Below, in pieces: positions 1 to 36,109 of a stretch of 36,109 nt of DNA. The translations under genes and the position numbers were made by a program. Below the pieces are notes generated by a model that did no database searches, had not been told where the DNA came from, and saw nothing but the letters and a program-made list of their open reading frames with translations. The stretch comes from Alicyclobacillaceae bacterium (GTDB lineage: Bacteria; Bacillota; Bacilli; Alicyclobacillales; Alicyclobacillaceae). The stretch is from the NCBI GenBank assembly GCA_019683615.1, contig JADGIC010000006.1, forward strand, positions 1-36,109, written 5' to 3'. The stretch's first letter is position 1. Every line of letters starts with the position of its first letter.

Positions 1-83
1 ATCGTTTTTGGCTCAACTTCCGCTGTCGGCTTCGCGGATACCTTCAGAGGCTCAAGTGTCCCATGCTGTTCAACGCAGTTTTT
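1..83 (-). other. Open frame after tnsA, running off the window
   Basis: After the tnsA TGA (84-86), the same frame stays open on the minus strand to the window edge (27 codons). It contains no ATG, GTG or TTG start. The other two minus frames close quickly. It could be the lost C-terminal part of TnsA behind a nonsense codon, or untranslated DNA before tnsB. The residues (rich in K, E and P) do not resemble a known domain, so no function is given. Confidence 0.3.
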
Positions 84-641
84 TCACCGGCCTTCTAAAT
101 CTGCAAGGTTATACGCCTTTCTGACGTAACGAATATTGTCAACCAACGTTTGCGGAATCTCCTTATCCGTAACAATACCCCAAATTGCACCTCTTTGAAC
201 CCAATACAAACGCTCAATTTCGAATTTTTCTACGTCACGGATCGTAATACGGTTATACGGTTTTACTGTTGATACAATAGTCCTTCCGTCTTTGGTTGTG
301 ATCACAAAGTCACTCGTCATGACTACTGGTTCTTTGGTACCTGGTTTCATGGGATGTCTCACACCGATATCTTCGGCAATTTTCAATGTTGCCGTTAGTT
401 CAAGAGGAAATTGCTCGCGTATTTTTTCAACCACGTCTGACCATTCCAGAAGGTATCGGTATTTGGTCTCAATATCCGAAAGAAGGTGAGCAACCCACGG
501 CGTCTTCGAATGAGTAGTTCGAGTTGAGCGACCATGAGATGGGACATCTTTGACAGTCAGACCGGGTATGTATTCCTCACCAGTATCACTTGATACCGTC
601 GTCCCTTCATTGTTAACCCTACTGCGCTTTCTCTTTACCAT
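84..641 (-). CDS. tnsA: TnsA endonuclease of a Tn7-like transposon, short form
   Basis: The 185-residue product matches the TnsA N-terminal endonuclease domain. In Tn7, TnsA cuts the 5' strands at the transposon ends and TnsB cuts the 3' strands, giving cut-and-paste movement. Family signatures are visible: HLLSDIE near residues 52-58, REQFPL at 75-80, an AE..G.RHP segment around 89-97, TSDF at 109-112 and TVKP at 125-128. By analogy to E. coli TnsA (E63, D114, Q130, K132), E58, D111 and K127 are the likely catalytic residues; the Q position is not Q here. The ATG at 641 has a good ribosome site (AGAAGGTG). E. coli TnsA is about 273 residues. This one stops just after the catalytic domain, so the C-terminal TnsC-contacting domain is absent, lost to the TGA, or encoded separately. 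It reads away from glmS, as in Tn7. Confidence 0.88.
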   Translation of the reverse strand: MVKRKRSRVNNEGTTVSSDTGEEYIPGLTVKDVPSHGRSTRTTHSKTPWVAHLLSDIETKYRYLLEWSDVVEKIREQFPLELTATLKIAEDIGVRHPMKPGTKEPVVMTSDFVITTKDGRTIVSTVKPYNRITIRDVEKFEIERLYWVQRGAIWGIVTDKEIPQTLVDNIRYVRKAYNLADLEGR

Positions 642-851
642 GATTTCACCTTCTTGATACGGGTTTCACCCTTACAGACACGAGCAATAGAGGGGAAACC
701 ACTCCTCAAACACCCTAGGAGTTGGCTTCCCCCCCTAACTCAAACTCTCATTTGCGCAACCCGGACGACGGTCTGTCGTACAGTTCCCTCGTGTTTTTCC
801 CTTATCGTTACACAGTTTTATCCAACTATGTCCTCACGTATACCGGAACCA

Positions 852-917
852 GGATAAAACTTTGTTGAACACAGTACAACTTTGTTGTATAGGATACAAC
901 TTTATTGTAACTGCACA
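852..917 (-). repeat. Transposon terminal repeats: three TnsB-type binding sites
   Basis: On the minus strand, three 20-base units lie head to tail at 911-892, 891-872 and 871-852, each with a CAAyAAAGTT core. The G ending AAAG falls at 900, 880 and 860, an exact 20-bp period. Abutting, overlapping sites are typical of the Tn7 right end, whereas the left end has spaced sites. A weaker relative (ATAGTTGGATAAAACTG on minus) lies around 815-836. The middle unit is also a perfect dyad, TACAAC-AAA-GTTGTA, so binding by a dimeric regulator is an alternative reading. The match of the outer end to Tn7 favours TnsB sites. Confidence 0.85.
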
Positions 918-978
918 CGTGTGCTGGCGCAGTCACTCAGTTTACTCGACGGTTACGCTCTTGGCGAGGTTGCGCGGT
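918..978 (-). other. attTn7 target site: insertion point plus glmS 3' end
   Basis: In Tn7, TnsD binds the conserved last codons of glmS, and insertion occurs about 25 bp past the stop. Here the glmS end codes for NLAKSVTVE, the conserved active-site tail. The presumed 5-bp target (918-922) has its midpoint 22 bp from the last base of the stop codon. The spacing and orientation fit the canonical site. TnsD itself is not in the window. Confidence 0.75.
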
Positions 979-2771
979 TTATCGACGTCATTCCCCCGTT
1001 CGACCGCCGCGTAGTACGCCAACAGCTGCAAGGGGATGACGGCAACCGCCGGCGCGACGAGCGGCAACGTGCGCGGCAGGTATATCACCTCGTCAACCGA
1101 TTCGGCCAGCTGTTCGTCTCCGACGAACGTCAGGCCGAGCACGTACGCCCCGCGAGCCTTCACCTCTTTGATGTTGCTCAGCGTCTTGTCGTACAGGTGA
1201 GTCTGGGTGACCAGCGCGATGACCGGCACACCATCCGTCACCAACGCGAGTGTGCCGTGTTTCAGCTCCCCGGCTGCGTACGCCTCGGCGTGGATGTATG
1301 AGATCTCCTTGAGTTTCAGCGCGCCTTCCAAGGCCAGCGGATAGTCGAGCCCGCGGCCGATAAAAAACGTGTCGTGAACACCCGCGTACCGACGAGCGAA
1401 CTGCTGGATCTGCGGTGCGGTGTCGAGCACCTGTTCCGCAGCTTGGGGCAGGCTGTCAAGGGCGGTCAACAGCGCCCTGACCTCGTCGCCCCTCAACATC
1501 CCGCGTTCCTGCGCGAGGTAGGTGGCAAACAGGTACAGCGCCACCAGTTGCGTGGTGTAGGCCTTTGTGGAGGCGACGGCAATTTCCGGCCCGGCCCACG
1601 TAACAATCACATCGTCCGCCTCGCGGGCCACCGAGCTGCCAACCACGTTCGTGATCGCCAGCACCCGATTGCCCCGCGCCTTCGCCGCCCTCAGCGCGGC
1701 CAGCGTATCGGCCGTTTCGCCGGATTGGCTGATCACCATCACCAGGGTTCCCTCGGGGGCGATCACGTCCCGGTAGCGGTACTCGGACGCTATATCCACC
1801 TCCACCGGAATCCGCACCAACTGCTCCAACACCGCCTTGCCCACGAGCCCGGCATGCCACGCCGTCCCGCAGGCGACGATGTGGATGCGGCGGATGCCCG
1901 CTGCCACTTCCGGGGACCAGTTCAACTCCGGCAGTATCACCCGTGCGTGGTCGTCGGCGACGCGACCGGTCAACGTGTCGCGGATGGCGCGCGGCTGCTC
2001 ATGAATCTCTTTCAACATGAAGTGCGCATACCCGCCGCGCTCTGCTGCGACAGCGTCCCAGGTGACGTGAAAGGGTTGCTTGTTCACCGGTTCGCCGGAC
2101 AAGGTGAAGCACTCGACCCCGTCTCGCCGGACGACCGCCAACTCGCCGTCGTCGAGAACGTATACGTCCCGCGTATACTCCAAAATCGCAGGAATGTCCG
2201 AGGCGATGAATTGCTCGCCCTGCCCCAATCCAATCACGAGCGGACTCGACCGCCGCACGGCAATCAGGCGCTCCGGGTCGTCCCGGTGCAACACCACAAG
2301 CGCATAGGCGCCGCGGATGCGGCGGACGACGTTCAGCGTTGTCGAGACCAAGTCGCCGTCGTACAGTTCCTCCATCAGATGGGCAATGACTTCCGTGTCC
2401 GTCTCTGACTGAAAGACGTGACCGCGCTGCAACAGCTCAGCCCGCAGCGTGAGGTAGTTCTCCACAATGCCATTGTGCACGATGGCAAACCGCCCGCCGC
2501 AATCAAGGTGCGGGTGGGCGTTTTCGTCTGAAGGCCGTCCATGCGTGGCCCAACGGGTGTGCCCAATGCCGACAGAACCGTCAAGCGGCTGCGCGGCCAA
2601 CCTGGCTTCCAGGTTGGCGAGCCGGCCCACCGACTTGACGGCACACACCTGGCCACCGGCCAGAGCAGCGATGCCGGCCGAGTCGTATCCGCGATACTCC
2701 AGCTTGCGCAAACCGCCGACGACCACATCCTGAACGCTGCGCCAGCCTACGTATCCGACGATTCCGCACAT
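942..2771 (-). CDS. glmS: Glutamine--fructose-6-phosphate aminotransferase
   Basis: GlmS makes glucosamine-6-phosphate from fructose-6-phosphate and glutamine, the entry step to UDP-GlcNAc and peptidoglycan. The 609-residue product begins MCGIVGYVG. The Cys after Met is the glutaminase nucleophile, which fixes the start at 2771 (AGGAGG upstream) and excludes a longer in-frame extension. The glutaminase domain shows GHTRWATHG and NGIVENY. Two SIS sugar-isomerase domains follow, with SQSGETADT and ASTKAYTTQ. The tail NLAKSVTVE carries the lysine that forms the Schiff base with the sugar. The length equals E. coli GlmS. Its leader holds a glmS ribozyme, and its 3' end is the target of the Tn7-like element just downstream. 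Confidence 0.98.
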   Translation of the reverse strand: MCGIVGYVGWRSVQDVVVGGLRKLEYRGYDSAGIAALAGGQVCAVKSVGRLANLEARLAAQPLDGSVGIGHTRWATHGRPSDENAHPHLDCGGRFAIVHNGIVENYLTLRAELLQRGHVFQSETDTEVIAHLMEELYDGDLVSTTLNVVRRIRGAYALVVLHRDDPERLIAVRRSSPLVIGLGQGEQFIASDIPAILEYTRDVYVLDDGELAVVRRDGVECFTLSGEPVNKQPFHVTWDAVAAERGGYAHFMLKEIHEQPRAIRDTLTGRVADDHARVILPELNWSPEVAAGIRRIHIVACGTAWHAGLVGKAVLEQLVRIPVEVDIASEYRYRDVIAPEGTLVMVISQSGETADTLAALRAAKARGNRVLAITNVVGSSVAREADDVIVTWAGPEIAVASTKAYTTQLVALYLFATYLAQERGMLRGDEVRALLTALDSLPQAAEQVLDTAPQIQQFARRYAGVHDTFFIGRGLDYPLALEGALKLKEISYIHAEAYAAGELKHGTLALVTDGVPVIALVTQTHLYDKTLSNIKEVKARGAYVLGLTFVGDEQLAESVDEVIYLPRTLPLVAPAVAVIPLQLLAYYAAVERGNDVDKPRNLAKSVTVE

Positions 2772-2796
2772 CTGCAGTGTTCCTCCTGTGGCCTGC

Positions 2797-2946
2797 CCGC
2801 TCCTGTTCCGCCGGTCGCCCGGCGGGTTTCGAGCTTCGCTTGCGGCGCGGCCGCGCACCGGGAGGCACCCGCCGAATGGTTCGCTGACCTCCACCGCGTC
2901 AACTGGCGGCCGTTTCCCCGTGAACAGGGCCGCCAGTCCAGGCGCT
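2797..2946 (-). ncRNA. glmS ribozyme (glucosamine-6-phosphate riboswitch)
   Basis: The glmS leader matches the conserved core of this self-cleaving riboswitch. AGCGCC followed by GGACTGGC marks the cleavage site and first pairing; cleavage would fall between A2946 and G2945. A GC-rich hairpin, GTTGACG, GTGGAGGT, then TTCGGCGG and TGCCTCCCGG form the double-pseudoknot core. A P4-like element follows: GCTC/GAGC closing a CCGCCGG-GCGA-CCGGCGG hairpin. Binding of glucosamine-6-phosphate triggers cleavage of the glmS mRNA and lowers expression when product is plentiful. The helices are more GC-rich than in Bacillus, but the conserved unpaired bases remain. The exact 3' boundary is approximate. Confidence 0.9.
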
Positions 2947-3044
2947 TTCATGCAAACGGCGTCACAGATTCACCGTTGCACGTCAAACGTACGGCATCCC
3001 CCCTTTCACCGGCGTCACGTTCCACGGCAACCGCAAACGCCGGC

Positions 3045-4385
3045 TCATGCGCCGAGTTCTTCACGGATCACCCGCACAATCCGCCCGATGCACTCTTGCA
3101 GGACCCGCTCATCCGGGCCTTCCACCATGACGCGGACAATCGGTTCCGTCCCGGATTCGCGCACGAGGATGCGGCCCGCATCGCCCAACATCTGCTCTCC
3201 GACGCGCAAAGCCTCCTGAATCCGCGGGTTGTCCCGCCAGGCCTGCTTATCGCGTACGCGGACGTTCTCCAGCAACTGGGGATAGCGAGTCATGATCGAC
3301 GCCAGCTCTGCCAGCGACTTCCCGCTGCCAACCACGACATCGACCAACTGCAGGGCTGTCAGTATCCCGTCCCCGGTGGTCGTGTGGTTGAGAAAGATGA
3401 TATGACCCGACTGCTCGCCACCCAACACGTGCTGCCCTTGGCGCATGGCCTCCATCACGTAGCGGTCTCCCACCGCGGTCCGCTCCACCTGAATTCCCAT
3501 TCGTTCCATCGCTTTCACAAAGCCAAGGTTGCTCATCACCGTCGCCACGACCGTGTTGTTTGAGAGAAGCCCTCTATCTTTCATGGCGCGCGCACAAATT
3601 GCCATGATATAATCGCCGTCAATCACTTGCCCGGTGGCGTCGACGGCAATCAGCCGGTCTGCGTCACCGTCAAACGAAAGGCCGATGTCCGCCTCGTGGG
3701 CCAACACCGCGCGCTGCGCGACGTGCGGGTGGGTGGAACCGCAACCGACGTTGATGTTGACGCCGTCCGGTTGATCGTTTAACACGGTGACGCGGGCGCC
3801 GAGTTGGCGAAAGACTGCCGGCGCGATGTGGGATGCGGCACCATTAGCGCAGTCGAGCACGACGTGCAGGCCCTCGAAGCGGTGCTCCACCGTGCTCAAC
3901 AGGAACCGTTCATACAAGGCGGCTGCCGGTTCCTCGTACAGGCGCCCGACGTTGGCGCCGGTCGGACGCGGCAACGTATCGGCCGATTCGTTCAACAAGC
4001 GCTCAATTTCGTCCTCGGTGTCATCCAACAGTTTGAACCCGTCGCCGCCGAAAAACTTGATCCCGTTGTCCTCCACCGGGTTGTGCGAAGCTGAAATCAT
4101 GACGCCCGCATCCGCGTGCAGGTGGCGCGTGATGAACGCGACACCAGGCGTGCTGATCACCCCCAGGCGCAGGACGTCGACGCCCATCGACAGGACGCCG
4201 CTGATGAAGGCCGACTCCAGCATGTCGCTGGAAATGCGGGTGTCCTTGCCGATGACAATCCGGGAGCCGCGATGGCGGGCGGTCAATACGTAGGCCCCTG
4301 CACGCCCGAGCCGGAAAGCCAACTCGGGGGTCAACTCCAGATTCGCGACCCCCCGGACCCCGTCCGTACCAAACAATCGACCCAA
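3045..4385 (-). CDS. glmM: Phosphoglucosamine mutase
   Basis: GlmM converts glucosamine-6-phosphate to glucosamine-1-phosphate for UDP-GlcNAc synthesis. Starting at TTG 4385 (GGGGAG upstream) gives GRLFGTDGVRG at the N-terminus, the usual family start, and 446 residues against 448 in B. subtilis. The active-site loop ISASHNP places the phosphoserine at S100. The Mg-binding loop is DGDADR, and the C-terminal phosphate-binding loop is RESGTEP. It lies 48 bp after cdaR and 98 bp before the glmS ribozyme. In B. subtilis and Listeria, CdaR and GlmM both modulate CdaA, so this cluster couples c-di-AMP with cell-wall precursor supply. Confidence 0.97.
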   Translation of the reverse strand: MGRLFGTDGVRGVANLELTPELAFRLGRAGAYVLTARHRGSRIVIGKDTRISSDMLESAFISGVLSMGVDVLRLGVISTPGVAFITRHLHADAGVMISASHNPVEDNGIKFFGGDGFKLLDDTEDEIERLLNESADTLPRPTGANVGRLYEEPAAALYERFLLSTVEHRFEGLHVVLDCANGAASHIAPAVFRQLGARVTVLNDQPDGVNINVGCGSTHPHVAQRAVLAHEADIGLSFDGDADRLIAVDATGQVIDGDYIMAICARAMKDRGLLSNNTVVATVMSNLGFVKAMERMGIQVERTAVGDRYVMEAMRQGQHVLGGEQSGHIIFLNHTTTGDGILTALQLVDVVVGSGKSLAELASIMTRYPQLLENVRVRDKQAWRDNPRIQEALRVGEQMLGDAGRILVRESGTEPIVRVMVEGPDERVLQECIGRIVRVIREELGA

Positions 4386-4433
4386 GTTGCCGGTCTCCCC
4401 TTTCTGGATCCGTTGTACAACCCGCACAGTCGC

Positions 4434-5630
4434 TCAACGCACACGCACCCGGGCAGTACTGGCTGACAATTGCACCACCTTCACCCAAGGCGGTACCTGT
4501 ACGTCGATCGGCGCCGCCTGCAATCCCGGCTGCAACCCGAAGGCATCCACGAACACGACGACGTCATCGGCTCGCAGGGCATGGACGGCAGACGCAGGTC
4601 CGGAGACCACCACCGTGGCGCGAACAGGTTGCGCCACCTGGACGGTCCTCCCCGGCGGTGCGTCCCGCACAGACACCGGCAAGCCGGTCAACGTCCGCAT
4701 CGCGCTCGGCTGGATGGCCACCACGGCCTGGACCTGCCTCGGATCGGCCTTCACAACCCCGTCCGGCAGCGGGACTTGGACCACGACCGTGCGGTCGTGG
4801 CGAAAACCGCTGACGTCCACGGGTATCTTAATCCCGCCGTTAGGCCCCGCGCCTCCGTACAAGGAGACTTTGTCCGGTTGCAAAGACACTCCCGCCACAG
4901 CGAAACCGGCGGCAGGCTCCCCGACCACGGTGGGCACCAGTGCCTCTTGCGCCTGCGGCGGCTGCACCGGTACCGTCACCGTCACAGTGGCGGGATCCGC
5001 CTCCACACCCGTTACCGGTAGCCCGTCCCTGTCGACGGCGATCACCGGAACCGTTTCAGTGATGGTCCGCCTGGCTCGGTCCACCGACAGGGAGGCGCGC
5101 AGTGCTGCCACCCGGTTCACCGCCGACTGCGCCCCGCTGACGCGCACCACCGCCGGGTACACGTTTGCGCTGGCAGCCATGTAGCCGGGCGCTGCCTCGC
5201 CTGTTACCACCACATGCACCGGTTGCGCCACTGTAACCTTGCGTTCCAGGACGACGGAAACCTGCTTGGGCTGGACGGCAAAGCTGGCATTCGGCATGTT
5301 CTGCACGGTGAGCGGAACGGTATGGCGGCCCGGGCCCAGTCCCGTCGCATTGGCCACCACCTGGACGGCGGCCATCTCACCAGGCAGCGCCGTCAGCCCG
5401 GTACTGTTTACCCGCACCACGACGTCGGCCCGCCCGGGTTCCACAGCGGAGGCCACCATGTCAGGAGCGACCTCCACCTGTACCGCAAATGGAAAATGTT
5501 CTGCAATCGTCGTCGGGGCTGGACCGCCGGCGCCTGCATTGCCCTGTACGCCGACCGTCAGCCAAATGATACACGCCAAGACCAGCGCCAGCACGCGCAA
5601 AGCGGTGTCGTTCTGGAAGAAGCGTTCCAC
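4434..5630 (-). CDS. cdaR: CdaR (YbbR-domain) regulator of CdaA
   Basis: This 398-residue, membrane-anchored extracellular protein regulates the diadenylate cyclase CdaA. One N-terminal transmembrane segment (about residues 10-28: LRVLALVLACIIWLTV) is followed by several tandem beta-rich YbbR repeats, recognisable from recurrent P..V.V.G and VPV patterns. The GTG start at 5630 directly abuts the cdaA stop (5631-5633), and its ribosome site GGCGGAG lies inside the cdaA end, so the two are translationally coupled. B. subtilis CdaR is longer (about 480 residues). The protein has no enzymatic motif. Confidence 0.93.
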   Translation of the reverse strand: MERFFQNDTALRVLALVLACIIWLTVGVQGNAGAGGPAPTTIAEHFPFAVQVEVAPDMVASAVEPGRADVVVRVNSTGLTALPGEMAAVQVVANATGLGPGRHTVPLTVQNMPNASFAVQPKQVSVVLERKVTVAQPVHVVVTGEAAPGYMAASANVYPAVVRVSGAQSAVNRVAALRASLSVDRARRTITETVPVIAVDRDGLPVTGVEADPATVTVTVPVQPPQAQEALVPTVVGEPAAGFAVAGVSLQPDKVSLYGGAGPNGGIKIPVDVSGFRHDRTVVVQVPLPDGVVKADPRQVQAVVAIQPSAMRTLTGLPVSVRDAPPGRTVQVAQPVRATVVVSGPASAVHALRADDVVVFVDAFGLQPGLQAAPIDVQVPPWVKVVQLSASTARVRVR

Positions 5631-6449
5631 TTATGACTCCGCCTTTCGACCGAACCAACGAAGGCCCAAGGTCCGCTTGCTGACCAACAGCGTCTGTAAC
5701 AGCTCAACCAAGGCCGTCTCGCTGAGGTTCCTCGACAGCACGCCATCGACGGCCAGGGAAATCTGCCCGGTCTCCTCCGACACGACCACAGCCACCGCGT
5801 CGGACTGCTCGGTTACGCCGATAGCCGCGCGGTGGCGCGTGCCCAGTTGGCGATCCAAATCCCGATTTTCCGTTAGGGGTAAAAAGCACCCGGCCGCGAC
5901 CAGGCGGCTGCCTCGAATGATCACCGCGCCATCGTGCAGCGGTGTGTTTGGAATAAACGTGTTGATCAACAGCTCGGAGCTGACGACACCTTCCACCAAC
6001 GTGCCGGTTTCAATATACTCGTTCAAGCCGGTGTCCCGCTCCACGACAATCAACGCCCCTATGTGCCGTTTCGACAACACCTGGGCGGCCTTGACAATCT
6101 CCGGCACGGCCCGCTCCACGCCGGGAGCTTCCGAATGGACCAGAGACAATGAGAAAAAACCGCCGCGCCCAACCTGCTCCAATGCGCGCCGGAGTTCCGG
6201 TTGAAAGACGATTGGGATGGCCACGATGCCCACCGTGATCAAGCTATTGAGCAGCCAGTTAAGGGCCCGCAAGTGCAAAAATGTGCTGAGAGCATAGGCA
6301 ACCAGGATGACGAAGACGCCCTTCAGCAGCTGGACGGCCCGCGTGCCGCGGATGAGGAGCAGCAACCGGTAGAGAACAAACGCGACGATGACGATGTCGA
6401 TCGCGTTGAGGAGCGTAAACTTTTTGATCACATCCAGCCACGCGTCCAT
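5631..6449 (-). CDS. cdaA: Diadenylate cyclase CdaA
   Basis: CdaA makes cyclic di-AMP from two ATP at the membrane; c-di-AMP controls potassium and osmolyte uptake and affects the cell wall. The ATG at 6449 gives 272 residues (273 in B. subtilis) and is preferred over an in-frame GTG at 6482, which lies almost at the predicted transcript start. Three transmembrane helices occupy about residues 13-33, 41-60 and 64-82. The DAC domain follows, with DGA at 173-175 and RHR at 205-207, the conserved catalytic and ATP-binding motifs. It is the first gene of cdaA-cdaR-glmM-glmS. A candidate promoter overlaps the stop of the upstream esterase gene. Confidence 0.96.
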   Translation of the reverse strand: MDAWLDVIKKFTLLNAIDIVIVAFVLYRLLLLIRGTRAVQLLKGVFVILVAYALSTFLHLRALNWLLNSLITVGIVAIPIVFQPELRRALEQVGRGGFFSLSLVHSEAPGVERAVPEIVKAAQVLSKRHIGALIVVERDTGLNEYIETGTLVEGVVSSELLINTFIPNTPLHDGAVIIRGSRLVAAGCFLPLTENRDLDRQLGTRHRAAIGVTEQSDAVAVVVSEETGQISLAVDGVLSRNLSETALVELLQTLLVSKRTLGLRWFGRKAES

Positions 6450-6490
6450 CTCCGCCACCCGATTCCCCAGCTCGCAGGTCACTCCCTCCC

Positions 6491-6519
6491 ATTGTTCCTT
6501 ACATCGAAATCTACGTCAA
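6491..6519 (-). promoter_or_regulatory. Candidate sigma-A promoter for cdaA-cdaR-glmM
   Basis: Minus strand: TTGACG (6519-6514), 17-bp spacer, AACAAT (6496-6491). The -35 matches 5 of 6 and the -10 matches 4 of 6. Transcription would start near 6484, about 35 nt before the cdaA ATG. The -35 overlaps the stop codon of the esterase gene. Confidence 0.4.
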
Positions 6520-7211
6520 GTGGCCGACCTCACCAGCCGCTTTGCAGCCGGGCGCATCCGCGCCCGCTCTGTCCGCGGGGCACCAGCCGCCTGCCGGTAA
6601 GCGGCCAGCATCGTGCTGGCAATCACTTCGTGTCCGGCGTCGTTGGGGTGAATCGGGTTGCCAATCAACCGCAGGTCCCGCAACGTACCGCGCCGATAGC
6701 CGTCTATCAGGTCGGCTTCACGGTTCGCAAAGCGCGCCGCCACGTCAGCCACAGCCACGCGTTCACGTTGGGCAGCGAGCCGTATGGTCTCGTTGACCAC
6801 ATGAAAACACTCTTTCGCCAGCAGCGAGTTCGGAAACGGGTTGTACAGCGTGCCGACGATCACGGTGCTCTGCGGGCGCCGGACATACCGGATGATGTCG
6901 GTCAAGTGGACGTACAGCCGTTCGGCCACCTTGAAGGTACGACCCGGATGACCTTCCAGCAGCCACGGCGCTGACACCAGCAGGTCGTTGCCGCCTATCA
7001 AAATGGTGACCAGCTTCGCCTCATCCCAAATACACTCCGGCACGCGCCGCAATGTCCGCAGCAACTGCCTGGAGGTCCAGCCGGGGCGGGCCTGCACGAA
7101 CAGACTGGTCGGCTGCCGGAGGGCACGCTGCATCCGGGCGACGTAGCGGCGCTCCGGACTGGTTGCGCAATACCCATAGGTGATGGAGTCACCCAACGCC
7201 GCGTACAACAT
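6516..7211 (-). CDS. SGNH/GDSL-family hydrolase
   Basis: The 231-residue product is a likely esterase or lipase of the SGNH superfamily. Block I is GDSITYG, with the nucleophile at S9. Block III is GGND at 73-76. Block V is NPIHPNDAGH at 185-194, with H188 as the catalytic base. The usual Asp of the block V D-x-x-H motif is Asn (N185), although D191 lies nearby. No signal peptide is visible, so the protein is probably cytoplasmic. The substrate cannot be told from sequence. It sits between arginase and cdaA, where some Bacillus genomes carry sigW-rsiW. The ATG at 7211 has GGAGGGG about 15 bp upstream, rather far, so the start is not certain. Confidence 0.82.
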   Translation of the reverse strand: MLYAALGDSITYGYCATSPERRYVARMQRALRQPTSLFVQARPGWTSRQLLRTLRRVPECIWDEAKLVTILIGGNDLLVSAPWLLEGHPGRTFKVAERLYVHLTDIIRYVRRPQSTVIVGTLYNPFPNSLLAKECFHVVNETIRLAAQRERVAVADVAARFANREADLIDGYRRGTLRDLRLIGNPIHPNDAGHEVIASTMLAAYRQAAGAPRTERARMRPAAKRLVRSAT

Positions 7212-7343
7212 CTCTGTCCATCCACCCCTCCGTTTCTCGATGTTGTCAGTCTTTCATAAAGGTTCTACCCCTACACTACGAACATGCGGACAGGAATGGA
7301 ACGTCTACCACCCAGGCCGCTTTTCCGGACCCGTCTGTGTCTC

Positions 7344-8237
7344 TCACAGAACGGTCTTTCCGAACAGGGATTCCAGCAACTCCACCGCCATCCGACCTGT
7401 CCGGTTGTGTTCGTCCAAGATCGGATTCACCTCGACCACATCCACCGATGTGAGTAAACCGGACGCTGACAGCAATTCCATGGCCAGATGGCCTTCCCGG
7501 TACGTGACACCGCCGTTCACCGGAGTGCCCACCCCGGGTGCGAACATGGGGTCCAGTGCATCCAAATCCAGGCTCAGGTGAATCCCTCCGCCAGCCCCGG
7601 CGATGCGAATCGCGTCTTCCATCACCAGCCCCATGCCCCTGCGGTCAATCTCCGCCATCGTGAACACGTGGATCCCGGACTGGCGAACGATGCGAGCCTC
7701 ATCTGGATCAATGGAGCGGACACACACCAACGCCACCCTGGATGCCTGCAGCTTCGGCGCAAACCCGGCAAACCTCACGAGGTCCGGGTGGCCGTACCCG
7801 AGGCTGGCGGCCAACGGCATTCCGTGGATGTTGCCGCTGGGCGTTGTTTCGTCAGTGTTCATGTCGCCGTGCGCGTCGAACCAGATCACGCCGACGTCGG
7901 GCTTCACCTTGGCGACGCCGGCAACCGTGCCGATGGAGATGCTGTGGTCACCGCCCAGGATGACTGGGACGTGGCCTTGAGCCAAGGTGCGTTCGACAAC
8001 CGCGCAGATCCCTTCACACATCCGCACCACTTCATGCAAGTACTTCAGCTTCGGATGTGTCACGGTGTGCATCTCGGGGGTGGGCACCTCCACGTTGCCG
8101 AGATCCTGGACGGAATAGCCCAGCCGCTCCAGGCGTTCCTGCAGCCCGGCGTAGCGGATGGCACTTGGTCCCATGTCCACGCCCCGCCGACTCTGTCCAA
8201 CGTCCGACGGCGCCCCGATAATCCTCAATTCTTTCAT
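7344..8237 (-). CDS. rocF: Arginase
   Basis: Arginase hydrolyses arginine to ornithine and urea. The ATG at 8237 has a good site (GGAGGGAG) and gives 297 residues, against 296 for B. subtilis RocF. Manganese ligands are clear: GGDHS (H98), DAHGD (D121, H123, D125) and SLDLDALDP (D224, D226). The SGNIHGMP segment that binds the substrate amino acid group is present, which favours arginase over agmatinase. It is divergent from pdaB across 172 bp. Arginine may serve as a nitrogen source in vegetative growth, but regulation cannot be read here; no clear RocR/AhrC-type site was seen. Confidence 0.94.
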   Translation of the reverse strand: MKELRIIGAPSDVGQSRRGVDMGPSAIRYAGLQERLERLGYSVQDLGNVEVPTPEMHTVTHPKLKYLHEVVRMCEGICAVVERTLAQGHVPVILGGDHSISIGTVAGVAKVKPDVGVIWFDAHGDMNTDETTPSGNIHGMPLAASLGYGHPDLVRFAGFAPKLQASRVALVCVRSIDPDEARIVRQSGIHVFTMAEIDRRGMGLVMEDAIRIAGAGGGIHLSLDLDALDPMFAPGVGTPVNGGVTYREGHLAMELLSASGLLTSVDVVEVNPILDEHNRTGRMAVELLESLFGKTVL

Positions 8238-8307
8238 CAGGTCTCCCTCCGCGCAGTACCTGTGGTCAGTTTCCATCGTATGCGGCCGGCCAATGCACGG
8301 CCGAGCC

Positions 8308-8336
8308 GTATAGGCCCAAGACGCCCGGCATACACT
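8308..8336 (+). promoter_or_regulatory. Candidate sigma-E promoter for pdaB
   Basis: GTATA (8308-8312), 16-bp spacer, CATACACT (8329-8336). The -10 agrees with the B. subtilis sigma-E consensus CATACA-n-T, and the -35 keeps the ATA core. It fits mother-cell expression of pdaB. Part of the same stretch also resembles forespore promoters, so the sigma factor is not certain. Confidence 0.5.
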
Positions 8337-8409
8337 GGTCAGGGACGTGCTTTGCCGCCGCGCATCTGCGGGCGCGGCCGCCACAGCGAGATGACGAGGA
8401 GGTACAGCG

Positions 8410-9144
8410 ATGCGGGAAGGGAAGCGGGCGTTGGCCTTGACGGCTGTAATTGCGCTGTTCATCGGCGTGCTGTTCGCCGCGACCGGGAACCTGCGCGCAT
8501 TCGCCGCGGAGAAAGCGCCTGCCGCCGTTTACAAAGTGGAGACCGAGAAGAAAATCGTCGCCCTGACGTTCGACATCTCGTGGGGTAACAAGGTTCCCGA
8601 ACCGGTACTCGACACGCTCGAACGCGAGGGCGTCAAAAAGGCCACGTTCTTTTTGAGCGGGCCGTGGACATTGCGACACCCCGCCATTGCCAAGCGAATT
8701 CAGGCGATGGGCTACGAAATTGGCAACCACGGCCACCTTCACAAAGACTTTTCCAATTATCCGGACAGCTGGATTCGTCAGCAGGTGGCGTTGTCCGAGA
8801 AGGCCATTCACCAGGTGACCGGGGTGCGCACGCGGTTGATTCGAACCCCGAACGGCGACTTTGACCAGCGGGTGTTGCGCTGCCTGAACAACATGGGGTA
8901 CACGGTGATTCAGTGGCACACTGACTCATTGGATTGGAAAAACCCTGGCGTGAACGCCATCACCAACCGGGTGTTGACGCGCGTCGTCCCCGGCGACATC
9001 ATCCTGATGCACGCCAGCGACTCCTCGAAGCAAATTGTGCAGGCGCTGCCCCGGATCATCCGCGGCCTGCGCGCCAAAGGGTATGAATTTGTGACCGTGT
9101 CGGAGTTGTTGGCTGAAGCCAACGTCAAGACCGATGTGAGTTGA
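8410..9144 (+). CDS. pdaB: PdaB-type polysaccharide deacetylase family protein (sporulation)
   Basis: The 244-residue exported protein has an N-terminal signal or anchor (about residues 7-25) and a carbohydrate esterase 4 (NodB) domain. The domain carries the PdaB-specific motif TFDISWG (53-59) instead of TFDDGP, so D55 is kept and the second, metal-binding Asp is absent. GNHGHLH (105-111) supplies metal-binding histidines, and RTPNGD replaces the usual R-P-P-x-G motif. In B. subtilis, PdaB is needed to keep the spore cortex stable late in sporulation. ATG 8410 has GAGGAGG 8 bp upstream. It is on the plus strand, divergent from rocF and convergent with kbaA, whose stop is only 5 bp away. Confidence 0.92.
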   Translation: MREGKRALALTAVIALFIGVLFAATGNLRAFAAEKAPAAVYKVETEKKIVALTFDISWGNKVPEPVLDTLEREGVKKATFFLSGPWTLRHPAIAKRIQAMGYEIGNHGHLHKDFSNYPDSWIRQQVALSEKAIHQVTGVRTRLIRTPNGDFDQRVLRCLNNMGYTVIQWHTDSLDWKNPGVNAITNRVLTRVVPGDIILMHASDSSKQIVQALPRIIRGLRAKGYEFVTVSELLAEANVKTDVS

Positions 9145-9149
9145 GTTGT

Positions 9150-9881
9150 TCACGGCCCCTTGGAATTCCGCGTCGCGCGATGACGGGCATGGGACTGTGC
9201 AGCAGCCGGCCCGGACGGCGGTGCGGTGGGTGCGGAGAGCGCCGGTTGCCACACGTCGCCCGGGCTGGCGCCCTTGGCATCGGTGGGAGCAGGGTTTTCA
9301 GCAACCGAAGTGTGTGATCGTTTCGTCAAAAGTTTTCCAAAGACGAGGATCAAGTACACGTTGCAGGCCATCATCACGATGCCTGTGGCATCGGCGATCG
9401 GCCCTGCGTAGTACCAGATGACGAGCAGCCAGTCGACAATTGTGAACACGTACAGGAAAAATACCGTCGGAAGGTAACTTCCGGGGCCGGACAACCTCCG
9501 CTTCCACACAGCAGCCGCAAGAGCGACGGCCAACGGCCACAAAGCCTCGACCAGGAACGTCCAGTACGGCTCGTGATGGACCGGATGGTGGGCCACCTCG
9601 CTGCGATAGCGCATCCACAGCATGTCGTACAGGACGACGCCAATCAGCAGCAGCTGCGCCCACCGCCAAACCCGCCTCGGCAAGGTCATGTTTGCGATAA
9701 AGTTCAGCGTCAAGTAGGCCCAAAACCCCATCAGGCTCGTGGTGGCGAGGAAGCCCCCCTCGATAAGCCCGGTGTACCAATGAACATGTATCCAAATACC
9801 GCTGACGGCGGTCAACACGCCGACAACAGCACCGAGAAAGACAGTGCTGAACAGCAAAAAGACAAACCGATCCAGTCTCAT
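9150..9881 (-). CDS. kbaA: KinB signalling pathway activation protein KbaA
   Basis: KbaA is an integral membrane protein required for KinB activation of the sporulation phosphorelay in B. subtilis. Six hydrophobic segments are visible, beginning with FVFLLFSTVFLGAVVGVL after the start MRLDR. The ATG at 9881 (GGGAGG 8 bp upstream) gives 243 residues and is preferred over an in-frame TTG at 9905, which would overlap the predicted -10. B. subtilis KbaA has about 198 residues. The extra C-terminal tail of roughly 50 residues, rich in A, P and S, looks disordered and is unlike the rest. It is divergent from gerD. Confidence 0.88.
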   Translation of the reverse strand: MRLDRFVFLLFSTVFLGAVVGVLTAVSGIWIHVHWYTGLIEGGFLATTSLMGFWAYLTLNFIANMTLPRRVWRWAQLLLIGVVLYDMLWMRYRSEVAHHPVHHEPYWTFLVEALWPLAVALAAAVWKRRLSGPGSYLPTVFFLYVFTIVDWLLVIWYYAGPIADATGIVMMACNVYLILVFGKLLTKRSHTSVAENPAPTDAKGASPGDVWQPALSAPTAPPSGPAAAQSHARHRATRNSKGP

Positions 9882-9904
9882 TCCGTGGTCCTCCCAACAC
9901 CCCA

Positions 9905-9934
9905 ATCATACCTCAGCCGGCGGGTTGTCCACAA
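9905..9934 (-). promoter_or_regulatory. Candidate sigma-A promoter for kbaA
   Basis: Minus strand: TTGTGG (9934-9929), 18-bp spacer, TATGAT (9910-9905). The -10 matches 5 of 6; the -35 is weak. An alternative -35 is TGGACA with a 15-bp spacer. Transcription would begin near 9898, leaving a short leader with the kbaA ribosome site. Confidence 0.4.
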
Positions 9935-10003
9935 ACAGGTGCCAGCGGCAAAGACGCAGAAAGCAGTGCCATCCTGGATGGTCGCGCGGCCGCCTCCCCG
10001 TCC

Positions 10004-10033
10004 GCATAACGGATCCGGCACAGGCGCATACTG
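10004..10033 (+). promoter_or_regulatory. Candidate sigma-G (forespore) promoter for gerD
   Basis: GCATA (10004-10008), 18-bp spacer, CATACTG (10027-10033). This fits the forespore sigma-G pattern GHATR-N17/18-CATWHTA in all but the last base. B. subtilis gerD is known to be sigma-G-dependent, so this agrees with expectation. The start point would be near 10040, about 43 nt before the gerD GTG. Confidence 0.62.
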
Positions 10034-10082
10034 TCGGCGTGCGCGGACAGACTTGCAAACGCAGAACAGGGGATGATGGTCC

Positions 10083-10754
10083 GTGAGAAGTCGGCGAAAG
10101 CTGTGGCCCGCCGCTTTGGTCGCCGTGCTTGCCGTCGGCTGCGGCGGATCGATGGAGGCGGACGTCAGCGGCGCCGGAGGCCCGCAGGATTACGGCACGA
10201 CCAAACAAATGGTCATCGACATCCTGCACTCGCCGGAAGGCCGCAAGGCCATCGAGGAGATGGCGAAAGACCCGCAGTTCCGGCAGCAGATTGCCATCTC
10301 GGAGGCGGACGTGGCGAAGGCAGTCGAAAATACGCTGCAGACGAGAAAAAGCCAGTCGTTTCTGACTGAACAAGCAAAGGATCCCAAGTTCGCCGCGGCT
10401 CTGGCCAAGGCGGTTCAGCCGGAGCTGATCCAACTGCAGAAGCAGTTAATGAAGGACCCGGAATACCAAAAAGACTTGCTGGTATTGTTGAAGTCCCCGG
10501 ATTTTACGAAGAACGTTCAGCAACTCTTGCAGACACCGGAAATGCGGGGGCAAATCATGAAGATCATGACGGAGGCCTTGCAGACGCCGAGCTTCCGCAT
10601 GCAGTTTGAGGATGCCCTCAAAAACGCTGTCGCCGAATCGATTCAGGCCGCGGGCGGCAAGCAGCAAGGCGGCGGGCAAGGCCAAGGCGGCCAGGGCCAA
10701 AGTGGTCAGGGACAAGGCGGTCAGGAACAAGGTGGTCAGGAACAAGGTGGTTGA
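10083..10754 (+). CDS. gerD: Spore germination lipoprotein GerD
   Basis: GerD is a spore inner-membrane lipoprotein that clusters nutrient germinant receptors into the germinosome. The GTG start at 10083 gives a 223-residue product with a lipoprotein signal ending LAVGC, so C20 is the lipidated cysteine. The body is helical and carries repeated DP/SP-x-F units (MAKDPQF, QAKDPKF, MKDPEY, LKSPDF, LQTPSF), typical of GerD. The last ~30 residues are a Gly/Gln-rich repeat (GGQGQGG type), encoded by near-identical short DNA repeats. The next frames upstream have ATG codons (10073, 10076), but these are out of frame. It is convergent with salA, with a 13-bp hairpin between them. Confidence 0.92.
   Translation: MRSRRKLWPAALVAVLAVGCGGSMEADVSGAGGPQDYGTTKQMVIDILHSPEGRKAIEEMAKDPQFRQQIAISEADVAKAVENTLQTRKSQSFLTEQAKDPKFAAALAKAVQPELIQLQKQLMKDPEYQKDLLVLLKSPDFTKNVQQLLQTPEMRGQIMKIMTEALQTPSFRMQFEDALKNAVAESIQAAGGKQQGGGQGQGGQGQSGQGQGGQEQGGQEQGG
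10665..10751 (+). repeat. Short tandem repeats coding the Gly/Gln tail of GerD
   Basis: Units of 6-12 bases of the type ggccaaggc / ggtcaggaacaa recur through the last ~29 codons of gerD. The final two units (ggtcaggaacaa) are identical. Such DNA can change length by slippage in steps that keep the frame. Confidence 0.75.
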
Positions 10755-10781
10755 GGTGGGGGCGTCAGTTGACGCGTGCAG

Positions 10782-10822
10782 CGCGACAGGCCGGCGTGCC
10801 CGCAGGACACCGGCCTGTCGCG
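10782..10822. terminator. Bidirectional hairpin between gerD and salA
   Basis: CGCGACAGGCCGG (10782-10794) pairs perfectly with CCGGCCTGTCGCG (10810-10822), a 13-bp stem with a 15-nt loop. It lies just past the stop codons of the convergent gerD (+) and salA (-). On plus it is followed by ttgtctct, a weak T tract; on minus there is no good T run. Confidence 0.6.
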
Positions 10823-10839
10823 TTGTCTCTGGTACGGTA

Positions 10840-11919
10840 TCAGGTAGAGCGCACCGTGGCTCGCAGCCCGGTCGCGGCGATGACTTGGCGGGCGAGATTG
10901 TGTATGGCTTCGCGTTGCGGTGTTCCTTCGGCAAATATCATGCCACGCCCGGAGGTGGCGGGCAGCACAGGGATTTGCACCAATAACCGGGTGCGTAGTT
11001 CCGCAGCCACGCGCGCCCCGCCGCCCTGTCCGAAGATGTAGGTCCGCTCCCCGCAGTGGCCGCATTCGACGTATGACATGTTCTCCACGACGCCAAGGAT
11101 TTCGTGGTTTGTCCGCAGGCCCATCAGACCCGCGCGGACGGCCACGTCTGCAGCGTTGGCCTGCGGCGTCGTGACAATCAATTCCTTGCTTTTGGGCAGC
11201 AATTGGTGTACGTCCAGCGCTACATCGCCCGTTCCCGGCGGCAGGTCGAGCAACACGACGTCAACATCGCCCCAGTGCACCTCTCCGAAGAAGTTTCGCA
11301 ACATCTTCCCCAGCATCGGGCCCCGCCAGACCACCGGATGGTTCTCAGGCACGAAGAAGTGCATGGAAATCAGCTTGACCCCGTGCGATTCAATCGGAAG
11401 GATCAAGTCGTCGATGACCGTCGGGCGTTGGTCATCAACGCCAAAGATAGCCGGGATGCTGAAGCCGTAAATGTCTGCGTCGACCAGCCCGACCCGCAAC
11501 CCGTGTGCCGCCATGGCGATGGCGAGGTTGGCCGACACGGTCGACTTGCCGACACCCCCCTTGCCGGAAGCGACGGCAATAAACACGACGCCCTTGGCAG
11601 GGTCCAGCAGCGGCGGAACCGCCTGCTGCTCCTGGCGACCGCGCAACTTCGCCGCAAAGCGGGCGCGTTCTTCGTCGCTCATGCTGCCAATCCGCAGGTT
11701 CACCGAAGTCACGCCCGGCAGGGCCGCGACCTTTTCCCGCACCGCCTGTTCAATCGTATTGCGAAGCGGGCAGCCACCGATGGTCAGCACGACCTCAAGG
11801 CTCACCTGTCCCCCATCTATATGAATGTCCTTGACCATTTCAAGCTCAACAATGCTCTTGTGAATTTCCGGATCCTCGACGTCCCGGAGGGCCTCCAAGA
11901 CCTGCTCCCGCGTGACCAA
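10840..11919 (-). CDS. salA: SalA, Mrp/NBP35-family P-loop ATPase
   Basis: This is a Mrp-family ATPase. In B. subtilis the orthologue SalA acts on the expression of scoC and extracellular protease genes; related Mrp/ApbC proteins carry Fe-S clusters. An N-terminal DUF59 (MIP18-like) domain spans residues 1-90. The deviant Walker A GKGGVGKST is at 119-127, followed by VDADIYG and LDLPPGTGD. A CxxC (ECGHC) late in the protein could hold a shared metal site. Starting at TTG 11919 (AAGGGGG about 8 bp upstream) gives 359 residues, against 352 in B. subtilis. The in-frame region further upstream is not family-like. It is downstream of the unknown gene at 11975-12457. Confidence 0.9.
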   Translation of the reverse strand: MVTREQVLEALRDVEDPEIHKSIVELEMVKDIHIDGGQVSLEVVLTIGGCPLRNTIEQAVREKVAALPGVTSVNLRIGSMSDEERARFAAKLRGRQEQQAVPPLLDPAKGVVFIAVASGKGGVGKSTVSANLAIAMAAHGLRVGLVDADIYGFSIPAIFGVDDQRPTVIDDLILPIESHGVKLISMHFFVPENHPVVWRGPMLGKMLRNFFGEVHWGDVDVVLLDLPPGTGDVALDVHQLLPKSKELIVTTPQANAADVAVRAGLMGLRTNHEILGVVENMSYVECGHCGERTYIFGQGGGARVAAELRTRLLVQIPVLPATSGRGMIFAEGTPQREAIHNLARQVIAATGLRATVRST

Positions 11920-11974
11920 TCGGGACACCCCCTTGATGGTTCGGAATCTCTGCTCCAGTGTACAGCATCCCTGG

Positions 11975-12457
11975 TTAGTTGCCAAACGGGCAGTGCACAA
12001 AAGCGTACCTTGCCCGGCCCCGTTCCATCCAGGTAACGGTGACGTCCACGGGGGCGGGATCGCCGTCGGCAAACCAAACGCTGCCCCCGGCGGGCAGCGT
12101 GTAGGGAGGAGGCAACGGTGCGAGATCCAACGGGGGGCGCTTCGTCTGGTCCGTCCCCGGGTCTGCCAGCCCCAGAATCGGCAGCGGGTTACCGCTCCAG
12201 CCGATGATGGTCATATGTTGCAGCGGCCGTGGGAGTTGGTTGTCCAGCCGAAACACAGGCACGCCTTGCCACGTCTGCTCGGCTGGGGAAAGAATGAGCG
12301 CGGATGCCTCCGCCGCATCTGCGACGGCGATGCGTGAGTCCGCATGCGGTGGCGGCCACGGGCGGTGTGTTCGGGCGACCCCGGCGTACAACAGCCAGGC
12401 CAGGCATGCCATCCAGACGAAGCCCACGATGCCGTGCGTGCGTTTCAGACCAGCCAT
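11975..12457 (-). CDS. Unknown membrane-anchored or exported protein
   Basis: No family is recognised. From ATG 12457 the product has 160 residues. A signal-anchor (about residues 9-26: IVGFVWMACLAWLLYAGVA) is followed by a Pro-rich exterior domain without repeats or catalytic motifs; a single Cys lies near the C-terminus. The start lies 14 bp past the cwlD stop, and GAGGGG abuts it with no spacer, so the start is uncertain; an in-frame TTG at 12502 would overlap cwlD. The gene is wedged between cwlD and salA, which are adjacent in B. subtilis. A role in the spore or cell surface is possible but unproven. Confidence 0.6.
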   Translation of the reverse strand: MAGLKRTHGIVGFVWMACLAWLLYAGVARTHRPWPPPHADSRIAVADAAEASALILSPAEQTWQGVPVFRLDNQLPRPLQHMTIIGWSGNPLPILGLADPGTDQTKRPPLDLAPLPPPYTLPAGGSVWFADGDPAPVDVTVTWMERGRARYAFVHCPFGN

Positions 12458-12470
12458 CCCCTCTGCCCGG

Positions 12471-13307
12471 TCAATCTGCACTTGACTGCGGGTTGGATCC
12501 AAAATACGCGAGCAGTCCCGTGTACAGGCTCAGTGCGACGATTCGTTGGTAACGGTCGGTCGCCAGATGGGCTGCCTCCTGGGGATTGGATAAGAACCCA
12601 ACCTCTGCGAGTACAGCCGGCCCGGCGATCCGCTTGAGCAGGTACAACGTGCTCATGTCGTCCGGTTGGCGAGATGTCGGTAGCAGCAAGGCGCGAAAGG
12701 AAGCTTGTATGTCGTCGGCCATGCGCTTGCCCTCCGCGTTCCCGCGCATGTAGATGGTGTGTGCGCCGCGCCAGACCGATTCCGGTACGGCGTTGCAATG
12801 GATGCTGACAAACGCGTCCGGCCTCTTGCTGCGCGTGAACTCCAGCCTGCGCCGGAGGTCTCCTTGGTGGCGGCGGCCTGCCGCGCGGTCTGCCGGATCC
12901 GCCAGGTCGGTGTCTGTCGTCCGCGTCAGGTACACGACAGCGCCAGCCTGCCGCAGCAGTTCGGCGAGGTGTAGTGCAACCGGGAGTGTGATGTCCTTCT
13001 CCTTCAATCCGCGCTGGCCAACGGCTCCGCTGTCGGGTCCGCCGTGACCGGCATCCACCACAATCACCCGGCCGACCAGTCCCGGCTCCCCGCCGCAGGC
13101 GACTCCTGCTTCTGCTCTTGGCGTCCCGCACCCCCACGCGCCGGTGAGCAGTGCCCACCCTGCGACTGCACCCATCGCTGCGCGAAATGCCCGCGACCTG
13201 GCAGCGCCGCTGCAGAGCGAGCGTATCCTGCGGGAGGCTGTGGACCTTGACACTGTGGACAACGCGGCCATCCTCCGTTTCCGTCTTGGTGCGATTGCTG
13301 TAACCAT
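12471..13307 (-). CDS. cwlD: CwlD, N-acetylmuramoyl-L-alanine amidase (spore cortex)
   Basis: This Amidase_3 zinc enzyme removes peptide side chains from muramic acid. With a deacetylase it creates muramic delta-lactam in the spore cortex, which marks the cortex for germination lysis. Zinc-site motifs are VVDAGHGGPDSGA, SIHCNA and the catalytic Glu in AEVGFLSNP. B. subtilis CwlD has 237 residues; from ATG 13307 this is 278, with an Arg-rich N-terminal stretch before a hydrophobic signal segment (GAVAGWALLTGAWGC). No ribosome site precedes 13307. A TTG at 13262 has GGAGG 9 bp upstream, and an ATG at 13175 gives 234 residues, so the start is open. A weak sigma-E-like -10 (CATAGACT, 13352-13345) lies upstream. 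Confidence 0.9.
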   Translation of the reverse strand: MVTAIAPRRKRRMAALSTVSRSTASRRIRSLCSGAARSRAFRAAMGAVAGWALLTGAWGCGTPRAEAGVACGGEPGLVGRVIVVDAGHGGPDSGAVGQRGLKEKDITLPVALHLAELLRQAGAVVYLTRTTDTDLADPADRAAGRRHQGDLRRRLEFTRSKRPDAFVSIHCNAVPESVWRGAHTIYMRGNAEGKRMADDIQASFRALLLPTSRQPDDMSTLYLLKRIAGPAVLAEVGFLSNPQEAAHLATDRYQRIVALSLYTGLLAYFGSNPQSSAD

Positions 13308-13373
13308 TCCAACGGGCTGTCAGGTGGCCCGGGTTGTCCTCTACAGTCTATGCAGCGCTCACGCCAATGATGA

Positions 13374-13438
13374 GCGAAAAACAAACAGCGCCGAGCGACT
13401 CCGGGGACACGGTGCGTCTCCCGGGAACTCGGCGCTGT
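13374..13438 (-). terminator. Rho-independent terminator after rpsI
   Basis: Minus strand: ACAGCGCCGAG (13438-13428) pairs perfectly with CTCGGCGCTGT (13395-13385), an 11-bp outer stem. Part of the interior also pairs (CCGGG/CCCGG). The stem is followed by TTGTTTTTCGC. It closes the rplM-rpsI unit and separates it from cwlD. Confidence 0.85.
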
Positions 13439-13471
13439 GGTCGACGGGCTTGCCGAACCGGCCTGCCCACC

Positions 13472-13864
13472 TTATCGCTTCGAGAACTGCGGCGCCCGGC
13501 GCGCGGCCTTGAGGCCGTATTTCTTGCGTTCCTTCATCCGCGCGTCGCGGGTCAGAAAGCCCGCCTTCTTGAGCGGAACCCGGAGTTCCGGATCCACCTT
13601 CAGCAGTGCCCGCGCGATGCCGTGCCGAATCGCCCCGGCTTGGCCGGATGTACCGCCCCCGTAGACGTTAGCGTAGACGTCGTAGCGGCTTAACGTATCG
13701 GTCAGCACGAGCGGCTGGACAATCACCCGGCGCAGTGATTCACGACCGAAATACTCTGTGACGTCGCGGTTGTTGACCCGAATCTTACCATCTCCGGGCA
13801 GCAGCCGCACACGTGCTACAGAGTGTTTGCGGCGCCCGGTCCCCCAGTACTGCACCTGTGCCAC
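13472..13864 (-). CDS. rpsI: 30S ribosomal protein S9
   Basis: S9 has 130 residues, the usual bacterial length. The N-terminus reads [16 protein letters not shown], and the C-terminal tail ends in FSKR, which reaches toward the P-site tRNA. The GTG at 13864 follows AAAGGGGG at good spacing. It is 32 bp downstream of rplM and is the last gene before the terminator at 13374-13438. The pairing rplM-rpsI is nearly universal in bacteria. Confidence 0.97.
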
Positions 13865-13896
13865 CAGGAATCCCCCTTTCCTCTACGCCTGTTGAT

Positions 13897-14334
13897 TCAC
13901 TGTCCCGGCGTCCACGGCGTCGGCTGTTGGGCCTGATGCGGATGGTCCGGTCCTGCGTACACCTTCAATTTCGTGAACTGCTTTCGTCCCAGGGAATTGT
14001 GCGGCAACATGCCGCGCACAGCGCGCTCTAGAATGCGCTCCGGGTGTTTCTTGAGCAACTCGGCTGCCCGGATTTCCTTGAGGCCACCCGGGTATCCGGA
14101 ATGGTGCCGGTACACCTTGGTCTCCATCTTGTCGCCGGCGAACACCACTTTGTCCGCGTTCACCACGATGACAAAATCGCCGGTGTCCACGTGCGGGGTG
14201 TACTCCGGTTTATGCTTTCCGCGCAGCAACCTGGCGATCTCCGTCGCCAAACGGCCGACCCGCTGCCCCGTGGCGTCAATGACGTACCACTTGCGTGCCA
14301 CGGCGTTTGGCTTCGCCATGTACGTCTTCTGCAT
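13897..14334 (-). CDS. rplM: 50S ribosomal protein L13
   Basis: L13 has 145 residues, an early-assembling protein that binds 23S rRNA. It begins [33 protein letters not shown], and GMLPHN near the C-terminus are family landmarks. ATG 14334 has AGGAGGG at good spacing, and the in-frame extension to 14355 lacks one. It is 63 bp after truA, with a candidate promoter in that gap, and continues into rpsI. Confidence 0.97.
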
Positions 14335-14373
14335 CGGAGTCCCTCCTAAAGTCAAAAAAGCACCAATCTGTAG

Positions 14374-14401
14374 TTTATGATAAAGACATCCGCGCGGTCA
14401 A
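14374..14401 (-). promoter_or_regulatory. Candidate sigma-A promoter for rplM-rpsI
   Basis: Minus strand: TTGACC (14401-14396), 16-bp spacer, CATAAA (14379-14374). The -35 matches 5 of 6 and the -10 matches 4 of 6. The -35 overlaps the truA stop codon. This gap is visibly A/T-rich compared with its surroundings. Confidence 0.4.
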
Positions 14402-15183
14402 CCGTCAGCGCCGGGTTCCGCTGTGCGCTCCAGCCCAGCCGGATACTCGACCTGCCAGAGCACCAGGCCGCGCGCCGGCGCGGTCTGCCCAGCAGCCCGG
14501 CGGTCGCGCGCCGCCAGGATGGCAGGCATTTCACACGGTCGGATCCGACCCATTCCCACGTCGACCAGGGTGCCCGCAATGATTCGCACCATGTGCTGCA
14601 GAAACCCGTTGCCGGTACACCACAAGTCGACGTAGGACCCGCGAACGTCCAGCCGGATCCGTTCGATCGTGCGAACCTTGTTTTCAACCGGCGTCGCGGC
14701 CGCACAAAAGCTCGTGAAATCGTGCTCGCCGACGAGGTACGCCGCCGCCGCACGCATCGCGTCCAGATCCAGGCGTTGCGGGACATGCCAGGTGTACCGC
14801 CGCGTGAACACGTCCTCGACCGGGGCCTGGTGAATCGTGTACCGGTACGTCTTGCGCAGCGCCGAGTAGCGCGCGTGAAACGCCGGCACCGCCTCAGCCG
14901 CCTCGAGCGGAACGATGTCGGGCGGAAGCAGCCGCTGCAACAAAACGGGATAGCGTTCCGGCGGCGGCCCATACTCTTGGGTCCAGTTGACCACTTGGGC
15001 GCGGGCGTGGACGCCGGCATCCGTGCGACCCGAGCCGTTTACCTGCGTCGGCCGGCCCAGCACGCGTTCGAGCGCTTCTTCCAGGACACCCTGTACGGTC
15101 CGCAGTCCGCGCTGCCGGGCGAATCCGTGGAAGTCCGTCCCGTCATAGGCGATGGTCAGCTTGATGTTGCGCAATCCCAACAC
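14398..15183 (-). CDS. truA: tRNA pseudouridine(38-40) synthase TruA
   Basis: TruA converts uridines 38-40 of the tRNA anticodon stem to pseudouridine. The product has 261 residues. The catalytic Asp is D55 in GSGRTDAGVHA. The N-terminal KLTIAYDGTDFHGFARQ and the later RKTYRYTI and MVRIIAGTLVDVG segments are typical of the family. The GTG at 15183 follows GGTGG at 7 bp. It lies 48 bp after rplQ. In B. subtilis the ecfA1-ecfA2-ecfT transporter genes sit between rplQ and truA; they are absent here. Confidence 0.95.
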   Translation of the reverse strand: MLGLRNIKLTIAYDGTDFHGFARQRGLRTVQGVLEEALERVLGRPTQVNGSGRTDAGVHARAQVVNWTQEYGPPPERYPVLLQRLLPPDIVPLEAAEAVPAFHARYSALRKTYRYTIHQAPVEDVFTRRYTWHVPQRLDLDAMRAAAAYLVGEHDFTSFCAAATPVENKVRTIERIRLDVRGSYVDLWCTGNGFLQHMVRIIAGTLVDVGMGRIRPCEMPAILAARDRRAAGQTAPARGLVLWQVEYPAGLERTAEPGADG

Positions 15184-15231
15184 CGTCCAGCCACCGCAGC
15201 CATTTACGGCCCAGGAAGGCCCTGCCGAGGG

Positions 15232-15597
15232 TCACCGCACCAACTCAATCAGCACCATCGGGGCTGCATCCCCGCGGCGCGGCCCCAGTTTCAAGATCCG
15301 CGTGTACCCGCCGTTGCGGTCGGCGTAACGGGGCGCTATCTCGGAGAACAACTTCTGAATGGCGTCTTGGCCAGACAGGTCCCCCAGTCTTTCGCGGCGC
15401 ACGTAAGCGGCCACCAACCGGCGTGAATGGAGGTCGCCGCGCTTCGCCAACGTGATCATCTTGTCAGCGATGGAGCGCAGTTCCTTCGCCTTGGCTTCCG
15501 TGGTTTCGATCCGCTCGTACAGGAACAGATCCGTCACGAGGCTCCGCAAAAGCGCCTTGCGCGCGCCTGTGGTCCGCCCCAGTTTGCGGTAAGGCAC
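15232..15597 (-). CDS. rplQ: 50S ribosomal protein L17
   Basis: L17 has 121 residues and starts at GTG 15597 after AAGGAGGAGG. The N-terminus [16 protein letters not shown] and the motif [14 protein letters not shown] are diagnostic. It is the last ribosomal gene of the alpha operon, 24 bp after rpoA. The L17 fold sits near the peptide exit tunnel of the 50S subunit. The C-terminus [14 protein letters not shown] is normal. Confidence 0.97.
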
Positions 15598-15621
15598 TGG
15601 TTCTCCTCCTCCTTCTTGTGG

Positions 15622-16560
15622 TCAGTCTTCTTGGCGCAAGGAGAGTCCGAGCGCAGCGAGCTTCTCGATAACCTCTTCCAGCGACTTGCGTCCAAGGTTG
15701 CGCACTTTCATCATTTCGTCCTCGGTACGGGAGCACAGTTCCCCCACGGTGTTGATACCCGCCCGCTTCAAGCAATTGTACGAGCGGACCGACAAATCAA
15801 GTTCTTCAATGGGCAGGTCCAGGGACTTGTCCCCGGTGGATTCCTCTTTTTCCACCATCATGTCAGTCTCTTTGCCCCGGTCCGTCAGGCCGACGAACAA
15901 GGCCAGGTGCTCGGTCAGGATCTTGGCGCCGATGCTCACGGCCTCTTCAGGCGTGACGCTCCCGTCGGTCCAGACTTCAAGGGTGAGCTTGTCGTAGTCG
16001 GTGACTTGGCCCACGCGGGTGTTCTCCACCGTGTAATTCACCCGCGTGATCGGCGAATAGATAGAATCCACCGGGATGACGCCAATCTCCTGGTCCTCGG
16101 TCTTGTTCCGGTCCGCCGGTACGTAGCCGCGCCCGCGGCCCGCCCGCAGTTCCGCGTACAGGCGGGCGCCTTCCGTCAGCGTGGCGATGTGCAGATCCGG
16201 GTTCATGATATCGACGTCGGAGTCGGCACGGATGTCACCCGCCTTGACCTCGCCGGCGTTTTCCGCGTCTATGATCAAGATTTTCTCCTCGTCCGAGTGT
16301 ATCTTCAGCGCGAGCCGCTTGAGGTTCAGGATGATCTGCGTGGTATCCTCGACGACACCGGGAATCGTGGAAAACTCGTGAAGAACCCCTTCGATTTTGA
16401 CTGAGCGGACAGCCGCCCCCGGAATGGAGGACAACAGAATCCGCCGCAAGGAGTTCCCCAGAGTCGTGCCGTAGCCCCGCTCCAGCGGTTCCACGACGAA
16501 CTTCCCGTAAGAGCCGCTCTGAGTGACGACCTCAATATTCGGCTTCTCAATTTCGATCAT
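15622..16560 (-). CDS. rpoA: DNA-directed RNA polymerase subunit alpha
   Basis: The alpha subunit dimerises to scaffold polymerase assembly and contacts activators and UP elements. The product has 312 residues (314 in B. subtilis). The N-terminal assembly domain (about 1-230) includes [20 protein letters not shown]. The C-terminal DNA-binding domain (about 245-312) includes the helix-hairpin-helix region [14 protein letters not shown] 16560 has GAGGAGGAGG 8 bp upstream, so an in-frame GTG at 16566 is unlikely. It sits between rpsD and rplQ. Confidence 0.98.
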
Positions 16561-16629
16561 CCGCACATCCTCCTCCTCGGCGCCGGGACGACAAGATCTA
16601 GAACCTGGTGCTCAGGCTGACGCATCCTG

Positions 16630-17256
16630 TCAGCGAGAGTAGTACTCCACGATCAACTGTTCCGCCACAGGCGCGTCGATCTCGTCTCGGGCCGGCAGGC
16701 GTACCACCTTGCCGCTGGAGGTGGACAGGTCACGCTCAAGCCACGCAGGCACTGTGCGCGACTCGGCCGACTCCAACAGTTCCTTGATGCGTCCGGCCTG
16801 CAAGCTCTTTTCGCGCACGGCAACCACATCGCCGGGCTTTGTGAGAAACGAAGGAATGTCGACGCGATGACCATTCACGCTGAAGTGGCCGTGCCGGATG
16901 AGCTGGCGCGCTTCCTTCCGGGAGGCCGCGAAGCCCAGGCGGTACACGACGTTGTCGAGGCGGCTCTCCAGGATCTGCAACAGGTTTTCACCTGTGATGC
17001 CGCGGCGCCGAGCGGCCTCTTCATAGTAAGACTCAAACTGCTTCTCCAATACCCCGTAGAAGCGGCGCGCCTTTTGCTTCTCACGGAGCTGCAACCCGTA
17101 CTCCGAGTTTCGACGGCGGCCCTGCCCGTGCTGGCCGGGGGCAAACGGGCGGCGATCGATGGCGCACTTGTCGCTGAAGCACCGTTCGCCTTTCAGGTAC
17201 AATTTAACACCCTCGCGGCGGCACAGCCGGCATACCGATCCGGTATATCTTGCCAT
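16630..17256 (-). CDS. rpsD: 30S ribosomal protein S4, zinc-type
   Basis: S4 is a primary 16S rRNA-binding protein and a frequent translational autoregulator. The product has 208 residues. The S4 RNA-binding domain covers the middle ([21 protein letters not shown]). Four cysteines C9, C12, C26 and C31 at the N-terminus form a zinc site; this C+ form differs from the zinc-free S4 of B. subtilis. In B. subtilis rpsD is a separate unit under its own S4 leader; here it is within the alpha operon between rpsK and rpoA. No S4 leader was recognised in the 71-bp gap before it. Confidence 0.97.
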
Positions 17257-17327
17257 TCTAGTCTTGACACCTCCATGTCACTCTATACCCGTGTTACAGG
17301 TTTCTTCGGCCCCGGCAATTGTCGCCG

Positions 17328-17732
17328 TCAGACCCGCCGGCGCTTCGGCGGCCTGCAGCCGTTATGCGGAATCGGCGTGACGTCGCGAATCCCCGTGACC
17401 TCGAGGCCGGCGGCCTGCAAGGAACGGATGGCTGCTTCGCGGCCGGCACCCGGACCCTTGACCGCCACCTCCACGGACTTCATGCCGTGCTCCATCGCGC
17501 CCCGTGCCGCCGCCTCGGCCGCCATCTGGGCCGCGAAAGGCGTGCTCTTGCGCGATCCCTTGAAGCCCACATTGCCCGCACTCGACCAGGCGATGACGTT
17601 GCCCTGGGGGTCGGTGATGGTCACAATCGTGTTGTTGAACGTCGAGCGGATGTGCGCCACGCCGAACTCGACGTTTTTCCGGTCACGGCGCTTCGTGCGC
17701 GCCGCTGCCCCACGTTGTTTCGCCCTCTGCAT
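17328..17732 (-). CDS. rpsK: 30S ribosomal protein S11
   Basis: S11 has 134 residues and forms part of the 30S platform near the mRNA exit. The core motifs [33 protein letters not shown] and the C-terminal [18 protein letters not shown] are intact. It starts at ATG 17732, 26 bp after rpsM. The N-terminus is a short Arg/Lys-rich extension, usual in this family. Confidence 0.97.
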
Positions 17733-17758
17733 ACCTTATCCTCCTTCACGCCGTTTTC

Positions 17759-18127
17759 TTATTTCTTCTTGCCAGCCACGGTCCGGCGGGGACCTTTCCG
17801 CGTCCGCGCATTGGTCTTCGTGCGTTGCCCACGCACCGGCAGACCGCGGCGGTGGCGGAGGCCTCGGTAGCAGCCGATTTCAATCAGGCGCTTGATGTTC
17901 ATCGCCACCTCGCGGCGCAGGTCGCCCTCAACCTTGAGGTTCTTGTCAATGTAGTCGCGCAGCCGGACGACCTCGTCTTCCGTCAGGTCTTTGACGCGGG
18001 TGTCCGGGTTAATGCCAGTTTCCTTCAGGATTTTGTTGGCGGTGGTGCGGCCGATGCCGTAGATGTACGTCAAGCCGATTTCCACCCGCTTGTCACGCGG
18101 CAGGTCCACGCCTGCGATACGAGCCAT
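17759..18127 (-). CDS. rpsM: 30S ribosomal protein S13
   Basis: S13 has 122 residues and bridges the 30S head to the 50S subunit and P-site t[23 protein letters not shown] at the N-terminus, the helix-hairpin-helix segment, and the C-terminal [19 protein letters not shown] are characteristic. It starts at ATG 18127, 115 bp after rpmJ, a wide gap that holds a strong hairpin. It is the first of rpsM-rpsK-rpsD-rpoA-rplQ. Confidence 0.97.
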
Positions 18128-18193
18128 GAAACGGATACACCTCCATCACGTTGCCTTTGTCGCGTTTGGGTTGGTCAAATCTATCACAACACG

Positions 18194-18233
18194 CTTGCAG
18201 TCCCGGCCGAAGCCGGGCAGCCGCTGCTGCAAG
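18194..18233 (-). other. Hairpin in the rpmJ-rpsM intergenic gap
   Basis: CTTGCAG (18194-18200) and CTGCAAG (18227-18233) pair, enclosing a second perfect stem CCCGGC-CGAA-GCCGGG. It lies 67 bp before rpsM on the minus strand and has no U tract, so it is more likely a processing or regulatory fold than a terminator. Confidence 0.5.
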
Positions 18234-18242
18234 CCGTGGACG

Positions 18243-18422
<180 letters not shown>

Positions 18423-18473
18423 TTACAGCAGGGGATGGCGGATCCGCCCGGACCGCCGGCAGGCCCTCCCGGT

Positions 18474-18479
18474 ATCATA
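18474..18479 (-). promoter_or_regulatory. Weak candidate -10 upstream of rpmJ
   Basis: TATGAT lies on minus at 18479-18474 in the 153-bp gap between infA and rpmJ. A matching -35 is poor (TGGTCG at 17 bp), so an internal promoter for rpmJ onward is only a possibility. Confidence 0.25.
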
Positions 18480-18509
18480 CAGGATTGTGACAAATTCGAC
18501 CAGCTTCAT

Positions 18510-18728
18510 TTACTTGTACCGGTACGTTATTCTACCACGGCTTAGATCGTACGGAGACAGTTCCACCGTCACGCGGTCGCCGGGGAGAATCTTGATGTAA
18601 TGCATGCGAATCTTGCCGGACACGTGCGCCAGCACTTTGTGCCCGTTCTCCAGTTCAACGCGGAACATGGCGTTCGGCAACGGTTCAATGACGGTGCCTT
18701 CGACCTCAATCACGTCCTCTTTCGCCAT
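18510..18728 (-). CDS. infA: Translation initiation factor IF-1
   Basis: IF-1 has 72 residues and occupies the A site during 30S initiation. It is a single OB-fold S1-like domain: [20 protein letters not shown] at the start and [21 protein letters not shown] at the end, the family norm. ATG 18728 follows AAGGAGG. Its start overlaps the end of the KOW-domain gene by 23 bp, suggesting coupled translation. Confidence 0.97.
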
Positions 18729-19056
18729 CCGGTCCGCCTCCTTCCTCCGATGCTTCTCCGGACATCCGGTCTGCCAAGTGTTGTTGGTACACGCGCAGTG
18801 CGTGACGAAGCCGGGCGTTCGTGACCTTTCCTCCGCGCTGCAGTTCATCGACGACTTCCTCGGCGATCCAGGCCGTGTTGCGGACGTGCAATGCGTTCTT
18901 GCGTTTCGGCTTTTCAGCCTTCCGTTTGTCGCCGTCCGCTACCAGCACGAACCGGTCGGCGTCGTGTCCGATCACAACCGCGAATGACCCGCGATCCCGG
19001 CCGCGGGTAATCTCGACAATCCGCCCCACATCCGGTAAGGTTGGACGCCTCGACAT
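18706..19056 (-). CDS. KOW-domain RNA-binding protein (L14e-like)
   Basis: The 116-residue protein has an N-terminal KOW motif ([21 protein letters not shown], residues 10-30), an RNA-binding fold seen in ribosomal proteins such as L24 and L14e. The middle is basic ([11 protein letters not shown]), and the C-terminus is acidic and Gly-rich. Homologues are common between adk/map and infA in Clostridia and some Bacillales; their function is not established. It starts at ATG 19056 only 9 bp after adk and overlaps infA by 23 bp. The usual map gene (methionine aminopeptidase) is not at this place. Confidence 0.82.
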
Positions 19057-19065
19057 GGCCCCACC

Positions 19066-19716
19066 TCAGCGCTGGATTTTCTCCAAAATCCCTCGCACAT
19101 CCGCCCAGACGTCTTCGATGGTACGCTGTCCGTCCACCTGCCGCAGCAAGTTTCGTTCCTGGTAATACCGGACCAACGGCTCCGTCTGCCGGTATTGCTC
19201 AAGGCGCGTCGACACAGCCTCCTCGGTATCGTCCGGACGCTGATACAACTCACCCTGACACTTGTCGCACACGCCCTCCACGGCCGGTGGCTGGAAGTGA
19301 ACGTGATACGTGGCACCGCATGTCTTGCACACCCGGCGCCCCGTCAGCCGCGCCAACAACACTTCCTGTGGCACGTGGATGTAAAGCACGACGTCCAGGG
19401 CTTTGCCCAGGTCGTTCAGCAGCGCGTCCAGCGCCTCTGCTTGTGGCAGCGTTCGCGGAAACCCGTCGAGCAGAAAGCCGCGCGACGCATCCGGCTCGAG
19501 CAGGCGTTCGCGGACCACGGCGATCGTGACGCCGTCAGGTACCAGCCGTCCGCTCTTCAGGTACGACTGCACCTGCAGACCCAGCGGCGTTCCAGCCGCT
19601 ATCGCAGCCCGAAACATGTCTCCCGTCGATATGTGCGGAATGCCGAACGTCTGCGTGATCCGCTCTGCCTGCGTTCCTTTGCCCGCACCCGGCAAACCCA
19701 ACAACATGACCTGCAT
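19066..19716 (-). CDS. adk: Adenylate kinase, zinc-type
   Basis: Adk interconverts AMP + ATP and 2 ADP. The product has 216 residues. The P-loop GLPGAGKGT is at 7-15, the AMP-binding region includes STGDMFR, and DGFPRT is at 84-89. The LID domain carries four cysteines (C130, C133, C150, C153), the structural zinc site of Gram-positive long-form enzymes. ATG 19716 follows a G-rich site. It lies 39 bp after secY and 9 bp before the KOW gene. Confidence 0.97.
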   Translation of the reverse strand: MQVMLLGLPGAGKGTQAERITQTFGIPHISTGDMFRAAIAAGTPLGLQVQSYLKSGRLVPDGVTIAVVRERLLEPDASRGFLLDGFPRTLPQAEALDALLNDLGKALDVVLYIHVPQEVLLARLTGRRVCKTCGATYHVHFQPPAVEGVCDKCQGELYQRPDDTEEAVSTRLEQYRQTEPLVRYYQERNLLRQVDGQRTIEDVWADVRGILEKIQR

Positions 19717-19755
19717 CCATCACACCCCCACACGCCTCGCGCGCCCGACCCCGGG

Positions 19756-21036
19756 TCAGCGAATGAACCCGCGGTAATGGCGCTGCAGCAGTTGGCCTTC
19801 AAGCTGCTGAAGCGTCTGCAGGGATACTCCGACGATGATCAGCAGCGAAGTCCCGCCAAAGTACACCTGGTTCAGGTTGATGCCTGACAGGAGCAGGAAT
19901 GGCAGCACCGAAATGAACCCGAGAAACAGAGATCCGAACACTGTAATCCGGTTCACGACCCGGATGATATACTGTTCAGTATCCCATCCGGGGCGCACGC
20001 CGGGGATGTAGCCCGCATGCTTTTGCAGCTGCTCAGCCAGCATGTGCGGATTGATCTGCACGTGCGTGTAGAAAAATGTGAACAGGATGATCAGCAAGAC
20101 CTCCGCCACAATATACGCCGTGGAGTTCGGGTAGAGGTAGGCCAGAATGAACCTCCCCCAGTGCGTCGTCGGAAAGTACGACGCTACGGTGTAGGGTAGA
20201 ATCAACAGCGACACCGCGAAGATGACCGGAATCACACCGGCTGCGTTGACCTTCAAAGGAATGTGGGTCTGTTGGCCGGAGTACACCGTCCGTCCGACCA
20301 CTCGCTTCGCGTACTGCACCGGGATCCGCCGTTCCGCTTGCTGGACAAAGACAATCAGGGCGAATATCGCCACGACGCCCGCCAGCAGCAACACCACCTT
20401 GAGTGCACTGAGGAACACCTGGTCCGGGTGGCCGTAGAACCAGTTCTGGTAGACCTCCGTCGCAAACTGCCCGAACCGCGAGATGATGCTCACGAAGATG
20501 ATGATGGAGATCCCGTTGCCAATCCCTTTCTCCGTGATCATCTCACCGAACCACATCAGCAGCGTGTCGCCGGCGGTGAGCGCGATGACCATCACGATGT
20601 ATGACCACCAGTCGTCCGAGTACAGCAGGCCCCCCTTGTGAAAGGTGTAGGTGATGCCGGCAGCCTGAAAAATGCCGAAGGCCACGGTCAGGTACCGCGT
20701 GACCTGCGTCAACTTCTGGCGCCCAGACTCACCTTCCTTCTGCCACTCCTCGAACCGGGGGATCACGCCGGACTGCAGCAGCTGGACAATGATCGATGCT
20801 GTGATGTACGGCGTGACGCTCATGGCAAAGATCGAAAAGCGGTAGAACGCCCCGCCGGAAAACATGTTCAGCAGATTGAACAGCTGGTTGTCTTGTTGAT
20901 TGTTCAACAAGCTGACATTCAAGCCGGGCACTTGAATGTACGTCCCAATTCGATACACCGCGATCACGAACAGCGTGAACAGGATCCGCTTGCGCAGGTG
21001 CTTCAGCCGCCAAAGGTTCGCGATCGTCTGCAGCAC
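19756..21036 (-). CDS. secY: Protein translocase subunit SecY
   Basis: SecY forms the protein-conducting channel with SecE and SecG. The product has 426 residues and ten hydrophobic segments, beginning KRILFTLFVIAVYRIGTYI. The second segment region around GGAFYRFSIFAMSVTPYITASI and the cytoplasmic loop near GVRPGWDTEQYI are typical. The GTG at 21036 abuts the rplO stop, with its ribosome site (GAGGTGATC) inside the rplO end, so translation is coupled. It is followed by adk. Confidence 0.97.
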   Translation of the reverse strand: MLQTIANLWRLKHLRKRILFTLFVIAVYRIGTYIQVPGLNVSLLNNQQDNQLFNLLNMFSGGAFYRFSIFAMSVTPYITASIIVQLLQSGVIPRFEEWQKEGESGRQKLTQVTRYLTVAFGIFQAAGITYTFHKGGLLYSDDWWSYIVMVIALTAGDTLLMWFGEMITEKGIGNGISIIIFVSIISRFGQFATEVYQNWFYGHPDQVFLSALKVVLLLAGVVAIFALIVFVQQAERRIPVQYAKRVVGRTVYSGQQTHIPLKVNAAGVIPVIFAVSLLILPYTVASYFPTTHWGRFILAYLYPNSTAYIVAEVLLIILFTFFYTHVQINPHMLAEQLQKHAGYIPGVRPGWDTEQYIIRVVNRITVFGSLFLGFISVLPFLLLSGINLNQVYFGGTSLLIIVGVSLQTLQQLEGQLLQRHYRGFIR

Positions 21037-21480
21037 TCAGATCACCTCGGCGGTTCCGCCCAGCGCCTCAATCTTCTCCTTTGCGGCAGCGGAGTAGGCG
21101 TGCGCGCGCACCGTCAGCTTCACGTTCAAGTCGCCTTTGGCGAGCACCTTCACGCCATCCCCGAGTTTGCGGACCAGCCGATGCTCCATCAGCAGCTCCG
21201 GCGTGACCACCGTACCCTCGGCGAACCGGTTGAGATCGCGCAGATTCACGACGGCGAACTCTTTCTTGAAGCGAGCGTTCGTAAACCCTCGTTTCGGCAA
21301 CCGTCGGAACAGCGGCGTCTGCCCACCTTCGAATCCCGGACGCACACCCCCGCCGGAGCGCGCCCACTGCCCTTTCGTTCCGCGCGTGGCTGTCTTTCCG
21401 TGCCCGGAACTCGTGCCGCGTCCCACGCGTTTCTTCGCCTTGCGGGACCCCGGTGCCGGCTTCAGCTCATGCAGTCTCAT
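21037..21480 (-). CDS. rplO: 50S ribosomal protein L15
   Basis: L15 has 147 residues. The N-terminus [20 protein letters not shown] and the Gly-rich [19 protein letters not shown] and [18 protein letters not shown] motifs, which wind through 23S rRNA, are diagnostic. ATG 21480 is 33 bp after rpmD. Its stop is directly followed by the secY start. Confidence 0.97.
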
Positions 21481-21513
21481 GCATCGAAACCTCCCTGGGA
21501 TACACCTCTGTCC

Positions 21514-21705
21514 TCAATCTGCTTCGACCGTCTCGACCCGGACCAGATGCTGCACTCGGTTGACCATGCCGCGTATCGGCGCCGTGTCGTCGTGTAGCAC
21601 GGTCTGGTGCAGTTTCCGCAGGCCCAATGCCTGCACCGTCCTGCGCTGGGTCTCCGGGCGGCCGATAGTGCTGCGGACGAGTGTGATTGCCAGCTTTTTG
21701 GCCAT
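21514..21705 (-). CDS. rpmD: 50S ribosomal protein L30
   Basis: L30 has 63 residues. Its body ([20 protein letters not shown], then [10 protein letters not shown] and the [11 protein letters not shown] segment) is the normal bacterial short form. ATG 21705 follows GAGGGG. It is 29 bp after rpsE and 33 bp before rplO. Confidence 0.96.
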
Positions 21706-21734
21706 CTCCGAACCCCTCCTCGCTGAATCTCTTC

Positions 21735-22232
21735 TTAGCCAAATATCTCCTCAAGGCTGCGCCCGCGCAGGCGTGCCACCTCGGACGGCCGCTTCAATTG
21801 GCGAAGGGCGTCCATCGTAGCGTGCACCATATTGATGGGATTGTTCGTACCCAGCGATTTCGTGACGATGTCCTTGATGCCTGCCATTTCAAGCACAGCG
21901 CGAACCGGTCCGCCGGCAATCACCCCGGTACCCTCAGGAGCCGGCTTCAACAGCACCTTGCCCGCGCCGAAGTGGCCCAACACCTCGTGCGGAATCGTCG
22001 TGCGGCGCAGCGGAATCTCGATCATGTTCTTCTTGGCGTCTTCCACGCCCTTGCGAATGGCGTCCGGCACCTCGGCCGCCTTTCCCAGGCCGGCGCCGAC
22101 GTGTCCGTGACCGTCGCCGACTACCACCAGCGCAGAGAAGGAGAAGCGGCGGCCGCCTTTCACCACTTTCGCCACACGATTCACCGACACCAGCTTTTCT
22201 GACAGATCCAGTTGACTCGGGTCAATGCGCAC
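21735..22232 (-). CDS. rpsE: 30S ribosomal protein S5
   Basis: S5 has 165 residues and acts in decoding accuracy and mRNA unwinding at the entry channel. [19 protein letters not shown] at the start of the double-stranded RNA-binding domain is normal, as are [20 protein letters not shown] and the C-terminal domain with [19 protein letters not shown]. The start is GTG 22232 with AAGGAAGGTG upstream. No spectinomycin-resistance-type change is evident in the KGGRRF loop. Confidence 0.97.
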
Positions 22233-22252
22233 ACTGACACCTTCCTTCCTCG

Positions 22253-22621
22253 TTAGAATTCGAGCCCGGCCTCACGCGCCGCCTCCGCCAAAGCCTGAAC
22301 CCGGCCGTGGTACAGGTACCCGCCGCGATCGAACACGACCGCCTTCAGACCCTTCTCGAGCGCGCGCTTCGCCACGAGTTGACCGACCTTACGCGCGGCC
22401 TCGACCGTCGAGCCGGAGCTGATCTCACTGGCAATTTCCTTGTCCAGCGTCGAAGCGCTGACCAGCGTGTGGCCGGCAACGTCGTCGATAACCTGCGCGT
22501 AGATGTGCTTGTTCGAACGAAACACATTCAACCGGGGACGCTCCGGCGTACCTGACACCCGTTTGCGCACTCGCCGGTGGCGGCGCTTGCGGGCGGCGTT
22601 CCGGTCTTCCTTCGTAATCAT
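22253..22621 (-). CDS. rplR: 50S ribosomal protein L18
   Basis: L18 has 122 residues and binds 5S rRNA with L5. The basic N-terminus ([16 protein letters not shown]), then [20 protein letters not shown] and the C-terminal [20 protein letters not shown] are characteristic. ATG 22621 lies 30 bp after rplF and shows a good GGAGG-type site. Confidence 0.97.
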
Positions 22622-22651
22622 GCTGCCAACCTCCCTTCGCTGACCGCGGCG

Positions 22652-23191
22652 TTACTTCTTGCCCGTCTTGCCGACCTTGCGGCGAATGACCTCGTCTTCG
22701 TACTTGATGCCTTTGCCCTTGTAAGGCTCCGGCTTGCGAATTTCGCGCACCTTGGCCGCGTACTGTCCGACTTTCTCCTTGTCGATGCCGCGAATCACCA
22801 GTTTGTTCGCCGCAGGGACGTCAATCTCGATGCCGTCCTCCTGAGGCAGCTCAACCGGGTGCGAAAATCCGAGACTGAGAGTCACCTTGTTGCCGGTCTT
22901 CGCCGCGCGGTAGCCGACCCCGACCAACTCAAGGTTCTTGGCATACCCCTCGGTCACTCCGCGCACCATGTTGGCGATGACGCTGCGCGTCGTGCCGTGC
23001 AGGCTTTTGTGGAACTTCGTGTCGCTCGGCCGTTCAACCGTCAACTCTCCGCTCCCGACGACCACTTTCATGTCCGGATGGATGGCCCGCGTGAGCGTCC
23101 CCTTCGGCCCCTTGACGGTGACGACGTTGCCCTCCCACCGGACCTCGACGCCGGCGGGAACCGGAATGGGTTTCCTCCCGATTCGGGACAT
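22652..23191 (-). CDS. rplF: 50S ribosomal protein L6
   Basis: L6 has 179 residues and sits near the sarcin-ricin loop at the factor-binding region. [16 protein letters not shown] starts the first L6 domain, and the second ends [19 protein letters not shown]-like (here [16 protein letters not shown]). ATG 23191 has GGAGG 7 bp upstream; the in-frame GTG 6 bp earlier falls too close to that site. It is 31 bp after rpsH. Confidence 0.97.
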
Positions 23192-23222
23192 GGTCACACC
23201 TCCGTTCTTCTCGGCCGTTGTG

Positions 23223-23621
23223 TTACCAGATGTAGCAGAGCACTTCCCCGCCCACGTGCAGCTTGCGGGCCTCTTTGTCCGTCAGGATCCCCTTTGAAGT
23301 CGACAGGATGGCGATGCCGAGGCCGCCGAGCACGCGCGGAATGTTGTCGTGTGACGCGTACACCCGGCGTCCGGGTTTGCTGATCCGCTTCAGGCCGGTG
23401 ATGACCCGCTCCTGGTTCTTGCCGTACTTGAGAAACAGCCGAATCACGCCTTGCTTATCATCCGCGATGAACTCGGCGTCCCGGACAAAGCCTTCCCGCT
23501 TCAAAATTTCGGCAATCGCCCGCTTAATGTTCGAGCCCGGGATCTCCACCTTTTCATGGCCCACCTGGTTGGCGTTGCGAATCCGGGTCAGCATGTCCGC
23601 AATGGGGTCTGTCATGGCCAT
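23223..23621 (-). CDS. rpsH: 30S ribosomal protein S8
   Basis: S8 has 132 residues, a primary binder of the 16S rRNA central domain. It begins [18 protein letters not shown], and the C-terminus [20 protein letters not shown] is typical. The start chosen is ATG 23621, with AAGGAGG upstream; a second in-frame ATG 6 bp later (23615) is possible. An in-frame extension upstream to 23771 covers the rpsZ gene end and is not real. Confidence 0.96.
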
Positions 23622-23653
23622 GGTTCGGAAACCTCCTTCCTGCGTGTGTGACG

Positions 23654-23839
23654 TCACCAGCTGGCTTTCTTCACGCCTGGCAGCTGCCCTTTGTAGGCGA
23701 GATTGCGGAAGCAGATGCGGCAGATGCCGAACTTCCGGTACACCGAGTGCGGCCGCCCACAGATCCGGCAACGGGTGTAGGCACGCGTGCTGAACTTCGG
23801 CTTCCGTTGTGCCTTCGCAATCATTGACTTCTTTGCCAC
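23654..23839 (-). CDS. rpsZ: 30S ribosomal protein S14, zinc-type (61 aa)
   Basis: This is the short, zinc-binding S14 form: 61 residues with C24-x2-C27-x12-C40-x2-C43. The sequence starts (V/M)[20 protein letters not shown] and ends [12 protein letters not shown], as in Bacillus RpsZ. The GTG at 23839 has GGAAGGGAG upstream. The longer frame to 23899 has no family match. It lies 92 bp after rplE and 32 bp before rpsH. Confidence 0.96.
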
Positions 23840-23931
23840 GTTCTCGCTCCCTTCCGTGTGGAATATCGCTGCACGCCGTTCGCGTGCGCTCCGCTCCATG
23901 CTTGCGCGTACATCCAGGTCTTTGCCGCGCC

Positions 23932-24474
23932 TTAGGACCGCCGGAACGGCATGCCCATCAGGGTCAAGAGCGCACGCGCTTCCTCGTCCGTCTTCGCGGT
24001 GGTCACGATGACCACTTCCAGACCGCGGACTTTGTCCACTTTATCGTAATCGATCTCTGGAAAGATCAGTTGTTCCCGCAATCCGAGTGTGTAGTTCCCC
24101 CGACCATCGAACGACTTCGGCGACACGCCCCGGAAGTCCCGCACCCGCGGCAGCGCCACGTTCATCAGCTTGTCGAGGAAGTGGTACATCCTCTCGCCGC
24201 GCAACGTGACCATCGCCCCGATTGGCATCCCCTGGCGGACCCGAAACTGCGCAATCGACTTCTTCGCCCGGGTCACGACGGGCTTCTGCCCGGAGATTTG
24301 CATCAGGTCGTTGACCGCGGCGTCAATCACCTTTGGGTTTTGTGTAGCCTCGCCCAGCCCCATGTTCAGCACGACTTTCTCGATCCGCGGCACCTGCATC
24401 ACGGATTTGTAGGAGAACTGCTTCATCAGCTCGCCCACGACATGGTTCTCATAGTGCTCCCGCAAGCGGCTCAC
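23932..24474 (-). CDS. rplE: 50S ribosomal protein L5
   Basis: L5 has 180 residues and binds 5S rRNA, forming the central protuberance. [19 protein letters not shown] and [20 protein letters not shown] are typical, as is the C-terminal [20 protein letters not shown]. The start is GTG 24474, preceded by GGAGGG. It lies 24 bp after rplX. Confidence 0.97.
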
Positions 24475-24498
24475 GTCGGTGTCCCTCCTTTCACCTGG

Positions 24499-24822
24499 CT
24501 ACTGGTCAATCACTTCGCCAGACTTTTTCGCATACCGCACCTTGCGGCCGTCCTCCAGGAACTTGTAGCCCACGCGGGTGGGTTCGCCCGTCTTCGGATC
24601 GGCGAGCATCACTTTCGAGACGTGCAAAGGCGCCTCCTTTTCAATGATGCCGCCCTCCGGATGCTTCGGGTTCGGTTTCGTGTGCCGCTTCACGATGTTG
24701 ACACCTTCTACCACGACCCGCTGTTCTTTCGGGAACACCTTCAACACGCGCCCCGTCTTGGACTTGTCCTTGCCGCTAATCACGACCACCTTGTCGCCCT
24801 GTTTGATCTTCAGCTTCGGCAC
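24499..24822 (-). CDS. rplX: 50S ribosomal protein L24
   Basis: L24 has 107 residues, an assembly initiator near the exit tunnel. It carries a KOW motif ([20 protein letters not shown]) and the [12 protein letters not shown] segment. The GTG at 24822 has AAGGAGG 8 bp upstream; another in-frame GTG at 24831 lies within that site and is rejected. It lies 35 bp after rplN. Confidence 0.95.
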
Positions 24823-24857
24823 CGCTTGCACCTCCTTTTGCTCTCGGGCTCAGGTCG

Positions 24858-25226
24858 TCACAGGACTTCCGGGGCCAGCGAGATGATCTTCATGAAATCC
24901 CGGTCCCGCAACTCCCTTGCCACCGGGCCGAAGATGCGGGTGCCGCGGGGGCTTTTGTCCTCGCGGATGATGACGGCCGCGTTCTCGTCAAAGCGGATGT
25001 ATGTGCCATCCTCGCGGCGCACCCCTCTGCGCGTCCGCACAATCACCGCTTTCACCACGTCGCCCTTCTTGACAACGCCACCGGGTGTCGCGCTTTTCAC
25101 GGAGGCCACAATGATGTCTCCGATGTTCGCCGTCTTCCGGTTGGAGCCGCCCAACACGCGAAAACACATGATCTCCTTTGCGCCCGTGTTGTCCGCAACT
25201 GTCAATCTCGTCTGAGGTTGAATCAC
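24858..25226 (-). CDS. rplN: 50S ribosomal protein L14
   Basis: L14 has 122 residues and forms an intersubunit bridge with 16S rRNA. It begins [20 protein letters not shown]. The motifs [19 protein letters not shown] and [20 protein letters not shown] are intact. The start is GTG 25226, 18 bp after rpsQ. The gene is normal in length and spacing for this block. Confidence 0.97.
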
Positions 25227-25244
25227 GCCGATGCCTCCCTTCCC

Positions 25245-25505
25245 TTACACGATTTCGGCGCGTTCAATGATCTCCACCAAGCGCCACCGCTTCTCCTTCG
25301 ACAACGGCCGCGTCTCCATAATCCTCACCGTGTCGCCCACGCGCGCCTCGTTGTTCTCATCGTGCGCCTTAAACTTCTTCGTCCGGCGGACGGTCTTGCC
25401 GTACAACGGGTGCAGCTTGTGCTCTTCGACGGCGACCACGATGGTTTTGTCCATCTTGTCGCTGACCACTTTGCCGATGCGGACCTTGCGGAAATTCCGC
25501 TCCAA
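25245..25505 (-). CDS. rpsQ: 30S ribosomal protein S17
   Basis: S17 has 86 residues, an OB-fold primary binder of 16S rRNA. The core [20 protein letters not shown] and the middle [20 protein letters not shown] are diagnostic. The start is TTG 25505, 8 bp after GGAGG; in-frame ATG 25523 and GTG 25514 precede or overlap that site and would add residues outside the family. It is 14 bp after rpmC. Confidence 0.93.
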
Positions 25506-25519
25506 CCCCGACACCTCCT

Positions 25520-25717
25520 TCATCCAATGCCAAGTTCACGCTGCTTCAGGATGGTCTTGGCACGGGCAATGTCCTTCCTCACCTGGCGAATGCGCATCGG
25601 GTTTTCCAACTGCCCCGTTGCAAGCTGGAACCGCAGGTTGAACAATTCGTCCTTCAGTTGGTCGATCCGCCGCTCAATCTCTTCGCTGGACAGCTGGCGC
25701 AGCTCACTGGCCTTCAT
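25520..25717 (-). CDS. rpmC: 50S ribosomal protein L29
   Basis: L29 has 65 residues, two long helices at the tunnel exit, where it is part of the docking site for nascent-chain factors. It begins [18 protein letters not shown], with [20 protein letters not shown] in the middle. ATG 25717 lies inside the end of rplP (14-bp overlap), so translation is probably coupled. Confidence 0.96.
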
Positions 25718-26141
25718 CGGATTCACCACCCACATCTTCCCGAACGACAAAGCGCGTCTTGATGGGGAGTTTGTGCGAAGCCAGGCGCATCGCTTCGCGC
25801 GCCACTTCTTCGCTGACACCGCCCAGCTCAAACAGGATTCGACCGGGTTTCACGACAGCCACCCATTTTTCCGGCGACCCTTTACCGCTCCCCATTCGCG
25901 TTTCCGCTGGTTTTTGCGTGACCGGCTTGCTTGGGAAGATCTTAATCCACACCTTTCCGCCGCGCCGGATGTAACGAGTCATGGCGATACGGGCCGCCTC
26001 AATCTGACGGTTCGTGACCCAGGCCGGCTCCAGCGCTTGCAGCCCGTACTCGCCGAAGGTCACCTCGTTGCCGCCCTTCGACGCGCCGGTCAAACGACCG
26101 CGATGCTCCTTCCGAAACTTGACGCGCTTGGGCATCAACAT
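25704..26141 (-). CDS. rplP: 50S ribosomal protein L16
   Basis: L16 has 145 residues and supports the A-site tRNA and the central protuberance. The N-terminus [19 protein letters not shown] matches the Bacillus form, so ATG 26141 (GGGGGT 8 bp upstream) is chosen over the ATG 6 bp later. [20 protein letters not shown] and [19 protein letters not shown] are family landmarks. It is 2 bp after rpsC. Confidence 0.96.
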
Positions 26142-26143
26142 GG

Positions 26144-26809
26144 TTACTTACCCCCTTCTTCGGCGCCTCGCCGGGCCCGCTGCGGCAGAACCTCCCCGCG
26201 GTAAATCCAGACCTTGACGCCGATTCGCCCGTATGTCGTGTGCGCCTCCGCAAGTGCGTAGTCGATGTCCGCGCGCAGCGTGTGCAACGGGACGGTCCCT
26301 TCCGCGTAACCTTCTGTACGGGCAATTTCCGCCCCGCCGAGGCGACCGGACACCTGGACGCGCACGCCTTTCGCGCCTGCCCGCATCGTCCGTTGGATGG
26401 CTTGCTTCATGGCGCGCCGGAACGATACGCGCCGCTCCAACTGCTGTGCAATGTTCTCCGCCACCAGGATGGCGCACAGATCGGGTTGTTTGATCTCGGA
26501 GATGGAGATGTGCACCCGCTTGCCCGTCAGCGCAGCCAATTGGTTGCGCAGCGCGTCCACCTCCGTACCGCCTTTGCCGATGACCATCCCCGGTTTTGCC
26601 GTGTGAATGGTGACGTTCAGCCGGTTGGCAGCTCGCTCAATGTCCACCGACGCAACTGCGGCGTCCTTGAGCCGCTTGAAGATGTAGTTCCGAATCCGCA
26701 GGTCTTCGTGCAACAGGTCCGCGTAATCCTTCTTGCCGGCGAACCACTTCGACTCCCAATCGCGGATGATGCCAATGCGCAGGCCGACCGGATTCACCTT
26801 TTGGCCCAT
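26144..26809 (-). CDS. rpsC: 30S ribosomal protein S3
   Basis: S3 has 221 residues and forms part of the mRNA entry helicase ring with S4 and S5. [20 protein letters not shown] starts the N-terminal region. A KH domain ([15 protein letters not shown]) and the C-terminal domain with [20 protein letters not shown] follow. It starts at ATG 26809, 6 bp after rplV. Confidence 0.97.
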
Positions 26810-26815
26810 TCCGGC

Positions 26816-27166
26816 TTATCCCTCCTTCTTTTCGGCCACCACCACGGTGATGTGGCTGGTGCGCTTCAGGATGCTGAAGGCCCTACCTTGCGCCCGCGGG
26901 TGAAACCGCTTCAGCGTCGGGCCCGGGTTCACGTAAATTTCTTTGATGTACAAGCGATCCGCATTCATGTTGTGGTTGTTCTCCGCGTTCGCGATCGCAG
27001 AGCGCAAGACCTTCTCCACCACGGGAGAGGCGCCGCGCGGCGTGTGCCGGAGAATGGCCAGGGCTTCGCCGACCCGTTTGCCCCGGATCAGGTCCACCAC
27101 CAGTCGCACCTTGCGCGGCGCGATGCGGATGTAGCGAGCGACCGCACGTGTCTGGGTTGCCTCCAT
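26816..27166 (-). CDS. rplV: 50S ribosomal protein L22
   Basis: L22 has 116 residues; its beta-hairpin lines the exit tunnel near the macrolide site. [19 protein letters not shown] and the hairpin region [20 protein letters not shown] are intact. ATG 27166 lies 7 bp after GGAGG; an adjacent upstream GTG (27169) is possible but less well placed. It is 82 bp after rpsS. Confidence 0.96.
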
Positions 27167-27248
27167 CACATTCCCTCCTCTTCGTCCAGACGGACCGATT
27201 CACGCGCCTTGAACGGACCGCACCCGTGCAGCCGGCAAGCGCCTGCGC

Positions 27249-27530
27249 TCACCGCGACCGTGACGTTCGCTCGTCGCCCGCGTGGCCCTTGAACGTCCGC
27301 GTTGGCGCAAATTCACCCAGCTTGTGACCGACCATGTCCTCCGTCACGTACACAGGGACGTGTTTACGGCCGTCGTGTACTGCAAACGTATGGCCGACGA
27401 ACTGCGGAAAGATGGTCGAACGGCGGGACCACGTCTTGATCACCCGCTTCTCCCCCGTCCGGTTCATCTCCTCGACTTTCTTCAATAGGTATGCATCGCA
27501 AAACGGCCCCTTCTTCAGGGAGCGCCCCAT
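27249..27530 (-). CDS. rpsS: 30S ribosomal protein S19
   Basis: S19 has 93 residues and sits in the 30S head with S13. [20 protein letters not shown] at the start and the C-terminal [18 protein letters not shown] are diagnostic. ATG 27530 has GGAGG upstream. The 105-bp gap between rplB and rpsS holds nothing I can identify. Confidence 0.97.
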
Positions 27531-27635
27531 GTGCTGACAACCTCCTTCCTTGGCCCGGGTGTCATCTGGAATCCCCTTCGGCACCGACAGGCGAAACGGC
27601 CTCACGCGCCTTGTCGTCCGTGAACGTGCCGTGCG

Positions 27636-28466
27636 TCAACCTTTGCGGCTGCGGATGATATATTTGTTGGACAGCTTGTTCTTCTTCCGCGTCTTCTTGC
27701 CCAGCGTTGGTTTACCCCACGGCGTGACCGGCGACTTGCGGCCGATAGGCGCCTTGCCCTCGCCACCGCCGTGCGGGTGGTCCACCGGGTTCATGACCAC
27801 GCCGCGCACCGTTGGCCTGCGCCCCAGCCAGCGCGAACGGCCGGCTTTGCCGAGGTTGATATTCTCGTGATCCAGGTTGCCGACTTGGCCGACCGTCGCC
27901 CGGCACTCCAACCGAATCAGCCGCACCTCGCCAGACGCCAGGCGCACCTGTGCGTAATCGCCTTCTTTGGCCATCAGCTGTGCGGCTGCGCCCGCGGCCC
28001 GCACCAACTGGCCGCCTTTGCCCGGCTGCAACTCGATGTTGTGGATCACGGTACCGACCGGGATGTTCGCCAGCGGCAGCGCATTCCCCGGGCGAATGTC
28101 CGCTGTCGGGCCGGACATCACAGTGTCGCCCACCTGCAGTCCCGCCGGCGCGATAATGTATCGTTTCTCCCCATCCCTGTAGTGTAACAGTGCGATACGG
28201 GCGGATCGGTTCGGGTCGTACTCGATGGTCGCGACCTTTGCAGGAATGCCGTCTTTGTCGCGCTTGAAATCGATGATCCGGTACATGCGTTTGTGCCCGC
28301 CGCCGTGGTGCCGCACGGTGATGCGGCCCTGATTGTTGCGCCCCGCCCGCTTGCGCAGCGGGACCAGCAACGATTTCTCCGGCTTGTCCGTCGTGATCTC
28401 CTCGAACGTGGAGACCGACATAAATCGCCGTCCAGGTGACGTCGGGCGGTATTTTCGAATGCCCAA
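27636..28466 (-). CDS. rplB: 50S ribosomal protein L2
   Basis: L2 has 276 residues and is needed for subunit joining and peptidyl transfer. Signatures include [19 protein letters not shown] and [20 protein letters not shown], whose His lies close to the catalytic centre. The start is TTG 28466, with GAAGGAGG upstream; no ATG or GTG nearby would match the family N-terminus [13 protein letters not shown]. It is 54 bp after rplW. Confidence 0.97.
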
Positions 28467-28520
28467 GTGTCAGACCTCCTTCTTCGTGCCCTGCCAGCCA
28501 GTCCGTCCTCGGAATCCCTG

Positions 28521-28808
28521 TCAGGACTCGCCGAAGAACTCTATCGGCTTGGAGTCGGCCGTCAATGTCACGATGGCCTTCTTTCGCTCCGGGGTTTGCC
28601 CGACAAACCGCCCCACGCGCTTCTGCTTGCCCGGCACCCGCATCGTATTAACCTTCTCCACCTTTACACCGAACAGCTTTTCGACAGCCTGGCGAATCTC
28701 GACTTTGTTGGCCCGCTTGTCGACTTCGAACACGTACTTTCGCTGCTCCATCATCTCGGTGGAACTCTCCGTGATGATGGGCCTGCGAATCACATCCCGC
28801 GGATCCAT
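28521..28808 (-). CDS. rplW: 50S ribosomal protein L23
   Basis: L23 has 95 residues, at the tunnel exit, where it docks trigger factor and [23 protein letters not shown], with [19 protein letters not shown], is typical. ATG 28808 directly follows the rplD TAA (28809-28811) with no gap, so translation is probably coupled. Confidence 0.97.
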
Positions 28809-29429
28809 TTAAGCGAACACCTCCTCCACCTTCGCCACGGCGTCCCGCGTGATGACCAAATGGTCGTGGCGGAGCAGGTCGTAGACGTTGATGCCGTTCG
28901 CATCCACGTACGTGAGGCCGGGGATGTTGCGCGACGCGAGCATCGGCACCGTCTGTTTGGTGGCATCGACAATCAACGCCTTGTCGAGGTCAAACCGCTT
29001 CATGAACGCCGCCATGTGCTTCGTCTTCATCTCCGGCAATTCGAGCCGGTCGAGGACAATGATTTTGCCGTCGCCCACCTTGGCGGACAGTGCGCTGTAC
29101 AACGCCTGGCGGCGGACCTTTTTCGGCAACCGATATTTGTAGCTGCGCGGCGTCGGTCCGAACACTACGCCGCCGCCCTTCCACTGCGGCGCCCGGATGC
29201 TGCCTTGGCGCGCGCGGCCGGTGCCTTTTTGCCGCCATGGCTTGCGCCCGCCGCCGCGAACCTCCGAGCGTCCTTTCACCTTGTGTGTACCGCGCCGCAT
29301 GCCGGCGAGGTACATCAATACCACTTCGTGCATCAGGTCCGGGCGCACCGGTGCGGCGAACAACTGATCGTTCAGTTCCATTTCATCCACTTGTTGCCCG
29401 GACATGTTGTAAACTGCGACTTTCGGCAT
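28809..29429 (-). CDS. rplD: 50S ribosomal protein L4
   Basis: L4 has 206 residues; its long loop reaches the exit tunnel. The loop motif [20 protein letters not shown] is intact and lacks the changes known to give macrolide resistance near the KGTGRAR tip. In enterobacteria L4 regulates its own operon; Bacillales are not known to do so. ATG 29429 is 26 bp after rplC. Confidence 0.97.
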
Positions 29430-29455
29430 CTGTCTCCGCCTCCTTTCCCGTCGAA

Positions 29456-30085
29456 CTAGCCGTTCGCCTTGATGGCCGAACGCACGGTGACGAATGAATT
29501 CCGGGGACCCGGCACAGACCCTTTCACCAACAGCAGATTCCGTTCTGCATCGACACGCACGACCTGCAGGTTCTGCACCGTCGTCCGTTCACCGCCCATC
29601 CGGCCTGCCATTGTTTGACCCTTGAACACACGGTTTGGGGCAATCGACCCGAGCGATCCCACTCCGCGGTGGTACTTCGAGCCGTGAGACATCGGTCCGC
29701 GCGACTGGTTGTGCCGCTTGATGGGCCCGGCGTATCCTTTCCCTTTCGACACCCCAATCACGTCGACCAACTCTCCCGGCTGGAAGAGCTCGACCGTCAC
29801 CTGCTGGCCAACCTCGTAGGCGTTGAGGTCCACACCGCGCACCTCGCGCACGTACCGCTTCGCCCCGGTGTTTGCTTTCGCCGCATGCCCCAGTTCAGGC
29901 TTGGTCGCCCGCCGCGGCTTTTTGTCACCAAAGCCCAGTTGAATCGCCTCATAACCGTCGGTTTCCACCGTCTTTTTCTGAAGCACCACGCAAGGGCCTG
30001 CTTGGATGACCGTGACTGGTACTACCACGCCATCTTCCGTGAACACCTGAGTCATTCCGAGTTTTCGGCCCAGGATCCCTTTCAT
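29456..30085 (-). CDS. rplC: 50S ribosomal protein L3
   Basis: L3 has 209 residues; its central extension touches the peptidyl transferase centre. [19 protein letters not shown] and [20 protein letters not shown] are diagnostic. ATG 30085 has GGGAGGTG upstream; the longer in-frame extension to 30136 has no family match. The 117-bp gap before it, after rpsJ, contains a clear stem-loop. Confidence 0.97.
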
Positions 30086-30143
30086 GGACGCACCTCCCCG
30101 TTTCCCGGCCGCCGCCCGGCACTGCCGCGACGCCACCGGGTTT

Positions 30144-30169
30144 CAGTCGCCTTGGCAGCAAGGCAACTG
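30144..30169 (-). other. Stem-loop in the rpsJ-rplC gap
   Basis: On minus, CAGTTGCCTTG (30169-30159) pairs with CAAGGCGACTG (30154-30144) over a CTGC loop: an 11-bp stem with one G-T wobble. It lies 59 bp before the rplC start and has no U tract. It could tune rplC translation, be an attenuator, or be an RNA processing site. Confidence 0.55.
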
Positions 30170-30202
30170 TGCCACGCATATCACACCGAACCGCACAGAC
30201 GG

Positions 30203-30511
30203 TCACAGTTTAATTTCGATGTCCACACCCGAGGGCAGATCCAGCCGCATCAACGCATCCACCGTCTGCGGCGTAGCGTTGAGGATGTCAATCAGCCGCT
30301 TGTGCGTGCGCATCTCGAACTGTTCGCGGGAATCCTTGTACTTGTGCGGCGCGCGCAAAATTGTGTACACCGTGCGGTCCGTCGGCAACGGAATCGGACC
30401 GGACACATGCGCCCCGGACCGGCGTGCGGTCTCGACAATCTTCTCCGCGGATTGATCCAGAACCTGGTGGTCGTACGCCTTCAGCCGGATCCGGATCTTC
30501 TGCCTGGCCAT
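30203..30511 (-). CDS. rpsJ: 30S ribosomal protein S10
   Basis: S10 has 102 residues and is also NusE, a partner in transcription-translation coupling and antitermination. [20 protein letters not shown] starts it, and the tip loop ([20 protein letters not shown]) is normal. ATG 30511 follows a GGGGGG-type site. It opens the S10 operon, about 125 nt downstream of the promoter at 30643-30671. Confidence 0.97.
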
Positions 30512-30642
30512 ATGTTTCCCCCCTTCACGTTCGCCCGCTGAACTGGACCTGCTCTGCGGAAATTTCCCTCATCGGTGCCCCATATGGCCACGGACACATG
30601 AGCAACCTTCCGCTTCATCGCCGTTGAAGGCCAACAGTCGCA

Positions 30643-30671
30643 ATTATACTTGAGCTAGCTACACAACACAA
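30643..30671 (-). promoter_or_regulatory. Promoter of the S10-spc-alpha ribosomal operon
   Basis: Minus strand: TTGTGT (30671-30666), 17-bp spacer, TATAAT (30648-30643), a perfect -10 with a moderate -35. It is in an A/T-rich island between tuf and rpsJ. Transcription would begin near 30636, leaving a leader of about 125 nt, in which GCGGAA and TTCCGC could pair. Confidence 0.72.
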
Positions 30672-30723
30672 GATGCATTTCCTGTCCCATCAGCTCGCCA
30701 GTGCCCGTCGGCGGTGCCAGACG

Positions 30724-30758
30724 GCAGGAGAGGCGAAGCCCAGCTTCGCCTCTCCTGC
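30724..30758 (-). terminator. Perfect 16-bp inverted repeat after tuf
   Basis: GCAGGAGAGGCGAAGC (30724-30739), CCA loop, GCTTCGCCTCTCCTGC (30743-30758). The stem has 16 bp with no mismatch. It begins 19 bp past the tuf stop on minus. There is no T tract after it, so it may be a Rho-independent-like terminator lacking a tail, a 3'-end stabiliser, or a processing site. Confidence 0.6.
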
Positions 30759-30776
30759 ACCCAACCCAGATTCACG

Positions 30777-31964
<1,188 letters not shown>

Positions 31965-31984
31965 GCAGGTCTCACTCCTCTTCC

Positions 31985-34060
31985 TTATTCGCCCTTGCTC
32001 TTCGCCACAATCTCTTGGGCGATGTTTCTGGGTACCTCTTCATATGAGTGAAACTCCATGGAGAACGTCCCGCGTCCCTGCGTCCGAGAGCGGAGGTTCG
32101 TGGAGTACCCAAACATTTCCGCAAGCGGGACATAGCCCCGCACGACGCGCGCATTTGCGCGCGTGTCCATCCCTTCGATGCGGCCCCGGCGGGAGTTCAG
32201 GTCCCCAATGATGTCGCCCATATACTCCTCAGGCACGGTGACCTCCACCTTCATGATGGGTTCCAGGAGAACCGGCCCCGCCTTCGCCGCGCCCGCTTTG
32301 AGCGCCATCGATCCGGCGATCTTGAACGCCATCTCCGAGGAGTCGACGTCATGGTACGATCCGTCGTAGAGGGTGACCTTCACGTCGACCATCGGGTACC
32401 CGGCCAGCACGCCGGTTTGCATCGCTTCCTGAATACCTTCGTCGACCGCCGGGATGTACTCCTTCGGAATCGCGCCGCCGACAATCTTGTTTTCGAACAC
32501 GTACCCTTGGCCCCGCTCAAGCGGCTCCAAAATGATTTTGACATGACCGTATTGGCCGCGACCACCGGACTGCCGGACGAACCGCCCCTCCTGGTCGACC
32601 CGTTGCGTAATCGTCTCGCGATAGGCGACCTGAGGTTGGCCGACGTTGCACTCCACCTTGAACTCACGCCGCAGCCGGTCGACAATGATCTCAAGGTGCA
32701 GCTCGCCCATGCCCTCAATGATGGTTTGGCCGGTCTCCGGATCGGTGTGCGTCCGGAACGTCGGGTCTTCTTCCGTCAACTTGCTGAGGGCAATCCCCAG
32801 CTTATCCTGGTCCGCTTTCGTCTTCGGCTCGATGGAGACGGCAATGACTGGGTCGGGAAACTCCATCGATTCCAGGATGACCGGGTTCTTCTCGTCGCAC
32901 AGCGTGTCGCCGGTGGTGGTATCCTTCAGGCCGACAGCGGCGGCGATGTCGCCCGCATAGACCATGTCGATTTCCTCGCGGTGGTTCGCGTGCATCTGCA
33001 TGATCCGGCCAATCCGCTCGCGTTTGCCCTTGGTCGAGTTGAGCACGTAAGATCCGCTGGACAGCGTGCCGGAGTAGACCCGGAAGAACGCCAGCTTGCC
33101 GACGAACGGATCGGCCATGATTTTAAACGCCAGCGCCGCGAACGGTTCGTCGTCGCTGGAATGCCGCTCGACAGTCTCGCCCGCCAGGTTCACGCCCTTA
33201 ATGGCCGGCACGTCGAGCGGAGAGGGCAGGTAGTCGACCACCGCGTCCAACATCGGTTGAACACCTTTATTCCGGTAGGACGATCCGCACAGCACCGGAA
33301 ACAGCTGAACGGAACACGTCCCTTTGCGGATGGCCCGCTTCAGCTCCGGAACAGTGATCTCCTCGCCTTCGAGGTACTTGATCATCAGCTCCTCGTCGAC
33401 TTCAGCCGCCGCCTCAATGAGCTCGGTCCGGTACTTTTGGACGAGTTCCTTCATATCTTCCGGAACCGCGATCTCTTCTGAGCGCGTTCCCAGGTCGTCG
33501 GTATAGATGATGGCCTTTTCCTCAACCAGGTCGACCATCCCGACGAACGAGTCTTCGGCGCCAATCGGCAGTTGGATGGGGACCGCCTTCGCCCCCAAGC
33601 GAGTCCGCATCTGTTCGACGCAGCCGAGGAAATCCGCGCCAACGATGTCCATCTTGTTCACATACGCGATGCGCGGAACCCCGTACTTGTCAGCCTGTCG
33701 CCATACGGTCTCGGACTGCGGCTCCACGCCACCTTTGGCGTCGAATATCCCGCACGCTCCGTCCAACACGCGCAGAGAACGCTCCACCTCAACCGTGAAG
33801 TCCACGTGGCCCGGTGTGTCAATGATGTTGATGCGGTGACCTTTCCATTGAGCGGTGGTCGCAGCGGACGTGATGGTGATACCGCGTTCCTGCTCCTGCA
33901 CCATCCAGTCCATCGTCGCATTCCCTTCGTGCACTTCGCCAATCTTGTGCACGCGCCCTGTGTAGAACAACACCCGCTCAGTGGTCGTCGTCTTCCCGGC
34001 GTCAATATGCGCGATGATCCCTATATTCCGGGTCTTCTCCAATGGGAACTGGCGCGGCAA
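31985..34060 (-). CDS. fusA: Elongation factor G
   Basis: EF-G drives translocation of tRNA and mRNA. The product has 691 residues (692 in B. subtilis). The G domain contains AHIDAGKTT and DTPGHVDF, followed by domains II to V, with the domain IV region around [13 protein letters not shown]. The start is TTG 34060, with GGAGGG upstream, and the family N-terminus [19 protein letters not shown] follows. It lies between rpsG and tuf with short gaps (40 and 20 bp). Confidence 0.98.
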
Positions 34061-34100
34061 GGAACACCCTCCTTCCTGTCAGGTTGCGGGTCTGCAGCAC

Positions 34101-34601
<501 letters not shown>

Positions 34602-34659
34602 TTACGCACGCGGCATTGACCGCTGCTTCGGACCGCCTCAGGCCACCGGCTCCGCCGGC

Positions 34660-34675
34660 GGCGGGCAAGCCCGCC
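34660..34675 (-). other. GC-rich hairpin between rpsL and rpsG
   Basis: GGCGGGC-AA-GCCCGCC is a perfect short palindrome inside the 170-bp gap between rpsL and rpsG, next to CCGGC-TCC-GCCGG. There is no U tract. The gap is wider than in B. subtilis and may hold a regulatory fold. Confidence 0.4.
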
Positions 34676-34741
34676 ACGGCGCCTCATTCGTCGGCCGGGA
34701 CACGCGGTGGACGTGCCGCGCATACCGGCCCGCAGCCTTGC

Positions 34742-35161
34742 TCAAGCCTTCTTCTTCGGCCGCTTGGCACCATACTTCGAACGACCCTGCATGCGGTCCT
34801 TCACACCTGCGGCGTCAAGGGTTCCGCGCACAATGTGGTAGCGCACACCCGGCAGGTCCTTGACACGGCCGCCCCGCACCAGCACCACAGAGTGTTCCTG
34901 CAGGTTGTGGCCAATCCCCGGGATGTATGCCGTGACCTCAATCTGGTTCGTCAGGCGCACACGCGCGTACTTCCGCAGCGCAGAGTTCGGTTTTTTCGGC
35001 GTCATCGTGCCAACGCGCGTGCAGACGCCGCGCTTCTGCGGCGCCGGCAGGTCCGTCTGCTCCTTTTCAAAGCTGTTGTACCCCTTCTGCAACGCCGGCG
35101 CTTTGGACTTTTTCAGAACCGGTTTGCGACCCTTGCGGATCAACTGATTGATAGTTGGCAC
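34742..35161 (-). CDS. rpsL: 30S ribosomal protein S12
   Basis: S12 has 139 residues and controls decoding accuracy. It begins [20 protein letters not shown]. The streptomycin-related loops [11 protein letters not shown] and [12 protein letters not shown] carry the wild-type lysines, so ordinary sensitivity would be expected at these positions. The C-terminal [13 protein letters not shown] is normal. The GTG at 35161 has AAGGGGTG upstream; the longer in-frame stretch to 35299 has no family match. Confidence 0.96.
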
Positions 35162-35315
35162 AACCGCACCCCTTTCCGATATGTTCGCCTGCCGCGCGGC
35201 ATCATCGCGCCATTCCATGTCCACAGTGCCAGGCGGACCGCGGCGAAGTGCATACAGCCCGGCATCCGCAGCCGCCCGCCGCTGTGCGTACAATCCCAAT
35301 CTGATTCTCCCGGGT

Positions 35316-35567
35316 TCACTCTTCGATGATGGCGGCAGCCGCTGCCCCCACTCCGATGCCGCAGGCTTTCCCCAACTGTTTCATGGACTCCACCCACTCG
35401 ATCGTCACACCCTGATTCTGGGCGAGCGACACGATGGGATGAACAACCCGTTCGTCGGCGTCCTTGGCGACGTACACATGCTTCGCTGTCATCTGCTGCA
35501 GCGCCTTTGTCGTCTGGTTGCTCCCAATGGTCCGCTTCTTCGCCGTTCGAATGCGGTCTAGAGACAA
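35316..35567 (-). CDS. rplGB: L7Ae-family ribosomal protein (YbxF-like)
   Basis: The 83-residue protein belongs to the L7Ae/L30e kink-turn RNA-binding family; B. subtilis YbxF (82 residues) occupies the same place between rpoC and rps[21 protein letters not shown] and the C-terminal [15 protein letters not shown] are the family landmarks. The start is TTG 35567, 8 bp after GGGAGG; an ATG at 35600 lacks a ribosome site. The role in the ribosome remains unclear in the family. It is the first gene after the str promoter. Confidence 0.9.
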
Positions 35568-35619
35568 CGGAAGAGCCTCCCCCAGATTCCAGGACAGCAT
35601 GCGTAAGGCACACTTGATG

Positions 35620-35649
35620 ATTCTATCACCTGAGCGATCCGACTGTCAA
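35620..35649 (-). promoter_or_regulatory. Promoter of the str operon (rplGB-rpsL-rpsG-fusA-tuf)
   Basis: Minus strand: TTGACA (35649-35644), 18-bp spacer, TAGAAT (35625-35620). The -35 is perfect and the -10 is 5 of 6. It lies between rpoC and rplGB, about 52 bp upstream of the rplGB start codon. Confidence 0.75.
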
Positions 35650-35699
35650 CTTGCAGCCCGGCCAGCCACTGCCTCGCCGCCGGTGAAGGAGCGGGGAAG

Positions 35700-35726
35700 G
35701 AGCGGGCGCATGCGCGGCGCCCGCTC
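35700..35726 (-). terminator. Hairpin after rpoC
   Basis: GAGCGGGCGC (35700-35709) pairs with GCGCCCGCTC (35717-35726), 10 bp, 7-nt loop. It lies 37 bp past the rpoC stop. The following minus-strand bases (CTTCCCCG) are only weakly T-rich, so it is a probable but untypical terminator. Confidence 0.55.
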
Positions 35727-35763
35727 TGCCGGACTGCCGCCCATCCTGGCCGGCAGCGGCTGG

Positions 35764-36109
<346 letters not shown>

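Follow-up and report, generated by a model that had tools for sequence, protein, structure and literature searches.

The window analyzed here comprises 36,109 nucleotides and is the entire contig C161 of an Alicyclobacillaceae assembly (G000; 2.41 Mb, 224 contigs, 85.6% complete). Near its left edge lie glmS, the right end of a Tn7-like transposon, the 5' part of tnsA and the end of an insertion sequence (IS), arranged as follows:

1..94: end of a multi-copy IS inside tnsA; its terminal repeat ends ...TTTTTCACCGGCCTT, and the contig stops within the IS
84..86, minus strand: stop codon lying in the IS, at which the truncated tnsA frame ends
95..98: CTAA, putative 4-bp target-site copy of the IS (YTAR)
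95..641, minus strand: the first 182 codons of tnsA, with the N-terminal nuclease domain and lacking the C-terminal domain
810-823 / 852-865: inverted pair bordering the right end on its inner side, 14 nt, 93% complementary
855..917, minus strand: transposon right end, TGTG and three TnsB-box-like repeats with a 20-bp period
914-917, minus strand: terminal TGTG, TGT/ACA-type terminal bases, at the right end only
918..922, minus strand: ACACG, predicted from its position only to be the right-hand copy of the transposon's 5-bp target site
918-941, minus strand: spacer of 24 nt between the glmS stop and the transposon end
942-944, minus strand: glmS stop codon
942..2771, minus strand: glmS, 609 aa, with SIS and GATase domains (Pfam)

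A glmS ribozyme is located at 2789-2957. In PMC11406308, the 3' end of glmS is described as attTn7, the target of the Tn7 protein TnsD. The GC content is 44% in 95-917 versus 62% in 918-36109, and the latter value fits the high-GC host proposed in an earlier sequence-only reading of this DNA. The range singled out in that reading, 810-978, takes in the final 37 bases of glmS. The predicted RNA fold of 780-941 is unremarkable (z -1.66).

On the minus strand, the sequence 24 nt past the glmS stop is TGTGCAGTTACAATAAAG. The right end of Tn7, as read from plasmid R721 (NC_002525), is TGTGGGCGGACAATAAAG. All 13 of the compared bases are identical and the spacing is equal, in agreement with the Tn7-type terminal bases that the sequence-only reading had described. 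The pattern TGTG-N5-ACAATAAAG is matched exactly at 900-917. With up to two mismatches allowed, this two-block pattern has one match in the window and a mean of 0.27 in shuffled sequences; it is weak alone window-wide because 24 of 100 shuffles contain at least one match, and here it is exact and located at attTn7. Boxes are found at 895-908, 875-888 and 855-868 (0, 0 and 2 mismatches), confirming the three repeats with an exact 20-bp period noted earlier. The box search returned these three matches against a shuffle mean of 0.07, and none of 100 shuffles reached three. The three copies reach an identity score of 46 of 60; shuffling the 300-bp region 2000 times never gave more than 33. As in Tn7-like elements, the insertion is 24 nt beyond glmS with the right end facing the gene, and the end carries a repeat array, here three boxes of putative TnsB-binding type. 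The typical end bases of such elements are TGT/ACA, according to PMC11406308. In the inverted pair in 810-865, one arm is the third box and the other is a copy of it in the opposite orientation.

When 642-917 was compared with 55 loci fetched from relatives, seven matches of only 28-43 bases were found, five of them near tns-bearing ends. The other two (L119 and L088, one place in G006) are box-like repeats behind glmS, where no tns gene was seen. Judged by this comparison, 642-917 is not the ancestral sequence behind glmS.

The tnsA frame reads inward from 641, as had been reported. It occupies 84-641 on the minus strand and encodes 185 aa, the final three of which are encoded by the IS, except that tnsA still supplies the opening base of the first of the three codons. 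The product matches the N-terminal domain family PF08722 (E 1.4e-13) and, over residues 20-173, the solved Tn7 TnsA (1f1z, 1t0f; E 1.2e-30). NCBIfam gave a sub-threshold TnsA-like match only. E58, D111 and K127 align with positions 63, 114 and 132 of the Tn7 TnsA chain; we take these to be the catalytic residues. The frame stops where the C-terminal domain ought to begin. By homology, the catalytic domain of TnsA is kept and the C-terminal domain is lost from the frame. A TnsA-type endonuclease gene lies beside the right end, as in other Tn7-like elements, and it is interrupted.

The interruption is caused by a repeat. Bases 1-94 recur on six other G000 contigs, at the very end of C214, C222, C207, C186 and C117 and 208 bases from the end of C57, whose copy lacks one T. 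Five further contigs, C174, C190, C205, C52 and C68, terminate in the opposite end of the repeat. Seven contigs therefore carry one end and five the other, with the common terminus TTTTCACCGGCCTT; weak matches on C90 and C58 (E 0.11 and 0.73; 15-19 bp within the IS) were left out of this count. YTAR abuts all 12 junctions (CTAA in six, CTAG, TTAA and TTAG in two each). The repeat is present in multiple copies, its ends are fixed and carry inverted terminal repeats, and a short motif marks the target; by these sequence features it is an insertion sequence that targets the 4-bp motif YTAR. No relatives of it were found among plasmids, viral contigs or the fetched relative loci, and no transposase was seen on the assembled contig ends, which stop short of the IS interior. 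The contig ends here because the IS is repeated in the genome, and since the frame ends within this repeat, tnsA is interrupted after codon 182, at about position 95. The sequence-only reading had placed unseen cargo simply beyond the left edge; this has to be revised, as the edge is formed by an IS that lies within tnsA. An inverted match between 67-85 and 853-871 (84%) was considered as the left end of a mini-element of about 900 bp and rejected, because 67-85 belongs to the IS repeat.

A copy of CTAA on the far side of the IS was not found. The far junction for the CTAA in the window is expected to read TTAG outward, and two of the five opposite-end contigs, C205 and C68, do so. Neither was accepted as continuing tnsA: a frame joined across the junction meets a stop in no more than about 45 codons, and both contigs carry other genes (tpx/leuCD-like and guaB-like, read from translations without family search). 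When 11 contig stretches were searched by tblastn with 29 TnsA frames from relatives and with the TnsB, TnsC, TnsD and TniQ proteins of G015, no match had an E value under 0.013. The best match, on C52, was discarded as well, since it runs in the wrong direction, toward the IS, and the TTAA flank of C52 does not fit CTAA. The remaining weak matches have E values of 0.018-0.89.

The rest of the element was also sought throughout G000. A single-protein search for TnsB gave no match in this assembly, 85.6% complete. A TnsB profile built from six relatives (A1), which matched all three held-out tns-bearing genomes (G053, G068, G070), was silent in G000 and also in G014 and G007. A single-protein search for TnsC, run without a positive control, gave no match in G000. 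The TniQ family PF06527 was likewise silent there, a weak negative because none of 14 controls matched either. A TnsA scan of genome_contigs found one distant locus only, and a search of G000 for the left-end pattern returned the known right end alone. No homologue of the gene behind glmS in G014, used without a control as a marker of the left flank, was found in G000. The left end and the tnsB, tnsC and tnsD/tniQ-type genes predicted in the sequence-only reading were thus not recovered, and a complete transposon is not demonstrated. The rest of the element may have been deleted, or it may lie on contigs that were not binned.

Elements of the same kind are present in relatives. TnsA matched in 24 of the 151 genomes searched, G000 included. 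Leaving out the two matches in G000 itself, the open frames of tnsA are 262-358 aa long, except in L010 (205 aa) and in the contig-end fragment L031 (152 aa). At seven relative loci glmS lies inside the 1.5-kb flank of tnsA, and it is 1.9 kb off in G070; glmS-tnsA distances in the other tnsA-bearing relatives mostly do not enter this count. TGT is found 24 or 25 nt past the glmS stop at six of the seven loci, the exception being L026. With eight relatives carrying tnsA within about 2 kb of glmS, this kind of element is already known. G015 (L125), G101 (L034) and G134 (L039) have tnsABCD in full order behind glmS, and so does G070 (L036), where the tnsB match is partial. These four resemble the window in the order glmS, end repeats, tnsA. 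They differ from it in that tnsB, tnsC and tnsD follow tnsA, tnsA is full-length, and the boxes vary in detail. The most similar glmS (81%), that of G014, is followed by a different sequence and gene, and G014 has no TnsA match.

The closest TnsA (55%) belongs to another element in G015, L033, and is also matched by the C-terminal domain family PF08721. This element contains tnsABCD and a second TniQ protein. Unlike in the window, glmS was found in neither of the stretches fetched around it (3.5 kb and 19 kb); the sole glmS match in G015 is about 100 kb away. Beyond its tnsABCD-TniQ block, L033:3518-7008 encodes an AAA ATPase and then a subtilase (Peptidase_S8), possibly cargo. At L006 in G134, a tnsA-like start behind glmS is cut about 200 bp in, apparently by the AATAAAG boxes of a second element, and a full tnsA is found further on; we read this as nested insertions at attTn7. 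At L010/L041 (G120:C269), glmS-linked tnsA homology ends early, with the 205-aa frame, near the contig start. Distant TnsB-like matches (23-25% identity) at L114, behind glmS in G008, and L166, near a mini-element in G020, suggest other transposon types.

Our survey also revealed small elements in related genomes, several of them immediately behind glmS. Box-bearing sequence starts 26-34 nt past the glmS stop at nine of 29 relative glmS loci (28 genomes). This sequence is part of a mini-element about 500 bp long, T[GA]T[GC]TTCG...[CT]ACA, which is apparently gene-free; one of its ends carries TnsB-box-like repeats, and it has a terminator-like hairpin. In a search with a 451-bp probe at E 1e-6, full or partial matches were obtained in 24 of 61 genomes and none in G000. 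The 27 fetched loci contain 14 near-full copies in 10 genomes, among them:

L122:929-1423: mini-element in G003
L164:3512-4013, L164:4075-4576 and L163:16334-16835: mini-elements in G036
L171:4962-5460: mini-element in G041
L120 and L124: mini-elements in tandem at glmS

The three G036 copies are identical over 502 bp, and their longest ATG frame is 59 aa. The single copy in G041 is flanked by an exact 5-bp duplication, CAAAC; other single copies have no exact 5-bp match at their ends as set. In G036 (L164/L163, G036:C1 about 395.5-460.8 kb), a pair of identical copies brackets about 65 kb including tnsABCD. The outer flanks of the pair share CCAAG, and removal of the insert restores another mini-element; the shared CCAAG lies inside a third, split mini-element. 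Either the block moved whole, or a smaller insertion was followed by recombination between copies. In 3.5-kb stretches around tnsA, the tnsA-bearing ends of G036, G017, G011 and G020 contain nothing close to the mini-element box; box matches with two to four mismatches occur near tnsA at L029, L033, L035 and L036. In a small set of open-licence literature, as far as its texts were accessible to us, no description of gene-free Tn7-like mini-elements of about 500 bp was found. We tentatively propose, while leaning against it on balance, that attTn7 is a shared pad in this family, at which full Tn7-like elements alternate with mini-elements that some Tn7-like machinery would have to move in trans. 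The element in the window would then be a larger occupant of the pad, a competitor or former helper. Its end sequence is unlike the mini-element ends, and the helper role is therefore unsupported.

The window and the Tn7 of R721 share the terminal TGTG-N5-ACAATAAAG, repeated boxes, an inward tnsA, TnsA homology and the glmS target, and a Tn7-like right end indeed sits at attTn7, as first proposed. The differences are that the R721 copy sits on a plasmid, that Tn7 has four partly overlapping 22-bp sites (PMC11406308) where the window has three boxes with a 20-bp period, and that in the window tnsA is split by an IS and tnsBCDE are not seen. We consider it very probable that a Tn7-like transposon inserted at attTn7 and that its tnsA was later cut by the YTAR-targeting IS. 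A cut-and-paste element would have entered 24 nt past the glmS stop, with the right end and tnsA beside glmS in the standard orientation. From knowledge of the family, a TnsD-type TniQ protein would choose the 3' end of glmS, the three boxes at 855-908 would serve as TnsB-binding sites, and TnsA and TnsB together would cut at TGTG. The later insertion after codon 182 would have left the nuclease domain and cut the C-terminal domain off the open frame, and the remainder of the transposon would lie, or have lain, beyond the IS. The element is probably disabled and no longer mobile, and none of its cargo is seen.

How much of the transposon persists is a related question. The IS, or recombination between its copies, could have deleted everything from tnsB onward, leaving the right end and half of tnsA. 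The multi-copy IS favors such a reduced transposon, as do the empty single-protein TnsB and TnsC and TniQ family searches and the A1 profile, which found its target in every held-out genome and not in G000. However, the lost part may simply not be binned in an assembly of this completeness and fragmentation, and at least three of the five A-end CTAA junctions of the IS lack a partner contig, so that some contigs are absent in any case. We regard the deletion as a real possibility, if somewhat below an even chance. A complete mobile element with a nuclease-only TnsA ending naturally at 185 aa would account for the open frame and for E58, D111 and K127 aligning with Tn7 TnsA, but the stop of the frame lies in the repeat common to other contigs, the frames of relatives are longer with the two exceptions given above, and the closest relative has PF08721; this is very unlikely. 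Chance resemblance of AT-rich DNA behind glmS, with no transposon at all, could draw on the shuffles in which the two-block pattern arises with two mismatches. It is refuted by the adjoining tnsA, and the match is exact and at the right place, with 20-bp repeats that no shuffle reproduced; we give this explanation almost no weight.

The preferred reading, a transposon at attTn7 cut by an IS, settles what lies at the window edge: a Tn7-like element whose transposase gene is broken, and no open door to unknown cargo. It also provides a case in which a repeated IS ends a contig within a transposon and a truncated gene looks intact. The element in the window is ordinary in kind, and the mini-elements are an unrelated side find. 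The latter could be used to test Tn7-type mobilization of gene-free DNA and successive insertions at attTn7.
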